Shown here one piece after another: positions 1-64,000 of a DNA stretch of 64,000 nucleotides. The DNA is from Bacteroidales bacterium. Lineage in GTDB: Bacteria; Bacteroidota; Bacteroidia; Bacteroidales; ML635J-15. The notes beneath the pieces are model-generated. The model did no database searches. It saw only the letters and a list, made by a program, of their open reading frames with translations, and was not told the origin of the DNA. Numbering within the stretch: position 1 is the stretch's first letter; every line of letters starts with the position of its first letter. The stretch covers positions 124,001-188,000 of the forward strand of contig JAISPG010000041.1 in the NCBI GenBank assembly GCA_031275085.1. The letters are read 5' to 3'. Both the position numbers and the translations under genes were made by a program.

Positions 1-20
1 AAGGTATAATAGACTAAAAT

Positions 21-539
21 ATGAAATTAAACAAAGAATTAGCCTTAGAAGCTAAGAAGCATAACATTTGCGAAGATTGGTTTAACGACCTATTACACAC
101 AGAGGGCAAAGAACGGCTTATAGAAATGTACCTCGACGGTATAGACTTTTGCCTAAGTAATGAATACCCGTCCCTTTCCTTCATTAAGCAAAATTTTGTA
201 GGGGTTATGGAAAAATACGGGATATTCTTAGACGGAAATATAAATAGCTTGAATTTCCGGCACGTTGTAGCCCTTGGTTCTTGCGAAGGGATAGCCGAAT
301 ATACGGGGTTTGAAGTAGGCCAAGTTTTCGTAAAGCACGAAAGCAAACTAACTATTAAGGCTTCCGGGAACGCTTTTGTAATGGTAGATATGTTCGACCA
401 AAGCGAAGTAGAAATAGTTGCTTCCGAGAACGCCAAAGTTTGCGTAAACCATTACGGCGGGGAACTAAGCACTATTACCGATTCCGAACCGGGGAACGCT
501 ATTATAAAAGTAATTCGTAAACATTCAAAAACATACTAA
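21..539 (+). CDS. Phage protein of unknown function (tail region)
   Basis: I do not recognise a named family. The 172-residue product has a helical first half. Its second half, from about residue 100, is built of short strand-rich segments (KLTIKASGNAFV, then EVEIVASENAKV) that look like turns of a small beta-solenoid or jellyroll. It lies directly upstream of the tail gene at 541 with a 1-nt gap and shares its codon usage, so I infer the same late phage operon and a structural or accessory tail role. The ATG at 21 is the first in the window. The gene looks complete. Confidence 0.7.
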   Translation: MKLNKELALEAKKHNICEDWFNDLLHTEGKERLIEMYLDGIDFCLSNEYPSLSFIKQNFVGVMEKYGIFLDGNINSLNFRHVVALGSCEGIAEYTGFEVGQVFVKHESKLTIKASGNAFVMVDMFDQSEVEIVASENAKVCVNHYGGELSTITDSEPGNAIIKVIRKHSKTY

Positions 540-540
540 C

Positions 541-1749
541 ATGGCTAACGAAAATAATTTAATTCTTAATATGCCGTTCGACGAACCTAACGGCTCTTTA
601 ATAGCTTATGACTATTCGCAAAGCAGGGCGGACGGCGAAGTAGTACAAAGTAATTTTGTTTCGGGAAGGCAAGGGAATTGTATAGAGTTCACGGGCGAAG
701 GATACTGCGAAATACCGCAAAACCTTATTAACCTTTCGGGTAGTTTTTCCCTTTTGGCTTGGTTGAAAAGTAAACACTTCCCGGACGGGTTTACCGGGAA
801 GAAAATAGGCTTTTTTGTTCGTTGGGAAGCTATGGACGGATACAGGGAAACGTGGGTAAGCCTTCCTACGGATTCTTGGGGATATTTCGCAGTAGTTAAG
901 AACGGGCTTAATATCTACATTTACTTGGATACGCAGTTAATACAAACTATTACCTTGCCGGCCCAACCTACCGGCTTCGCCTTTTTGCAAGATATTTATT
1001 CTACCGAAAACGGTTACGGATATGTAGACGAAATTAAGGTTTATAATATTGCGCTTACCCAAGAACAAATAGCCGAACTACTTAATTCGGTATCCCAACT
1101 TTCGTATAGTTTGGAAGGAATAGACTTTAAGCAATGGGATATATACGTATCGGAAAGTAACGGTATTCTTGACCGCCCGAAGCTAAAAAGCCCGCTTAGG
1201 GTAGATTGGGACGACTACCACGGCGAAGTAATAGACCTTCAAAAGAAGCGCGTAGAAGCGCGGGAAATAACGCTTAATTGCTTTATGAAGGCTAACGGTA
1301 AAATGGACTTTGTAAATAAACTAAACGATTTCTTAGACATATTCAGCAAGGACGGTACGCAACGTTTAACGATAGACATACACCCGACTAAGCCGCTTGT
1401 TTATGAAATCTACAACGAAAGCGGGGTTTCCATTAGTAAGCGTTGGCATGACGAATTAATGGTAGGAACTTTTAGCTTGAAACTTAAAGAGCCTAATCCG
1501 GTAAAACGAGTTATAAGACACCAGCGAATAAGCGAAGCTACGAAGAAACTTACGATTACGGTTACTTCAAACAGGGCTTTAACTATATTTTGGGGCGACG
1601 GTACTAAAAACGAAGATGTTTACGGCGAAAATGTAACGGTAAACCACGAATACACAAGCGAAGGTATTTATTACGCTATTGTAGCGGGGGTTATTGAAGA
1701 TATTACGAACTTTTCCACTAACGGAATAGTCGTGTGGCAAAAAATTTGA
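541..1749 (+). CDS. Phage tail protein with LamG-like, Dit-like and PKD-like parts
   Basis: This 402-residue protein is modular. Residues 1-185 resemble a laminin-G/concanavalin-type jellyroll: it opens LILNMPFDE and ends with YVDEIKVYNIALTQEQI, the usual LamG closing strand. Residues 190-325 resemble a distal-tail (Dit) core seen in Bacteroides siphophages. The last ~70 residues carry a PKD-like WGDGT...HEY...GIYYA motif. The inferred role is a tail-tip component combined with carbohydrate binding for host attachment. It follows the gene at 21 and precedes a lipoprotein gene that has its own promoter. The domain calls are by eye; that it is a tail protein is likely from context. Confidence 0.75.
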   Translation: MANENNLILNMPFDEPNGSLIAYDYSQSRADGEVVQSNFVSGRQGNCIEFTGEGYCEIPQNLINLSGSFSLLAWLKSKHFPDGFTGKKIGFFVRWEAMDGYRETWVSLPTDSWGYFAVVKNGLNIYIYLDTQLIQTITLPAQPTGFAFLQDIYSTENGYGYVDEIKVYNIALTQEQIAELLNSVSQLSYSLEGIDFKQWDIYVSESNGILDRPKLKSPLRVDWDDYHGEVIDLQKKRVEAREITLNCFMKANGKMDFVNKLNDFLDIFSKDGTQRLTIDIHPTKPLVYEIYNESGVSISKRWHDELMVGTFSLKLKEPNPVKRVIRHQRISEATKKLTITVTSNRALTIFWGDGTKNEDVYGENVTVNHEYTSEGIYYAIVAGVIEDITNFSTNGIVVWQKI

Positions 1750-1760
1750 GATTAAAGTAT

Positions 1761-1794
1761 TATCTTTGTGGCTTAATTTTTAAACATTTAAGCC
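1761..1794 (+). promoter_or_regulatory. Bacteroidota-type promoter and 5'-UTR hairpin of the phage lipoprotein gene
   Basis: TATCTTTG at 1761-1768 matches the Bacteroidota -7 consensus TAnnTTTG. It is followed at 1770-1794 by an inverted repeat (GGCTTAA / TTAAGCC) that ends at the ATG at 1795. The lipoprotein gene therefore seems to have its own promoter inside the tail operon, with a leader hairpin that could control translation. Confidence 0.55.
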
Positions 1795-2331
1795 ATGAAG
1801 AAAGTATTATTTTTATCTATTTTAATTATAGGGCTAATTTCTTGTACTAAAAATCCAACAGAAAAGGCAATAAATTTGATTAAAGAAGAATTAAGGGAAA
1901 CCCTTCACGATTATAATAGTTATGAAAGTGTTAAGATTGGGGAATTAGATTCTATTTTTACTTCCGCCGAAAACGACCCGATTGGAAGAGATTACATAAT
2001 GAAAATAGAAGATTATATAGAGCAAGCAAAAAAGGCAAAGAATGAGTTAGATTTTAATAAAGATTGGTTGTTTTCTGATATAGGAAAAAGAGATTATAAA
2101 ATAGCATTGGATAAATTCAATACTTGCAGGGATAGTATGAACTACTATATGGCTAAGTACGAAGAAATAGAAAATAATTGGATTCCCGAATTTTGCGGTT
2201 TTTCTATGACACATTCTTTTAGAGCGAATAATGCCAGCGGAAATAGAGTAATAGGCCACTATAAATACTATTTTGATAAGGATATAACAAAGATAATCAA
2301 CGTTAAAGATATAGGGGATTCTAAAAACTAA
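1795..2331 (+). CDS. Phage-encoded lipoprotein (probable moron gene)
   Basis: The 178-residue product starts with a signal peptide and lipobox (IIGLISC, Cys17), so it should be lipidated and exported after expression in the host. The mature part is helical and charged, and I recognise no domain. The gene is more AT-rich than the flanking tail genes, has its own -7 element and leader hairpin, and interrupts the tail operon. These are the usual marks of a moron gene expressed in the lysogen. Superinfection exclusion is a reasonable guess from location and lipobox only. Confidence 0.7.
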   Translation: MKKVLFLSILIIGLISCTKNPTEKAINLIKEELRETLHDYNSYESVKIGELDSIFTSAENDPIGRDYIMKIEDYIEQAKKAKNELDFNKDWLFSDIGKRDYKIALDKFNTCRDSMNYYMAKYEEIENNWIPEFCGFSMTHSFRANNASGNRVIGHYKYYFDKDITKIINVKDIGDSKN

Positions 2332-2342
2332 TTTCTAAAACA

Positions 2343-2374
2343 TTTGCACAATTCAAAAAATAGGTGTTACTTTG
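2343..2374 (+). promoter_or_regulatory. Promoter of structured RNA, copy 1
   Basis: The -33 TTTG (2343-2346) is separated by 20 nt from TTACTTTG (2367-2374), a one-mismatch -7 element. The block TTTGCACAATT and the 20-nt spacing recur exactly at copy 2 (9035-9066), so the promoter belongs to the conserved unit. Confidence 0.65.
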
Positions 2375-2377
2375 CCG

Positions 2378-2566
2378 TGTACTTCTTACTTGACAGGCGG
2401 AGCAACCCGCCAACTATTTAGCGGGCTTTTTTGTGTCCGTTAATTAAAATATGCGGTTTCGTACCCCCGTGTTGGAGCGTTAATGCGCCCACTGCCTGTC
2501 AAGGTGAAGTACAACGGGAAAGGCGGAACCGTTTTTTTATTTCTGCCATATTATTAATTCATTTAA
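2378..2566 (+). ncRNA. Structured leader RNA, copy 1 (apparently undescribed)
   Basis: The element is partner to the copy at 9070-9247. In order: segment a, TGTACTTC (2378-2385); 5' strand TTGACAGGC (2390-2398), which pairs with GCCTGTCAA (2494-2502); an inner CCCGC/GCGGG hairpin plus T6 (2406-2432); a CGG...CCG hairpin near 2454-2469; a hairpin with a bulged A and loop TTAATG (about 2472-2492); segment b, GAAGTACA (2506-2513), the reverse complement of a; and an H-type pseudoknot, AACGG/CCGTT (2513-2517/2529-2533) interlocked with GGCGGAA/TTCTGCC (2522-2528/2541-2547). Segment c, identical to a, overlaps the ORF start at 2568-2575. It is not a class I recognise. Confidence 0.8.
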
Positions 2567-2797
2567 ATGTACTTCAAAATGAAAAATCTTTGCCCCGATT
2601 TAGCCGCTATTTTTTGCGCGGTTGTTAATGTTCGCCACGAATTAGAAACCTACGGCGAAAAATTAGAAGCTTCCATTACCCAAGAAGAACAAACAAATTC
2701 GTTTGAAATTGCAGACGGTGCGGTTAAATTGCTCGAAAGTGCCGTTAAATCGCTATACTTCGACGAATACGAAAGGTATTTGAAGAATAAAGAATAG
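2567..2797 (+). CDS. Small phage protein linked to structured RNA, paralogue of 9248-9517
   Basis: A 76-residue protein of unknown function, or 72 residues if it starts at the in-frame ATG at 2579. Both ATGs and their spacing (ATG-NNN-NNN-AAA-ATG) are kept in the paralogue at 9248. The shared signature is LCPDL near the N-terminus and LLES...SLYFDEY near the C-terminus (LCPEL and LLKD...TLYHEAY in the paralogue). It is acidic and helical, with no signal peptide or membrane segment. It is transcribed with the structured RNA just upstream and closed by a terminator at 2800. RNA-controlled or autoregulatory expression is inferred from the leader. Confidence 0.65.
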   Translation: MYFKMKNLCPDLAAIFCAVVNVRHELETYGEKLEASITQEEQTNSFEIADGAVKLLESAVKSLYFDEYERYLKNKE

Positions 2798-2799
2798 CA

Positions 2800-2827
2800 A
2801 AAGCCCATTAATTGGGGCTTTCTTCTT
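2800..2827 (+). terminator. Terminator after RNA/ORF module 1
   Basis: AAAGCCC and GGGCTTT form a 7-bp stem with an 8-nt loop, followed by a T/C-rich tract. It separates the small ORF from the palindromic promoter of the next gene and makes the module a closed transcription unit. Confidence 0.6.
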
Positions 2828-2860
2828 TCCTAAAAAGTTACCAATTTTTTATAAACATAG

Positions 2861-2892
2861 CGTATTATTATAATTCGGCTTTGGTATTTTTG
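2861..2892 (+). promoter_or_regulatory. Palindrome-bearing promoter, copy 1
   Basis: The palindrome CGTATTATTATAATTCG (2861-2877, one arm mismatch) is followed by a -7 element TATTTTTG (2885-2892) and the nuclease gene ATG at 2915. The same arrangement occurs at 7044 and 9578. The palindrome covers the expected -33 region, so it may be an activator or repressor site. Confidence 0.6.
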
Positions 2893-2914
2893 TATTTAAT
2901 AAAAACTTGTTTGA

Positions 2915-3544
2915 ATGAAAATCAGAGATTTAACAGGTCAAAAATTTAGTTTTCTTACAGTTTTAGAAAAAACGGATAAGAGAACGGGCGGAAGCGTTGT
3001 ATGGAAATGTATTTGCGATTGTGGCAACGAAACAGAAGCCAGTAGCGGAAATTTACGGAGCGGACATACAAAGTCTTGCGGTTGCCACAAAAGTAAAGTT
3101 TCTTCTAAAGCATTGACAGAAGTATGCACAAAACACGGACACAGTAAAGCCGGTAATATTTCGAGAACTTACAGCACTTGGCTACACATGACAGACCGTT
3201 GCAATAACCCTAATAACGATTCCTATAAAAATTACGGCGGGCGCGGTATCGAAGTTTGCGAACGTTGGGGCGACTTCTCTAATTTCTTGGAAGATATGGG
3301 CGAACGCCCGAAAGGCACAAGTATAGATAGGATTAACGTTGATTTGGGCTATTTTAAAGATAATTGCCGTTGGGCTACAACAAAGGTACAACGAAATAAT
3401 AAAAGGGACAACCGCAAATATAGCTACAATGGCGAAACACTAACCATTAGCCAATTAGCAGAAAAATACGGAATAGAAAGGGCTAAGTTATCTTACAGGT
3501 TAAAAAACGGTTGGCCAATAGAAAAAGCAATTAATAAAAAATAG
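2915..3544 (+). CDS. Putative homing-type endonuclease (YGGRGI...CRWAT family)
   Basis: This 209-residue phage nuclease-like protein has three parts. Residues 1-60 form a zinc-ribbon-like domain (CICDCG ... SCGC). Residues ~80-165 carry the motif series NYGGRGIEVC, DRINVDLGYF and NCRWATTKVQRNN found in many phage proteins annotated as HNH-like or homing endonucleases. Residues ~168-209 resemble a NUMOD1-type DNA-binding repeat (YNGETLTISQLAEKYGI ... GWPIEKAI). It has its own palindromic promoter and ends 1 nt before the large tail gene, so it looks inserted into the tail operon. AT-rich codon use unlike its neighbours supports mobility. Confidence 0.65.
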   Translation: MKIRDLTGQKFSFLTVLEKTDKRTGGSVVWKCICDCGNETEASSGNLRSGHTKSCGCHKSKVSSKALTEVCTKHGHSKAGNISRTYSTWLHMTDRCNNPNNDSYKNYGGRGIEVCERWGDFSNFLEDMGERPKGTSIDRINVDLGYFKDNCRWATTKVQRNNKRDNRKYSYNGETLTISQLAEKYGIERAKLSYRLKNGWPIEKAINKK

Positions 3545-3545
3545 T

Positions 3546-6500
3546 ATGGAACAAATTATAATTAAACACGCGGACGGAACAAACAGCTTGTTAAATTCCG
3601 GGCCGCGTACTTCCGGTATTACCAAGGCGGAACAATCCGTAGGGTTACTTGCCGAAGACACGGTAGCAATTACAGTTAAAAGCGCGTCCCCTTTAGAATT
3701 TGCTTTAGGGGACACGATAGAAGTGTACGGGAAAATATACACCTTAAACCAGCTACCGACAATAAAGAAAACAGGCGTTCGGAAGTTTGAATATAGCTTA
3801 ACATTTGAAGGGGTACAATATGAACTAATAGACGCGCAATTTTTATTACCGGACGACACGGTAGGCGATAGCTTTACAGGTAATTTATTCGACTTCCTAA
3901 AAATAGTAATTGCAAACGCCTTGCGCGTATTTCCTAATAAGTGGGTTCTTGGGGAATACCCGGAAGAAACAGAGTACAAAACCCTAACCTTTAGCGGTAG
4001 GAATTGCTTAGAAGTATTACAAGACCTTTGTAACGAGTATAACCAAGAATTTGAGATAACGCAAAATAACGGCGTTAGAACGCTTCATATTCGTAACGCA
4101 GGCGTAGAATTTCCCTATACGTTCAGGTACGGGAAAACGGGCGGTTTGTACGAACTAACAAGGCAAAATATCAATTCTAAGAACGTTGTTACCCGGTTGT
4201 ATATCTATGGCGGAAGTAACAACTTGGGGAATAGCTACCGACATACTAAACTTTGCCTTCCGGGAAGTAGCGGTAAAAATGATTCTTATATAGAGAACGC
4301 GGCCGCTATTGCAGCTTTCGGATTGAAGGAAAATACAAAAACCTTTGATAACATTTTCCCAAACAGATACGGAGAAGTAACAGGGTTAGGAAGCAAGTAT
4401 TACGCTTTTATAGATAATACTATGAACTTCGACCTAAACGAAACATTTGCAAATACAACAGAAGATTACCAATATTGGTTAGCGTCAAAAAGATTAGACG
4501 ACACGCAGGAAAATAGATATATATATTACAATGATGTGGCGGGAAAAACAACAAAATGGCTAATTTACAATGTAGATGCAAAAGTTCATTTTACTACTGG
4601 AAACCTTGCCGGTTATGAATTTGATGTTCATTCATATAACCACGCAACGAAAGAAATACAATTAAAGCCATATGAAGACGAAAATAAGATGCATTTGCCA
4701 AGTGAATATAGCGCGGCGTTTCAGTTTTCTCCCGAAGATAAGTATTTTTTTACCGATATAAACCTACCTGACCAATACAAAACGGAAGCCGAAGCCAAAT
4801 TACAAGAAGAAGGAGAAGCGTATTACGCCCAAAATAGTCAACCACAGGTACAATACGGGTTAAATATAGACCAAAATTTTATTAAGCAATTCGCCGGAAA
4901 CCTTACCGTAGTAAACTTATTCGCCGTTGGCGACTACATACCGATTGAGGACGAAGACATAGGGGTAGATAAGTCTATACGTATTACCGGATTCAAACGG
5001 GATTTATTAGAACCTTATAAGTATTCGCTAACCTTGGGGGATAGTGTAACAAAAGGCGCATATACAAGAATTATTAGCGATTTAAGGGAAATAGACGAAG
5101 TTATTAAGATTAACAACCTTGCCGACCCTTCCAAAGCGCGCCGTAATTGGCGGGCAAGCCAAGAAGTGTTAGCTATGGTTTTCGACCCGGAAGGCGATTA
5201 TTACAGCGAAAAGATTAAGCCCCTTAGTATTGAAACAACAATGTTACAAGCGGGGGCTAAGTCTATGCAATTCGTTCTAAGGAACGTAGTTTTTGAACCA
5301 AACTACCAAAGCAACCCGAACTACATACGTGTAAGCGCGGGGCAATTAATACACTATACGATAGAAGAAACTATTAGGAATTGGGAAATAGCGCAAGTAA
5401 CGTTTAGTAATCTTGTTAGTAATACGGCTTATTACATTTACGCCCGTTGTTCAATGAATACCGGGGGCGGAAGTATTATTTTGGATACTACCCAACGGAA
5501 AGTAGATTACGAAACCGGGTACTACACGTTTATGATAGGCGTATTAAACAGCGTAGAAACCGATAGTAACGGGCAAAACCCCGCGCGTTTGGTTTCCCTT
5601 ACTTATGGTAGTTCTACCATAAACGGACGCTTTATTAAAACCGGACGAATAGAGAGTAGCGGCGGCGGAAGTACCTATTTCGATTTGGATAACGGGGAAA
5701 TAGGCGGGAATATTAAATTTTTATCGAATGGAAATTTGACAACATTTGACGAATTGAAGATAGGTGGCGAAAACCTTTTACAAATAGAAAATACAGATTT
5801 GTTTTCTATTGCTGCAACTTCTTATTTAAATGGATTGCTTGCTGACAACATGCCAATTGGAAAATATGTTTTTTCTTATAGAAATTTAACAAAATCACAA
5901 ACATCGTTTGCAGTATCTCTAAGAATTAGAGGTAGAAACACAAGTGGGGGTATTAGTGGAACATTGATAGCTATTGATTTAGATATTAATATGACCAAAG
6001 AATATTTAATAAATCTAACAAACTATACCGCATATTCAAGTTTTATATTCTATATCTATACATCAAGCGCATCAAACACGGCTACATTTACTAATGTTAT
6101 ATTACAAGAGGGGACAAAAAGTACTCAATACCAAAAAGCATTAGGTTATATTTCGGATGCAATAAAAAATGGAAGTACAACAGTTGCAGGCGGGCTTGTA
6201 CTTTCTAATATTGTCATGGTTAAAGATGGAAATGGAACTGTTACCGGCGGATTGACTGGTATAGATGATGCACTATTATGGGGTGGCGGAAGTTATAATA
6301 GCCTTATCGACAACAATGCACCGTTGATGATTTATAAAAAAAATATGCCAATCCCAAATTTGGGATTAAATAACTATATTATTGAACGTCCACAAGTCGA
6401 AGTACCTAATTCTACTACTTTTACAAATGTTAGTGATGAAAAAAACCTAACAATAAATTCTTCATATAACTTTAATTTAATAGTTGTTACTAATGAATCC

Positions 6501-7013
6501 TTTTGGTATGCTACTTTTCCTCAATCTTTTTCAATCATTCCGGCAGGGCATACTATTAGAATAGAAATACTATTAAATAATTCAACAGGGCAAACTATTC
6601 GTAGTTATACGCTTAGTTTTGCTACGGGAGAATCAATAAACAAATATAGTACTCTAAATGGAGAAATTCAATTTACAAATATACCATTAGGCAACTACAC
6701 TTTGAAATCAAGAGTTGTATGCCAAAGAGAAGCAGGGGCTTCTAATGTAATAACAGAAATACAGTCTTATGTTCAATATTGCTCTGTAATATATTTAGAA
6801 AATGTTAGAAACATCAAATTAGCCCCTAATTACATGTTTATGTCAAACTCTAATGCTAATAAAATTCTAATTGCAAGCGAAAGTGACAATTATTTAGTAA
6901 ATGCTTTAGGTAATTCTATTTTCAGGTCAAATTCGGGGCGTTATCAATTAAAAATTGACGATACTGGAATAAAGGTATCATCTGATTTTGGTAGAACATG
7001 GAGAAATTTATAA
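3546..7013 (+). CDS. Large phage tail-tip protein
   Basis: The 1,155-residue product is the largest in the prophage segment. Its first ~500 residues resemble the hub / tail-endopeptidase-like (Tal, Prophage_tail) proteins of siphophages: a short N-terminal module, a LEVLQDLCNEYNQEF helix and later a DKSIRITGFKRDLLEPYKYSLTLGD-type segment. The C-terminal half is strand-rich and Ser/Thr/Asn-rich, as in receptor-binding tips. Base composition changes near 5,720: upstream is relatively GC-rich and downstream clearly AT-rich, suggesting an exchanged receptor-binding end. The ATG is 1 nt after the preceding stop codon. Confidence 0.75.
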   Translation: MEQIIIKHADGTNSLLNSGPRTSGITKAEQSVGLLAEDTVAITVKSASPLEFALGDTIEVYGKIYTLNQLPTIKKTGVRKFEYSLTFEGVQYELIDAQFLLPDDTVGDSFTGNLFDFLKIVIANALRVFPNKWVLGEYPEETEYKTLTFSGRNCLEVLQDLCNEYNQEFEITQNNGVRTLHIRNAGVEFPYTFRYGKTGGLYELTRQNINSKNVVTRLYIYGGSNNLGNSYRHTKLCLPGSSGKNDSYIENAAAIAAFGLKENTKTFDNIFPNRYGEVTGLGSKYYAFIDNTMNFDLNETFANTTEDYQYWLASKRLDDTQENRYIYYNDVAGKTTKWLIYNVDAKVHFTTGNLAGYEFDVHSYNHATKEIQLKPYEDENKMHLPSEYSAAFQFSPEDKYFFTDINLPDQYKTEAEAKLQEEGEAYYAQNSQPQVQYGLNIDQNFIKQFAGNLTVVNLFAVGDYIPIEDEDIGVDKSIRITGFKRDLLEPYKYSLTLGDSVTKGAYTRIISDLREIDEVIKINNLADPSKARRNWRASQEVLAMVFDPEGDYYSEKIKPLSIETTMLQAGAKSMQFVLRNVVFEPNYQSNPNYIRVSAGQLIHYTIEETIRNWEIAQVTFSNLVSNTAYYIYARCSMNTGGGSIILDTTQRKVDYETGYYTFMIGVLNSVETDSNGQNPARLVSLTYGSSTINGRFIKTGRIESSGGGSTYFDLDNGEIGGNIKFLSNGNLTTFDELKIGGENLLQIENTDLFSIAATSYLNGLLADNMPIGKYVFSYRNLTKSQTSFAVSLRIRGRNTSGGISGTLIAIDLDINMTKEYLINLTNYTAYSSFIFYIYTSSASNTATFTNVILQEGTKSTQYQKALGYISDAIKNGSTTVAGGLVLSNIVMVKDGNGTVTGGLTGIDDALLWGGGSYNSLIDNNAPLMIYKKNMPIPNLGLNNYIIERPQVEVPNSTTFTNVSDEKNLTINSSYNFNLIVVTNESFWYATFPQSFSIIPAGHTIRIEILLNNSTGQTIRSYTLSFATGESINKYSTLNGEIQFTNIPLGNYTLKSRVVCQREAGASNVITEIQSYVQYCSVIYLENVRNIKLAPNYMFMSNSNANKILIASESDNYLVNALGNSIFRSNSGRYQLKIDDTGIKVSSDFGRTWRNL

Positions 7014-7043
7014 AACATAAATGATTATTTTTTTATCAACAAA

Positions 7044-7076
7044 CGTATTATAGTAATACGCTAATGCTTAATTTTG
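7044..7076 (+). promoter_or_regulatory. Palindrome-bearing promoter, copy 2
   Basis: CGTATTATAGTAATACG (7044-7060, perfect 7-bp arms) lies upstream of TAATTTTG (7069-7076), a full TAnnTTTG -7 match. The spacing equals that of the other two copies. It drives the gene at 7089 and the tail-fibre gene behind it. Confidence 0.65.
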
Positions 7077-7088
7077 AAACAAAAAGTT

Positions 7089-7358
7089 ATGAGTACAACA
7101 CGGGGCGGCGAAGTAGTAAGCCCGCAAATTGGAAATATCGGGGTTATTGATAACCTGATTAACGGGAACTTCAAAATAGAAGAAATACCGTTCAACATCA
7201 AAAACGACGGCGAAACGGCGGTAGTTTTGGAAGTAAACCTTTGGGGAATGGAACCGGGCGAATTTGTAAGTACACGATTTGAAACAGGCTGGAACCCCGA
7301 AATAGTTAGAGAGATTAGACAAACGAGTATTAACGCTACCCTTATTTGGGGTTACTAA
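7089..7358 (+). CDS. Small phage protein upstream of the tail fibre
   Basis: An 89-residue protein of unknown function, rich in beta-strand residues, acidic and without a signal peptide. I place the start at the ATG at 7089 (MSTTRGGEVV) rather than the TTG at 7074, because the TTG lies inside the -7 element. It is followed after 12 nt by the variable tail-fibre gene and probably belongs to the same operon. The middle (EIPFNIKNDGETAVVLEVNLWG) resembles a small beta-sandwich, so a fibre-attachment or spike-cap role is possible but unsupported. Confidence 0.65.
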   Translation: MSTTRGGEVVSPQIGNIGVIDNLINGNFKIEEIPFNIKNDGETAVVLEVNLWGMEPGEFVSTRFETGWNPEIVREIRQTSINATLIWGY

Positions 7359-7370
7359 AAGTATATAATT

Positions 7371-8705
7371 ATGGGTTTATTAATTGGAGTTGGAAATACA
7401 AAGCCGACATTTCCGTATGATTACTACTACGGTATAGAATGGGATTCTACCGTAGCTAACCCGGCTTGCACAAGGATAGGAAGGCCGGAACTTCATGTAG
7501 CTTTACCGGTTCAAAGCGGTATGCGCCGTTGTATTTTGAAAGACGACGGAACGGTAAACTATTACCTTCATGCTACCGATAGTACAAAACGAGATAACGG
7601 TGCGGCCGCCAACTTGGACGGAACCGACGGCCAAGTAATGGTAGAAATACCGGCACATTACCGCAAATTCGAGGTAGACGGAACTATATACCGTTGTTTT
7701 ATTTCGCAACATGCATTACCAGGTTTTCACTTCGTACCGCTTTCCTATCGTTCAGCATACGAAGCAGCAATAGACCGTACCACGAGTAGCGCACCTAAAT
7801 TGGCTTCCGTAGTAAATCTTTCGACAGCATTCAGAGGGGGCGGAAATACGGCCGCCGAGATTGCACACGACGCTGACGGCGGTAGCGTTCTTGGAAAACC
7901 AGCTACCGGAGTTTCTTTAACTAATTTTAGAGCGTATGCACGACGTAGGGGAGCCGCAGGAAGAAACGGCGCGGGTTGGAATTGTGATGTTTACGATATT
8001 CAAAAAACTTGCTTTTGGTTGTATTTTATTGAGTATGCTAACTTGAATTGCCAAGCAGCATATAACGCCCAACCAACAAGTGAAGGTTATAAACAAGGCG
8101 GTTTAGGCGCGGGCGTTACGGATTTAGTCGCCGCAAACATTACGGCAATGACAGGCGGAACATATGCCTGTATTCCATGCGGTATTACAAATTCACTTGG
8201 GAATAAGACTGGTATTGTAACATACACAATGCCGACCGAATACGGCGCAACGAAGACTACTAACGTACCTTCTTACCGTGGTTTAGAAAATCCTTTTGGG
8301 CATTTGTGGAGTTGGACGGACGGCGTAAAAGTAAACATTCAAAGCGACGCTTCGGGCGGACTTTCACAACTTTATATTTGTGAAGACCCTGAGAACTTCC
8401 AAAGTAATAATTACGACAACTACCAAGTAAGGGGATTGCTACCGCGTAAAGAAGGCTATGTAAAAAGGGTAATTATAGGAGAATACGGGGAAAATATGCC
8501 GGCAGAAGTAGGCGCGGCTTCTACTACTTACTTTTGCGATTACTTCTATACTTCTATACCAGCTTCCGGCGAAAGCCAAAGGGGCGTCTTCTTCGGCGGT
8601 TCTGCGGCTAACGGCGCGTTTGCGGGTTTCGGCTCTGCGTATACGGCTAACGCGGCTTCGTCTACGGGTACGTCTATCGGCTCCCGGCTTTGCTTTATCC
8701 CGTAA
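7371..8705 (+). CDS. Phage tail fibre with C-type-lectin-like, DGR-target-type C-terminus
   Basis: The 444-residue protein contains motifs typical of Bacteroides phage variable fibres: FWLYFIEYANLNCQ, then YRGLENPFGHLWSWTDGV, and a C-terminus GVFFGG...GSRLCF. That ending is the hallmark of C-type-lectin-fold proteins diversified by diversity-generating retroelements (DGRs), the last ~40 residues being the variable region. The DNA coding for it (8588-8700) has only 10 adenines in 113 bases, as expected after repeated adenine mutagenesis, and ends in a GC-rich stretch. No reverse transcriptase, Avd gene or template repeat is visible in this window, so active diversification is unproven. Confidence 0.75.
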   Translation: MGLLIGVGNTKPTFPYDYYYGIEWDSTVANPACTRIGRPELHVALPVQSGMRRCILKDDGTVNYYLHATDSTKRDNGAAANLDGTDGQVMVEIPAHYRKFEVDGTIYRCFISQHALPGFHFVPLSYRSAYEAAIDRTTSSAPKLASVVNLSTAFRGGGNTAAEIAHDADGGSVLGKPATGVSLTNFRAYARRRGAAGRNGAGWNCDVYDIQKTCFWLYFIEYANLNCQAAYNAQPTSEGYKQGGLGAGVTDLVAANITAMTGGTYACIPCGITNSLGNKTGIVTYTMPTEYGATKTTNVPSYRGLENPFGHLWSWTDGVKVNIQSDASGGLSQLYICEDPENFQSNNYDNYQVRGLLPRKEGYVKRVIIGEYGENMPAEVGAASTTYFCDYFYTSIPASGESQRGVFFGGSAANGAFAGFGSAYTANAASSTGTSIGSRLCFIP

Positions 8706-8757
8706 ACACGACACGTGGCGACACGAAAAAAAAGTAATAAATTTTAAAAGAAATAGT

Positions 8758-9084
8758 ATGGAGCAAAAACAAGACGACGGAAGTTTATCCTTCCTAAAAA
8801 TTCAACCTGACGCAAATAATCGGCATTTTAATTGCCCAGAAACAACTCAACAAAAATTAATTAATCTTTCGTTTTGGATAATTGATTATTTGGAAGACGT
8901 AAAAACTAAATTCGGGCCTAACCGCTTTCTTGTTAAAGTTAAGTTTAACATAGACGACAACGACAGCGAAGCCCGCAAGTTCTTTACCAACTCTTCCGAA
9001 ATTAAGTACGTTCTTGGGAAAATTAAAGAAATTATTTGCACAATTAAAAATTATGAATTACATTTGCAGTGCTTTCCATTTTGA
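8758..9084 (+). CDS. Phage protein of unknown function
   Basis: A 108-residue protein starting at the ATG at 8758; the longer upstream reading overlaps the fibre gene and lacks a sensible start. It has a helical core (TTQQKLINLSFWIIDYLEDV) followed by strands (NRFLVKVKFNIDDND) and FFTNSSEIKYVLGKI, suggesting a small alpha/beta or OB-like domain. I do not recognise a family. Its stop codon (TGA, 9082-9084) lies inside the 5' strand of structured-RNA copy 2, and the promoter of that RNA lies within its last codons. Confidence 0.65.
   Translation: MEQKQDDGSLSFLKIQPDANNRHFNCPETTQQKLINLSFWIIDYLEDVKTKFGPNRFLVKVKFNIDDNDSEARKFFTNSSEIKYVLGKIKEIICTIKNYELHLQCFPF
9035..9066 (+). promoter_or_regulatory. 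Promoter of structured RNA, copy 2
   Basis: TTTG at 9035-9038, 20 nt, then TACATTTG at 9059-9066, a full -7 match. The block TTTGCACAATT is identical to copy 1. It is embedded in the 3' end of the preceding ORF. Confidence 0.7.
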
Positions 9085-9247
9085 CAGGCGGAGTAACCCG
9101 CCAAATTATTAGCGGGCTTTTTTATGCCCGATTATGATATAACGGTTTGTACCCCCGTGTAGAAGGTTAATGCCTCTACTGCCTGTCAAAGGTGGAAAGC
9201 AACGGGACAGGCAAGCCGTTTTTTCTTGCCTATAATATTCATTTAAA
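9070..9247 (+). ncRNA. Structured leader RNA, copy 2 (apparently undescribed)
   Basis: Same architecture as 2378-2566, with compensatory changes. Segment a is TGCTTTCC (9070-9077) and segment b is GGAAAGCA (9194-9201), where copy 1 has TGTACTTC and GAAGTACA. The long stem TTGACAGGC (9081-9089) / GCCTGTCAA (9181-9189) is identical. The inner terminator-like hairpin (9097-9123) and the bulged-A hairpin (loop TTAATG) are kept. The pseudoknot is AACGG/CCGTT (9201-9205/9216-9220) with GGCAAG/CTTGCC (9210-9215/9225-9230), again co-varying with copy 1. Segment c (9249-9256) overlaps the ORF start. Confidence 0.8.
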
Positions 9248-9517
9248 ATGCTTTCCAAAATGAAAAAAGAAAATCAAAGCAAAGTAATTCCTTTGCACCT
9301 TTGCCCCGAACTTTCGGAAATAATCGGCGATACGGTTGCCGTAATGCAAAAGTTTGATAGATACAAAAAGTATGTATCTACTAACAGTAATTGCGAAAAT
9401 GTGATGATAAATGTAGCTGAAAGTTCGTTTAACCTATTAAAAGACACCTTTCAAACGCTTTACCACGAGGCATATATAAAGGATATAGAGCGACGGGCGC
9501 GAATTTTTGCCCAATGA
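9248..9517 (+). CDS. Small phage protein linked to structured RNA, paralogue of 2567-2797
   Basis: An 89-residue protein, or 85 residues from the second conserved ATG at 9260. It shares with the paralogue at 2567 the LCP(D/E)L start, a central helix, and (V/I)AES-FNLLKD...LYHEAY near the end, so the whole promoter-RNA-ORF unit has been duplicated and has diverged. There is no signal peptide, membrane helix or known motif. Start-codon region 9249-9256 is complementary to segment b of the leader, so translation may be switched by RNA pairing. The function is unknown. Confidence 0.65.
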   Translation: MLSKMKKENQSKVIPLHLCPELSEIIGDTVAVMQKFDRYKKYVSTNSNCENVMINVAESSFNLLKDTFQTLYHEAYIKDIERRARIFAQ

Positions 9518-9521
9518 AAAG

Positions 9522-9544
9522 AGGGGCTTAATCGCCCCTTTTTT
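9522..9544 (+). terminator. Terminator after RNA/ORF module 2
   Basis: AGGGGC / GCCCCT form a 6-bp GC-rich stem with a 6-nt loop followed by a T-run, 4 nt after the small ORF. It corresponds in position to the terminator at 2800. Confidence 0.7.
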
Positions 9545-9577
9545 CATTTAAAAAGATATTATTATTTTATTAACTAA

Positions 9578-9610
9578 CGTATTATTATAATACGATTAAT
9601 GTTATTTTTG
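9578..9610 (+). promoter_or_regulatory. Palindrome-bearing promoter, copy 3
   Basis: CGTATTATTATAATACG (9578-9594) is a perfect palindrome with 8-bp arms around a central T, 25 bp start-to-start from TATTTTTG (9603-9610). The HNH gene starts at 9631. It matches the sites at 2861 and 7044. Confidence 0.7.
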
Positions 9611-9630
9611 TATAAGTAAGTTTTCTGAAT

Positions 9631-10188
9631 ATGGAATACAAATTTGAAAAATGGGTGCCTATAATCGGGTATGAAGGGCTATATGAAGTTAGCAATAATG
9701 GATACGTTAAAAGTTTGAGTAATAGCAAAACGAGAAAAGAAAAAATTCTTAATCAAAATTTGAATAGGGACGGATATTGTTTAGTGTTTTTATGTAAAAA
9801 TGGAAAACGAAAGGCTTTTACAGTACATAGGTTAGTGGCTATTGCATTTATTCCAAACAGTGAAAATAAATGTGAGGTTAATCACATTAACGGAATAAAA
9901 AATGACAATAGGTCTGACAATTTAGAATGGAATACAAGAATAGAGAATTTAAAACATAGAACCAAAACGCTTGAATATTCACATTCAGAAATGACAAAAC
10001 ATAAAATATCTGAAACTCGAAAGAAAAAAGGCGTTTTACAAATATGTTCAGAAAGCAAAACAATAATTGCAGAGTTTAGTGATTCTTACCTTGCAGAACG
10101 CGAAACGGGGATTAACCAAGGTAATATTATTCAATGTTGTAAAGGAAAAAGAAAAATTGCCGGTGGGTATTTTTGGAAATATGTATAA
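9631..10188 (+). CDS. NUMOD4/HNH homing endonuclease
   Basis: The 185-residue protein has the standard layout of phage homing endonucleases: an N-terminal NUMOD4 motif (KWVPIIGYEGLYEVSNNGYV), a central HNH domain (VHRLVAIAFIPN ... EVNHINGIKNDNRSDNLEW) with the expected His/Asn residues, and a C-terminal NUMOD1-like DNA-binding repeat (FSDSYLAERETGINQGNI ... GGYFWKYV). It should make a double-strand break in cognate DNA lacking the gene and so spread by repair. It sits after RNA/ORF module 2 under its own palindromic promoter, as the unrelated nuclease at 2915 sits after module 1. Confidence 0.9.
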   Translation: MEYKFEKWVPIIGYEGLYEVSNNGYVKSLSNSKTRKEKILNQNLNRDGYCLVFLCKNGKRKAFTVHRLVAIAFIPNSENKCEVNHINGIKNDNRSDNLEWNTRIENLKHRTKTLEYSHSEMTKHKISETRKKKGVLQICSESKTIIAEFSDSYLAERETGINQGNIIQCCKGKRKIAGGYFWKYV

Positions 10189-10205
10189 CTTTTAAAAAAT
10201 AAATT

Positions 10206-10568
10206 ATGAAATCAAATTCAGACGTAAGGCCGCCTAAGTTTCAAGATTTAGGCGACGGTAGCTGGTATTACAACTATAATATAAAAGAAGTTGAAGTAGA
10301 AAACGAAGACGGAACAACAAAAACCGCTTACGACTACGATACCGTACATATTTGGGGAACGCCTACCTACCCGAAGTTGGTACCGCTTGTAGTAGCGGAC
10401 AAATACGACACAAGCCAAGAACTAAGCCTAACCGGTAAGTATAACGATTTTGTTTTAGGCCTTTCCAAGAATGAAGCCGACAAAACAGAATACGAAGACT
10501 ACCGGAAGGACGTACTTAGTATTAAGGCTATGGTTAAGGCGGATATTCAGGAGTTCGACGGAAAATAA
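10206..10568 (+). CDS. Phage protein of unknown function
   Basis: A 120-residue acidic protein. The first half is strand-rich (DGSWYYNYNIKEVEVENEDG; YDYDTVHIWGTPTYPKLVPLV) and the second half is helical and charged (EADKTEYEDYRKDVLSIKAMV). This pattern resembles small fibre-accessory proteins found between the tail fibre and lysis genes of many phages. There is no signal peptide. It is 6 nt upstream of the holin-like gene and its codon usage matches the GC-richer late genes, so it is a native phage gene rather than an insertion. Confidence 0.65.
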   Translation: MKSNSDVRPPKFQDLGDGSWYYNYNIKEVEVENEDGTTKTAYDYDTVHIWGTPTYPKLVPLVVADKYDTSQELSLTGKYNDFVLGLSKNEADKTEYEDYRKDVLSIKAMVKADIQEFDGK

Positions 10569-10574
10569 AAGCGT

Positions 10575-10949
10575 ATGATAGGAGTAGTAGAACTGATAGG
10601 GATATTAATCGGGGCCGAAGTTCTAAATTTTGTTGGCTTTTGGGTATTCTTGAAAACAAACAAGCGTATAAAAGAAGCCGAAGCCTCACAACAGGAATTT
10701 AGTTATTTTGAAAAGCGGATAGATAGCCTTGAAAAACAGGTTTTGGAACAGGCCGTTACAATAAAGCAGCTTCGACACGATTACAACATCCAAGAAATAA
10801 AATACTATCAAAAAAAGGGCGCAATAGCTTGCGCGGACGCTTGTACCTTCGTCGATAACCCTATTAATTGCCCGGTTAAAATTAAACTTCAATGGTTTGA
10901 AGACAATTACCGCAAGCAGTTAATGGCGCAAACGGAGAACGGAAAATAA
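10575..10949 (+). CDS. Phage membrane protein, candidate holin or lysis accessory
   Basis: The 124-residue protein has one N-terminal transmembrane segment (residues ~3-26, VVELIGILIGAEVLNFVGFW), then a coiled coil (residues ~30-75), then a Cys-containing tail (ACADACTF...NCPVK). It lies directly upstream of the endolysin and spanin genes, so a holin or lysis-regulator role is likely from position. A single-helix topology would be closest to class III holins, but the long soluble tail is unusual. The function is inferred from context only. Confidence 0.6.
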   Translation: MIGVVELIGILIGAEVLNFVGFWVFLKTNKRIKEAEASQQEFSYFEKRIDSLEKQVLEQAVTIKQLRHDYNIQEIKYYQKKGAIACADACTFVDNPINCPVKIKLQWFEDNYRKQLMAQTENGK

Positions 10950-10975
10950 AGTAGAATTAAAAACCTAAAAAAGTA

Positions 10976-11500
10976 ATGGCAGACGTAAATAAAATAGTTC
11001 CCTTCATTCTTAGATGGGAAGGCGGATACGTAAACGACCCGGTAGACCGGGGCGGGGCTACAAATATGGGCGTTACTATTGCCACTTGGCGAAGCGTTGG
11101 CTACGATAAGGACGGCGACGGCGATATAGACGTAGACGACCTTAAACTACTTACGAAAGAAGACGTAGTAAACCGGGTATTAAAGCCGCACTATTGGGAT
11201 AGATGGAAAGCCGACCAAATTAAAAGCCAAAGCGTAGCTAACATTTTGGTAGATTGGGTATGGGGTTCCGGCGTTCACGGTATCAAAATACCGCAAAGGG
11301 TATTAGGCGTAAAAGAAGACGGGGTAGTAGGCCCTATTACGTTGGCAGCATTAAACAGCCAAGACCCGCGCGCCTTCTTTGATAAGATTAAGGTAGAACG
11401 CGAAGCGTTTTTTAACCGGATAGTAAAAAACACCCCTTCGCAAAAGCGATTTATTAAAGGTTGGCTTAACCGGCTTAACGACTTAAAATTTACCACATGA
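10976..11500 (+). CDS. Phage endolysin, GH108 N-acetylmuramidase
   Basis: The 174-residue endolysin cleaves peptidoglycan glycan strands during lysis. It has the glycoside hydrolase 108 signature [21 protein letters not shown], with the catalytic Glu in EGGY, at residues ~14-34. A C-terminal PG_binding_3-like part follows ([21 protein letters not shown] ... [13 protein letters not shown]). [14 protein letters not shown] segment at residues ~42-54 has the spacing of a calcium-binding EF/dockerin loop, as seen in related Bacteroidota enzymes. There is no signal peptide, so release needs a holin. Its stop overlaps the next start by 4 nt (ATGA). Confidence 0.9.
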
Positions 11501-12093
11501 GAGCAAATACTATTATAGTACTATTTTATATTTGTTTGTTCGGGTTCTTAGGTTGTTCTTCGCCTAAGAACCTAACAAGCAGCACAAAGGAAACGGGTAC
11601 TACAGAAGAAAAAAGAAGCGAATTTACGGAAGGAGAAATAAACACTTTTGTAGATTCAACTAAAAGGGCCGGACTGGATATTAAATATTTCAAAATAGAA
11701 TTTTATCCGCCGGAAGAACAACCGGCAGGGCCGTGTCCGGAACCCGAAAAAGAACCCGCGCCGGGAAATGTGAATAAGGAACCAAAGCCAACGAATAAAA
11801 AGCCGCCCGACAAAGGAGCAATAAAAAGTATAGAAGGTTTTATAATAAATTCTACCAGCGAAGAAAAAGGGATAGCAGAAACAAAAGAAAAAAACATTTC
11901 GCAAAAGGAAGAAGAAATAAATACCGATAATACGTTAGAAACCGACCTTACGGAAGAAACCGCCGAAGACCCTTACAAGTGGCGTTACATATTGGGGATA
12001 CTTATAACAATAATAGTAATTGGGGTAGCGGGGTACTTCCTTCTTCGGAAAAGCAAGGTAGCCACATTAATAAAAAAGTTATTTTCTTCATAA
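11497..12093 (+). CDS. Putative one-piece (u-) spanin lipoprotein
   Basis: The 198-residue protein has a lipobox at its N-terminus (LFGFLGC, Cys20) and a transmembrane helix near its C-terminus ([19 protein letters not shown], residues ~165-184) followed by a basic tail. The middle is Pro/Glu/Lys-rich, with no predicted fold. A lipid anchor in the outer membrane plus a helix in the inner membrane in one chain is the design of unimolecular spanins, which fuse the two membranes in the last step of lysis. The 4-nt overlap with the endolysin gene supports this. The sequence itself is not one I recognise. Confidence 0.7.
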
Positions 12094-12126
12094 CTATATT
12101 AGGGAGCCAGCCGCGAGGTGTGCAAA

Positions 12127-12771
12127 CTAAAAACCCAAAAAGGCCTTAAAATTGGGTTCCTTTTTGGGTTTCTTTGCTGTAAGTCCTTGATAATCAAGGT
12201 TGTTTGCGGAGAAAGAGGTATTGCAACCAATAACACTGCCCTGTAATAAATATTTTACACAACTATCAGTTTGAATTGTGTCTATAGAGTAGTAACCATC
12301 GGAATTAAAAAAATTACTTTGATGCTGGCGATTAATCTCATTATAATCTTCTTTATACAGTATTATACCATTTTCTTTGTAGTATATAACAGAAATGTTA
12401 GATTTATAAGATCCTCCTGTATTTTCAAATAATGTAAAGTTAAACAATTTATTATCGGGAGACACCAAAAAAAACTCACTTCCTTTTTGTGGAAAATCTT
12501 TATGGTTTGCTATTTTATCAATGTTAGCAAGTATTTTATCCTGATAAATACTGATAATATAATATCCGCTAATACTGTCGTTTTCTATTTCTACATTTTC
12601 TAATTCCCACTCTGTAAATTTGAAATCACCAATTGGATAATTCTCAACCCAGGGACTTAAACCACCATAAACAGCAAGATATTCCTCTGTTTGTTCAATT
12701 ATTTTTTCTATTCTTTGTGCTTTGGCAAAGAATACAATGCTAAAAAAAGTAATAGTGAAAATAGTTTTCAT
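12127..12771 (-). CDS. Exported protein of unknown function (cassette gene)
   Basis: The 214-residue product starts at the ATG at 12771 with a clear signal peptide (MKTIFTITFFSIVFFAKAQ, cleavage after AKA). The longer reading frame upstream runs through the attC-like repeat and is spurious. I see no known domain: the mature part is acidic and strand-rich, ending with a Lys/Pro-rich tail (KKPKKEPNFKAFLGF). It is the leftmost gene of the cassette array. The attC expected to its left is absent because phage sequence begins there, so this cassette is truncated or interrupted. The C-terminus may be altered by that junction. Confidence 0.6.
   Translation of the reverse strand: MKTIFTITFFSIVFFAKAQRIEKIIEQTEEYLAVYGGLSPWVENYPIGDFKFTEWELENVEIENDSISGYYIISIYQDKILANIDKIANHKDFPQKGSEFFLVSPDNKLFNFTLFENTGGSYKSNISVIYYKENGIILYKEDYNEINRQHQSNFFNSDGYYSIDTIQTDSCVKYLLQGSVIGCNTSFSANNLDYQGLTAKKPKKEPNFKAFLGF
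12131..12171. terminator. Perfect 13-bp inverted repeat at the phage/array junction
   Basis: AAACCCAAAAAGG (12131-12143) and CCTTTTTGGGTTT (12159-12171) are perfect complements around a 15-nt loop. They lie in the last codons of the minus-strand gene at 12127 and just downstream of the spanin gene. The repeat could act as a two-way terminator between convergent units. T-runs are inside the stem rather than after it, so termination is uncertain. Confidence 0.45.
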
Positions 12772-12830
12772 TTGTTTATAATTTTGTAGTTCAATACTTT
12801 TTAAATTTATGCTGCCTTCCTCAAAGTTAC

Positions 12831-12958
12831 GGTCAACGGGCAGCGGTTTGCCGTAGTGCGGGGTCTCACAAATGTTCGTTCGGGTGCGAACGCTTGAAAA
12901 TCCGACAGGGTTTTCTGCGGGCGTACGCCTCCGCATTACAGCAAACCGCTTGTTGTGC
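12831..12958 (-). repeat. attC-like site R1 (128 bp)
   Basis: Imperfect palindrome from GGTCAAC (12831) to GTTGTGC (12952-12958). The outer arms GCGGTTTGCCGTAGTGCGG and CCGCATTACAGCAAACCGC pair; the centre is CACAAATGTTCG...GAACGCTTGAAAATCC. It is the 3' site of the Fic cassette. Its right end GTTGTGCG matches the start of that cassette at R2 (GTTGTGCG on the minus strand). Confidence 0.8.
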
Positions 12959-12975
12959 GTTCGCTCATTTTATTT

Positions 12976-14051
12976 TCATTCCGTTTGTTGATTGATTACA
13001 TAAACTGTCCCTCTGCCTTGTCCTACCGTTGAAACAATTTGTTCATTACGCAAATATTGCAAATCTTTTTTCAGTGTATTTGGTGAAATATCGGGAAAAG
13101 CAACGGATAAATCTCCTACTTTAATTGTTTTTTGTTCTATAATAAATTCTTTAATTGCTTTTTGCCTTTCATTCAAATAACCACCTTTTTGTTTGAAAAC
13201 GTAATATTTTTTATCTAATTTTTCGGTCAGCGTTTTCAAACTCTCCAAAAAGAAAAGCAACCATTTGTCAATTATATCTTCTTGTGTTATCCGCTTACGT
13301 TGCGCGGTCATAAGTGCATCGTAATACGCTTTTTTATGATTTTCAATATAATTTTCAAATGAAATATATTGTATAAATTCATAGCCTTGTTTCAAAAGAA
13401 AAAGTGTTGTCAACAAGCGGCTTAATCTTCCGTTTCCATCTTGGAACGGGTGAATACCCAAAAATTCGTATATGAAAACCGACAATACAATGAGCGGGTG
13501 TATTGTTTTTTCGTGCCATTGTCGATTTGTCCATTCGATTAACTCGAACATTTCGCCTTCAACCAAGACGGGGTCGATAGTCGCAAAAATCGTTTTTTGT
13601 TCGCCTGTTGGATAAGTTGCTACAACTTTATTTGACAGGCTTTTAAACCGCCTCTGTGTCGTTCATCTTTGTTGCTGTGCTTGAGCAAAAGTTGGTGCAG
13701 TTGCTTAATACAGCTTTCTGACAATTGGGTTTCCGAAAAATTGTCGAAAATAAGTTCTAAAACTTCATAGTAACCGATAACTTCCTGTTCGTCACGAGTT
13801 TTGAATTTCGTTATTTTTACATCTTTAAGTAGCTTTTGAATTTCTTCATCAGTCATAATCGCACCTTCAATACGAGTAGAAGAACCTATGCTTTTAATTG
13901 TGGCAATCTTTCGCAATTCTTTCAGGTAACGGTTTTCTCGCTTTTCAACGACATTCCACTTCCCCCTATACTCATCAATCGAAGCGATAAGTTGCATTAC
14001 ACGCTGATTTGTCAGAAAATCGAAGTTTAGTTTTTGAATGTATTTATCCAT
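12976..14051 (-). pseudogene. Fic family protein, frameshifted
   Basis: Fic proteins usually transfer AMP from ATP to target proteins. The N-terminal half (14051 down to ~13640) carries a Fic_N-like domain with the SSTRIEG motif. The C-terminal half (12976-~13640) holds the Fic motif HPFQDGNGR and a winged-helix-like tail (IKVGDLSVAFPDISPNTLKKD). The halves are in different frames. Restoring one A in the run at 13641-13644 joins ...RHRGG.KSLSNKVVATYPTG... into one ~357-residue protein. Reading as sequenced ends with a short wrong-frame tail (QIKL). It is a cassette whose attC is R1. Either a recent loss or a homopolymer error. Confidence 0.8.
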
Positions 14052-14055
14052 ATTA

Positions 14056-14123
14056 TATCCGTATTTTATCTATATCTAAAATGTAAAGATACAAAATATT
14101 TATATTGTATCCGTATTTTATCT
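14056..14123 (-). promoter_or_regulatory. Direct-repeat operator candidate at the Fic promoter
   Basis: Two perfect 16-bp copies of TATCCGTATTTTATCT occur at 14056-14071 and 14108-14123, 52 bp start to start. They bracket the likely promoter just upstream of the Fic start. The Fic protein has a C-terminal winged helix, so autoregulation through these repeats is plausible. Confidence 0.5.
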
Positions 14124-14165
14124 GAAAAGACATTCTAAAATATCACTGCCCTGTCCGCGAGTGAC

Positions 14166-14293
14166 GCACAACGGGCGGCGGCTTGCTGTAGTGCGGGTTT
14201 TCACAAATGTTCGCGCGGGGTGTGAACGCTTGAAAGTCCGACAGGACTTTCTGCGGGAATACCCCGCGCACTACAACAAACCGCTTGTTAGAC
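14166..14293 (-). repeat. attC-like site R2 (128 bp)
   Basis: It runs from GCACAAC (14166) to GTTAGAC (14287-14293), a consensus GTTRRRY core. Arms GGCGGCTTGCTGTAGTGCGGG and CGCGCACTACAACAAACCGC-type sequence pair imperfectly. It belongs to the 14309-15427 cassette: its right end GTTAGACGCC matches that cassette's other end at R3 (GTTAGTCGCC on the minus strand, 9/10). Confidence 0.85.
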
Positions 14294-14308
14294 GCCGCCC
14301 ATTTGTCA

Positions 14309-15427
14309 TTATTGTTTTATTATTTTACTATTGCCAACAACTTTATTTCCCGAGACAACTCTTACATTATAAATTCCTTTTGGCAAATGGTTTATATTGA
14401 TTTCTGACTTTCCGTTGATATCTTGATTTAAAACTTCTTTCCCAAGCATATCATAGAGTGTTATTGTACAATAATTTTCACAATCAATCACAAACTTGTC
14501 TATCATGGGATTTGGATAAATATTTATATTCGTAATATTTTGAACTATTTCTGATATACTTGCTTCTCCTATTTGTTTGTATGTTATTGTGTAAACATCT
14601 CCACCATAGAGCGACGGACCAATAGGGTCAAATATATTTTGTAAGGTTGCGGGCAACCCGTTTTCGTTGTAAGTGTAGTTATGAGTTTGTTGTTCGAAAA
14701 TGGCTTTTGTCATATTATTGTTTGACAAATTCATTATTTCACAAGGGAAGGCGGTACCCATCCAAGGAATTAACTGATAAGCAAATAAATAATCAAGTCC
14801 AAAATTAGGTTTTGGTTTATCATCGTATTCGTAATGTAATTCACGCATTTTAAATTCTCCTGGAATTGGCTCTCCCCAATCATTCATTTTTGGATAAATA
14901 TAAGTGTATTTCGTAATATTTCCATAGTTGTCATAAAAAATGGTATCGAATTCAAAAGGTGCAATATTGTCGTTGTATGTACTTACAACACGTCCACCTT
15001 CATAATGATAATTAGAATGTCCAATCATAGAACCATTCATCCAAGTTTCCTGTCTAACAAGTTCCCCCTGTGAATTGTATAATAAATGAATATCGTAACT
15101 AAACATAAAATGTGTCAAGTCTTGAATTTTGATTTTCGACACAAGCCCGTTTTCATACTCAAATTCATCTACATATTTCAATGGACGAACCTGTCCTTGT
15201 TCAAACATTTCGCCTGTAATAATTCTTTTTTGTAATTTATTATCTGTATCATAAACGTACTCAGCCGAAGCATAATTGGAAGAACTTTCGTATCGTGAAA
15301 TTTTGTCAACTAAAAAATTGTCTCTAATGTCTTGTGCTTGTGTCGTAGATAAACTACAAAATACAAAAACGAACACCAACAATAGTTTCGTAATTGTTAA
15401 GTTGTTTAATTTTTTGTTCGTTATCAT
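14309..15427 (-). CDS. T9SS-exported protein with RHS/YD-like repeats
   Basis: The 372-residue product has a signal peptide (cleavage near STTQAQ) and a C-terminal type IX secretion sorting domain (NIYPNPMIDKFVID ... GIYNVRVVSGNKVV). Between them, YVYDTDNKLQKRI, EYENGLVSKI, YNSQGELVRQ and YNENGLPATL repeat the Y-D/N-x-x-G-x-L pattern of RHS/YD-type beta-wheel repeats. It should be exported across the outer membrane and either released or anchored. It is a single-gene cassette with attC R2 downstream. I infer a surface role; no enzyme motif is visible. Confidence 0.75.
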   Translation of the reverse strand: MITNKKLNNLTITKLLLVFVFVFCSLSTTQAQDIRDNFLVDKISRYESSSNYASAEYVYDTDNKLQKRIITGEMFEQGQVRPLKYVDEFEYENGLVSKIKIQDLTHFMFSYDIHLLYNSQGELVRQETWMNGSMIGHSNYHYEGGRVVSTYNDNIAPFEFDTIFYDNYGNITKYTYIYPKMNDWGEPIPGEFKMRELHYEYDDKPKPNFGLDYLFAYQLIPWMGTAFPCEIMNLSNNNMTKAIFEQQTHNYTYNENGLPATLQNIFDPIGPSLYGGDVYTITYKQIGEASISEIVQNITNINIYPNPMIDKFVIDCENYCTITLYDMLGKEVLNQDINGKSEININHLPKGIYNVRVVSGNKVVGNSKIIKQ

Positions 15428-15501
15428 AATTTCTATATTTTAATGTTTAACTTTTATTTTATATCGTTCTGTCAATTACGACTGTGCTGTCCGCGGGTGG
15501 C

Positions 15502-15528
15502 GACTAACGTCTAGTGGCTGTGTTATCT
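15502..15528 (-). repeat. Short attC-like site R3
   Basis: GACTAAC (15502-15508) and GTTATCT (15522-15528) enclose only 13 nt. The upstream sequence CTGTCCGCGGGTGGCGACTAACG aligns with the left flank of R2 (CTGTCCGCGAGTGACGCACAACG), so this is probably a deletion derivative of a normal site. Confidence 0.5.
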
Positions 15529-15532
15529 GTCA

Positions 15533-15880
15533 TTATACGATATTTTCTCCTAAAAATATTTTCGGCATTGTTGTCAAGCAACGAGTCCAACGTTTATAAA
15601 ATTTTTCCAATCCGAGTTTTGAAACTCTTGCATGAACTTCTTCGCTCTCTAAAACCCAATATAAAATGTAGGTTACTTTTCCAATTTGTCGAGTAAGTTT
15701 TACGGGCAATTCTCCTTCTTTTACAGCGTTAAAATCTTTCTGACGGTGTGTTCTCTTTATGTATTTTACATCAAGAACTCCTTCTTGAGCGAGATAAAAA
15801 TCGGCAACTTCTTTCATTAAAGTTTCAATTTCTTCCTGCTTATCAATTTTTGCCTCGTATATACAAACTTCGTTGAACAT
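15533..15880 (-). CDS. Small protein, possible dimeric alpha/beta-barrel (cassette gene)
   Basis: A 115-residue protein without signal peptide or membrane helix. The opening strand-helix pattern (VCIYEAKIDKQEEIETLMKEVADFY...EGVLDVKYIKRTH) resembles dimeric alpha/beta-barrel proteins such as antibiotic-biosynthesis-monooxygenase-like folds, but no diagnostic residues are visible. Single-domain proteins of this size are typical cassette cargo. The gene lies between a shortened attC (R3) and a poorly conserved boundary near 15,905. The call is tentative. Confidence 0.55.
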   Translation of the reverse strand: MFNEVCIYEAKIDKQEEIETLMKEVADFYLAQEGVLDVKYIKRTHRQKDFNAVKEGELPVKLTRQIGKVTYILYWVLESEEVHARVSKLGLEKFYKRWTRCLTTMPKIFLGENIV

Positions 15881-15928
15881 TTTTGTCTTTGTAATTATTG
15901 TTTCTAACAGTCAAAGCTGAACATTGTC

Positions 15929-16258
15929 TCACTTTTTCTTCATTATTTTCTCAATTGAAAACCCAAGTAATCCACCTAAAATCGTCGTCATTATAATAAT
16001 CGGTATCAACGAAATGGGTTCTTGCCAACCAATCAGAATGGCACTTGGCAGTAAAACCAAGAAAGCAATCAATAAGCCTTTAATTATCGAATTTATATTT
16101 AAGTCGATTGTCGCAATTAGAAATCCGACTATAATCCACATTGTAAATGCCGACAAGTTCGCGTCCCAAGTTAGATTTTGTAGAATCATTGGAATTACAT
16201 CTATAATTCCTGCAACGATTCCTAACAATATTCCGATTTTAATCTTCTTTACTTTCAT
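15929..16258 (-). CDS. Small integral membrane protein (cassette gene)
   Basis: A 109-residue hydrophobic protein with about four predicted membrane segments: GILLGIVAGIIDVIPMIL near the N-terminus, AFTMWIIVGFLIATIDL, GLLIAFLVLLPSAILIG and IPIIIMTTILGGLLGFS. It has a basic tail (KIMKKK). I recognise no family. It lies left of attC R4. The gap to 15880 holds a weak palindrome (CTAAC...GTC near 15,905) that may be a decayed attC. No transport motif is visible. Confidence 0.6.
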   Translation of the reverse strand: MKVKKIKIGILLGIVAGIIDVIPMILQNLTWDANLSAFTMWIIVGFLIATIDLNINSIIKGLLIAFLVLLPSAILIGWQEPISLIPIIIMTTILGGLLGFSIEKIMKKK

Positions 16259-16291
16259 TTTGCTTCAGTTTTTGCACTCCGCCAACATTGC

Positions 16292-16418
16292 CACTAACGG
16301 TCGGCGGCTTGCTGTAGTGCGGGGTTTCACAAATGTTCGCGCGGGCGTGAACGCTTGAAAATCCGACAGGACTTTTTACGGGCATACACCCCGCATTACA
16401 GCAAACCGCTTGTTGTGC
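16292..16418 (-). repeat. attC-like site R4 (127 bp)
   Basis: It runs from CACTAAC (16292-16298) to GTTGTGC (16412-16418), with arms CGGCGGCTTGCTGTAGTGCG and CGCATTACAGCAAACCGC. It is the 3' site of the lipoprotein cassette 16443-18011. Its right end GTTGTGCGT matches the cassette's other end at 18,074 next to the attI-like sequence. Confidence 0.85.
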
Positions 16419-16442
16419 GTTCGGCATTTATTTCTGCGTTAC

Positions 16443-18011
16443 TTAATTCTTAGAAATTGTCAATAATATCTTGTTATAATTTGTTTTACTATTTATTCCA
16501 TTCATTAGATCGACCGTCAAACCATTTTGTGTTTTCCAAATTATTGAAGGATATTTGTCTTTTTCCTTTCTTATTTCTGTTGGCTCTCCTAATTTTTCGA
16601 TTAATTTCGTTTCCAAAAATTTTAATTTTGCAATAAAGGTTTCTCTTGTTAATTTATCCAAATCATATCTTGAGTAATCTGCTTTATCCCAATCATAAGA
16701 GATTCTGTTTACTAAATCATCTGCTCTTATAATATTGTATTCAATTGAATTTGAAATCAATGAATCTTCCTTTATCAAATAAGTATGTTTTGTATATGTG
16801 TTATTATTATTGTCAAATATAACATCTTCAAAAGTTCCCAACTCTTGTTCCATTTGACTAACGTCTTTCAAATGCAGATTGTCAAAATCGGACAGAATGA
16901 AATCTAAACGTTTTACGAAAATACTGTCTGCTGTTGTTGCGCCAAGCAATTTAGGACTTAATTCCGCTTTGTTTACAAAATAATGTGCGTAAATTTTATT
17001 GTCGATAATATCCACTAATCCGAATATTTGCTCATCTTTTGTTCGGAATTTCAACAATTCATTATTTTCATTCAAATTTCTGCAACGATACGAATAATGC
17101 CAATTATAAAAAAATAATTCTTTTTCTATTTTTTGCATGGGTATTATTGTGCTATTTTCAATTTTCACAATAGAATTTGCTGAGTCTGTTGCCTGAATAT
17201 GCAATAACTCATTTTGCATAACAAACGAACTGACAATATTAATTTCGTTTGGATAAACAAATGTTCTATCATCAAAATTCATTGTATCCAAGTCGGCATA
17301 TATTACATCAAAACCGATTGGTTCGCCATACCAAGAATAGAACTTTTGACTATTTTTAATATTTTCATATGTTACATCATTATCGACACATCGGTTAAGT
17401 TTTAATGGATTTTCAATTTTAACTATTTTGTATGCGTCTGTCAAAAAATAAGTTGTATCAATTTTATTTACCAATGGAGTTGTTGATTCAATCAGATATT
17501 CTACACCTGTCTTTTTGTCCTTAAACCAAGTTTTCCCACCCCATTCGCCAAAGTCCAAAGAATAAACGTAAAATTTTTCATCTTCAAATATCAAATCATC
17601 TGCTTTGTCAATTTCTTTCCATACAAAATTCTGTATATCTAAAAAATAGACTTGTTCTTTCATATACGGTTTCAAAATAATGCTATCGTTTTTTACAAAG
17701 AAATCCAAATATCCTGCTCCAAAATCTTTAGGAAAACTTACTGTTTTTTCTATTTCTCCATTTGACAAAATGTACAGTAATCGTTTTCCATGAAACTCGT
17801 ATTTTGATTTATTTTGCTGAAAAAGAACATAGTATTTATCTTGATATTTTAATGCATGTGTCATTACTCCTTTTATATTTACAAAAATAGTGTCTTGACA
17901 AAAAGAAAAACCACTATCATAAGTTATACAATTTTCGTTTTTGGCTTCTTTATTGACACAAGCCAAAAATAGAAATGGTATCAAGAAAATTATTACTCTT
18001 AGATTTTTCAT
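16443..18011 (-). CDS. Lipoprotein of unknown function (cassette gene)
   Basis: The 522-residue product has a signal peptide and lipobox (FLFLACVNK, Cys18). The body alternates short strands with charged loops, such as YILSNGEIEKTVSF, FFVKNDSIIL and VYPNEINIV, resembling a beta-propeller or 6-bladed NHL-like fold; no signature allows naming. It is the first gene after the attI-like sequence at 18,072 and has attC R4 downstream, so it would be the newest cassette of the left sub-array. At 1.6 kb it is large for a cassette gene but otherwise intact. Confidence 0.7.
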   Translation of the reverse strand: MKNLRVIIFLIPFLFLACVNKEAKNENCITYDSGFSFCQDTIFVNIKGVMTHALKYQDKYYVLFQQNKSKYEFHGKRLLYILSNGEIEKTVSFPKDFGAGYLDFFVKNDSIILKPYMKEQVYFLDIQNFVWKEIDKADDLIFEDEKFYVYSLDFGEWGGKTWFKDKKTGVEYLIESTTPLVNKIDTTYFLTDAYKIVKIENPLKLNRCVDNDVTYENIKNSQKFYSWYGEPIGFDVIYADLDTMNFDDRTFVYPNEINIVSSFVMQNELLHIQATDSANSIVKIENSTIIPMQKIEKELFFYNWHYSYRCRNLNENNELLKFRTKDEQIFGLVDIIDNKIYAHYFVNKAELSPKLLGATTADSIFVKRLDFILSDFDNLHLKDVSQMEQELGTFEDVIFDNNNNTYTKHTYLIKEDSLISNSIEYNIIRADDLVNRISYDWDKADYSRYDLDKLTRETFIAKLKFLETKLIEKLGEPTEIRKEKDKYPSIIWKTQNGLTVDLMNGINSKTNYNKILLTISKN

Positions 18012-18071
18012 TTACTTGTGTTTTTTCTATTACTTATTCTGCACTTCTACGTCTTCGCCCCGCTGACGCAC

Positions 18072-18095
18072 AACTCTTAAATATACGCAATATAA
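18072..18095 (-). other. attI-like sequence, copy A
   Basis: These 24 bases match 40015-40038 at 22 positions. On the minus strand the conserved block TTATATTGCG is followed by GAGTT, and the cassette begins at the GTT. There is no recombinase gene beside this copy: the right flank is an AT-rich stretch and then a MITE. It looks like a duplicated or orphaned array start. Confidence 0.65.
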
Positions 18096-18151
18096 TAAAA
18101 TTTTAAATATAAACAAAAAACCTTATATAACTTTCTGTAAACCTACACTAT

Positions 18152-18264
18152 ATGAGGCTGTCCCAAAAGTATTTTTGTCATTGTTTTATTCGTATCCCTA
18201 TACAGTATCAATTTCAAATATTCGATTCTAAGGGATTAATGACCTACTTTTGGGACAGCCTCAT
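18152..18264. mobile_element. 113-bp MITE with 20-bp perfect terminal repeats
   Basis: The ends are ATGAGGCTGTCCCAAAAGTA (18152-18171) and its exact reverse complement (18245-18264). There is no ORF. GAGGCTGTCCCAAAAG-type ends are common in several IS families. They do not match the subterminal repeats of the IS at 37.3 kb, so the autonomous partner is not in this window. Confidence 0.8.
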
Positions 18265-18406
18265 GATTTGAGTACTTTCTTATTTTTTTCTATAATCAAT
18301 ACTATTTGTCAGGCACTTTCATCTGAATGAGAAACTACCCAACTTTCACAAAACTGCAAAATTATGTACTACACTTCACAATTTAGCTATTTTCTATGGC
18401 TTAATG

Positions 18407-20158
18407 TTATTGTTTCACAATTTTTGCCGAAACAGTTCCTGTTTTTACCACATACATTCCATCCGGCAAATGTGATATATCTACTTCAGCCTGTGGACGG
18501 GTAACTACTTTTTGCAATACCAGTTTGCCTGAAAAATCATAAATCTGGATTTGTTCGGACAGTTCTGACGCTCCGTTCGGAATAACAATATATAATTGTC
18601 CACTAACCGGATTAGGATATAGTTTCAGTGTTGCATCGTTTTCAATGTCAGCGATATCAGTAGTACCTGTATTTATTGTTACCATTGCCGTATTGCTGGT
18701 GGTTGTTGCAGTTGTTGTATTTGTTGCACTATTGTTAGTATTGGTTACAACAACGTAGTAATACATTGTTCCTATGGTTGTAGTTGGCGGTATGTAAGTG
18801 TCGCTATCTGTGCCTACGGCTATGCCGCCGGTGGTACTGTTAGACGTATTGCTATACCATTGGTATGAGAGTTCTCCGCCATCGGTTATAGTTGCTGTTA
18901 CAGAAAGCGCAGTCGCTGTTGCATTTTGACTGTAAGTTGCACTTTGCGGTTGTGCGGTAATTACAGGTGTCTGAGCATCTACAACAGGCTCCCCTTCTTC
19001 AACTGTAAGCACAATTATTGCTCTTGCGGGATAACTTGAATATGAAATTATCTCGGAGTTAGTCATGGTTACTGTATAAGTGCCGACATCGTTAAATATG
19101 AGTTTTCCTTGATTCACAGTATAATCGGTTTCAGGCGCAGGACTATCATCTTTAATTATAGTATAGCTTGTATATATGCTATTAAAAACACTTTGGTCAA
19201 AAAACAGCGCTTGTTGTGTGCTTACTGTTTGTGGCTCTAAATTTTGTGTACCTAACCATTTACTGTCCCGATCACTTACTTTTGAATGAACTTCGAATAA
19301 ATTGGACAGCTGAAGTTTATTTTTATAGCAGTGTAAAGTCCATAAAAATGGAGTAGCACTTAGATCCAAATTTGTCAATAAATTATTATCACATCTTAAT
19401 TGTGACAAACTATGACATGCACTTAGATCCAAATTTGTTAATTTATTATTGCTACATGTTAAATCACTTAAATTAGACCAGCCGGTAAATGTTGTAAACA
19501 GATTATTGGAACAATCTAAAGATGGTATATGCGAACAATTGGTTATCGTTGTCATTTTATTATCACGACAACTTAAAAAGACTAAATTTGGACAACCGCT
19601 CAAATCTAAACTTGTTAATTGATTATTGTAACAATCCAATGATTCTAAAGCTGAACAACCGGTCAATGTTAAACTTGTTAATTTATTATCGTCACAACTA
19701 AGATTTCCTAAAGACGAAAGATTTGTTAACGTTAAACTTGTTAATAGGTTATGACTACAATCTATATACTCTAAAGCCGAACAGTCGGTAAACGTTAAAC
19801 TGCTTACCCGGTTATTGCTTTCTGTGCTGCTTGAATTACAATCATCGCTACATATAAAACTGGTAAACCTGCAACCGCTACCGGCTGTAACAACAACATT
19901 ACGATTACTTGTACCGGTATAAGCATGACTAAAATACTGACTGTTTCCTGTGCCTGTTTTTGTTTCTGCAGCACTTCCATCACCCCAGTTTATAGTGTAA
20001 GTTTTACCACTTGTAGCTTTAACAGTTAAACATTTATATCCCGAACTCTGATTTTGTGACCATGTCAACCTTATAACATCTGCCGCTGTTAATTTAGCAC
20101 CAAAAGTTAATACTGCGATTAGTATTATTCCCGTTTTAAGAAAATTCCTTATACTCAT
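18407..20158 (-). CDS. T9SS-exported leucine-rich-repeat protein
   Basis: The 583-residue product has a signal peptide (ending FGAKLTAA), a WGDG-containing strand-rich domain (residues ~35-110), then about nine cysteine-containing leucine-rich repeats (residues ~115-285; LTSLTLTGCSALESLDCYNN type, as in BspA-like proteins). Ig-like segments follow, with YSQNATATALSVTATITDGG ... YQWYSNTS. A type IX sorting domain ends the chain (LYPNPVSGQLYIV ... DGMYVVKTG). It should be a surface or released adhesion-type protein. No attC separates it from its neighbours, so cassette membership is uncertain. Confidence 0.8.
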   Translation of the reverse strand: MSIRNFLKTGIILIAVLTFGAKLTAADVIRLTWSQNQSSGYKCLTVKATSGKTYTINWGDGSAAETKTGTGNSQYFSHAYTGTSNRNVVVTAGSGCRFTSFICSDDCNSSSTESNNRVSSLTFTDCSALEYIDCSHNLLTSLTLTNLSSLGNLSCDDNKLTSLTLTGCSALESLDCYNNQLTSLDLSGCPNLVFLSCRDNKMTTITNCSHIPSLDCSNNLFTTFTGWSNLSDLTCSNNKLTNLDLSACHSLSQLRCDNNLLTNLDLSATPFLWTLHCYKNKLQLSNLFEVHSKVSDRDSKWLGTQNLEPQTVSTQQALFFDQSVFNSIYTSYTIIKDDSPAPETDYTVNQGKLIFNDVGTYTVTMTNSEIISYSSYPARAIIVLTVEEGEPVVDAQTPVITAQPQSATYSQNATATALSVTATITDGGELSYQWYSNTSNSTTGGIAVGTDSDTYIPPTTTIGTMYYYVVVTNTNNSATNTTTATTTSNTAMVTINTGTTDIADIENDATLKLYPNPVSGQLYIVIPNGASELSEQIQIYDFSGKLVLQKVVTRPQAEVDISHLPDGMYVVKTGTVSAKIVKQ

Positions 20159-20224
20159 TTGACTATTTTTTTAATTGTTTTAGATTCCCTTTATTTATGT
20201 TTTTTCTATATATATGTTGTTATT

Positions 20225-20926
20225 TTATTGCAATTCCATCTCATTTTCACTATTTATTTCTGGTTCTCTATCGTTAATTTGAATTAATAGAGGTTCTATT
20301 TTAGAGTAATCTTTTATTATTTTTACGGTAATCAACGCTAATGGGATTCCTAATATTTCTAAAACTATTTGTGCAACTGTGGTCGTTATTAAATTATCTA
20401 AAGTATCAGCACTATTATGAGCAAATCTAAAGACAAATTGTCCGACAAATGCTGAGACTATCCAAAGTGTCCACCACCATCCTAAGTAATTTGTAGAATA
20501 ATTTACTTTCTCAGAAAGACCTTTTGCTGTAAGAAACCCTTTTGTTTCAACATAGATTTCCTTCATTATTTTATATGGACGATATAGATTTATAATTGGA
20601 ACAAACCAAGACCCCGCAGCCCAACCGTCTGAATAAGCGAGGTGATTAACTTTTTGGTGTAAGTTGAAATATGCCCTCCTAAACCACATGATGAACGTAA
20701 TACCTGAAATCAGGTAAGCAATCATATAAACAATACCACAAATCTGTTCTCTTACATCGTTTAATTCTGCAGCGGCGTCAGACACGAATTCACCATTAGC
20801 TATAGTCTGAAGTAAATTATATTGCATATAACTTGAAATAATATTTACAATCTCTAATGCCATAACAACCCAAATCATAATGATTGCATTTTTAGCTCTA
20901 TGTTCGTTTGGTCTTAAACTTTCCAT
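20225..20926 (-). CDS. DUF4328 membrane protein
   Basis: The 233-residue protein has four to five membrane helices (NAIIMIWVVMALEIVNIIS; ICGIVYMIAYLISGITFIMW; WWWTLWIVSAFVGQFVF; IVLEILGIPLALITVKII). The segment RRAYFNLHQ...YSDGWAAGSWFVPIINLYRPYKIMKEIY is the DUF4328 signature: Arg/Tyr near helix 2, then WFVPI-N-RP. Members are of unknown function and often lie in variable regions. It stands alone between a T9SS gene and an Ig-like lipoprotein. Confidence 0.8.
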   Translation of the reverse strand: MESLRPNEHRAKNAIIMIWVVMALEIVNIISSYMQYNLLQTIANGEFVSDAAAELNDVREQICGIVYMIAYLISGITFIMWFRRAYFNLHQKVNHLAYSDGWAAGSWFVPIINLYRPYKIMKEIYVETKGFLTAKGLSEKVNYSTNYLGWWWTLWIVSAFVGQFVFRFAHNSADTLDNLITTTVAQIVLEILGIPLALITVKIIKDYSKIEPLLIQINDREPEINSENEMELQ

Positions 20927-21149
20927 TTGATACTATATTTATGGTAAATAATGGATTAAATTAATTTTCTACTTATAAAATTTTGAATCGGTTAAAATTA
21001 TTCTTTTAACCGATTCAAAATTAGAAGATTTTTTTATGATTGTGATGATTTTCATCAAAATTTTACCGAAAGGTAAACGAATATAAATACACCCACTCTA
21101 TTATCATTGATGATACACAGCGACCGGTATTTTATCGTTCTTTTGTTTA

Positions 21150-21734
21150 CTAATTATCATACACCCTACATTTTGCTGTATAATTGTTATCTATTGAGCT
21201 AACAGTAATGGTTGTATAATCATGAGGGTTACCTATTTTTTGGTGTTTTGTTATTATACCGTCTTGTGTAACCGAAACTCTAGATGGATAGTCACTAGAC
21301 CAGTATACTTCTTTATTACTGGCATTTTCGGGTAAGACAGTAGCAATAAGTTGTTCTTTTTCTCCAACTTCTAGATAAATACTTGTTTTATTTAAGGTAA
21401 TACCGCTTACATATACTTGTTCTACTATTACCTCGCACATTTCAGAAAGGCTACCGTCTGCCGTAGTAGCCACAACAGTTGTTTTGCCTTTTGATAATGC
21501 AGTTACCAATCCGTTGGGCATTACTGTCGCAACCAATGGGTTACTACTTGTCCATGTTACGGTCTTATTTGTAGCTTTTCCTGGTTGAACAGTAGCAATT
21601 AACGTTTCTGTTTCTCCTATTTTAAGAGTTAAAGAAGATTTATTAAGACTAATACCTGTAACATCTTTTTCACAAGAAACTGTAACAATTATTAATAGTG
21701 CTGCAATTGATAATAAATAAAATAATTTTTTCAT
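21150..21734 (-). CDS. Lipoprotein with two BIG2 (bacterial Ig-like) domains
   Basis: I place the start at the ATG at 21734 (MKKLFYLLSIAALLIIVTVSC), which gives a proper signal peptide and lipobox. Ten extra upstream codons have no support. Two BIG2 repeats follow: VTGISLNKSSLTLKIGE ... WTSSNPLVATVMPNGLVTA and VSGITLNKTSIYLEVGE ... WSSDYPSRVSVTQDGIIT. Such domains act as spacers or adhesive modules on the cell surface. The product is about 194 residues and looks complete. Confidence 0.85.
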   Translation of the reverse strand: MKKLFYLLSIAALLIIVTVSCEKDVTGISLNKSSLTLKIGETETLIATVQPGKATNKTVTWTSSNPLVATVMPNGLVTALSKGKTTVVATTADGSLSEMCEVIVEQVYVSGITLNKTSIYLEVGEKEQLIATVLPENASNKEVYWSSDYPSRVSVTQDGIITKHQKIGNPHDYTTITVSSIDNNYTAKCRVYDN

Positions 21735-21989
21735 TTCAAAAACCCTTATCCGTGTCGGGTACAACTTTTAAAATATTTAACATCAAAATCAATTTATCAA
21801 ACCACAACTGAACCTTGTCTGCGCCCAAGCCAATAGTATTTGTTGTAAAGTTTTATCAAAAATACAAAAATAATTTGAAAATTTCATCAAAAATTTATAT
21901 TTTCATATATACAAGATAGGAAAATTTACTTTTAAGTTATTCTACATGGAATTGTCTCAATCAATGTAAAAGGAAATGCAACTATAAAG

Positions 21990-22556
21990 TCAGGCATTTA
22001 GCTTTTCTTTATTAAATCTTTCGTTTATTATTCTTTCCAGATCTTCAAATTTGTATTTCAATGTGCTTGATGTTATTGACAAAGGAGTGCTATACATTTT
22101 ATTGTTTCCTTCCATAAGTTTTTTCTTAAATCCTTTTGCTTTATCTAAGTATTGCTCCGGGTTAATAGTGTATATTAACAAAAATTTAGTCGATGCAACT
22201 TTTTCTGTTTTTATTTCAATTATATCACTCCATTTAATAAGCCCTACGCTTGAAGCATTAGTATTATCAATTATTCCATACTCGTCAATAATCAAACCTA
22301 CTTTTCTGTCAAACACCTTTCTTGTCCCATAAATACCTGTTGCTCCAAAAAATAATATTCCTGTAATACCTACTCCCTTTACAAATACCGGAGAAAATCT
22401 TGTTTGTTGTTCTGCAATTATAGTAAAAAGACATAGCCCTAATACAACAAACAGAAAAGAACCTACAATTCCCAGAATTAACTTTTTCTTACTTAAAGGA
22501 ATTTCAACTTTATCCATATTCACTTTGTCATTAAATTCACTTTTTTTGTTCACCAA
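21990..22556 (-). CDS. STM3941-like membrane protein
   Basis: The 188-residue protein begins with a basic stretch (IPLSKKKLILGIVGSFLFVVLG), has two adjacent membrane helices (residues ~26-46 and ~60-80), and then a cytosolic domain with GLIIDEYGIIDNTNASSVGLIKWSDI, a pattern of the STM3941 family (bacterial PH-like domain after two helices). Function is unknown. It may start at the internal Met 14. The short gap to 22581 holds a small inverted repeat (AATGCC/GGCATT) that could be a decayed attC. Confidence 0.65.
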   Translation of the reverse strand: MVNKKSEFNDKVNMDKVEIPLSKKKLILGIVGSFLFVVLGLCLFTIIAEQQTRFSPVFVKGVGITGILFFGATGIYGTRKVFDRKVGLIIDEYGIIDNTNASSVGLIKWSDIIEIKTEKVASTKFLLIYTINPEQYLDKAKGFKKKLMEGNNKMYSTPLSITSSTLKYKFEDLERIINERFNKEKLNA

Positions 22557-22580
22557 TGCCTGAAATCCGGCAGCTTGGCA

Positions 22581-23702
22581 TTATATTTCTTTTGCACTTT
22601 CAAAAAGTTTTTGCAATCCTTCTGAATATTTATCTGTTGTAATCCAATCCTGAAAATTCAAATCATGATTATGCTTGTCAAATACAAAAGTTTTTAAATT
22701 TGATTTATTACAGGTTTTGAACCTCACTTCAAGGTCATAAACATCTTCAACGGGAACATTTGCATCTTCTTTTCCATGAAATATGTATATGGGTATGTCA
22801 ACTCTCAAAAGCCTTGTTTTATTTGGTTCAAGAGCAAAATGTTCTCTAAACCATTCAACAGTAACCCGTGTATAATTAATCCAAATCCACAATCCATTAT
22901 TTTCAGCAATTTTAGTCATTAAAAGTCCTTGAAAATCTCCCCGCATTGCCATTATATCCTTTATATCTATAAAATTGTCCTGTACAACATTAATCGAATC
23001 AAAAGGTTTATTTTGAAATAAGTATCCTCTGTATGCTGCAACTGTAGGGTCTTCAGATTCATACTCTTCCCTGTCTACAGCCTTATCCTCATTTTTGTCA
23101 AATATAGAATTAATCATAATCATAGATCCTTCTCCAGTATTTTGCCATTTAATAATATCATACATATTATCATGTGCATAACCGTGCAGAAACAAAGCGT
23201 CTACTTCTACTTTTTTTCTTTCCGCTACCATAGAAGCAATGATCGTTCCTTCACTTATCCCGTAAAGAATGATTTTACAATTTTTGAATCGTTTGTCTTT
23301 TCTCAGATAAGTGATCATAGTTTCTACATCTGCAGCTTCATTATAAGGCAAATATTTAGAATACTTTTTGCTGTCAATTTTTTCAAATAAAGGTGGTGTT
23401 TCTCCAATATCGACTCCACGGCGGTTATAAGTAAAAAAACCAACGCCTTTTTCACAAAATCCGTCAGCTAAAACATCACAATAATTAAATCCTTCTCTTT
23501 TTGTCAGATAAGTCTGAGGCCCTGTTCCCTGAATTGTAACAACAATAGTATTTACTTGACCTTCCTCGGGAAGGCATAACCGGGTTGTTGTTTTTTCTCC
23601 GTCTGATAATGTAATTGTTTTTATCTCGGAGGTAAAAGCCTGTACTTGTATTGAAATAAAAGATAAAATCACCACAAATGTACACTTAAATAATTTTTTC
23701 AT
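22581..23702 (-). CDS. Secreted alpha/beta hydrolase
   Basis: The 373-residue enzyme has a signal peptide (ending IQVQA) and an alpha/beta-hydrolase fold: an oxyanion-type segment IQGTGPQTY, nucleophile elbow GISEGT (Ser), Asp in HGKEDANVPVED and His in FDKHNHDLNF. This arrangement is that of serine aminopeptidase / prolyl-oligopeptidase-like esterases. The substrate cannot be told. A charged insertion (DKNEDKAVDREEYE) follows strand 6. It is immediately left of attC R5, so it is the last clear gene of the block between the attI-like sequence and R5. Confidence 0.8.
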   Translation of the reverse strand: MKKLFKCTFVVILSFISIQVQAFTSEIKTITLSDGEKTTTRLCLPEEGQVNTIVVTIQGTGPQTYLTKREGFNYCDVLADGFCEKGVGFFTYNRRGVDIGETPPLFEKIDSKKYSKYLPYNEAADVETMITYLRKDKRFKNCKIILYGISEGTIIASMVAERKKVEVDALFLHGYAHDNMYDIIKWQNTGEGSMIMINSIFDKNEDKAVDREEYESEDPTVAAYRGYLFQNKPFDSINVVQDNFIDIKDIMAMRGDFQGLLMTKIAENNGLWIWINYTRVTVEWFREHFALEPNKTRLLRVDIPIYIFHGKEDANVPVEDVYDLEVRFKTCNKSNLKTFVFDKHNHDLNFQDWITTDKYSEGLQKLFESAKEI

Positions 23703-23750
23703 GTTTTTCTGTTTTTATATTTCTATTTTTTAACTGAACTTATGCCTAAT

Positions 23751-23866
23751 ATCCAACAGCCTGGCGTAATGCCGGGAAACATGAATATTCCTGTAGAAAC
23801 CTTTCAATTCACTAGAAAGCTTCAGTAGTAAAATACTTCGGCATTACGCTAAACTGTTTGTTAGAC
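23751..23866 (-). repeat. attC-like site R5 (116 bp), best consensus match
   Basis: ATCCAAC (23751-23757, fits RYYYAAC) and GTTAGAC (23860-23866, fits GTTRRRY) bound arms CTGGCGTAATGCCG and CGGCATTACGCTAAACTG. The centre is unrelated to R1-R4. It is the 3' site of the outer-membrane-protein/TetR cassette. Confidence 0.85.
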
Positions 23867-23911
23867 ACAGTTATTTTCTATTACTCCCGTACAAAAATAA
23901 TCAAATTATTG

Positions 23912-26236
23912 TTACTTTTTCACACCCTGCATAATTCCTGAATCTGTATCCGTATTGTTAAGCTGTTTTCTTTCGCTTCTGTATTGTTTACCATAATTTA
24001 AGTTGAAACTTATTTTTACAAGAAACGATTTATTGTGATCCGTATGTATTTTAGAATCAACCGGATTCAAAGCCGACCAGCTTTTATTTTCGGTAGTATA
24101 TTCTTTGGTAAACGGATTCATTACGCCAATCATAAAAGTCCAGTCCGATAGTTTATAACCTGCCATGATCGTATACATTTGATCGCTTTTGGTCATTTGC
24201 TCACCATACATAAACCTGGGTGGTGTGATTGTTGTAAAATTTGCCAGCCAGTTTTTATATGTGAAATCTAAATTCACTCTCAGCTCGGACATTGTGTAAG
24301 TATGTTCATATTCATTTCCTGTACTTATATAATGATTTATTCTTGGTGCAACTGACAAATTTAAATGATTTTTCCAAATTTTAAATTTGAACGAAATTTC
24401 GCTACTTATATTTTGAAATGATTTTTGATTTTCATAAGTTCTAATAAACTTTCCATCTTCATAGAAAACAGATTCCATAATCGGATTAAACTCATAATCG
24501 TAAGTTAACAAAAAATCCACACTAAAAATTCCTTTGTTGTATCCTACGGTAAAATTTTGATTTAGCGTAGGATATGGTTTCAAATTTTGATTTCCTCTAA
24601 TCACAACCCACGAATCAACGGCTTGCTCCACATTATTCATTGCCGAAAGTGAAGGCGGATTGTTTCGAAGATTGATCCGATATCTGAAATATAAATTTTC
24701 GTTAGGTTCAAATGTTAATCGAGCCGAAGGTTGCAAGGCATATTTTTCAGTTTTTATATCATTTTGCGTGTAATACAATCGAACGCCTGTAAGATTTAGC
24801 ATATAACCGAACTTCTTTATTTTTCCCTGAAATTCTGCAAAAATCGAACTTTCCGACTGCCTCATAGAAATATCATCGACTGTTGTTCCCCGATATTGAT
24901 TCGAAGTGTTTGATTCCAAATGTTTTATCCCACTTGTTAGTTTTGCCGGACCAAATTTCTTTTCATAAATTCCTTCAGCAATAATCGAATATTTTTCTCC
25001 ATCTATAATCGACAAAATATCCGTTTCAAACATATTATCTTCCTTTTCATGATATACACGTGTGCTGTTAGTCGAAATATATGTTCCCACGGCATTGAAA
25101 ATAAGTTGCTGATTATTCTTTAAATTTCGTTGAAAATACAAGTCGATTGCAGGCGAATTTGTTTTTTCTTTTGTATGATCAAAAATGGATAATACAGTAT
25201 CGGAATTAGAAAGGTATAATTTACTTTTTCTATCTTCAAATCCATTCGGAAAATCATTACATGTAAATCTGAATTGAGCATTGAAAAAATATTTATCTTT
25301 TTCCTGCAAACTGTAGTTCAAATTTGTACTGAATACTTTTTTGTTAAAAAGTGTCGGCTCTCCGATTTCCAGTCTATGTATTTCGTTATCGGGAAAAATT
25401 AACTTTTCGTCATATTCGCGTGTCCAATTCTGTTTGCGTTGAACAAACATTGCGTTAGCAGAAAATTCAGATTTTCCATAGTTGTATTTAATTGAGAGCC
25501 TGTTATCAGCCGAAAGTCTTTTGTTCCCTATGCCATTAAATGCAACGCCATTAATATTTATTCCCGATTCTTTCCGTCGTGTAATATAATCAATTACCGC
25601 GTCGGCATTTCCATAACGTGCGCCCGGATCGTCGTGATACTCAATCCGAAGAATGTCGGCCGGCGGAATAGAGGCGATTTCTCCGCTTGTTGCCAATACT
25701 CCATTAATACGTAACTGAATATTCCCGTTTCCCGACATGCTTATTTCACCTGAAGTTGGGTCTACCATAATACGGGGAAGTTGCATTTTTCGTATTACAT
25801 CAGTACCATCGGAAGCCATTTTTATTTGTTCTTGTGTCGGAAGAATAATTTTCCTGTCTTCTTTTTGAATGACAGCACTTGCCTGAATCGTTATTTCGTC
25901 TAAATTTATAGCAGATTGATTCAATAAAATCCGAATTGTATCCTCAACTTCATTTGCGGTAATTGAAATGCATTTTGTTTCATAACCTATATAGGAGAGC
26001 GTAAGGATATAATTTCCTTGAGTAATTTCCTTTATTTCAAATACACCGTCTAAATTGCTTGTTGTGCCTGTCACAAATGATGAATCTTGTCTCGATAGGG
26101 CAATATTAGCAAATGCGATAGGTGTTTCATCGCCTGAATCAAATACTTTCCCTTTAATGTTAGTTTGTTGGGCAAATATGTTACTTGTAGTAAAAGTCAA
26201 TATTGCCAATAAAATTGTAATAAATTTTTGTTTCAT
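23912..26236 (-). CDS. Outer-membrane beta-barrel protein (TonB-receptor-like)
   Basis: The 774-residue protein has a signal peptide (ending NIFAQQ) and a CarboxypepD_reg-like domain (INIKGKVFDSGDETPIAFAN ... YEIKEITQGNYILTLSYIGYE type; residues ~25-110). A plug-like region follows (GNGNIQLRINGVLATSGEIASIPPADILRIEY), then a long outer-membrane barrel. This matches the OMP_b-brl_3 group of TonB-dependent-receptor relatives in Bacteroidota. The substrate is unknown. A TetR-type operator lies at 26254-26271 in its promoter, so the TetR gene at 26371 probably represses it. Confidence 0.85.
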   Translation of the reverse strand: MKQKFITILLAILTFTTSNIFAQQTNIKGKVFDSGDETPIAFANIALSRQDSSFVTGTTSNLDGVFEIKEITQGNYILTLSYIGYETKCISITANEVEDTIRILLNQSAINLDEITIQASAVIQKEDRKIILPTQEQIKMASDGTDVIRKMQLPRIMVDPTSGEISMSGNGNIQLRINGVLATSGEIASIPPADILRIEYHDDPGARYGNADAVIDYITRRKESGININGVAFNGIGNKRLSADNRLSIKYNYGKSEFSANAMFVQRKQNWTREYDEKLIFPDNEIHRLEIGEPTLFNKKVFSTNLNYSLQEKDKYFFNAQFRFTCNDFPNGFEDRKSKLYLSNSDTVLSIFDHTKEKTNSPAIDLYFQRNLKNNQQLIFNAVGTYISTNSTRVYHEKEDNMFETDILSIIDGEKYSIIAEGIYEKKFGPAKLTSGIKHLESNTSNQYRGTTVDDISMRQSESSIFAEFQGKIKKFGYMLNLTGVRLYYTQNDIKTEKYALQPSARLTFEPNENLYFRYRINLRNNPPSLSAMNNVEQAVDSWVVIRGNQNLKPYPTLNQNFTVGYNKGIFSVDFLLTYDYEFNPIMESVFYEDGKFIRTYENQKSFQNISSEISFKFKIWKNHLNLSVAPRINHYISTGNEYEHTYTMSELRVNLDFTYKNWLANFTTITPPRFMYGEQMTKSDQMYTIMAGYKLSDWTFMIGVMNPFTKEYTTENKSWSALNPVDSKIHTDHNKSFLVKISFNLNYGKQYRSERKQLNNTDTDSGIMQGVKK

Positions 26237-26253
26237 TTCTTTCTTGTTTTTAA

Positions 26254-26271
26254 ATACCTACCGTTAGGTAT
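26254..26271. promoter_or_regulatory. TetR-type operator upstream of the outer-membrane protein gene
   Basis: ATACCTACCGTTAGGTAT is a near-perfect palindrome of the form usual for TetR operators. A closely related copy (15/18) lies at 26975-26992, just upstream of the tetR-like gene. Confidence 0.7.
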
Positions 26272-26370
26272 GTTTGTGAATAAAAAAATAATAATTGAAA
26301 ACGTTTCTATTTATAAAGACAATCGGGATGGAAATATATTTTATGGAAAGAAAAGAAAAAGTATATTTTT

Positions 26371-26973
26371 TTATCTTTTATTGACTTTCAGCAGATTGTA
26401 CAGATTGTCCCAATCTCTTTTTATGTCTGTCAAAGATTCTGCACCTGTTTTATTGGTCGTAGTCCGTTGCACTAATGCTCCATCGCTTAAATTGAGGAAC
26501 ATACAGGCTAATTCTTCATTTGGAATAAAAGTTTTGATTTCCTTTTTTCTTTTTGCGGTTTCAATAATTTTTGACCATTCCCAAATTTCTTTTTGATGGT
26601 GTGCATTATGGATTTGCTGAAAAGCAGGAAGCCTCTTAGAAGCCTCCGATATAAAAATGAATAAGTTCATATCATCGTCCAGTTCATCAAATTCATCGGG
26701 TTCCTGCAATTTTTTCAAATAGAACTCATAAAACTCTTTTAAAGAAGTTTTCGGAAAGCTTTTATAATCAGCTATTATCATATTATTATAGAAATGCTTG
26801 ACCGTATCCTCAAACAGTTTTTCTTTACTTTCATAATAATGATAAAATGCTCCTTTTGTCAATCCGACTTCATTAACTATATCTCTTAGAGAAACATCTT
26901 TATACGAGTTTTTCAAGAACAGTTTCAATGCAGTATGTAATATTTGTTCTTTTGAATTTGTTACATTTATCAT
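26371..26973 (-). CDS. TetR family transcriptional repressor
   Basis: The 200-residue protein starts at the ATG at 26973 (MINVTNSKEQIL); the longer frame reads through the operator. The N-terminal helix-turn-helix is typical: ILHTALKLFLKNSYKDVSLRDIV, then GLTKGAFYHYYESKEKLFEDT. The ligand domain has an acidic stretch (EPDEFDELDDDMN). Operators at 26975 and 26254 suggest that it represses itself and the outer-membrane protein gene downstream. The two genes form one cassette with attC R5. Confidence 0.9.
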   Translation of the reverse strand: MINVTNSKEQILHTALKLFLKNSYKDVSLRDIVNEVGLTKGAFYHYYESKEKLFEDTVKHFYNNMIIADYKSFPKTSLKEFYEFYLKKLQEPDEFDELDDDMNLFIFISEASKRLPAFQQIHNAHHQKEIWEWSKIIETAKRKKEIKTFIPNEELACMFLNLSDGALVQRTTTNKTGAESLTDIKRDWDNLYNLLKVNKR

Positions 26974-26974
26974 G

Positions 26975-26992
26975 ATACCTACCGTTTGGTTT
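26975..26992. promoter_or_regulatory. TetR-type operator at the tetR-like gene
   Basis: ATACCTACCGTTTGGTTT begins 2 bp upstream of the ATG at 26973 and shares its left half with the operator at 26254. Autorepression is likely. Confidence 0.65.
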
Positions 26993-27107
26993 GTAAAAGT
27001 AAATAAAAAATCATTCAATGCAAATAATTCTAAATTTTATTAAGATTTTATCAACCGATCTCATTTACTTTCAACTTCGCGCGTATAAACACGCCTGGTC
27101 TTAGATA

Positions 27108-27170
27108 ACCTGGCTTGATGTGGAGTATGAAGATGCTCCGAAGAACGGCAAACTTTCAAATTTTTTCATA
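27108..27170 (-). repeat. Decayed attC-like remnant
   Basis: AGATAACCTGGCTTGATGTGG resembles the left arm of R2/R4 (AACGG-CGGCTTGCTGTAGTG). It lies at a cassette boundary, between the TetR and GNAT genes, but no full right arm can be recognised. Confidence 0.3.
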
Positions 27171-27195
27171 ATTTTCTGTGAGATTGTGCCGCCGC

Positions 27196-28047
27196 TCAGA
27201 TATTTTTTATCATCTCAAATTGTTTTCCTGTTATCTCAATATTTTTTGCTTTTAGAAAATCAACAATTGAAATACAGGAAATATCTGTATTTAGTAATTT
27301 CATTTTTGTAATCTTATTGAGTTTCTTTATTTCATGAAGTAATAACGAAGCAATTCCTTTTCTTCTAAATGGCTTATCAACTGCTATTTGTGTAATATCT
27401 CCCGAATTAGGCTCAAAAATGCAATATCCTACGAGCTTCTTGTCGAAAAATGCTCCTAACCCGATAAAGTCTTCTTTTGCTCTTTGGATTGATTCAAAAC
27501 TATTCTGCCATGAAGGATAAAAATCCCAAAACTTTGAAACAAAATGGTGTTTTTCAATGTCAATTTTCTCAATGGAACAAGAAATTTCAATGTTTTTTAT
27601 TTCATTTTTGATTTTCTCGTTTTCCCACACAAAATAATTAAGTTCACGTATTATTTCAAAGCCGATATTTCGATAAACAGAAACTGCTTTTGTATTATGT
27701 TGCAACACTTCCAACAAATAATGGTTTATATTGGTCTCTTTTAAATAGGGAATTGAATATTCAAAAATTTTTGTAGCCAGACCTTTTCCTCTATGCTCTT
27801 TCAGTGTTCCTGTCCCCGTGTCGTAAGCCATCCTTACTCCGTTAAAATTTCCTATTCCATTTAATGTAAATGCAACAATTTTTCCTTCTTCAAATGCGGC
27901 AAACGACAAATCGGGATTAAAGCCGCGCCTTTTCCACATGGTTTGAAGCTCTTCAGCATTTATCTGAATATCATAATCGGCAAAAGCCCGGCTAAATGCT
28001 TTAATTATTGTTTCAATGTCTGTTTTCCCAAGTGATTTAATTTCCAT
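27196..28047 (-). CDS. Double GNAT acetyltransferase
   Basis: The 283-residue protein has two GNAT (acetyl-CoA transfer) domains. The first has the acetyl-CoA loop KEHRGKGLATKIFEYS (residues ~83-98), followed by LLEVLQHNTKAVSVYRNIGFEII. The second, near the C-terminus, has VDKPFRRKGIASLLLHEI. Substrates are unknown; related two-domain enzymes modify small amines or drugs. GNAT genes are among the commonest integron cassette cargo. There is no signal peptide, so it acts in the cytoplasm. Confidence 0.85.
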   Translation of the reverse strand: MEIKSLGKTDIETIIKAFSRAFADYDIQINAEELQTMWKRRGFNPDLSFAAFEEGKIVAFTLNGIGNFNGVRMAYDTGTGTLKEHRGKGLATKIFEYSIPYLKETNINHYLLEVLQHNTKAVSVYRNIGFEIIRELNYFVWENEKIKNEIKNIEISCSIEKIDIEKHHFVSKFWDFYPSWQNSFESIQRAKEDFIGLGAFFDKKLVGYCIFEPNSGDITQIAVDKPFRRKGIASLLLHEIKKLNKITKMKLLNTDISCISIVDFLKAKNIEITGKQFEMIKNI

Positions 28048-28091
28048 TTCCTTATCTTTTTTGTTTCCACTTACGTTTTAGCCCCAATAAC

Positions 28092-28275
28092 ATGTAACGG
28101 CTTAGTATCTGCCGTCAGTGTGGGAGTTAAAAGTCCGACACTTTCAATTTTACACCCGGTAAGCAATACCATTTTTTGCTAACATATGAAAAAGTAAAGA
28201 AAAAAATGGTCTTGCGGATTAGAAGTACTCATGTTGCTTGCCATACACCCTCATTACAGCAAACTCCTGTTAGCA
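28092..28275 (-). repeat. attC-like site R6 (184 bp)
   Basis: ATGTAAC (28092-28098) to GTTAGCA (28269-28275). The centre is longer than in R1-R4 and keeps the AAAGTCCGACACTTTC motif seen in R2/R9. The right end GTTAGCAGCAGTG matches the cassette's other end at R7 (GTTAGCAGTAATG on the minus strand, 11/13). Confidence 0.75.
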
Positions 28276-28318
28276 GCAGTGACTTTTTCTTTCCAATCAA
28301 CTGTTATTTAATATTCCG

Positions 28319-28648
28319 TTAATCCTTATTGTTTATTTGTTCTTCAAGTGCTTTTCTTATTGCTCTTGAACCAATTCTATCCATTTCTTTTTTAACAAAT
28401 TCAACTATTGATTTCCATTTAGCAACCTGTTCAGAAGTTAAATTGTTATTTGATTCTATTTCTTTCAGAATATTTTCTAAATTATCTTCATTAGAATATT
28501 TTTCTAATAGTTTATCACCATTTAGAAACATATCTGTTGTTTCCTCTTTTGAATTAAATAACCCATTCATTTCTTTAACAAGTTCGTACATCGTACCGCC
28601 AATAACAGTATCTACAAGCGTATACATTAATTTCAATTGTTCTTTCAT
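28319..28648 (-). CDS. Small protein of unknown function (cassette gene)
   Basis: A 109-residue, highly charged, all-helical protein (KEQLKLMYTLVDTVIGGTMYEL ... ESNNNLTSEQVAKWKSIVEFV). There is no signal peptide, membrane helix or motif I recognise. It forms a complete 0.5-kb cassette between R6 and R7 whose two ends match, the textbook size of an integron cassette. Confidence 0.6.
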   Translation of the reverse strand: MKEQLKLMYTLVDTVIGGTMYELVKEMNGLFNSKEETTDMFLNGDKLLEKYSNEDNLENILKEIESNNNLTSEQVAKWKSIVEFVKKEMDRIGSRAIRKALEEQINNKD

Positions 28649-28724
28649 ATTTTTTACTAAAATTATTTTTAATTTATTTTATTATCAAAATTTGTCGTTT
28701 GTAACCGCGCTGTTCAGGCATTAC

Positions 28725-28851
28725 TGCTAACGGTTGGCGACTTACCGAAGGCGTGGCTATATAAACGCTACGACGAAGATACAAAATTCTAAGTTTCATA
28801 TTCTATATTTTCAGAACTACGCCACGTTTGCGGCAAATTGTTCCGTTATGC
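28725..28851 (-). repeat. attC-like site R7 (127 bp)
   Basis: TGCTAAC (28725-28731) to GTTATGC (28845-28851). Arms are CGAAGGCGTGGC and GCCACGTTTGCGG. Arm sequence differs from R1-R4 and R9, but length and symmetry are the same. It is the 3' site of the CPBP protease cassette. Confidence 0.75.
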
Positions 28852-28932
28852 ACAGGCATTTCTTTCAACTATAAATATAATGTTTATTATATTTTGTCAT
28901 TACCAAAATATTCCTTTAGTTTTTTATTTCTT

Positions 28933-29829
28933 TTATTCTTCTCTTTTTCCAATTAGATTATCCTGCTTATTAAATAATTTTCTTAAATAGAAAACACAAG
29001 CGACAAATACTAAAATACTAATAATCATAACAATAATATATGATCCTAATCCGCCATAAAGTTCTATAGGATTTTCGTATTGTGGAAATTTTTGAAAAAA
29101 GATACCTTCAATAAAACCGGTCAAATTCATACAGACATGAATTATAATTGTACAAATTAAATTTCTTGTTTTATAATATACCCACCCTATAAAAATACCT
29201 GCAACAAACGCAGGAATAATTTGCACCAGATTAAGATGGAGTAAACCGAATATTAAACCTGATATTAAAATAGAAGTAACAGCAGAATATCTTTTCAATA
29301 AACCATCAAGAATAATTCCCCGATAAATTAATTCTTCAAAAAAAGGAGCTAATACAACTAATGAGAAAAATGTTGGGATACCTATCGGATAATCTCCGGT
29401 AAGGTTTTCGATATAATCGCTAAACTTTCCGGCTATAGAAGGATATTGGTTTTCAATATTTTCTATTACTGATTGATACTCAGCATATCCAGTGAATATT
29501 TCAGGCATAGGTAATAAATCGAAAAAAGGATTCATTATTCCATACACCATTGCAAAACTTCCTATTATTATAAATGGAAGTATAGATATTTTGGGAGTAG
29601 AAAAATGGAAAGATGTTTCACCGGTTCTTTTTTTTCTGATAAAATACAATATGAAAAATGTAGAACTTACTGTTAAAAAATAGTGAATTAATTGAACTAA
29701 TTCCATTCCCATAAATAAAGGAAGAATGAAAATAAGAGGAGTAAAAAATAATATTGATAAAATATCTATTCCAGCCATTCCAAAACTGAGACTAATACTT
29801 AGATATTTTTTGTTTTTTGAATTATTCAT
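28933..29829 (-). CDS. CPBP family intramembrane metalloprotease
   Basis: The 298-residue protein starts at the ATG at 29829 (MNNSKNKKYLSISL); an ATG 36 nt upstream is possible. It has about eight membrane segments and the CPBP/Abi motifs: EELIYRG (Glu-Glu...Arg), FGLLHL (His) and IIIHVCMNLTG (His...Asn). Members are CAAX-protease relatives that cleave inside membranes; some give bacteriocin self-immunity. It is the only gene of its cassette (attC R7). Confidence 0.85.
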   Translation of the reverse strand: MNNSKNKKYLSISLSFGMAGIDILSILFFTPLIFILPLFMGMELVQLIHYFLTVSSTFFILYFIRKKRTGETSFHFSTPKISILPFIIIGSFAMVYGIMNPFFDLLPMPEIFTGYAEYQSVIENIENQYPSIAGKFSDYIENLTGDYPIGIPTFFSLVVLAPFFEELIYRGIILDGLLKRYSAVTSILISGLIFGLLHLNLVQIIPAFVAGIFIGWVYYKTRNLICTIIIHVCMNLTGFIEGIFFQKFPQYENPIELYGGLGSYIIVMIISILVFVACVFYLRKLFNKQDNLIGKREE

Positions 29830-29879
29830 TGTTTTACACGGTTTATATGTATCATTAATGATCATTGGATTCGCTTATC

Positions 29880-29900
29880 TATGCTTGTTGCCGTTCGTAC
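29880..29900 (-). repeat. Truncated attC right arm
   Basis: GCTTGTTGCCGTTCG matches the right end of R1/R4 (GCTTGTTGTGCGTTCG) and sits at a cassette boundary. The left arm is missing, so this is a remnant. Confidence 0.4.
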
Positions 29901-29914
29901 ATTTTGCTATTTCC

Positions 29915-30217
29915 TTAAATCCAAATACTTATTTTTACTTCTTTGTCAATTTCAATCTTTTCCTTTTTTCTGATTACCGCTTTAAGAGGAAGTAAATAAG
30001 TTCCATGTTTTGTGTCAAACCAGATTGCGGTTTCCCATTCGCTATTACCAACTTTTGCTGCTATTTTCATTCGTCCCCAGCCTTCTTCTAAAAATTTAAG
30101 ATTTTCTCTTATTTCTTTTGCTGTTTCTTTCGGAAGGCAAACAAAACACCAACCACAAGACGGTGAACTTAACCAAGGCTTAGCGGTAAATTCATATTTT
30201 ATTCCTTTATTTTCCAT
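29915..30217 (-). CDS. DUF1905 domain protein
   Basis: A 100-residue protein matching DUF1905: WCFVCLPKETAKEIRENL near the middle, then the strand pair WETAIWFDTKHGTYLLPLKAVIRK that closes the small beta-barrel of this family. Function is unknown. It is 2 nt downstream of the WG-repeat gene at 30220, so the two are co-transcribed. Confidence 0.8.
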   Translation of the reverse strand: MENKGIKYEFTAKPWLSSPSCGWCFVCLPKETAKEIRENLKFLEEGWGRMKIAAKVGNSEWETAIWFDTKHGTYLLPLKAVIRKKEKIEIDKEVKISIWI

Positions 30218-30219
30218 AT

Positions 30220-30438
30220 CTATTCGATTATATTTCCATTCTCGTCTATAAAAAAAGTTTCATCGTTCAGTTTTACTTTTGCTTTGCCATCCTTATTGAA
30301 ATAACGGGCTTCATCATATACAAGCGGAATAATTTCTTTTCCTGTTTTATCTATAAAACCATATTTACCGTTGTCTTCTGATATCACTAATTTTTGAGTT
30401 TCGGTTTCGGATCTCTTTTTAATTTGTTGTTTAGTCAT
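30220..30438 (-). CDS. WG-repeat protein (short)
   Basis: A 72-residue protein with one clear WG-type repeat (KYGFIDKTGKEIIPLVYDEARYF) and a second partial one (FFIDENGNIIE). WG-repeat proteins usually have many repeats, so this one is minimal or truncated. It is the upstream gene of a two-gene unit with the DUF1905 gene. Confidence 0.75.
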   Translation of the reverse strand: MTKQQIKKRSETETQKLVISEDNGKYGFIDKTGKEIIPLVYDEARYFNKDGKAKVKLNDETFFIDENGNIIE

Positions 30439-30474
30439 ATTATTTCACTAAAGTTTTTTTTTATAACATTGTAC

Positions 30475-30853
30475 ACCTAACGCCAAACCGAATTCTTTGT
30501 TAATATCCAAATTATTTAACAAATATATTTATATTAATTTTTATTTCCACCTGATTTTCATAATCATCTATATATGTTTGACCTTTTTTTAACCAAAGCA
30601 AACATAATTTATTAATAGATTGCTTCTTACATTATTTATCACAACTTTCATGCTCATACCTTTTGCTAACTTTCGTTGATAATAGATTCTCATTTTAGGA
30701 TTGTGTTCTATTTCGGTTTATAAGCTTTGTGCTTGGCTTGTTATATAGTTTACCTTGTTAGTCTGTTAACTCCTACTTTAATACAAAAAAAGTAAAAAGT
30801 AAAAATTAACATTGCTTTTATTTTAATTTACAAACTAAGAGTTTGTTGGTGGC
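30475..30853 (-). repeat. Very long attC-like site R8 (379 bp)
   Basis: ACCTAAC (30475-30481, fits RYYYAAC) with arm CAAACCGAATTCTT pairs with AACTAAGAGTTTG before GTTGGTG (30847-30853). The right end GTTGGTGGCTGGGC matches the other end of the same cassette at R9 (GTTGGTGGCAAGGC on the minus strand, 12/14). This fills the 426-bp gap between genes; the AT-rich centre holds no ORF. Confidence 0.65.
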
Positions 30854-30864
30854 TGGGCTTTTCA

Positions 30865-31959
30865 TCAGTTAGGTCTAAATCGTTCAAATGATTGCCAATA
30901 TTTGTCTTTATAAATATCGTATTCTATTTCAAATTTATTGCTATTATCTTGTTGTGTCTTGAAAAATACTTTTGAAGGTTTGCGAAAATCTTTGCAAGCG
31001 AAATAAATTTCTCGTTCATTGTCTGCTGTTTGCCTACCAATATATAAATAACCATCTTTGTCTAAAAGTTGTTGCAATATACTTTCTTCAATTTCATTTA
31101 AACTTTGATAATCATTAGTATTAGGCATTCCATTGCTGTTACTTCCGTCATACTTAAAAGTGATTATAGCAATCCAAGGGTGTGAAGCCTTACTGTCCCA
31201 ATTAAGAAGTTGAGTGTTTACTACTGCTATTAACATGTTTCCACTTTCTAATTCGGCTTCCAAAATTGAGTGTTCATCTTTACTCGTATCATAACGAACT
31301 CCGTCATATTTTTCAATAAATTCTTTTTGTCGCCAAGTCAAAAAGTCTTTGAGCTTCACAATAGGAACAAGTTCCTTTTCGGCTTTCTGTCTGCCAATTA
31401 TTTTTAGGCTATCTATGTTGTTTAAAAAGTCCAGTTCGCCTAAATAATTGTCTAAGAAAACATAAGCCCCATTTCCAATTTGCTGTTCATTTTCTTCCGT
31501 ACATTCGTTGTGAATTACAGAAATATCAATTTCGTCAGGATAGTTAGCGTGGTCATTGGAATAGAAGAATAAATTTTCGCTGTCAAATTTATATCCAGCC
31601 ATATTGATTCCAAAATTTTCAATGTCCAAAGCGGGTTTGAGAGCAGTAAATTTCCAACCGTTTATTTTTGGTGCTTGTTCTACAAGTTCTTCTATGAAAA
31701 CAATGTTTTTAGTATTGCCGTCTGCAGTCAATACCAACTCAACGGTGTTGTCATCATACATACCTGCCAGATAAAAGTAACCATCTTTCAGCTCTGCAAG
31801 TTTGGGAGAAAGTTTGTCAAAGAAGCCTTTTTCAATGTCTTTTTTACTTTTAACCACATTAAAAAATGTCTTTTCATTATTTTGGAACCAATTCCAAAAG
31901 TCGCTATAATTTTTGATTGGTTCGTCTTTCTTGCCGAAAATATTTTTTAGAATGTTCAT
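30865..31959 (-). CDS. DUF695 family protein (cassette gene)
   Basis: The 364-residue cytoplasmic protein has a DUF695-like C-terminal half: HPWIAIITFKYDG followed by YIGRQTADNEREIYFACKDFR, the core Y-GR-T-EIYFA pattern of that family. The N-terminal half resembles the paired domain often fused to it (DFWNWFQNNEKTFFNVV; YLAGMYDDNTVELVLTADG). Function is unknown. It forms a complete cassette with attC R8, with matching ends at R8 and R9. Confidence 0.75.
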   Translation of the reverse strand: MNILKNIFGKKDEPIKNYSDFWNWFQNNEKTFFNVVKSKKDIEKGFFDKLSPKLAELKDGYFYLAGMYDDNTVELVLTADGNTKNIVFIEELVEQAPKINGWKFTALKPALDIENFGINMAGYKFDSENLFFYSNDHANYPDEIDISVIHNECTEENEQQIGNGAYVFLDNYLGELDFLNNIDSLKIIGRQKAEKELVPIVKLKDFLTWRQKEFIEKYDGVRYDTSKDEHSILEAELESGNMLIAVVNTQLLNWDSKASHPWIAIITFKYDGSNSNGMPNTNDYQSLNEIEESILQQLLDKDGYLYIGRQTADNEREIYFACKDFRKPSKVFFKTQQDNSNKFEIEYDIYKDKYWQSFERFRPN

Positions 31960-32008
31960 TTGTCTTTTGTCAAATTAAATTTTAGTACGGTGTGGTCGTT
32001 AGCCTTGC

Positions 32009-32133
32009 CACCAACGGTTGGCGGCTTGCTGTAGTGCGGGGTTTACAAATGTTTGCGCGGGTGTGAACGCTTGAAAGTCTGACAGGACTTTCTGCGGGCG
32101 ACACCCCGTATTACAGCAAATCGCTTGTTGGCA
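32009..32133 (-). repeat. attC-like site R9 (125 bp)
   Basis: CACCAAC (32009-32015) to GTTGGCA (32127-32133), arms GGCGGCTTGCTGTAGTGCGG and CCCGTATTACAGCAAATCGC. The right end GTTGGCAGTAGTGC matches the far end of the ~5-kb cassette at R10 (GTTGGCAGTAATGC on the minus strand, 13/14), the best end match in the array. Confidence 0.9.
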
Positions 32134-32231
32134 GTAGTGCATTATTGTTTTTACACTATAATCAATCTGTCAAGCACAAATATACAATTATTTCTTAAAT
32201 GTTTAGTGATTACTGATGTCTTCAATTTGTT

Positions 32232-32441
32232 TATCGAAGATACCAACTAAAGTATCGAAGATATAAAGTAGAATATCGAAGATGCGAACTAAGCTATCAA
32301 AGACACAAAATAGAATATCGAAAACATCAACCAAGTTGTCGAAAATATAAAGCAGAGTATCGAAGATACAAAGTAAAACATCGAAGATACCGATTAAATT
32401 GTCGAAGATACAGAATAGGGTTTAGAAGACATAAAACGGAA
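32232..32441. repeat. Minisatellite, ten 21-bp units
   Basis: Ten consecutive units of exactly 21 bp, no indels, each opening with TATCGAAGATA or a close variant. Two unit types alternate (…CCAACTAAAG and …TAAAGTAGAA), giving a 42-bp higher order. 21 bp is two helical turns and seven codons. The plus strand is open throughout, but no start or RBS is evident. Confidence 0.85.
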
Positions 32442-32442
32442 T

Positions 32443-32467
32443 AAAAAAATAGGTGGCAAAGCCACCT
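32443..32467 (-). terminator. Terminator of the gene at 32508
   Basis: On the minus strand AGGTGGC-TTT-GCCACCT is followed by A and T7: a compact 7-bp hairpin with a 3-nt loop, a strong intrinsic terminator. It lies 41 bp beyond the stop codon. Confidence 0.85.
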
Positions 32468-32507
32468 GTTCCTCTTTTTTTCTTTGAGTGACGTGGGCGC
32501 TTGGAGT

Positions 32508-33005
32508 TTATTCTTCTACGATTTCTTCGTTTGCGGGGCGTGTCGGAGCATTCAGTTTTTTGAGTATTTTGGCGTAAGAAAATTCGTCTTGTTTAGTTGA
32601 ATTGCCTTTGTAGAAATTACGTGCAATTTTGGCTACACTAATTACTTCATCGTAAAGGGCGTTGAACTCGGTTACGGCTTCTTCTGTTATGGTTTTGCGA
32701 CGGGGTTTGTTGGTTTTGAAGTCTTCTTCGATTTGGATTTTGAGTTCTGCCAAATCGTTGAGCGCGGTTGCTTGAATTTGTATTACAAGTTGGGTTGATT
32801 TTCGCTGTTCGGCGGCGCTGTCGATTCCGAGAAATTGGCTGAAAGCATTATTAATACGAGTTTTTAGATTATCAAAAAATGGCTCTTGTCAATTTTTGCG
32901 TTTGCTTACAAGAAAGTCTTGATTGGCAATGGCATTTTCGACTATGGTGGCACATGCGGTGAGCATATCAACGTCTTTGCCTGTATAATTTCTCTGGATT
33001 TTCAT
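32508..33005 (-). pseudogene. Helical protein gene with one in-frame stop
   Basis: Reading from the ATG at 33005 gives MKIQRNYTGKDVDMLTACAT..., then a TGA at 32889-32891 (KRKN-stop-QEPFF), after which the same frame stays open to the stop at 32508. Without the TGA the product would be about 165 residues, all-helical, ending NAPTRPANEEIVEE. I do not recognise the family. The frame is otherwise free of stops, so this is a single recent nonsense change (e.g. TGG to TGA) or a sequencing error. A strong terminator follows. Confidence 0.7.
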
Positions 33006-33117
33006 ATATTTTTAGTTAAACCTCCCCAAACCCCTGCACCCCTATCCCCTTCGGGACTTCCCCCACAAGGGGGAGAAAAAGGAAAATAGTTTTTGGAGGG
33101 GCTTAAAGAGAGTAAGA

Positions 33118-34704
33118 TTATTTTTTGATTATTTTATGTGTTGTTTTGTTCACTTCAATGAAATATATTCCGTTGGCGTAATCGGATAAGTCTATTTCTG
33201 CAATGGACAACGGATAATTGAAAGTTGAAAGCTTTTTGCCGTTCATGTCGTAAATTATTACTTTTCCGATTTTTAATTGTTCGTTTTCAATGATTAATCT
33301 TCCATTTGTCGGATTCGGATAAATGTTTATATAATTTACTGTTTCGACTTCATTTATTGAAGTAATAGTAGTTATATGATGACAATTACTTACATCGACA
33401 CAGCCGTTTTGCGTAATACGTACGGCGTAATTACCGTTTATCGAAGGAGAAAATGTCTGTTCGGTTTCTCCTTGCAATTCACCATAATCGTTATCGCAAT
33501 CCAGCCACTGATATTCTGCCGAAGAAGCATTTGCTGTAAGCGTGTTTTCGTTTATTTCCACAGAAGTGTCAACCTCATGAATGGTAAGATTGATTGTTAT
33601 AATACTGTCGCAACCCGCAGCATTTGGAATAATTGCCGTAATGTTCGGATTGGATCCTGTATAAACCTGTCCGTCGGGAGCGGTGTAAGTGTCGCAAACA
33701 TTTTCGGAAAAACTGTGGGTTGTGCGCAAATCGGGAATGGAAATTACGATTGTTTTTGTGCTGTCGTTGCCGGTTTCGGTATCCGTAACTGTGAGGCTTA
33801 CCGTATAATCGCCTGGAGTGCCATAAGTATAGACAGGCGATATTTCCTCACTTGTTTCGCCATCGCCGAAGTTCCACGATTGGGTATCGTTATCGAAGTT
33901 GTTGCCGGTAAATGTTACAGTCGTATTTTCGCAGGTTGTATTTAGTTCATAACTGAAATCGGCAATCGGAAAGGCAACTTTTTCTACTTCGTCAGTAATT
34001 ACCGAACTCCATAAGCCGAGCGTATCGCGAAATTGAAAACTTATTTCATATTCGCCTTTCGGGATTCGTGTGAAATCCATATTCTCAATCAAATTGAAAT
34101 TTTTTGCAGGCTCGGCGAGTTGCACATATTCCGCATTTGCAAAATCGGAGTTAAACCAATAACGGTATGCCGTAATATAATTATCGGCAATTTCTGTTTC
34201 CCGAATTATCAGTTTATAGAAAAATTGGCTGAGCGTACTGCTCCACAAATCCGAATTATCCTTAAAGCGAATATTCAAGGTGTGTATTCCGCTTACAAGC
34301 TCTTCGGTGTCTAACAGTTCGCTTAAATTGAAATGTGTTTGCGGAGCAACTGCGATTGTGGTTTTATTTGCATAATCGTTATCGAACCAGTATTCGTACA
34401 CGACAATCTCTTTGTTTGCAGTGGAAGTTTGCGGAATTTTATAGAAAAAACTACTCAACACGACACTATACATGCCTTCATTGTCCCACGTGCGAAAATT
34501 GAAAGTATGAATACCCGGAACCAATCCCGCAGTAGGAATCTGTGTGCTGAGACTGAAATTAGCTTCGGGCGTAACGGTTTGACTTACTTTCGCCGAGTAA
34601 TTATTATCAAACCAATATTCGTATCCCAGAATAGTATTCTGCGAAAAACCAGAAATCGCTACCAACAATAACGCGGTTGCGATAATATATTTTATACTTT
34701 TCAT
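33118..34704 (-). CDS. T9SS-exported PKD protein with YEYWFDN repeats
   Basis: The 528-residue product has a signal peptide (ending ISGFSQ) and three ~80-residue repeats each opening with (Y/R)EYWFDNDY or a variant (at residues ~28, ~103, ~180). A PKD domain follows (residues ~255-330; WNFGDGETSEEISPVYTYGTPGDYTV). A type IX sorting domain ends the chain (INIYPNPTNGRLIIE ... NGIYFIEVNKTTHKI). It is a surface or released protein of unknown binding target. It is co-oriented with the beta-helix gene at 34745 and probably co-expressed with it. Confidence 0.85.
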   Translation of the reverse strand: MKSIKYIIATALLLVAISGFSQNTILGYEYWFDNNYSAKVSQTVTPEANFSLSTQIPTAGLVPGIHTFNFRTWDNEGMYSVVLSSFFYKIPQTSTANKEIVVYEYWFDNDYANKTTIAVAPQTHFNLSELLDTEELVSGIHTLNIRFKDNSDLWSSTLSQFFYKLIIRETEIADNYITAYRYWFNSDFANAEYVQLAEPAKNFNLIENMDFTRIPKGEYEISFQFRDTLGLWSSVITDEVEKVAFPIADFSYELNTTCENTTVTFTGNNFDNDTQSWNFGDGETSEEISPVYTYGTPGDYTVSLTVTDTETGNDSTKTIVISIPDLRTTHSFSENVCDTYTAPDGQVYTGSNPNITAIIPNAAGCDSIITINLTIHEVDTSVEINENTLTANASSAEYQWLDCDNDYGELQGETEQTFSPSINGNYAVRITQNGCVDVSNCHHITTITSINEVETVNYINIYPNPTNGRLIIENEQLKIGKVIIYDMNGKKLSTFNYPLSIAEIDLSDYANGIYFIEVNKTTHKIIKK

Positions 34705-34744
34705 TGTTCTGCTTTTTTAGTTTGCGAAGTACATTGCTTTCAAC

Positions 34745-35770
34745 TTACTCGTCTTGCGCACTCACATTAATCTGTATCTGCAATTCGCCGTTATTATTGG
34801 TTTGCGGAGCAATAAGTTTTGTGCTGATATGCGGATTTGACGGAACAGCTGACGCCTTGTACGGAAACAAACCGCCGTAAACGCCAACCTGTGTACCGTC
34901 TGTACCGGTATAAATAGTGGGCGACAACAAATGATAATCGTGTGAATAATCAAATACCTGTCCGCTCTGATTGACAAATAAATTGTCTATATCAATTCCC
35001 TTATAGTTATTTATATCCGAATTGTTAGCGTCTATGTTAGTTGTAGAATGCTTAAAAATATTATTGCTAAAGGCAACGCCGTTGCAACCAGTTTGGATAC
35101 AGTCAGCACGGTCTCTGCGTAGAAATATATTATTCGAAACAGATGAATTTTTTAAACCGTTAAAAATATGATATGCCACGGTCGTATTATAAAAAAATAC
35201 ATTATTTAATATAGCTATTTCGGAACCATTACCAATTTGCCCTCCAATAAAACAATTACTTATGGTTGATGATTTTGCATTGGATAAAGTAATACCTTCA
35301 TTTATTACACATTGAATAATTTGACTATTCTCGCAAGGCGAAGCATTGCCCACATAATTTATATTTCCGAAACGGCACCGGCGCAAAACAACATTGTCTA
35401 TTTTAACATTACTTGAGAAAAAAAGACCGCCTGTCAATTCAACGCCTTCCAAATGAAGATTATCGGCGCCAACGTTAATGGTTAAATTGCCGCTCAAAAC
35501 CGTTTTGCCGGTTGCCAAAGTAGAATCGGGATAATGACCTGCTCCGTAAATTACCAATCCTTTGGTAATGTTTGTAGGATATACCAAACTTCCGCCGGGA
35601 AGATAGATTGTGTCGCCGGTTGCTGAGGCGTTATAAGCGTCAGTAAAGGGTTGTGCTCCGCCAAAAACCGTAGTGGTTCCGTTGCTTTGCAATACTACTT
35701 TTTGCTGCGCGGAAAGAAAAGTCGCACTTGCCAAAAACAGAAATAGAAAAAATAACTTTGATGATTTCAT
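34745..35770 (-). CDS. Exported parallel beta-helix protein
   Basis: The 341-residue product has a signal peptide (ATFLSAQQ) and a right-handed parallel beta-helix made of repeated short N/I-rich turns (NLTINVGADNLHLEGVEL, KIDNVVLRRCRFGNI, NSSVSNNIFLRR, GVAFSNNIFKH). Such folds are used by carbohydrate lyases and adhesins, but no catalytic set is visible. There is no sorting domain at the C-terminus (ends NVSAQDE). It is 40 nt upstream of the PKD gene. Confidence 0.8.
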   Translation of the reverse strand: MKSSKLFFLFLFLASATFLSAQQKVVLQSNGTTTVFGGAQPFTDAYNASATGDTIYLPGGSLVYPTNITKGLVIYGAGHYPDSTLATGKTVLSGNLTINVGADNLHLEGVELTGGLFFSSNVKIDNVVLRRCRFGNINYVGNASPCENSQIIQCVINEGITLSNAKSSTISNCFIGGQIGNGSEIAILNNVFFYNTTVAYHIFNGLKNSSVSNNIFLRRDRADCIQTGCNGVAFSNNIFKHSTTNIDANNSDINNYKGIDIDNLFVNQSGQVFDYSHDYHLLSPTIYTGTDGTQVGVYGGLFPYKASAVPSNPHISTKLIAPQTNNNGELQIQINVSAQDE

Positions 35771-35955
35771 AATATATCCATTTTAAAATTTTACAGAAGA
35801 ATGTAAAAGTATAATTTAAGGCAATGACAGTCTTTTCAAATCGTATAAAAAGCGGTTTCAAATCGTATAAATTTTATAAATGGTTGATTTTAAACAGGTA
35901 TAATCATTAAGAGCGTCAATTTTTTTTGTTACTTTTGTAACATATAAATTTCGAT

Positions 35956-37116
35956 ATGTTGTACGGACTTCTTGCTTCTGCCCCTATGTTTACGTGTGCA
36001 TTTTGGATGCTCACGCTTGCTGTGGACGTAAACCACCGCACGCGGGCAAGAAATATGCTGACGGTGTTTATGTTCGTGGCGACTATGCATTTTTTAGGTC
36101 AGGCTATTTATTGCTACCACGATTACCGGCTCACGGCAAATTACGATTCGTTTTATACGCTCGCCACCGCTTTGGTTTTTCCGGTTTATTACCTGTATCT
36201 GCGCACGCTTACCGATTCAAAGAGGCTGAATTTTAAATCGTTATGGGTGCTGATTCCGTCCATGCTGATATTCGTTTCCTATTTTACGGTTTTCCTGCTG
36301 ATGAGTCCCGAAGAATTAGATGTTTTTTGCCGGCAAATACTTTATAAGGAACCCGCGAGTGGAGAAATAACGACATTAATCAATATTCAGCGAATAAATG
36401 TCATTTTGTTAGCCGTTGTCTTTAATATTCAAATTCCGTTTGTAGTATGGTTTGGCTCTAAACGGATTATCAATTACAGGCGGCAGTTATCCGAATACTA
36501 TTCCAATCCCGACGAAAAACTAATTGCTCCTGTAAAAAAACTGATGTATTGTTTTATCATTACCGCCGTTGCTTCCATTGCTTTTAACTCTATTGGACGG
36601 CACTTTTTTACTCAAAATTCGATAGGGTGGGTTTGGGTGGCTTCGGTGGGATTTGTCGCGATGTTGTTTTCGGTAGGGTTTGTCGGATTTCGCCAATATT
36701 TTTCCATCGACGATATGGTGAAAGATATTGACACCAGCGATAAAAACGAAATTGCGTCCGATGATTTCTCCGAATTGGAAAATCCGGACAGAATGAAGTT
36801 GTTGAAGGAAAAACTGATACAAATAGTCGAAGAAAAAGAATTATATCTAAAACCCGATTTAAGAATTTCGGATGTGGCGGCGTACTTGTGTACCAATCGA
36901 GCCTATATTTCGCGAATAGTTAATCAGCAGTTGAATTTATCGTTTTCCGATTTTATCAATAAATACAGGGTTGAATATGCGAAAAAACTGCTGAAAATCA
37001 ATCCGAAAATTGACAATGACGATTTGGCATCGTCGTCGGGATTTGGCTCCGTACTTTCTATGCGGCGCGCTTTTCAGCAATTTGAAGGTCTTTCGGTGAA
37101 AGAGTATCTTGGGTAG
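35956..37116 (+). CDS. Membrane-anchored AraC family regulator
   Basis: The 386-residue protein has seven predicted membrane helices in its first ~240 residues (e.g. LLASAPMFTCAFWMLTLAV, LWVLIPSMLIFVSYFTVFLL, WVASVGFVAMLFSVGFVGF) and an AraC-type double helix-turn-helix at residues ~285-386 (DLRISDVAAYLCTNRAYISRIVNQ; SSSGFGSVLSMRRAFQQFEGLS). Such proteins sense an envelope signal and act on nearby promoters. It is divergent from the beta-helix/PKD pair, which it may control. It is the only plus-strand gene in the array, but both ends of its 5-kb cassette match. Confidence 0.85.
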   Translation: MLYGLLASAPMFTCAFWMLTLAVDVNHRTRARNMLTVFMFVATMHFLGQAIYCYHDYRLTANYDSFYTLATALVFPVYYLYLRTLTDSKRLNFKSLWVLIPSMLIFVSYFTVFLLMSPEELDVFCRQILYKEPASGEITTLINIQRINVILLAVVFNIQIPFVVWFGSKRIINYRRQLSEYYSNPDEKLIAPVKKLMYCFIITAVASIAFNSIGRHFFTQNSIGWVWVASVGFVAMLFSVGFVGFRQYFSIDDMVKDIDTSDKNEIASDDFSELENPDRMKLLKEKLIQIVEEKELYLKPDLRISDVAAYLCTNRAYISRIVNQQLNLSFSDFINKYRVEYAKKLLKINPKIDNDDLASSSGFGSVLSMRRAFQQFEGLSVKEYLG

Positions 37117-37172
37117 TTGGCTCCTTTTAATTCAATGATAATGTTGTTTGTGGGGATGTGCGGACGCATTAC

Positions 37173-37294
37173 TGCCAACGGCCGGCGGCTTGGCAAAGTG
37201 GCGGCTACGATAAACTTTCTGCGGGATAAGCACTTGCAAATTTGCACTACTGTTTCTGCGAGCATATACCGCCACTTATGCCAAACCGCTTGTT
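37173..37294 (-). repeat. attC-like site R10, left part (split by IS1182)
   Basis: TGCCAAC (37173-37179) with arms GGCTTGGCAAAGTGGCGG and CCGCCACTTATGCCAAACCGC. The final core is cut by the IS and resumes at 39056 (CTTGTTAGACGCC). Removing the IS gives a 126-bp site, the same length as the intact sites. Confidence 0.85.
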
Positions 37295-39055
37295 CTTGTT
37301 GCACAACTACAAATATATTCATATTTTCTTAGATATTCATTTCTTGTATTTATATTTTTTTTATCTTTAAATCAAACAGTTACAATATGCAGGGCAAAAA
37401 AGATTTTAAACTAAAGTTATTTTATTCGTTAAGTTTAAATGATTTAGTTCCGCAAGACGATTTTTACCGTAAACTCAACAATGCTATTGACTTACGATTT
37501 TTGTACAAAAAGACAAAATCCTACTACGGCACAGAAGGACAGGAAAGCATCGATCCTGTTGTTTTCTTCAAAATCTGTATCGTCGGATACCTGAATAACA
37601 TCACTTCCGACCGTACTCTGATTCGATTTTGTGCCGACAGTTTGTCCATTCGCTTGTATTTAGGTTACGATTTGGACGAAGAACTTCCATGGCACAGCAC
37701 CATCAGTAGGACACGAAAACTGTTTGGCGAAGAAGTATTTTTGTCTCTTTTTCAGTAAGTTTTGCGATTGTGTGTTGAAAAAGGCATGGTCAGCGGAAGA
37801 CGACAAGCTGTGGATTCGGCTTTCATCAAAGCCAATGCCGGCATGGATTCATTGTTAGAAAAAGAAGTGGTTGAAGACGTTGCTGCTTACGCCAACGAAC
37901 TTAACGAAGGCAGCGAATTTAAAGTTTCGGCAGAAAAGAAAAAACAGGTAGAACAACACCACCAGTGGAAAAAAAGACATACAACACTCAGCCCGGAAGC
38001 GATTATAAGGAAGGAAAACTTGACAAAAACGGCAACGAAATCCGTCCGAAGTTTTTGAGTAATCACACGCACTACTCGCCCACTGATCCTGATGCCAAAA
38101 TATCTACCAAACCGGGGAAATCTCGCCAGCTGAACTATAATGGACAAATCGGCGTAGATACTTCAAATCATGTCATCACAGGAGCAACTGCAGATTTTGC
38201 CGACAAACGCGACAGTCAATGTTTGGAGAAATTAACTGAACAAATGATTGAGAATCTTGCAAATAACCATATAACTATGAATGAACTTCTTGCCGATACA
38301 GGATACAGTAGTGGCGAAGTTTTGCAATATCTCGAAGAAAAAGGAATTAATGGATGGATACCAAACTTTGGTCAATATAAGCCTGAACGAGAAGGATTTA
38401 TATTCAACGAAGAAGAAAATCGTTATGAATGCCAACGCGGTAATCGTGCAATACTTCCATACAAAAATACTCGTACTGACCGAAAACATCGAATGATGAT
38501 TTACCGCAGCAGCGAAAAAGATTGCAAAAACTGCCCGTTGCGAGCCGAATGCTGTGGACAGAAAAGCAAATTCAAGAAAATCTCCCATAGTGAATACTAC
38601 GAACAATACGATCGCCAACACAAGAAACTTACTGAAAATGAAAGGTATGCAAAAAAAATGGTACGAAAGCGAAGTTCGACAGTAGAACCGGTTTTGGGAA
38701 CGCTGCTCAACTTCGGCGGTATGAAAAAAGTTTACACACGAGGAATCAAGCAAGCTCAAAAACATGTACTAATGGCTTCACTATGCTATAACCTGAAGAA
38801 AATGATGAAATCCCGCCCGATAAAATTGCAAGTTCAGGTAAATTATCTCCAAATTACAAAGCAAATGGGAGAAAATATTTTATTTTATATTTCAAACCTT
38901 ATTAGACTTATTTTTCTTCAATTTAAGCTCCAATATTTTTGAGAAAAAATAATCCGACTACAAAATTAAGTTCGCCTAAAATGCCTTATTTGAAGCCGAA
39001 ATTTTATGCTTTTGGAGAATTATGGACGAATTTTGAGGGTTGTGCAACAGTTACC
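37295..39055 (+). mobile_element. IS1182-family-type insertion sequence, inactive
   Basis: An 11-bp inverted repeat TGTTGCACAAC lies near both ends (37297-37307 and 39039-39049). CTTGTT at 37289-37294 and 39056-39061 is a likely 6-bp target duplication. The element sits exactly in the 3' crossover core of attC R10. The transposase is broken twice. Confidence 0.75.
37387..38942 (+). pseudogene. IS1182-type transposase, interrupted
   Basis: The DDE transposase would catalyse cut-and-paste movement. The first part (37387-37758) has the N-terminal transposase domain (DLVPQDDFYRKLNNAID ... STISRTRKLFG) and stops at TAA 37756-37758. The same frame resumes at once (SGRRQAVDSAFIKANAGMDS, with the first Asp) to the A7 run at 37969-37975, where the frame shifts. 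The last part (from 37965) has LADTGYSSGEVLQYL (second Asp), a Cys-rich block CKNCPLRAECC and RKRSSTVEPVLGTLLNFGG (catalytic Glu). Family by overall motif order. Confidence 0.85.
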
Positions 39056-39065
39056 CTTGTTAGAC
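39056..39065 (-). repeat. attC-like site R10, right end
   Basis: CTTGTTAGAC: the remainder of R10 to the right of the IS. GTTAGAC (39059-39065) fits the GTTRRRY consensus and abuts the 3' end of the first cassette gene. Confidence 0.7.
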
Positions 39066-39072
39066 GCCGTTT

Positions 39073-39987
39073 TTATTTTGTTAATCCATACTTTTCTTTA
39101 AATTCTTCCACCCATGAATAGTTGGATTTTTCTAATAATTCAACCACATCTTGGATAAATACAATCTTTATTATACTTTTCATTTCCTCTGAAATACGAC
39201 TTGTTAGAATAGGAATCAAACCTCTTTCGTTTACACCGTCAGTTTTCATGAAAGCGGGATTTCTTTTGTCAATTAAAATCACATAATATCCGTTATTTTT
39301 AGCCGCAAACAACAATTCCCTATAGAACTGATAATAAATGACAAAAGGACAAATGAGTGAATTTTTATATGGTTCACTCAATCCATATTTAATCATTAAT
39401 TCCCAATAATTTCTTCCGCAATGAGTTAAATAACAAGAATCTACATCGTTTATAGGGTTTAACCCATCGCACTCTCCTCCTTCAATTGTCGAACATTTTC
39501 CAAATTCAGTTTCAACATACTTTGCTTCAAGAAATATATTTTTCCCTTTATTGTTTTTTATTGCAAAATCAAAAGAGGTTGGTTGTCGTTGCAATTCATT
39601 AAAGGTTTTTCTGTCAGAATATTCAAATAAAAGCTCTGAACTACCATCTATACAAACATCTTTGTATGCAAATAGAGAGGAAAAGAAATGTGTATCGTGT
39701 TTCAACGTTGATTCTCCCAATAAATTGAAAAGCATTGCTTGACTACTCAATCCGTGGTGTACGTATTTGTGCAATGGAAATGGTACCTTTTTAATTTCAT
39801 ATTCATTTTTCACTTTTTCAATAAAATTCGCAACGCTATCTAAAATAATATTCTCTTTCCATTGAGAATTATGTCTCAAAATGAAAGGATATTTATCTTG
39901 AACTGTAAAATTCTTCTTTACAAACCAATCGCTGGCAAATTTATTCTGCGATTTCCTAAAACTTTTATATTGTTGATATTTCCACAT
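39073..39987 (-). CDS. First cassette gene: PD-(D/E)XK nuclease-like protein
   Basis: The 304-residue protein contains TSFDFAIKNNKGKNIFLEAKYVE at residues ~135-160: an Asp, then a strand ending E-A-K, which is the D...ExK core of PD-(D/E)XK nucleases. It resembles the PGN_0703-type putative restriction endonucleases of Bacteroidota. No methylase partner is present. It is the cassette next to the attI-like site, transcribed away from the recombinase, where an integron's newest and best-expressed cassette is expected. Its attC (R10) is broken by the IS, which should lock it in place. Confidence 0.65.
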   Translation of the reverse strand: MWKYQQYKSFRKSQNKFASDWFVKKNFTVQDKYPFILRHNSQWKENIILDSVANFIEKVKNEYEIKKVPFPLHKYVHHGLSSQAMLFNLLGESTLKHDTHFFSSLFAYKDVCIDGSSELLFEYSDRKTFNELQRQPTSFDFAIKNNKGKNIFLEAKYVETEFGKCSTIEGGECDGLNPINDVDSCYLTHCGRNYWELMIKYGLSEPYKNSLICPFVIYYQFYRELLFAAKNNGYYVILIDKRNPAFMKTDGVNERGLIPILTSRISEEMKSIIKIVFIQDVVELLEKSNYSWVEEFKEKYGLTK

Positions 39988-40014
39988 ATTGCTACTGTTT
40001 GCTAAATGGCTGCT

Positions 40015-40038
40015 AACTCATAAATACACGCAATATAA
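40015..40038 (-). other. attI-like site beside the recombinase gene (copy B)
   Basis: These 24 bases match 18072-18095 at 22 positions. On the minus strand TTATATTGCGTG...ATGAGTT leads into GTTAGCAGCC, the start of the first cassette. The conserved TATATTGC also resembles a -7 promoter element pointing into the array, so it could double as the cassette promoter. Confidence 0.65.
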
Positions 40039-40099
40039 ATTTTTTTTCTAATACATACAAAACATTTCGCATATACTTATTACATAAATTGTTACATTT

Positions 40100-40142
40100 A
40101 ATAATTATCCAAAATGCGCAATACGCATTTTGGATAATTATT
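40100..40142. promoter_or_regulatory. Perfect 19-bp-arm palindrome upstream of the recombinase gene
   Basis: AATAATTATCCAAAATGCG and its exact reverse complement flank a 5-nt loop (CAATA), 33 bp upstream of the recombinase ATG at 40176. It may be an operator for recombinase expression, a terminator between divergent units or part of the recombination site. Confidence 0.7.
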
Positions 40143-40175
40143 TTTATCTTTATAAAAATTTATTTGTTTTAAACA

Positions 40176-41252
40176 ATGGCGTTTCAAATTAAAAACTATC
40201 AATTTGCTGAGGGAAATCATAAAGGTAATTCCGTAATTTGGATAAAATTTCCTTATAATGATATTTTGAAAAAAGAATTAAGATTTTTTTCCCATTTGCT
40301 AAATGGAGTGCTACCGAAAAGTCTTGGTATGTTCCAAATAATAACTTGATAAGAGAACAATTAGGTATGAATAAATTGTCTTATAATGAAAAGTCTGTAA
40401 TAAAGCACATTTACCCTATAAATCGTCAAGCGTTCTCAAAACTTATCGAACAGCTACAATTAAAAGCGTATAGCAATAGTACAATAAAAACTTATAGTAT
40501 AGAATTTGCTCAATTATTATATTTTCTTAAAGACATTTCAGTAGATTCAATCAATTCAGATTATATAAAGAGTTTATTTGTTGTATTGTATTAATAATCT
40601 AAAAGTTTCAGAAAGCTTGATTCATAGTAGATTAAACGCTATTAAATTTTATTTCGAACAAGTTTTACACAGAGAAAATTTTTTTATAGATATCCCGCGC
40701 CCAAAGAAAAAATCGTCGCTCCCAAAAGTTCTAAGCAAGGAAGACATAGAGAAATTATTTTACAGCACCTCAAATTTGAAGCATTTGGTAATACTAAAAC
40801 TTTGTTATGGTATGGGATTGAGAGTCAGTGAAATTGTAAATCTCAAAATATCGCATATTGATAGTAAGAGAATGTTGGTTTTGATAGAATCAGGAAAAGG
40901 CAAAAAAGACCGTTACGTACCGCTTCCCGAAACAATATTACCAGAATTAAGAATATATTATCATGAATACAAACCCAAAGACTATCTTTTCGAAGGACAA
41001 TATGGCGGACAATACTCTATTAGCAGTGTTCAGGCAATGTTTCAGAATACAATGAAAAAAGCCGGCATAAACAAACCGATAGGAATCCACGGATTACGGC
41101 ATAGTTATGCAACACATTTACTTGAATACGGCACAGATATGTATTTAATTCAAAAATTACTTGGACATAATAATGTAAAAACTACTGAAATCTATGCAAA
41201 AGTAACCAATACACAACTTTCAAAAATAAAAAGCCCTTTAGATAGTCTGTAG
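40176..41252 (+). pseudogene. Integron-type tyrosine recombinase, two frameshifts
   Basis: Translation from ATG 40176 gives MAFQIKNYQFAEGNHKGN...IKFPYND. One base is missing at the T7 run 40284-40290; the next frame reads FPFAKWSATEKSWYVPNNN through the SAM-like core-binding domain to SDYIKS. One extra T at 40573-40580 returns to YLLYCINNLKVSESLIHSRLNAIKFYFEQVLHR and the catalytic domain. All active-site residues are present: Arg in GMGLRVSE, Lys in GKGKKDR, His/Arg in HGLRHSYATHL, His in LGHNN, Tyr in TTEIYAKV. No IntI-type insertion before HGLRH. The repaired length is about 360 residues. Confidence 0.8.
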
Positions 41253-41375
41253 TCTGCTGTACAATAAGTAATTGAAAATTGAGATTTGAAAAATTTATGC
41301 TATATTGTATTACAAATTCAGAAAAACTTTATATCTCACCCTATTCTATTTGCAAATAATCTTCACATTCTCAAA

Positions 41376-43469
<2,094 letters not shown>

Positions 43470-43583
43470 TTATGAGATAAGTATAAAAGTAGTTGTGTTA
43501 TTTATATTGAATAAATATGTTAATATAAATTATGTTCAATTATGCAAATATCTTACTGCAATAAAACAGGTTATAAAATAAAT

Positions 43584-43622
43584 AAAAAATGAACTGCTCA
43601 AAAAATGAACAGTTCATTTTTT
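43584..43622 (-). terminator. Terminator below the 43635 gene
   Basis: A 13-bp stem (AAAAAATGAACTG / CAGTTCATTTTTT) with a 13-nt loop and T-run on the minus strand. Nothing else is recognisable in the 270-bp gap. Confidence 0.75.
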
Positions 43623-43634
43623 GAAAAATAAATA

Positions 43635-44249
43635 TTATTCTATTGGAGTATTTTCTCTATCAAGAACTAATTTTTTGTAGAAATATGCTTCCATACTTAT
43701 AAACATAGGAGAACATGCAATTATTACCAAAAATGATAGTACTCCACCAACTGCAGGTATCAAACCTAAAATAAATGTAACAAGACCTAATCCTATTGCA
43801 ATGATCAGATATGTAAGGAAAATAGATTTCTTATTTCCGTTTGTATATTGATTACTTTTAGTGAGTGCTTCAAGTGGGTTTAAACCTTTATCTATAACCA
43901 GAAAGCTTCCAAGAAGCCACGAAAAACTTATTACGATCCCAGGAATAATAAAGAACAATGTTCCTAAAAATACTCCCTGAAATTTCAATCCCCACAATAA
44001 AAACATTTCCCCCATATATTTGCGGTATTTACCATCAAAAATAAAAGTAGGAGAAACAACTTTACCTTTACTCAATTCTATTGGTAATGTCACCAGTGCA
44101 ATTGTAGTTCCGATATTTATATAAGGAACCCAACATGTTAACACATATAAAACAACTGCTCCTAAAATTGAAGGTAAATTTTTAAGCCCCCATGTAAAAC
44201 TTGTTTTAAGGGCATCAACATAGCTAATTTGTACTTCTCTCATTTCCAT
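43635..44249 (-). CDS. Multi-spanning membrane protein of unknown function
   Basis: The 204-residue protein has about five membrane segments (LGAVVLYVLTCWVPYIN, FQGVFLGTLFFIIPGIVISFSW, IFLTYLIIAIGLGLVTFILGLIPAVGGVL). The pattern RDY-like start, FFIIPGI and a final GLIPAVGGVLSFLVIIACSPMF resembles the broad DUF975/YciC-like membrane family, but I cannot assign it. It stands alone between ligA and the MCE gene with its own terminator. Confidence 0.65.
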   Translation of the reverse strand: MEMREVQISYVDALKTSFTWGLKNLPSILGAVVLYVLTCWVPYINIGTTIALVTLPIELSKGKVVSPTFIFDGKYRKYMGEMFLLWGLKFQGVFLGTLFFIIPGIVISFSWLLGSFLVIDKGLNPLEALTKSNQYTNGNKKSIFLTYLIIAIGLGLVTFILGLIPAVGGVLSFLVIIACSPMFISMEAYFYKKLVLDRENTPIE

Positions 44250-44499
44250 AACATTATATTTTTTTTTATGCCTACTCTATTTAAAGTTTTCGGCTTCCCT
44301 TTTGCATGTAAAACTATAAAATTTATAGATTTAACAAAATTTTTGCAGATATTTTTTATTTATTATTATATTTTTTTTTCATAATTTATAAAAAGCGGTA
44401 CAATAGTCTAATATATAAGCTATTATAACCGACTATATATTTGATTTATATTTAAGATGGTTTCGGAATTAAAACTTAAGTGTAAAATTTTAATTATTA

Positions 44500-45858
44500 T
44501 TAATCTTTAAAAACTGTTAATTCTATTCCCTTTGAATATGGTATCTGTTCACTTCCCATAAATGCAACAGGAAATGCATCCGGAAAATCTTCCTTTAGTA
44601 TTTCTGTAAAATATGAGGTCTGGGATGGATCTTCATGAATAAACATAAAATATTTGTATCTTCCGTTCAGGAATTTTTCAATAACTCCGTCATAATTTTT
44701 AAATTCGGGAGAATCGGAAGATATTGGTTCCGTGGTAGACTTTATTTGTATCACAAAATAAACATACGGAATATTTTCATCGTTTTGTTCTTCGTGTTCA
44801 ATTACTGAAGATGTGTCATTTTTTCTTTTTTGTTTTTCTATCTTTTTCTTATCTTTAGGAGATAACTCACTTTCATCCGTAACATTAATCGTCCTGCCGA
44901 ATCTTATAAGACTGAAATTAACGTATTTCTTAGGATTAAGCCGTACGTCAATCAGCAGTTTATCAAGGCTGCCGACAGCATTTTCGAGTTCTATTGCAAG
45001 TTTTTCATCGTTCAATAATTTACCGATGGTTCCTTCTCCTCTGTTGACTCTATCCATTACTGAATTAAACTTATCCAGGGCTGAATTTATATCCAGAACC
45101 GTTCTGGATATCTGTAAAGCTACTAATGTATCGGAAAAATCAGACAGATTATTCATAATATTACTGATATTTCCTGAATTTTCACGTAACGAAGATGTTA
45201 AGTATTCCACATCGGCAAGTATCCTTGCTATCCTGCCCGCTTCCTCGCTGAGTAAAGTATCCAGATTATAAGTAGCATGCTCGAGATTGGCAACGGTATT
45301 TCTTATACTGGCAAAACTTTTATCAAGATTTTCACGTGTTTCTTCATTAAATATATATGATATTATTTCTATAGCATTAGAAAGTTCTTTCATAAGGTTT
45401 TCTGCCTGATTTTTTATCGGTAACATCTGAAGGCTTACCTGGTCTTTAAGGCTTTGTTCCACTTCTCCCTTCAACACATCTCCGGGCTTATGATATAATG
45501 TGGAATTATCATCAAACAAAAGATCAACTCCCTTGCTTCCCAAAAGATCCATGCTATTTATCCTGGCTATTGTAGATTCAGGCAGTAAAAATTTATTTGT
45601 TATTTCCAGGGTAACTTTAAGTTTGCGTCCTTCCTGAGGAAGGAATTCAATTTCTTTTACCTGCCCAACTTTATAGCCATTTACCATAACAGGACTTGAT
45701 GTATTTAACCCTTCGATCCTGTCATAATATACATAATATTCATAATTTTCATTTAAAAGGGAACTTCCTCTCAGAAAATTGAACCCCCAGTATGCGACAA
45801 ATAAAATTATCAACCCGAAAACACCATATAATATATAAATTTTTTTAGACTTTTGCAT
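44500..45858 (-). CDS. MCE/MlaD family protein with SPOR-like C-terminus
   Basis: The 452-residue protein has one N-terminal membrane helix (YILYGVFGLIILFVAYWGF), then an MCE domain (residues ~40-115; GLNTSSPVMVNGYKVGQV ... LLGSKGVDLLF), then a long coiled coil (residues ~150-310). MCE proteins bind phospholipids for transport between membranes. The C-terminal ~90 residues (YVYFVIQIKSTTEPIS ... NGRYKYFMF) resemble a SPOR-type fold, and the neighbouring amidase ends in a similar one. The gene is 43 nt downstream of the amidase gene. Confidence 0.85.
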   Translation of the reverse strand: MQKSKKIYILYGVFGLIILFVAYWGFNFLRGSSLLNENYEYYVYYDRIEGLNTSSPVMVNGYKVGQVKEIEFLPQEGRKLKVTLEITNKFLLPESTIARINSMDLLGSKGVDLLFDDNSTLYHKPGDVLKGEVEQSLKDQVSLQMLPIKNQAENLMKELSNAIEIISYIFNEETRENLDKSFASIRNTVANLEHATYNLDTLLSEEAGRIARILADVEYLTSSLRENSGNISNIMNNLSDFSDTLVALQISRTVLDINSALDKFNSVMDRVNRGEGTIGKLLNDEKLAIELENAVGSLDKLLIDVRLNPKKYVNFSLIRFGRTINVTDESELSPKDKKKIEKQKRKNDTSSVIEHEEQNDENIPYVYFVIQIKSTTEPISSDSPEFKNYDGVIEKFLNGRYKYFMFIHEDPSQTSYFTEILKEDFPDAFPVAFMGSEQIPYSKGIELTVFKD

Positions 45859-45901
45859 TATTTGAGTAATTCTTTTTTAGGCATTTTGTTTAGTTACTTT
45901 A

Positions 45902-47119
45902 CTAAATTCGTTCTCCATTCTTAAATTTGACTATAAAGCAGTCTTTAAAATCCTTCTTAGCCTGCTCAAACAACTTTATAATTTTATTATAGTCAGTATC
46001 TTCTCCTATAGTATATTTATATATACCATCCTGCAAATATACACTAACATTTTGATAAGATTTAAAATTTTCAGGAATTAATTCGATTTTTTCAGGTGAT
46101 GTTTTTATTTGTATTTTATATACAATCTGGTCGGGAGAATATATTTTGCTACTTTCTGCGCCATTATTTTTTTCGATATTTTCTTCTGTTTTTTCTCCGT
46201 CGGATACATCTGATGTTATTTTTTCTTTATTTCCCGAAGTTGCTTCCACTTTGTTATCAGAATTTTTTGAATTGTTTTCCGTATTTTTATTTTCTGCATG
46301 TACAGGTTTTATTTTAACATCATAATTTTCTCCATCATAATAGGATTTATATGCAACAAAAGAGTCAAATAAAGATATTGCCAACTCTTCCTGCCCTTTG
46401 GCAGAATTAAGATATTTTTCTTCTTCGGCATTACTTATAAATCCAAGTTCAACCAGCACACTCGGCATTGTAGTTTTCCACAAAACCAGAAAACCGGCCT
46501 GTTTAACTCCTCTGTCAAAACGTTTAAGTTTTTCCGTAAAATTCTCTTGTGTTAGCTGAGCAAAAAACAAACTTTGAGTAAGGTTAGCATTTTGATACAA
46601 ACTAAAAATTATGTGATTTTCAGGATCATTAGGATCAAATCCGTCATAATTAGCCTGATAATTCTCTTCTGTCAAAATAGCTGAGTTTTCAAGCTTGGCA
46701 ACCTGTAAATTAGCAGCATTTTTTGATGTTCCCATTACAAAAGTTTCAGTGCCGTAAGGAGTTCCTGTTTTAAATGAATTTACATGTATTGATATGAACA
46801 GGTCTGCATGGTTCTTATTTGCAATCTCAGCTCTTTTGTACAATTCCACATGTCTGTCATCCGTACGGGTATAAACGACGTTAACATCTTTAAAATTTTC
46901 TTTAATATAATCGCCTAACTTTAAAGATACTTTCAATACAATATCTTTTTCTCTGGAAGTTTTCCCGACAGCTCCCGGATCGCTGCCTCCATGCCCGGGA
47001 TCAATAACTACTGTCTTTAGTTTTTGAATATTTTTTATCTGCCCGTATAATAATTTATTTTCACCGGAAGCCGCTATTATACTTAAAACTAAAATAATAT
47101 GAAATATTTTTTGTTTCAT
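45902..47119 (-). CDS. N-acetylmuramoyl-L-alanine amidase (Amidase_3) with SPOR-like C-terminus
   Basis: I place the start at the ATG at 47119 (MKQKIFHIILVL), which gives a signal peptide; upstream codons would cross the divergent promoter. The zinc amidase cleaves the Ala-muramic acid bond of peptidoglycan. Motifs: VVIDPGHGGSDPGA (His), SREKDIVLKVSL (Glu), LFISIHVNS (His), VLVELGFISN (Glu). A charged linker leads to a SPOR-like C-terminal domain (VYKIQIKTSPEKI ... DGIYKYTIG). The amidase-then-MCE order, divergent from lptD, is a familiar arrangement in Bacteroidota. Confidence 0.92.
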   Translation of the reverse strand: MKQKIFHIILVLSIIAASGENKLLYGQIKNIQKLKTVVIDPGHGGSDPGAVGKTSREKDIVLKVSLKLGDYIKENFKDVNVVYTRTDDRHVELYKRAEIANKNHADLFISIHVNSFKTGTPYGTETFVMGTSKNAANLQVAKLENSAILTEENYQANYDGFDPNDPENHIIFSLYQNANLTQSLFFAQLTQENFTEKLKRFDRGVKQAGFLVLWKTTMPSVLVELGFISNAEEEKYLNSAKGQEELAISLFDSFVAYKSYYDGENYDVKIKPVHAENKNTENNSKNSDNKVEATSGNKEKITSDVSDGEKTEENIEKNNGAESSKIYSPDQIVYKIQIKTSPEKIELIPENFKSYQNVSVYLQDGIYKYTIGEDTDYNKIIKLFEQAKKDFKDCFIVKFKNGERI

Positions 47120-47216
47120 AAACATAGTTGTTTTATACCAAACTAATGAATTTTTCATTAGTTTTGGGCAAATTTTTAATTTGTACAAAAGTATTATTTT
47201 CATATCGTTAAAAAAA

Positions 47217-50027
47217 ATGTTTAAGCCATTATTATTTAGCATAATAGTAGGTCTGATATTCTTTTTTTATTCATGTAATCCTTCTGTCAAAACCCGTTCC
47301 ACAATTCCTAATATTGATAAAAATAATGAATTTTATTCTGATCAGGCAATTATTGATACATTAAAAAACAATTTAATCGAAACCAAAGATAGTATTTTTC
47401 CGGAAAAAAATATTGTAACAATAAATGCTACTGTTACAACACAAGATTCTGTTGTTGATGAATATGATTATGCCAGGCTTTATAATTACGAAATATTTGA
47501 CACGATAGAAATATCATCTCAAATGTATGAAGACAGCATTCCTGTTGTTGATACAATAGGTGATCTTCCTGCAAAGAAAAAATCAGGTATGGAATTCGAT
47601 TATCCGGTATATTATACTTCGGATGATAAAGGTTTTTTGGATTTTGCAAACCAGAAAGCGTATTTATATGGAAATGCTGTTGTAAAATATGAAAATATTA
47701 CATTAACATCCGATTACATGGAGATGGATTTTGAAAAAAATGAAGTCTTTTCCCATGGAATTACCGACAGTCTTGGAAAGGTAACGGGGAAACCTGTTTT
47801 TGAAGAAGGCAGCGAAACTTTCCAGGCTGATACTATAAGGTATAATTTCAAATCCAAAAGAGGAATCGTAAAAAATGTCACAACCGAGTTTGAAGGCAGT
47901 TACCTACACGGTGGTAAAACAAAATTACATGAGAACAGGCATGTTCACATGATAGACGGGAAATTTACAACCTGTGATGATATAGACCATCCGCATTTTT
48001 ATTTTAAAATTACAAAAGCAAAAGTAATACCTGATGATAAAATAATTTCGGGGCCTGCATATTTAGTTCTTGAAGATGTACCCACACCACTGGGAATACC
48101 TTTCGCTTTTTTTCCAAATACTAAAGGCGGCTCTTCAGGTATCTTAATTCCTTCTTTCGGAGATGACCCCAGCAGAGGTTTTTTTCTTCAGGATGCCGGC
48201 TATTACTGGCTGATCAATGATTATGTGGATCTTACTTTCTTAGGAAGTATTTTCACAAAAGGAAGCTGGAGTGCAGGATTAAAAAGTAATTATAAAGTAC
48301 GTTATAAGTTTGACGGATTCTTAGCCTTTAACTATTCAGAAAATGTTTTTGGTTATAAGGGATTATCCAACTACAGAAAAGAACAAATGTATTCTTTTAT
48401 CTGGAAATTCAATCAGGATCAGAAAGCACGCCCTAATTCACGTTTTTCTGCCGACGTGAACATGAGTAGTGCAAATTATGATAAAAATAATTCTACGAAT
48501 ATTAATAACATCTTAACAACAAATAAACAGTCCAGTATTTCATATACCAAACAATTTGCCAACTCTCCGTTCAACTTGTCTGCAAACATAGGACATTACC
48601 AGAATAACCAGACAAAAGAAGTAAGTCTGACACTGCCAAACCTGAATTTTTCTATGAGTACTATCTATCCGCTGAAACGTAAAACAAAAACAGGAGAAAC
48701 AAGATGGTATGAAAAAATAGGAATGGCATACACCATGAGATTGGAAAATACTATAAAAACAACCGATTCGACTTTATTTGATATTGGTTTTAATGATATG
48801 AACAATGGGATCAGCCATAGTATTCCGATAAAAACATCTTTCAGCTTTTTAAAATATACCACTTTATCTCCAAGTTTTACATATAATGAAAGATGGTACC
48901 TGAAAACCATGGAAAAATACTGGCAGGAAGATCCGACCGATGCAACAGGATATTCCGGAAAAGTAATACAGAATTATGTTCCCGGCTTTGCCAGGGAATG
49001 GGATTACAATGCATCTCTCGACTGGACAACAACACTCTACGGAACATTTAATTTTAAAGGGAACGGAAAAGTAAAAGCATTGAGACATATGCTGACTCCT
49101 TCGGTCAGATTCAGTTTCCATCCTGATTTCGAAAAAGAAAGATATAAGTTCTACGATCAGTATTATAACGTAAAGTATTATCCCGAGCTTAATCAATATG
49201 ATACCACATATAATTATTATTCGAGATTTGAAGGATTACCATTTTCGCGTACTCCAAGAGGTGGTTCCGGTACGGTAAACTTCTCTCTTGCAAATAATCT
49301 GGAAATGAAATTAAGAAATAAAAATGATACTGCAACAACCGATCAGAAAGTCAAAATCCTGGAAAGTTTTAACATAACAACCAGCTACAATATATTTGCA
49401 GATAGTCTAAACTGGGCTCCGTTAAATGTTACGGGAAGAACAAAAATATCATTTATAAATCTTGATTTTGGAGCTATTTTTAATCCATATGCCTATGTTA
49501 TAAATGAAAACGGGAACCATATAACAGTAAATGAATTTTTATATAAAATTGATACTGCAAGATGGAGGGTTGCAAGGCTAACATCTGCAAATATTTCAGT
49601 AAGTCTGTCATTAAATAAGAATGCTTCGCCAAGTAAAGTCCAATATGATCCATACCAATCTTTATATGGTTATCCGTACGAATATGCAGATTTCAGTATT
49701 CCATGGAACATAAGTATACGTTATAGCCTGATATATTCTAAAACCAGCATAAATCCTGCTATTACACAAACGGTAAATGTATCCGGAAGTTTTAACCTCA
49801 CAGAAAAATGGAAAATTGATATTAATACGGGTTATGATATAAAGATGAAGAAAATAACCACAAGCTCCATAAATATATACCGGGATCTGCATTGTTGGGA
49901 AGCAAGTCTGCATGTAGTCCCCTTCGGTAATTACAGATCGTATAAATTCCAGATCAATGTAAAATCTGCTATGCTTCAGGATCTGAAGTTAAAGAAAGAA
50001 AGAAGTATATATAATAATACGTATTAA
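47217..50027 (+). CDS. lptD: LPS-assembly outer membrane protein LptD-like
   Basis: The start is set at the ATG at 47217 (MFKPLLFSIIVG...FFYSC), giving a signal peptide with a possible lipobox Cys; the product is about 936 residues. The OstA/LptA-like periplasmic jellyroll is at residues ~140-260 (KAYLYGNAVVKYENITLTSDYMEMD; FKSKRGIVKNVTTEFEGSYLHG). The LptD barrel follows (PTPLGIPFAFFPNTKGGSSGILIPSFGDD; RGFFLQDAGYYW). It inserts lipopolysaccharide in the outer leaflet. It is transcribed divergently from the amidase gene. Confidence 0.92.
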   Translation: MFKPLLFSIIVGLIFFFYSCNPSVKTRSTIPNIDKNNEFYSDQAIIDTLKNNLIETKDSIFPEKNIVTINATVTTQDSVVDEYDYARLYNYEIFDTIEISSQMYEDSIPVVDTIGDLPAKKKSGMEFDYPVYYTSDDKGFLDFANQKAYLYGNAVVKYENITLTSDYMEMDFEKNEVFSHGITDSLGKVTGKPVFEEGSETFQADTIRYNFKSKRGIVKNVTTEFEGSYLHGGKTKLHENRHVHMIDGKFTTCDDIDHPHFYFKITKAKVIPDDKIISGPAYLVLEDVPTPLGIPFAFFPNTKGGSSGILIPSFGDDPSRGFFLQDAGYYWLINDYVDLTFLGSIFTKGSWSAGLKSNYKVRYKFDGFLAFNYSENVFGYKGLSNYRKEQMYSFIWKFNQDQKARPNSRFSADVNMSSANYDKNNSTNINNILTTNKQSSISYTKQFANSPFNLSANIGHYQNNQTKEVSLTLPNLNFSMSTIYPLKRKTKTGETRWYEKIGMAYTMRLENTIKTTDSTLFDIGFNDMNNGISHSIPIKTSFSFLKYTTLSPSFTYNERWYLKTMEKYWQEDPTDATGYSGKVIQNYVPGFAREWDYNASLDWTTTLYGTFNFKGNGKVKALRHMLTPSVRFSFHPDFEKERYKFYDQYYNVKYYPELNQYDTTYNYYSRFEGLPFSRTPRGGSGTVNFSLANNLEMKLRNKNDTATTDQKVKILESFNITTSYNIFADSLNWAPLNVTGRTKISFINLDFGAIFNPYAYVINENGNHITVNEFLYKIDTARWRVARLTSANISVSLSLNKNASPSKVQYDPYQSLYGYPYEYADFSIPWNISIRYSLIYSKTSINPAITQTVNVSGSFNLTEKWKIDINTGYDIKMKKITTSSINIYRDLHCWEASLHVVPFGNYRSYKFQINVKSAMLQDLKLKKERSIYNNTY

Positions 50028-50123
50028 TTAAGAATGAAGAATTAAAAATTAAGAATTTGAAGAGCAGTGGTTACTAAGTGTAGTCTACTGAATACCGATT
50101 GGTGAGCGGCGACTGGTGAGCGT

Positions 50124-50169
50124 AGTCGAACCAAGTCGAAGTAAGTCGAACCAAGCCGAAGTAAGCCGG
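50124..50169. repeat. Degenerate 10-bp direct repeats
   Basis: Units AGTCGAACCA / AGTCGAAGTA alternate over about 4.5 copies in the gap between convergent lptD and rarA. There is no neighbouring replication gene, so it is not likely an iteron origin. Confidence 0.5.
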
Positions 50170-50256
50170 ATATAAAAATCAGAAATCAGACAATTTCACT
50201 AAAAAATAAATGTTTTTAGATATTATTTTTATCATAATTTAACTATAATACAATTT

Positions 50257-51528
50257 TTATTTTTTACTTTTTATATAATCGGTGTATTTTTTTATACTTT
50301 CTTCTTTTGCATTTTTGCCGGCTTCATAAAAAACTATTCCGTCAATTTTATCGGGCAGGTATTGTTGTTCAACATAGTTATTATCAAAAGAATGGGCATA
50401 TTTATAATCTTTGCCATAATTAAGATTTTTCATCAGTTTCGTCGGAGCATTTCTTAAATGAAGCGGAACTGGTAAATTACCTGTTTCTCTAACCATAGCA
50501 AGAGCTTTGTCTATTGCCATGTAAGCGGAATTACTTTTGGGACTTGTTGCAAGGTAAATTGTACACTCCGAAAGTATTATACGTGCTTCAGGCATGCCTA
50601 TTTTACTTACTGCTTCAAAACAGGTATTCGCAAATAATAATGCATTCGGGTTTGCTAATCCTATATCTTCGGCAGATAAAATAACTAATCTGCGTGCAAT
50701 AAACTTAATATCCTCTCCTCCTTCCAGCATTCTTGCCAGCCAATATACGGCGGCATCTGCATCTGATCCTCTTACCGATTTTATAAAAGCAGAGATAACA
50801 TCATAATGTTGTTCTCCTGATTTGTCATACAGAGCTATATTTTCCTGTAATTTGTCGACAACATTTTTGTTATTTATTATAATTTCACCGTCTGTTGCCG
50901 AATTAGTAACCAATTCGAGCAGATTGTACAGCTTGCGGGCATCTCCTCCTGAAAATCTGTAAAGAGCATCTCTTTCTTCAATTATTATCTTTAGTTTTTT
51001 TAATTCTTCATCTTCATTTATTGCCCTGTCGATAAGTTTGTCAAGATCTCTTTCTTCCAGATGCTTTAACACATAAACCTGTGTTCTTGATAATAGCGGT
51101 GATATTACTTCGAAGGATGGATTTTCGGTAGTAGCTCCTATCAAAACCAGAGTTCCGTCTTCCACTGCGCCTAATAGCGAATCCTGCTGCGATTTATTAA
51201 AACGATGGATTTCATCAATGAACAATATCGGATTCGCTTTTGAGAACAGATTATTTTTACGTGCTTTGTCAATTATTTCCCTTACATCCTTAACGCCGCT
51301 ATTTATAGCACTTAAAGTAAAAAAATTCCTGTCGGTCATTTTGGAAATAACATTTACAAGAGTTGTTTTTCCTACTCCCGGAGGTCCCCATAATATCATA
51401 GAAGGAACCTTGCCCGATTCTATTATTTTTCTTAAAGGTGCATTTTCTCCAACCAAGTGTTCCTGTCCTACATATTCATCAAAATTTTGCGGACGTAATC
51501 TCTCTGCCAGTGGTTTCAAAATAGCCAT
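50257..51528 (-). CDS. rarA: Replication-associated recombination protein A (MgsA/RarA)
   Basis: The start is the ATG at 51528 (MAILKPLAERLRP); the upstream frame is not needed. The product is a 423-residue AAA+ ATPase acting at stalled replication forks. Walker A WGPPGVGKTTL, Walker B ILFIDEIHRFNKSQQD, sensor-1 GATTENPSFEV, and the MgsA C-terminal segment (KSVRGSDADAAVYWLARML ... ARRLVILSAEDIGLANP) are all present. The length is normal. Confidence 0.95.
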   Translation of the reverse strand: MAILKPLAERLRPQNFDEYVGQEHLVGENAPLRKIIESGKVPSMILWGPPGVGKTTLVNVISKMTDRNFFTLSAINSGVKDVREIIDKARKNNLFSKANPILFIDEIHRFNKSQQDSLLGAVEDGTLVLIGATTENPSFEVISPLLSRTQVYVLKHLEERDLDKLIDRAINEDEELKKLKIIIEERDALYRFSGGDARKLYNLLELVTNSATDGEIIINNKNVVDKLQENIALYDKSGEQHYDVISAFIKSVRGSDADAAVYWLARMLEGGEDIKFIARRLVILSAEDIGLANPNALLFANTCFEAVSKIGMPEARIILSECTIYLATSPKSNSAYMAIDKALAMVRETGNLPVPLHLRNAPTKLMKNLNYGKDYKYAHSFDNNYVEQQYLPDKIDGIVFYEAGKNAKEESIKKYTDYIKSKK

Positions 51529-51595
51529 GAAATAATTTTTTGAAATGTAAAGATACAGGATTATCAATCAATCTGCAAGCCAAAACCCGAAACTG

Positions 51596-52414
51596 TCAAA
51601 AATTAAAATTATCAGGGTCGGGACCTGTCCTCTTACCCCGGTCAAGTCCTGTAATTATTTTCATTTCCTCTTCGGTTAATTCAAAGTCAAAAATCTGAAA
51701 GTTTTCCCTGATCCTATCCTGGTGTTCTGATTTGGGGATAGTAACAACTCCCATCTGGATATCCCAACGCAGTACGATTTGAGCAATTGACCGTTCATGT
51801 TTTTTTGCAATTTTCTTTAAACTTTCAATTTCCATAATTTCTCCTCTCATCAACGGACTCCATGCCTCGTACTGAATATGATGTTTTTTACAAAAATTCA
51901 GTAATTCCGGTTGAACAAGATACGGATGGAATTCAAGCTGGTCAACCATGGGAAGAATTTCTATATTTGCCATAAAGTCTTCCAAATGGTGCTGTAAAAA
52001 GTTAGAAACACCAATAGCTTTTATTGCTCCTTCACTATAGAGTTTTTCCATAGCTTTCCACGACTCAATACTTTTCATCCCTTTGGGCCAATGTATAAGA
52101 TAGAGGTCCAGATAATCAGTATCCAGCTTTTTTAATGATTTTTCGAAAGCTTTCAAAGTAGATTCATACCCCTGATCGCTATTCCAAAGTTTACTCGTTA
52201 GAAATATCTCATCCCGGGTTATACCACTTTCTTTAATCCCCATAGCAATATATTGCTCATTATTATATGCAGCAGCAGTATCAATATGCCTATAACCGAT
52301 TTGCAAAGCATACTTTACCGAATTTATTGCTGATTTTTCATTTTCAATCTGCCATGTCCCGAAACCTAACATTGGGATTTCAGTTCCATTTACCAATTTT
52401 GTATATTTATTCAT
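51596..52414 (-). CDS. Aldo/keto reductase
   Basis: The 272-residue NADPH-dependent oxidoreductase has the standard motifs: GYRHIDTAAAYNNEQ (Asp and Tyr), FLTSKLWN (Lys), LDLYLIHWPKG (His) and the late cofactor segment VVTIPKSEHQDRIRENFQIF. The catalytic tetrad Asp-Tyr-Lys-His is complete. It resembles the small YvgN/YtbE-like group that reduces methylglyoxal and other aldehydes. The length is typical. Confidence 0.93.
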   Translation of the reverse strand: MNKYTKLVNGTEIPMLGFGTWQIENEKSAINSVKYALQIGYRHIDTAAAYNNEQYIAMGIKESGITRDEIFLTSKLWNSDQGYESTLKAFEKSLKKLDTDYLDLYLIHWPKGMKSIESWKAMEKLYSEGAIKAIGVSNFLQHHLEDFMANIEILPMVDQLEFHPYLVQPELLNFCKKHHIQYEAWSPLMRGEIMEIESLKKIAKKHERSIAQIVLRWDIQMGVVTIPKSEHQDRIRENFQIFDFELTEEEMKIITGLDRGKRTGPDPDNFNF

Positions 52415-52522
52415 TGTTGTTTATAGTACCTAGTGTTAAGTTCCTAGTACCCAGTTTTTAGTGTTTTGCTGTTAATTTTTAATTATTAATTTTTAATTAT
52501 TAATTTATAATTCTTAATTATT

Positions 52523-53395
52523 CTAAACTGCCAGTCTGTCCAAAATAATTTTCACAAGTTTTTCCATAGCAAATTTATAATCTGTGTCAAATTCTTTTGC
52601 ATATCTATTAGCAATAATTACACACACTGTAACGGCATTATGACCTAACAAAGCCGAAAGTCCAGCCAGTGCAGAACTTTCCATTTCATAATTTGTTATT
52701 CGTTTTTCGCCATAACGGAACGATCTGATCTTTTCATTAATGTTCCTGTCCTGTATGTTAAGCCTGAGCTCTCTTCCCTGAGGTCCATAAAATCCCGGTG
52801 CAGAAATAGTTAATCCTTTTTTCATATCCTTTCCTAAGCGTTCCAACAATTCCCCGGATGAGTTGACAAAATAAGGAGTAGCAATTTTAGGATTCCAATC
52901 CATATATTTTATGAATTCCTTTTCAATACCAAGATCCGACACTTTATCACGACCTTCATAAAAGTTAAGCAATCCGTCAAATCCTATCGACATCTCAGAC
53001 ATAAGAAAAGATCCGATAGCAAGATCTTCCTGCAAACCACCACAAGTACCTATACGTATAAGGTTAAGTCTTTTTTTATCACTCTTAATTGTTCTTGTTT
53101 TGAGGTCTATATTTACCAACGCATCAAGTTCATTAACAACAATATCTATATTATCGGTTCCGATACCTGTTGCTATTACAGAAATTCGTTTACCTTTATA
53201 TAAACCTGTATGAGTAATAAATTCTCTGTTTTGTACTTTATGTTCTACTTTCTCAAAATGAGCCGAAATCGTTGTTACACGTCCGGGATCGCCTACCAAA
53301 ATAACATTGTCGGCAATTTGTTCGGGCATCAGATGCAAATGGAAAATACTACCATCGGCATTAATGATTAATTCAGAATCTGGTATTTGTTTCAT
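52523..53395 (-). CDS. Nucleoside phosphorylase (uridine phosphorylase-like)
   Basis: The 290-residue enzyme cleaves nucleosides with phosphate. Family motifs: phosphate-binding VILVGDPGRVTTI, VIATGIGTDNIDIVVNEL, LIRIGTCGGLQEDLAIGS and the nucleoside-site NYEMESSALAGLSALLG (Glu-Met-Glu). These place it in the PNP/UDP superfamily, closest to the uridine phosphorylase side. The exact base specificity cannot be read by eye. It is divergent from the usp gene at 53472. Confidence 0.9.
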   Translation of the reverse strand: MKQIPDSELIINADGSIFHLHLMPEQIADNVILVGDPGRVTTISAHFEKVEHKVQNREFITHTGLYKGKRISVIATGIGTDNIDIVVNELDALVNIDLKTRTIKSDKKRLNLIRIGTCGGLQEDLAIGSFLMSEMSIGFDGLLNFYEGRDKVSDLGIEKEFIKYMDWNPKIATPYFVNSSGELLERLGKDMKKGLTISAPGFYGPQGRELRLNIQDRNINEKIRSFRYGEKRITNYEMESSALAGLSALLGHNAVTVCVIIANRYAKEFDTDYKFAMEKLVKIILDRLAV

Positions 53396-53471
53396 AATTA
53401 AAAAAATATATTACATTTGTAACGTTTTATTAAGATAAAAGTTTTAAATTTAGGGATATTTTTTCATTTTT

Positions 53472-54308
53472 ATGTCAACAAACAAAATATTAGTTCCGAC
53501 AAATTTTTCACACCAGGCTGAAATCGCATTCAGGCAAAGTGTTTATTTTTCATTGAAAACAAATTCGGAATTATATTTATTACATGTTATCCCTAAAGGT
53601 AAAAAAAATGATGAACTAAGCTCCGATAATCATATAGAACTGGTTCAAAAAAAACTGGATAAATATATTACCGAAGCCCGTAAAAACGGAGTAGAAAATA
53701 TTTTTTACAGGATAGAATGCGGAAAAGTATTTCCTCAGGTTCTGGAGTCGGAAAAATTTCTATTGCCTGATTTCATCTTTTTAGGTACAGATGTTTCCAA
53801 AAGTGAAATTTCATCTATAACATTAAGGCTTATTGACAATGTAAATTGTCCTATTGTAATATTTCGCGGACGTTTTAACAATATCGGATGTGCTAATATC
53901 GTTCTTCCTTTGGATCTTACAAAAGAGACAAAACAGAAAATCGCTCTTACTACTGATCTGGCAAAAATATATGGTTCTACTGTACATATCGTATCAGTAA
54001 CAAGTTTTTCCGATGGGAAAGAATACAGTGAACTCGAAAAACAAATAGAACAGGTAGAAGCCGTTTTTGTTAAAGAAAAAATAAATTGTACAATTAAATT
54101 AATAAAAACAAAAAATGATGTAGAAATAATGGCTAACGCTATTAATGATTATGCTGACGATATTAATTCAGACCTTATAATTATAATGACCCGGCAGGAA
54201 AAAAAGATACAAAAGTTTTTTGTCGGAAGCATGGCTACTAAATTAATTAAAAAAGCAAATGCTCCTATATTATGTGTAAGCCCGAAAACAGCTGAAATTA
54301 AAAATTAA
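53472..54308 (+). CDS. Universal stress protein, two tandem Usp domains
   Basis: The 278-residue protein has two UspA domains. The first (residues 1-140) opens KILVPTNFSHQAEIAFRQ and ends NVNCPIVIFRG. The second (residues ~145-275) opens NIVLPLDLTKETKQ and ends with FFVGSMATKLIKKANAPILCVSP, close to the ATP-type G-x(2)-G-x(9)-S/T motif. Such tandem Usp proteins bind ATP and respond to stress. It stands alone. Confidence 0.9.
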   Translation: MSTNKILVPTNFSHQAEIAFRQSVYFSLKTNSELYLLHVIPKGKKNDELSSDNHIELVQKKLDKYITEARKNGVENIFYRIECGKVFPQVLESEKFLLPDFIFLGTDVSKSEISSITLRLIDNVNCPIVIFRGRFNNIGCANIVLPLDLTKETKQKIALTTDLAKIYGSTVHIVSVTSFSDGKEYSELEKQIEQVEAVFVKEKINCTIKLIKTKNDVEIMANAINDYADDINSDLIIIMTRQEKKIQKFFVGSMATKLIKKANAPILCVSPKTAEIKN

Positions 54309-54447
54309 GAATGAGAAATGAGAAATGAGTAATCCGGATAAAAAAATATTTATTAAAAATCAACAACTTTTAATCAGGGACTAAACATTTTAGCTTACTA
54401 TTGAACAAATAAAAATTAGAATATAAATCATTAAAAATTAAAAATTT

Positions 54448-55260
54448 ATGGATCAGAAGTATAAAAAATTAATTATTGCAGGTGCTGTTTTATTATTAGC
54501 ATTAATATTATTCGGAAGTTCTATGTTCTTTATTGTTCAACCCGGCGAGCGCGGAATCGTGTTCAGACCTTTCGGTTCCGGACTGGATACTTCTCTTATA
54601 AGTTCGCCAGGATTTCATATTGTGGCTCCATGGAATGAATTTATCGTTTATAACGTAAAAGAACGTAAAACAGAAGAGACTATGGATGTTCTGGATAAAA
54701 ACGGGTTATCAATAAACGTAGAAATATCTGTACGTTTTAATCCTATACCCACTAAACTTCCATATCTTCACCAACAGTTCGGAGAAGATTATATGAATCA
54801 GCTAATAATTCCTGAAGTACGTTCGACCGTGCGTCAGGTTATGGGTAGATATACCGCCGAAGAAATTTATTCGACCAAACGTGCCCAGGTGGAGCTTGAG
54901 ATCGTGAATGAAACTACTCAGAAGTTACAGGATAATTTTGTCGAAACAAGAGCCGTATTGATAAGATCAATAAATCTTCCTCCGCAAATAAAGTCTGCAA
55001 TTGAAATGAAACTGCAACAAGAACAGGAAGCATTAGCATACCAGTTCAAGTTACAAAAAGAAGAACAGGAAGCAGAACGTAAACGTATTGAAGCAGAAGG
55101 TGAAGCCAGAGCAAATAATATCATAAGCAACAGTCTGACACCAAATTTACTTAAAATGCGTGGTATTGAAGCTACATTAAAACTATCTAATTCCAACAAT
55201 TCAAAAACTGTTATAATTGGCTCAGGATCTGATGGGTTACCACTAATACTTAACCAATAA
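54448..55260 (+). CDS. Prohibitin/SPFH family membrane protein
   Basis: The 270-residue protein has one N-terminal membrane helix (LIIAGAVLLLALILFGSSMFF), an SPFH domain (residues ~33-200; VQPGERGIVFRPFGSGL ... PGFHIVAPW ... ISVRFNPIPTKLPYL) and a coiled coil (QQEQEALAYQFKLQKEEQEAE). Prohibitin-like proteins form large rings at the membrane and stabilise membrane proteins. It is followed by a clear terminator at 55291. Confidence 0.93.
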   Translation: MDQKYKKLIIAGAVLLLALILFGSSMFFIVQPGERGIVFRPFGSGLDTSLISSPGFHIVAPWNEFIVYNVKERKTEETMDVLDKNGLSINVEISVRFNPIPTKLPYLHQQFGEDYMNQLIIPEVRSTVRQVMGRYTAEEIYSTKRAQVELEIVNETTQKLQDNFVETRAVLIRSINLPPQIKSAIEMKLQQEQEALAYQFKLQKEEQEAERKRIEAEGEARANNIISNSLTPNLLKMRGIEATLKLSNSNNSKTVIIGSGSDGLPLILNQ

Positions 55261-55290
55261 ACTAAGAAAAATTTATATTAAATTAAAAAA

Positions 55291-55319
55291 AACGCTTCTA
55301 TTGCAGGAAGCGTTTTTTT
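55291..55319 (+). terminator. Terminator of the prohibitin-family gene
   Basis: CGCTTC / GAAGCG stem with an 8-nt loop and T7, 30 bp after the stop codon. Confidence 0.9.
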
Positions 55320-55409
55320 AATATTTTGTTAAAATACTTTTTTTTAAAAAAATATTATTATATTTGTTAAGTTTATTAAACTTATTATTAATTTTAAAAT
55401 TAGAGAATT

Positions 55410-56738
55410 ATGAAAAAATTTACAATTATTATTATTGCTGTTCTTGTAAGCAGTATGATGTTTGGACAATCCAGATTAGATCCTTCTAAAATAGAAAAAT
55501 CTGTTGATTTTAATGTTATTGATGATGCAAAAAGCGAATGGGTAGGCGGATCTTTTGTAAGTTGGTGGTCAAATGCATCCGTAGGAGATGAATTCTTCAT
55601 TGTTGGCTCAAATTTTACTGAAGTAGGAGATCAAATCAGCAAAATACGATTTTATCACCATCTTGGAACTGTAAATTTTACAGGTGGATCATCTGCAACT
55701 TTTACAAATACCAGTTATACTGTAAATATTTATGAAAACCCAACTTTAACTGAACCTGCAGGAATAACAGGTGCTTATGAAACAAATATTGGAACTCCTG
55801 TTGTAACAAAAACGGTTACTCTAACTCAAGCTGAAAGCGGAACTAATTATGAATTAGAATTAGATGCTCCTTATACTGTAACTACAAATACTTTCTGGGT
55901 ATCTGTTAAATTTAATAACGGACTTGGAGCAATGAGATTAGCTTCAACAGGAACTTCAACAAATGAGGGATACTTTATGTATTATTCATATGTTGATGAA
56001 GGAACCCCATGGGGACCATATATTGTTGACACTGACTTTGGTACGACTGGTGCTCCTAGTTTTAGAGCTTTGGGAATATCTCTTTTTATTGATGATGGTA
56101 ATCCTATTGTAGAAGAAGTTGATCTTGGCACTTGGTTTATTAACAACGTAGATGATCAAGATGAGATATCTACAATTACACTTGAAGCTAACGAAAGTTT
56201 AATATTAATCCCTGTCGTCTGGAATTATGGTCCTGATGCTACTGGTCTGCCTACTACATTAACAGCTACAGCAAATGGAGAAGAACTAATTAATTTAAAC
56301 ATTTTATCTTCACCATTGGATGCAGGTCGTGGGTTCCTTTATAGTGATCCTGACACAGAAGCTCCATATACATGGACTGCTGCAGAACTAAATGATTTAG
56401 GGCTAACAGGAAGTTTTAATGTTGTATTATCTGTTCCTTATCCAGACGATACTGATCCTTCAGATAATACATTTACTTTATCGGTAACCCGCCATGTATC
56501 GGTTCCTTCAAATACTACTGATAACGTTTCTGTTTTCCCAAATCCATCAAACGGAGAATTTAATGTAACTGTTGCTGATAATTCAGTAGTTAATGTTGTT
56601 GATGTTACAGGAAGAATAATTGAAACACAGGTTGTAAATGCTGGTTCTACATTAAATTTCAATCAAACTGCAGGAATGTATTTTATACAGGTTGAAAGCA
56701 ACGGAAAAGTAGAAACTCATAAAGTTATTGTACAATAA
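55410..56738 (+). CDS. T9SS-exported protein
   Basis: The 442-residue product has a signal peptide (MKKFTIIIIAVLVSSMMFGQ) and a C-terminal type IX sorting domain (VFPNPSNGEFNVTV ... MYFIQVESNGKVETHKVIVQ). The middle is beta-sandwich-like (two Ig/CARDB-like segments, e.g. SIDEQDEISTITLEANESL type and RHVSVPSNTTDNVSV). No catalytic motif is visible. It is monocistronic between strong terminators and looks intact. Its ecological role is unknown. Confidence 0.85.
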   Translation: MKKFTIIIIAVLVSSMMFGQSRLDPSKIEKSVDFNVIDDAKSEWVGGSFVSWWSNASVGDEFFIVGSNFTEVGDQISKIRFYHHLGTVNFTGGSSATFTNTSYTVNIYENPTLTEPAGITGAYETNIGTPVVTKTVTLTQAESGTNYELELDAPYTVTTNTFWVSVKFNNGLGAMRLASTGTSTNEGYFMYYSYVDEGTPWGPYIVDTDFGTTGAPSFRALGISLFIDDGNPIVEEVDLGTWFINNVDDQDEISTITLEANESLILIPVVWNYGPDATGLPTTLTATANGEELINLNILSSPLDAGRGFLYSDPDTEAPYTWTAAELNDLGLTGSFNVVLSVPYPDDTDPSDNTFTLSVTRHVSVPSNTTDNVSVFPNPSNGEFNVTVADNSVVNVVDVTGRIIETQVVNAGSTLNFNQTAGMYFIQVESNGKVETHKVIVQ

Positions 56739-56785
56739 TAATATTTGATTATCCTGTTCTGAAATAGATTACAGGATTAAAATAT

Positions 56786-56823
56786 AATACCGATGAACGT
56801 TAAAAGTTCATCGGTATTTTTTT
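56786..56823 (+). terminator. Terminator of the T9SS gene
   Basis: AATACCGATGAAC / GTTCATCGGTATT: a perfect 13-bp stem with a 7-nt loop and T-run. Confidence 0.9.
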
Positions 56824-56899
56824 AATCCAATTCGTTAAATGTTAAAACTTAAAATCAGTGAATTAGATGTTTTATTGTTCATTGAAATTAACCCGTTTT

Positions 56900-57070
56900 A
56901 TTGTTCCTGAATCCCGTAGGGATTTAAGCCCGGTAAAAAGAATATACCAAATAGATAAAACATGCTGTAGGCATGTAACTTTACAACATCAATAGCCGCA
57001 TATCTGACGGCATGCACCTGACAATTTATATAACCTCTTTACCAGGTTATTCATACCTGACGGTATTAAA
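56900..57070. repeat. REP-like palindromes in a 512-bp intergenic region
   Basis: The gap 56739-57250 has no credible ORF. It holds short palindromes of a kind repeated in Bacteroidota genomes: AATCCCGTAGGGATTT, ACATGCTGTAGGCATGT and a longer imperfect pair around 57,005-57,065 (ACCTGACAATT ... ATACCTGACGG). No other copy is in this window. Confidence 0.45.
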
Positions 57071-57193
57071 AATATTTGATTATATTTTAATTTTGTTTTA
57101 TTTAGCAAATCACCCTTCTTATACGCCAATAAACTTAAATCATTCTGGGTATTTTTTTCAGAAATGTTTACTATTAAAGTGAATTATAAAATA

Positions 57194-57231
57194 AAAAAAT
57201 AGACCATCTTAAAAAGATAGTCTATTTTTTT
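57194..57231 (-). terminator. Terminator of the ribosomal/rpoA operon
   Basis: AAAAAATAGAC-ATCTT pairs with AAGAT-GTCTATTTTTT around a short loop, with a T-run in the minus direction, just beyond the rplQ stop at 57251. Confidence 0.85.
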
Positions 57232-57250
57232 AGAATAAAATTCTAAATTA

Positions 57251-57808
57251 TTATTCTTTATTTTCTTCCTGAGATATTGAACCTTCTGCTTCTTTGTTAA
57301 TATCATTTACTTCTGTTTTTTGTTCATTAACCACAGGTTCTTCAACAACTACTTTTGTTTCTACAGGAGTTTTTTCACCTGATGATTTAGCCTTGGTACG
57401 TGAGCGACGGTTTGTTTTCTTTTTAGTTTCTTTAGAAGATAACATTGCTTCATTATAATCAACGAGTTCAATAATGCACATATCTGCATTATCTCCCAAA
57501 CGTGTTGCCGTACGAAGTATTCTGGTATAACCACCTGGTCTGTCTCCAACTTTTATTGCAATATCACGAAAAAGTTCAGATACGGCATATTTATTTTCAA
57601 GATAGCTGAAAACAACCCTTCTATTATGTGTAGTATCTTCTTTTGATTTTGTGATTAATGGCTCAACATATTTTTTTAACGCTTTAGCTTTTGCGACTGT
57701 AGTTGTTATTCGTTTATGTAAAATTAACGAAGAAGCCATATTTGATAACATTGCTTTCCTGTGAGAGCTTGTTCTACCTAAATGATTTATTGTTTTATTA
57801 TGTCTCAT
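57251..57808 (-). CDS. rplQ: 50S ribosomal protein L17 with C-terminal extension
   Basis: L17 binds 23S rRNA near the exit-tunnel base. The core (residues 1-~118) begins [21 protein letters not shown] and has [20 protein letters not shown] and [21 protein letters not shown] ~65-residue Lys/Thr/Glu-rich tail follows; such acidic/basic tails on L17 are common in Bacteroidota. It is the last gene of the operon, 11 nt after rpoA. Confidence 0.97.
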
Positions 57809-57819
57809 CTCTACAAATA

Positions 57820-58812
57820 TTATTCCTTATCTAATTTATATTTTGCTGTATCCATTCCGAAATTAAGGTTCTTTGCATCTAAAAGAGCTTCTAATTCTGT
57901 TAAAGATTTTTTACCGAAATTTCTGAATTTTAAAAGATCTGTTTTATTGAATTGAACCAAATCACCGAGAGTTTCAACTTCTGCTGCTTTCAAACAATTA
58001 AGAGCACGAACCGACAGATCTAAATCTACCAGTTTTGTTTTCAATAATTGGCGCATTCTTAGTACTTCTTCATCAAATTCATCATTTTCTTGTTTTTCAT
58101 CACTATCTAAAGTGATTTTTTCATCAGAAAATAACATAAAATGGTGAATAAGTATTCTGGCAGCTTCTTTTAAGGCATCTTTAGGATGAATAGATCCATC
58201 AGTATTGATTTCCAGAATTAATTTTTCATAATCTGTTTTTTGTTCTACACGCATGTTTTCGACAATATATTTTACATTACGTATAGGAGTGAAAATGGAA
58301 CTGATCGGAATTACACCTATTATATCATCTATAAGTTTATTTTCTTCAGCAGGTACATAACCTCTTCCTTTTATTATGTTAAACTCCATTTTAAGAGTTA
58401 CATTAGAATTCATTCGGCAAATAAGCAATTCCGGATTAAGAATTTTAAATCCTGATAAAAATTTACCTATATCACCAGCTCTGAATTCTTCCTGTCCGGA
58501 TATTGTAACTGTAACACTTTCGTGATTAACATCTTCTATCTGTTGTTTAAATCGGACTTGCTTAAGCTGTAAAATAATTTCGGTTACATCTTCCATTACA
58601 CCGGGGATAGTTGAAAATTCATGATCAACTCCATCAATTTTAACAGATGAAATTGCAAACCCCTCAAGAGATGAAAGTAAAATCCTTCTTAATGCATTAC
58701 CTACAGTAATACCATATCCTGGCTCTAACGGACGGAATTCAAATTTTCCATTAAAATCGTCAGATTCAAGCATTATTACTTTATCAGGTTTTTGAAACGC
58801 TAAAATTGCCAT
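57820..58812 (-). CDS. rpoA: RNA polymerase alpha subunit
   Basis: The 330-residue alpha subunit assembles RNA polymerase. The N-terminal domain has [28 protein letters not shown]. The C-terminal domain has [25 protein letters not shown] and [19 protein letters not shown]. The length is standard. Order rpsD-rpoA-rplQ is conserved. Confidence 0.98.
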
Positions 58813-58823
58813 TTATCTATTTT

Positions 58824-59432
58824 TTATTTTGAATATAATTCAACTATTAATTGCTCTTTAATATTTTCCGGAATATCTTCTCTTTCCGGAATAGACATAA
58901 ATTTACCGGATAATGAGTTGTCATCCCATTCCATCCATGGATATTTACTGTGATTAAAACCGCTTAAACTATTAGTCACTAATTCCAGAGATTTTGATTT
59001 TTCACGAACACTGATAATATCTCCAGGTTTTACGGTATATGAAGGAATGTTACATAATTTACCGTTTACCATAATATGACGATGCGAAACAAGCTGACGG
59101 GCAGATGCTCTTGTCGGAGCAATACCTAATCTAAATACTACGTTATCCAATCTGGATTCAAGTAATTGAAGTAAAACAACACCTGTTACACCTTTGCTTC
59201 TTGTTGCTCTATCAAAGGTATTACGAAATTGTTTTTCCAACATACCGTAAGTATATTTTGTTTTTTGCTTTTCTTTTAACTGAGTTCCGTATTCCGACGT
59301 TTTTCTTCTCTTTTTATTTAAACCATGCATTCCCGGAGGGTAATTCTTTTTTTCTAATACCTTATCCGGGCCAAAAATTGGTTCACCAAATTTTCGTGCA
59401 ATTTTAGTTTGTGGTCCTCTATATCTTGCCAT
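58824..59432 (-). CDS. rpsD: 30S ribosomal protein S4
   Basis: The 202-residue protein begins [21 protein letters not shown] and has the S4 RNA-binding domain [20 protein letters not shown] followed by [19 protein letters not shown]. It is a primary 16S rRNA binder. It lies in the alpha operon between rpsK and rpoA. Confidence 0.98.
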
Positions 59433-59457
59433 TGTCTAAAACTTTTAAAATAAATAA

Positions 59458-59847
59458 TTATACTCTTCTTCTTTTTGATGGACGGCATCCGTTATGTGGC
59501 AAAGGAGTTACGTCAACAATCTCGGTAACTTCAATTCCTAAGTTATGTAAAGTTCTGATAGCTGATTCTCTACCTGCTCCAGGTCCTTTTACATAAGCTT
59601 TTACTTTACGCAATCCCAAATCAAACGCAACTTTTCCACTATCTTCAGCAGCCATCTGGCCTGCATAAGGAGTGTTTTTCTTGCTACCTCTGAATCCGTT
59701 TTTACCGGAAGAGGACCATGAAATAACTTGTCCTTCGTTATTTGTCAATGTAACAATAATGTTATTAAACGAAGTGTGAATGTGAGCTTGTCCTGTAGCA
59801 TCTACTTTTACTACACGTTTTTTTGTTACTCTTGCTTTTTTAGCCAT
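59458..59847 (-). CDS. rpsK: 30S ribosomal protein S11
   Basis: The 129-residue protein has the S11 signatures [20 protein letters not shown] and [18 protein letters not shown] and ends [15 protein letters not shown], as expected. It binds the 16S platform. It is 10 nt downstream of rpsM. Confidence 0.98.
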
Positions 59848-59857
59848 ATCTACTTAA

Positions 59858-60223
59858 TTATTTCTTTTTATTGGCAATAGTTTTCTTTTTACCTCTACGA
59901 GTTCTTGCATTATTTTTCGTATGCTGTCCTCTCAACGGTAATCCGATTCTGTGACGAACACCACGATAACAACCTATATCCTGCAAGCGTTTAATATTCA
60001 ACTGAACTTCGGAACGTAATTCGCCTTCTACTCTGAAAGTACTAATAATCTGACGAATTGCAGCCGTTTGTTCATCATTCCAGTCTTTAGCTTTGATATC
60101 ACGATCGATTCCGGCTTCTTGCAAAATCTTATTTGCTCTGCTACGACCAATTCCGTAGATGTAGGTAAGCGCTATCTCACCACGCTTATTGTTAGGTATA
60201 TCTACACCTGCTATTCTTGCCAT
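59858..60223 (-). CDS. rpsM: 30S ribosomal protein S13
   Basis: The 121-residue protein begins [21 protein letters not shown] and has the S13 signature [20 protein letters not shown] with a basic tail. It contacts the 50S subunit and P-site tRNA in the 30S head. Conserved position between rpmJ and rpsK. Confidence 0.98.
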
Positions 60224-60261
60224 ATTCTATTTTTAATTAAATTATTACAAATTAATAAATT

Positions 60262-60378
60262 TTATCCCTGACGTTGTTTAAACTTAGGATTTTTTTTGTT
60301 TATCACGTAAATTCTTCCTTTTCTTTTAACGATTATACAATCGTCACTTCTTTTTTTTACAGATGCTCTTACTTTCAT
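60262..60378 (-). CDS. rpmJ: 50S ribosomal protein L36
   Basis: A 38-residue ORF starts at the ATG at 60378 ([20 protein letters not shown]) and ends PKFKQRQG-stop at 60262. It matches L36. The usual four zinc ligands are reduced: only one Cys (SDDCIIV) is visible and the later C...H are replaced ([11 protein letters not shown]), a zinc-independent form. It lies between infA and rpsM. Confidence 0.95.
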
Positions 60379-60393
60379 TATTATAAAATATTT

Positions 60394-60612
60394 TTATTTG
60401 TATCTATAAGTTATTCTCCCCTTTGTAAGATCATAGGGAGACATTTCCAACCTCACTTTATCACCAGGCAATATCCTAATATAGTGCATACGCATCTTAC
60501 CTGAAATATGAGCAATTATTATATGCCCATTTTCAAGTTCCACCCGAAACATTGCATTCGACAATGCCTCGATAATTGTACCATCCAGCTCTATAGAAGC
60601 TTGTTTTGCCAT
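60394..60612 (-). CDS. infA: Translation initiation factor IF-1
   Basis: The 72-residue OB-fold protein ([20 protein letters not shown] ... [20 protein letters not shown] ... [20 protein letters not shown]) is a full IF-1. It binds the 30S A site during initiation. It is 8 nt downstream of map. Confidence 0.98.
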
Positions 60613-60620
60613 AAATAAAT

Positions 60621-61391
60621 TTAATCTTTCTTTTTTATCAAACTAAAATCAGATAAAACATCTGCTTTGTTTGGTCTTACAACCACTGTATGCTCAAAAT
60701 GAGCAGACGGTTTTCCATCTCTTGTTCTTATCGTCCAATGATCCCTTTCCTGATATATATCCTTTTTTCCCATATTTATCATTGGTTCAATAGCAAGAAT
60801 CATGCGCTCCAGTAATTTTATTCCTTTTCCTTTTTTTCCGTAATTAGGAACATCCGGTTTTTCATGTAAATTCCTACCAATTCCGTGTCCTACAAGTTCT
60901 CTGACAACAGAATATCCATGTGATTCGGCATGATCCTGAACTGCGCTGCCAATATCACCTATGGTATTGCCAACTACAGCTTTCTCTATACCTTTATACA
61001 AAGCTTCTTTTGTACACACCAGTAAAGCCTTTACAGCAGGTTTAACCTCACCTACTTCAAATGTATAGCTGGAATCACCATGAAATCCGTTTAAAACTGC
61101 TCCACAATCAATAGAAACTATATCACCGTCTTTTAAAAAAGAGCCTGAAGGAATTCCATGAACCACAACATCGTTTACCGAAATACAAAGAGAATTCGGA
61201 AATCCATTGTAGTTAAGAAATCCCGGAACACCTCCGTTATCTCTAATAAATTCTTCAGCTAATTTATCAAGGAATAATGTTGTTACGCCAGGCTTAATTT
61301 CATTAGCAAGCATGGCATGTGTCCTTGATACCAGTAAATTACTTTGCCGGCATAACTCAACTTCTTCCTCGGTTTTTATAAATATCATCAA
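60621..61391 (-). CDS. map: Methionine aminopeptidase type I
   Basis: The 256-residue metalloenzyme removes N-terminal Met. The ligands are in [20 protein letters not shown] (two Asp), [21 protein letters not shown] (His), MILAIEPMI (Glu) and HFEHTVVV (Glu). The start may be the second Met (MIFIKTEEE). It lies between secY and infA, as in other Bacteroidota. Confidence 0.97.
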
Positions 61392-61407
61392 AGAACGTTT
61401 TCTTTTG

Positions 61408-62742
61408 TTAAATCGCAGAAGCTGATCCTCTGCCTTTTATTCTTCCTGATTTTGTTAATCCATCATAGTGACGCATTAACAAATGACTTTCTATTTGCTG
61501 TAAAGTATCAAGAACTACACCAACAAGAATTAACAGTGATGTTCCTCCATAAAATTGAGCAAACTGGCTGTTAACTCCAGCTAAAGTAACTATTGCCGGA
61601 AGAATTGCAATTATAGCAAGAAATATTGATCCCGGCAAGGTTATTCTCGACATTATTGAATCTAAAAATTCAGCTGTTTTTTTACCTGGTTTTATTCCTG
61701 GTATAAATCCACCATTTTTCTTCATATCTTCAGCCATTTGTTGTGGATTTATCGTTACTGCCGTATAAAAATATGTAAATACAATAATAAGAATAGCAAA
61801 AGTTAAATTATACCAAAATCCGGTATAATTAGAAAAAGCAGTAGCAAATGCGCCCATATTATCTCCACCAAACCCTGCAATCATAATAGGGACAAACATT
61901 AATGCCTGAGCAAAAATGATTGGCATAACTCCGGCAGCATTTACTTTAAGAGGTATATATTGACGAACACCTCCGTATTGTTTATTTCCAACTACTCTTT
62001 TTGCATATTGTACCGGTATTCTACGTACAGCTTGTACTAAAGCTATTGAAACCATGAATATTAAAAAAAGTATAACTAATTCAATAAACAATATCAATAG
62101 TCCTCCTCCTACTCCTTCAAATCTTACAAGAATTTCCGCAAAAAATGCATATGGTAGTCTTGCAATAATACCGACCATAATTATTAAAGAAATTCCGTTA
62201 CCAATTCCTCTATCTGTTATCCTTTCACCTAACCACATGACAAACATCGTGCCAGCCATTAGAATTATTACAGATGATATTTTAAAGAAAGTATCAAAAC
62301 TAATAAAAGCTTCCGGTGGTAATTGGGAACGTAAATTTGCAATATATGTCGGAGCTTGTAATAACAATATAAGTACAGTTATATACCTTGTTATCTGGTT
62401 CATTTTCTTTCTGCCACTCTCTCCTTCTCTCTGTAGTCTCTGGAAGTAAGGGACTGCAATACCTAACAATTGAACTATAATACTTGCAGAAATATATGGC
62501 ATAATCCCTAATGCAAATATTGATGCATTGGAAAATGCTCCTCCTGAAAACATATCAAGTAAACTTAATACTCCGTCTGCTGTTTGTTTTTCAAGAGCTG
62601 CCAATTCGTTAGGATTAACACCTGGGAGTACAATATGTGCTCCCAATCTATAAATAAGAATAAATCCAAGAGTTAAAAGAATTCTGGTACGAAGATCTTC
62701 TATCTTAAAAATATTCTTAATTGTATTTATAAATCTTCTCAT
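61408..62742 (-). CDS. secY: Protein translocase subunit SecY
   Basis: The 444-residue, ten-helix channel subunit of the Sec translocon. SecY signatures: GGAFSNASIFALGIMPYISASI and GNGISLIIMVGIIARLPY, with the cytoplasmic Arg loop RRIPVQYAKRVVG. It is complete and 2 nt upstream-adjacent to rplO. Confidence 0.98.
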   Translation of the reverse strand: MRRFINTIKNIFKIEDLRTRILLTLGFILIYRLGAHIVLPGVNPNELAALEKQTADGVLSLLDMFSGGAFSNASIFALGIMPYISASIIVQLLGIAVPYFQRLQREGESGRKKMNQITRYITVLILLLQAPTYIANLRSQLPPEAFISFDTFFKISSVIILMAGTMFVMWLGERITDRGIGNGISLIIMVGIIARLPYAFFAEILVRFEGVGGGLLILFIELVILFLIFMVSIALVQAVRRIPVQYAKRVVGNKQYGGVRQYIPLKVNAAGVMPIIFAQALMFVPIMIAGFGGDNMGAFATAFSNYTGFWYNLTFAILIIVFTYFYTAVTINPQQMAEDMKKNGGFIPGIKPGKKTAEFLDSIMSRITLPGSIFLAIIAILPAIVTLAGVNSQFAQFYGGTSLLILVGVVLDTLQQIESHLLMRHYDGLTKSGRIKGRGSASAI

Positions 62743-62744
62743 CC

Positions 62745-63191
62745 TTAAATTTTTTCGATGGTTCCACCTACTGCTTCAATTTTTTCCATTGCTGTTTTTG
62801 AAAAAGCATGAGCTTTAACCGAAATTTTTGCTTTTAAGTCTCCATTACCCAAGATTTTTATTAAATCTTTTCTTGAGACTAAACCATTTGTAATTAAAAC
62901 TTCGTTATCAATGGTGTCAATATTAAGCTTTTCAACCAAATATTGTAATGTTGAAACATTAATACCTTTATATTCAACTCTGTTTCTATTTGTAAATCCA
63001 AATTTGGGAGATGTTCTTTGAAGCGGCATCTGCCCTCCTTCGAAACCTATTTTTCTTTTATACCCAGATCTGGCTTTAGCTCCTTTATGTCCTCTGGTTG
63101 AGGTTCCGCCTTTTCCTGAACCCTGTCCTCTACCGATTCTTTTTCTTTTTTTGACAGATCCTTCTGCAGGTGTTAAGCAACTTAAATCCAT
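62745..63191 (-). CDS. rplO: 50S ribosomal protein L15
   Basis: The 148-residue protein begins MDLSCLTPAEGSVKKRKRIG and has the Gly-rich RGQGSGKGGTSTRGHKGAKARSG-type N-terminus and the C-terminal motif KISVKAHAFSKTAMEKIEAVGG. It is typical L15, between rpmD and secY. Confidence 0.98.
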   Translation of the reverse strand: MDLSCLTPAEGSVKKRKRIGRGQGSGKGGTSTRGHKGAKARSGYKRKIGFEGGQMPLQRTSPKFGFTNRNRVEYKGINVSTLQYLVEKLNIDTIDNEVLITNGLVSRKDLIKILGNGDLKAKISVKAHAFSKTAMEKIEAVGGTIEKI

Positions 63192-63212
63192 AACTATATT
63201 TCTTTAAAATTT

Positions 63213-63392
63213 TTAAATTTCTTCTGTTTTTACTAAATGGCGAACTTTTCCAATCATTCCTAAAATCTGAGGTGTTGCTTCAAGTTCCACCGGATTATTT
63301 AGTTTTTTAATCCCAAGTGCTTCTAAAGTTCTTTTTTGGCGTTCTGTACTGCCAATTTTACTTTTTATCTGAGTGATTCTGATTTTAGCCAT
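63213..63392 (-). CDS. rpmD: 50S ribosomal protein L30
   Basis: A 59-residue protein starting at the ATG at 63392 (MAKIRITQIKSKIGSTERQK); the 23 extra codons upstream are noise that overlaps rpsE. Motif TLEALGIKKLNNPVELEATPQILGM is L30. Conserved order rpsE-rpmD-rplO. Confidence 0.97.
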   Translation of the reverse strand: MAKIRITQIKSKIGSTERQKRTLEALGIKKLNNPVELEATPQILGMIGKVRHLVKTEEI

Positions 63393-63402
63393 AATAATTC
63401 TT

Positions 63403-63918
63403 TTATCCGTTAAATACTTTATCAAGATCAACTTGTCTTTGATAAGCGACTTCATTAGCATCTCTTAATTCTATTAAAGCTGCAACAGTTGCTTTTACAA
63501 GGTTATGAGGATTTGAAGAGCCTTTTGATTTAGCAAGAACATCTGTTATTCCCACACTTTCAAGCACAGCACGCATAGCACCACCAGCTTTAACTCCTGT
63601 TCCGGATGCAGCTGGTTTTAGCCAAACTTTTGCTCCACCGAATTTTGCTGTTTGTTCATGCGGAATTGTACCTTTGTGTATCGGAACTTTTACTAAATTT
63701 TTCTTTGCATCTTCAACACCTTTACTTATTGCAGTGGTGACTTCACTAGCTTTTCCCAAACCAAATCCTACTATACCGTTTTCATTTCCTACCACAACGA
63801 TTGCAGAAAAACTGAATGTACGTCCACCTTTGGTAACTTTAGTAACTCTTTGAATACTAACTAGTCTATCTTTTAATTCCAGATCACTGGTTTTTACTTT
63901 TCTGATGTTATTTGACAT
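63403..63918 (-). CDS. rpsE: 30S ribosomal protein S5
   Basis: A 171-residue protein; I choose the ATG at 63918 ([15 protein letters not shown]), since the upstream 12 codons overlap the rplR end. The S5 signatures [19 protein letters not shown] and [19 protein letters not shown] are clear, with [20 protein letters not shown]. It contributes to decoding accuracy. Confidence 0.97.
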
Positions 63919-63925
63919 ATCTTTA

Positions 63926-64000
63926 TTATAGTTTAAGTCCACCTTCTCTTGCACCGTCAGCTAAAGATTTTACTTTACCGTGATACAAGTAACCATTTCT
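63926..64000 (-). CDS. rplR: 50S ribosomal protein L18, C-terminal end (partial)
   Basis: The minus strand from 64000 reads [20 protein letters not shown] and ends GLKL-stop at 63926, the C-terminus of L18. The rest lies beyond the window. It is 7 nt upstream of rpsE, the standard spc-operon order. Confidence 0.92.

Follow-up and report, generated by a model that had tools for sequence, protein, structure and literature searches.

The DNA analysed here is a 64,000-nucleotide stretch (the window) of contig JAISPG010000041.1, from a Bacteroidales bacterium, and represents phage DNA inside a bacterial contig, with tail, endolysin and HNH endonuclease genes nearby. Two copies of a compact element occur on its forward strand, each consisting of a predicted promoter, a short segment a, a structured region containing a segment b, and an open reading frame (ORF) with a segment c at its start. 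A sequence-only reading had noted that an 8-mer in b is the reverse complement of 8-mers in a and c; all six 8-mers are present and exact in the two window copies, and the constant flanks that it described around b were likewise recovered in both.

In copy 1 the predicted promoter (2343-2374) combines a TTTG (2343-2346) with the -7 box TTACTTTG (2367-2374), which we take to follow the Bacteroides consensus. Site a, the predicted 5' end of the RNA, follows at 2378-2385 (TGTACTTC); its ninth base is altered with respect to the 9-nt unit described below, so that it fits at 8/9 positions. The 5' strand of helix P1 (TTGACAGGC, 2390-2398) pairs with 2494-2502 according to covariation and folding. 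The 3' domain (2453-2539), delimited by folding, pair counts and covariation, contains: helix PT (2453-2462 with 2523-2532), an inner helix (2466-2470 with 2514-2518), the hairpins H4 (2473-2491) and H6 (2494-2505), and a U-run (2533-2539). The antisense segment b spans 2505-2513 (TGAAGTACA; 8-mer GAAGTACA at 2506-2513), and a single base, X, at 2493 is the partner of its fourth base, b4 (2508), as judged from complementarity in homologues. The start codon lies at 2567 and overlaps c (2568-2576, TGTACTTCA; 8-mer TGTACTTC at 2568-2575). It opens a putative regulated ORF of 76 aa (2567-2797), which has in-frame ATGs at 2567 and 2579.

Copy 2 repeats this order: a predicted promoter (9035-9066; TTTG 9035-9038, TACATTTG 9059-9066), site a (9070-9078, TGCTTTCCA; 8-mer TGCTTTCC at 9070-9077), the 5' strand of P1 (9081-9089, folding onto 9181-9189), the 3' domain with PT, H4, H6 and U-run (9142-9224; X at 9180), site b (9193-9201, TGGAAAGCA; 8-mer GGAAAGCA at 9194-9201), an ATG at 9248 with c (9249-9257, TGCTTTCCA; 8-mer TGCTTTCC at 9249-9256), and a putative regulated ORF of 89 aa (9248-9517) that resembles the C-terminus of a Bro-N protein. 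Its 3' domain was placed with a covariance model of this domain, R1, which matched at 92.1 bits (G000:C33:133139-133231, window 9139-9231). R1 found three elements in the source genome (incomplete, 89%): the two in the window and a third outside it on the opposite strand (around 112.6 kb of the same contig, minus strand), which carries the code TGCTTAACA exactly at a, b and c. The three elements of this genome thus have three codes (TGTACTTCA, TGCTTTCCA and TGCTTAACA).

Some further features of the window were recorded. An ORF upstream of copy 2 (8758-9084) spans the promoter and site a and stops at a TGA within helix P1. HNH endonuclease genes follow both modules (2915-3544 and 9631-10188), their best PHROGs being different, and a palindrome like CGTATTATnnTAATACG recurs at 2858-2877, 7044-7063 and 9575-9604, that is before both HNH genes and near 7050; it is perhaps a promoter or operator. 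A DUF805b RNA (RF02914) at 44269-44303 on the minus strand (48.4 bits) is unrelated to the element.

Homologues were retrieved with a core motif that excludes a, b and c, for which viral contigs gave 57 stretches and genome contigs 62. By title the latter are Bacteroidota, except for one uncultured bacterium record and two stretches from a Merdimonas MAG; the element occurs in records of Porphyromonas phages and, going by genome titles, in Bacteroides, Barnesiella, Alistipes, Flavobacterium and others. A first parse accommodated 107 of 109 stretches; the two without b were L040, which is not an element, and L093, and a further stretch, L110, is a fragment. L093 (CALUNJ010000170.1, 1248-1283) is a CRISPR spacer that matches the element core, in a locus with 45 exact copies of the repeat GTTTCAATTCCATAAGGTACGATTAAAAG, which implies that the MAG concerned, titled Paraprevotella, carries a spacer against the phage element. 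The set of 116 elements compared below was defined by its own core and b pattern, stretches that did not fit being left out; core motif alone yielded 98 of them and BLAST with the element or its relatives the remaining 18. R1 matched 4 of 395 genomes across the phylum and 15 of 393 across the order (source genome included in both), a patchy distribution as expected for mobile DNA. No Rfam family matched the element when the window was searched at the gathering threshold (only DUF805b elsewhere), nor did any match 20 of the loci at that threshold, and a search of 2300-2640 at E ≤ 5 returned one weak and unrelated match. A plasmid collection searched with the element of L025 gave no match, and an exact 22-mer from the window, a very stringent query, had none in the viral contigs.

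The conserved unit at the three sites is 9 nt long and reads TG-N5-CA. With a fit defined as a match to the reverse complement of b at 8 or 9 of the 9 positions, b is complementary to the predicted RNA 5' end in 104/116 elements, to the ORF start in 84/116 and to both in 78/116; for the 98 elements retrieved by core motif alone these numbers are 88 (a) and 71 (c). The identity a = c = reverse complement of b, proposed from the two window copies, therefore holds for most homologues, not for all: 12 lack a good a and 32 a good 9-nt c. Independent variation of the three sites, which would have counted against the proposal, is rare for a and b and confined to a minority for b and c. A fair test of the rule is the comparison of N5 after a and c have been located blind to b, which was possible for 88 a and 62 c. 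Agreement with b was then found in 432 of 440 cells (a) and 269 of 310 cells (c), versus means of 196 and 132 and maxima of 236 and 152 in 500 shuffles. The three-way complementarity is real and general, and chance is excluded by the shuffles. The sites are also fixed in position: a TTTG lies exactly 3 nt before a in 95/104 homologues, so a is predicted to form the first bases of the RNA, and c abuts or overlaps the start codon: for at least 81 of the 84 c sites an ATG begins either at position -1 or between +8 and +12.

The 32 elements without a 9-nt c are of several kinds. In four of them the available DNA ends first, and inspection by eye revealed a split c in at least seven elements (L044, L050, L055, L063, L083, L112, L114), composed of a copy of part of a and part of the 5' strand of P1; in others, such as L124, L127, L131 and L133, no c was visible by eye. 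Extension of c into the P1 strand was considered as a general rule and set aside, since only 11/99 elements extend by at least 7 bases (1.8% in swaps); it was retained as a subtype, found in 7/25 elements without a 9-nt c versus 4/74 others. Another 15 loci gave a at 8 or more positions in 13 and c in 7, with some doubtful parses (for example L163), and the additional loci L161, L168 and L176 were left unparsed.

A fourth base changes with the code. Located between H4 and P1, X complements b4 in 108/109 elements (81 T-A, 24 A-T and 3 G-T pairs, with a G-A as the single exception), with a mutual information of 0.885 against a shuffle maximum of 0.214 (52 distinct combinations), and the two bases pair in 62/62 rows of alignment A1. 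An alignment-wide covariation scan of 104 elements placed a-b, b-c, P1, PT, H4, X-b4 and H6 near the top, where the signal of a-b and b-c is partly built in because the rows were pre-selected for a good a, and c was entered only where good. P1 and H6 have bases in common, as do a-b and X-b4, and these pairings are hence confined to two exclusive states: X-b4 and H6 both covary and are incompatible with the a-P1-b helix. In state I b lies on a, which is what ViennaRNA predicts for the full-length RNA of copy 1 (-64.3 kcal/mol, z -5.0) and copy 2 (-61.8 kcal/mol, z -5.9). State II is a cloverleaf, predicted for the 3' domain of copy 1 alone (-34.4 kcal/mol, z -2.7). Within A1, both partners vary in 20 of the 27 pairs that make up state II, and 86.7% of its cells pair, compared with 77.0% after shuffling and at most 49.7% in slid controls; the outer helix PT is its weakest part (68.8% of cells). 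A small hairpin just within the ORF, with changes on both sides by eye, was seen in L044, L055, L063, L083, L112 and L078 (for example GGCTC-ACCAAAC-GAGCC and GCCC-ACCGAAC-GGGC), mostly within a shared peptide like NNSSNQTGTAHQT; it is possibly a second structured part of the mRNA.

Close relatives show how fast the code changes. L046 and L048 share about 98% identity in two blocks of some 2.2 kb each, one of which contains the element, and nevertheless 3 of the 5 N5 bases are replaced at a, b and c alike and X is altered too; further differences lie in the promoter spacer and in a few bases past c. In 12 pairs with scaffolds at least 95% identical, which are not independent of each other, the scaffold differs at 2.8% and the N5 of b at 41.7% of positions (N5 is identical in three of them), and in the bands between 80 and 95% scaffold identity N5 differs by 29 to 49%. 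This hypervariability could reflect selection that favours new codes, or entire modules may have recombined; the data fit either.

The same scheme recurs at equivalent sites in three scaffolds of different appearance. The records of Porphyromonas gingivalis phages, for which parts of 14 of the 18 matching records were covered, contain 18 elements with seven codes, 12 in scaffold 1 (that of the window) and six in a second scaffold. Sixteen of the 18 are exact at a, b and c and the other two match at 8/9 in c, and the three-way rule is kept in all six scaffold-2 elements. The annotation of these records has a gene for DNA primase downstream in 14/14 and a repressor upstream in 12/14. Scaffold 3 was found upstream in two arrays and at 12 other loci; its b is up to 18 nt long and in 14/14 cases agrees with the c of the same element at 15-18 of 18 positions, versus a mean of 10.6 matches for swapped b-c combinations, 7 of 180 of which reach 15. 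Here b fits c better than a in 11/14 elements, equally well in two and worse in one, and the 13 distinct b have on average 1.5 G-U pairs with a and 0.5 with c, as would be expected of an antisense strand that is masked by a.

Elements can also stand in tandem, as in L041, L052, L009, L147 and L151, where each unit has its own code. The tandems of L041, L052 and L151 mix scaffolds, and those of L041, L052 and L009 keep only an ORF start between units; two P. gingivalis phage records have three elements each, and in one of these records all three belong to scaffold 1 and differ in code. Some units resemble orphans reduced to the 3' domain. L009/L089, on a Barnesiella contig, has neither a good a nor a good c; its b (TGTAGTGCA) fits the c of L138, from another Barnesiella MAG (8/9), and of L181, from the same genus (9/9). 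Two distant elements, L178 and L179 (about 35 bits with R1), have a c that by eye belongs partly to b and partly to the P1 strand, and precede Bro-N ORFs (E 4.3e-26 and 1.5e-23).

The annotations of the ORFs behind c contain a recognisable though partial functional theme. Among 106 first ORFs, Pfam (E ≤ 0.001) identified only Phage_pRha (6), SymE_toxin (5), Bro-N (4), ANT (3), AntA (1) and HigB (1); at least 86 had no match, so the link to antirepressors and toxins is a partial one. The commonest PHROG family among them was the anti-repressor Ant (8/106). The second ORFs (59 of 62 scanned, the other three being first ORFs of a neighbouring element) yielded ANT (5), KilA-N (5), P22_AR_N (1) and Rha (1), several HTH families, a tail protein and others once each. 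Control ORFs from the same loci (100 of 124) exceeded many of the first ORFs in length; of the 43 families found in them, the 25 listed included a single antirepressor-type one (ORF6N, once), with Abi_2, AbiH and the Panacea antitoxin domain once each. In L025, L029, L031, L038, L041, L046, L050 and L052 the second ORF overlaps the first by four bases (offset -4), which suggests coupled translation. The third copy of the source genome precedes a 323-aa protein with a Bro-N domain (E 1.6e-25), to whose C-terminus the 89-aa ORF of the window is 53% identical over 78 aa (E 4e-26). The 76-aa ORF, without a Pfam match above the cut-off or a PHROG match, resembles the same C-terminus (E 2e-6) and the 89-aa ORF (E 8e-6). 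Because of this resemblance it is plausible that both ORFs of the window are fragments or partners of antirepressors.

We read the element as a promoter-driven antisense RNA gene that silences the ORF just downstream by pairing of b with c in trans and acts as a lysogeny or immunity lock, and give this a probability of roughly 0.68. The sequences supply the pairing potential, the covariation, the predicted position of a at the RNA 5' end and of c at the start codon, the two exclusive folds and the recognisable kinds of target; from these we infer transcription, action in trans, a block of translation, attenuation and immunity. The RNA would run from a to the U-run past helix PT, a length of about 155-162 nt for the two copies in the window, or, if processed, consist of the 80-nt 3' domain, whose cloverleaf would leave most of b single-stranded. 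In trans, b would pair with c at the start codon of read-through mRNA and thereby block its translation. Within one molecule, pairing of a with b would mask b, so that a would serve as mask and as second target: b may also pair with a on a transcript that is still being made, whereupon PT could form and bring transcription to an early end. This attenuation is the weakest step and is suggested by a moderate signal, an alternative hairpin of at least 7 pairs beyond the U-run in 53/94 elements versus 26% in swaps. The silenced genes would include antirepressors, toxins and small leader ORFs, and for that reason the lock would probably be one of lysogeny and immunity. N5 would set the specificity, and phages whose a, b, c and X change jointly would cease to respond to one another's RNA; this would account for both the hypervariability of N5 and the tandem copies with different codes.

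Duplex energies agree with such specificity. In 73 elements the cognate b-c duplex has a mean of -16.0 kcal/mol versus -7.7 for non-cognate ones, and in 51 of the 73 no non-cognate target binds as well; these elements were pre-selected for a good a and c, so the pairing is partly there by construction. The minimum free energy structures of their full transcripts have b on a in 70/73 and b on c in 0/73, and pairing with c would consequently need an RNA in which b is free, such as the 3' domain, reached via processing or kinetics. When that domain was cofolded with its own mRNA start, b-c formed in 22/73 cases, and in 0/219 with foreign starts; since this is a minority of the elements, b-c pairing would need help. 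The 32 of 116 elements without a 9-nt c speak against the antisense reading.

The sequence-only reading had pictured a switch in which b pairs either with a or with c. Its part about exclusive pairings stands: the double complementarity of b implies two mutually exclusive states. The part that places both in a single molecule is weakened. In such a switch, b on a would turn the gene on and b on c turn it off, perhaps in response to a ligand, a protein or temperature. Both pairings are indeed possible within one read-through RNA, where they exclude each other, and the 3' half has two exclusive folds, yet in the 73 selected elements the pairing with c was not reached at equilibrium in any, and a helix that looks like an intrinsic terminator separates b from c. 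Moreover, a cis switch has no need for diversity of N5, the part that changes fastest on a constant scaffold, and gives no reason for differing codes in tandem copies, for which an antisense RNA acting in trans does provide one. We consider the cis switch unlikely.

If the elements were a family of type I toxin-antitoxin systems, with the RNA as antitoxin, the ORFs as toxins and no role in immunity, the five SymE_toxin and one HigB matches among the 106 first ORFs would be accounted for, as would the many short first ORFs, some of which appear by eye to span a membrane. The pairing mechanism would be the same as in the antisense lock, so that only the purpose differs; but recognisable antirepressors are at least as many among the first ORFs (Rha 6, Bro-N 4, AntA 1), the second ORFs add KilA-N (5) and ANT (5), and there seems to be about one chance in ten that toxins explain the family. 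That the RNA instead activates the ORF, by opening an inhibitory mRNA structure upon b-c pairing or by protecting the mRNA, is compatible with all sequence results and has a parallel in IsrK of Gifsy-1, which is described as making a ribosome site accessible within the operon it belongs to (PMC4825925). A duplex at the place where c lies relative to the ATG normally blocks initiation, and activation is accordingly improbable. The proposal of a guide with duplicated target, that is an RNA-guided mobile element with b as guide and a and c as target copies left by insertion, is very improbable: a and c do form direct repeats around a constant scaffold and HNH genes follow both window copies, but near-identical ORF contexts (L046, L048) carry different 9-mers, the c of homologous ORF starts differing in step with b, so that insertion into diverse targets is not how c arose; a is tied to the promoter, X inside the scaffold tracks b too, and no DNA nuclease or transposase Pfam family occurs in the 106 first and 59 second ORFs. 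Target-site duplication was rejected because homologous contexts of c carry different codes, and HNH homing as part of the unit because the first and second ORFs of homologues contain no DNA nuclease.

Among known RNAs, the best reading is that the element resembles the CI RNA of satellite phage P4 in layout (seqA-seqB-seqC) and would act like the C4 RNA of P1/P7; the likeness is one of plan and function, and in fold the element looks different. The P4 CI RNA carries seqB and is 69 nt long, and the 3' domain here is near that size. In the lysogenic state CI RNA is antisense to two sites that flank it, seqA on the upstream and seqC on the downstream side (PMC4825925). The likeness, one of layout, lies in the complementary sites on both sides, present together in two thirds of the elements (78/116). 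The element differs in phylum, in the position of c on the start codon and in the terminator-like helix that ends the RNA; CI acts by transcription termination, for which there is here only helix PT with its U-run and the possible alternative hairpin. C4 RNA is described as antisense to the start region of ant and the basis of heteroimmunity (PMC12197685). It is a short, stable RNA that acts in trans, with a length of 77 nt in a review table. Its range is tabulated as Proteobacteria and phages, with a c4-a1b1 motif listed separately beside it (PMC2864571). Complementarity to the start of the downstream gene is shared with C4 (c fits in 84/116; 269/310 blind N5 cells), and C4 targets an antirepressor operon, to be compared with Rha 6, Bro-N 4, ANT 3 and AntA 1 of 106 first ORFs here. 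In contrast to C4, the element has one short exchangeable code, a fourth covarying base and diverse ORFs, and the C4 model (RF01695) matched neither the window, nor 2300-2640 at E ≤ 5, nor the 20 loci at the gathering threshold.

The sar RNA of P22 and IsrK of Gifsy-1 are likewise small prophage RNAs that act on antirepressor-type operons; the accounts of them drawn on here mention no exchangeable code at three sites. The gene arrangement of sar differs from that of the element. SymR/SymE of Escherichia coli is a type I toxin-antitoxin system in which SymR is transcribed from the strand opposite symE. It is similar in that SymE-family genes (5/106 first ORFs here) are under an antisense RNA, and different in that the RNA here lies upstream on the same strand and pairs via a short segment. 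No description of the element family was found in the open-access literature (preprints excluded and few subscription papers included). It may be among the 3161 candidate structured RNAs reported from human microbiomes (PMC8040213); one of these, HMP2_4078, lies near phage domains in Bacteroidetes and is palindromic (109 bp), which the present element overall is not.

New here are the fourth covarying base, the alternative cloverleaf fold, the two further scaffolds that obey the same rule with up to 18 nt, the tandem copies with different codes, and the finding that some target ORFs are antirepressors or SymE-type toxins. To our knowledge, little is known about the control of lysogeny in phages of Bacteroidota. 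The elements form a recognisable RNA family that Rfam does not list, and at some of their loci they point to switch genes of the antirepressor type. From five bases they predict which prophages should be immune to one another, so that immunity groups among gut and oral phages would become open to testing by sequence; they would also hint at roles for many small ORFs of unknown function and would be a clear case of RNA specificity that evolves at four linked places. Tentatively, and as a proposal that we would sooner doubt than assert, N5 (or the longer b of scaffold 3) could be a swappable address under diversifying selection, an RNA immunity code with which arrays silence the antirepressors of other phages. 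If so, prophages would stack different addresses, sometimes with an ORF stub between units. The element could also provide orthogonal repressors for Bacteroides. An RNA lock with interchangeable keys could be what holds the prophages of gut and mouth Bacteroidota quiet.
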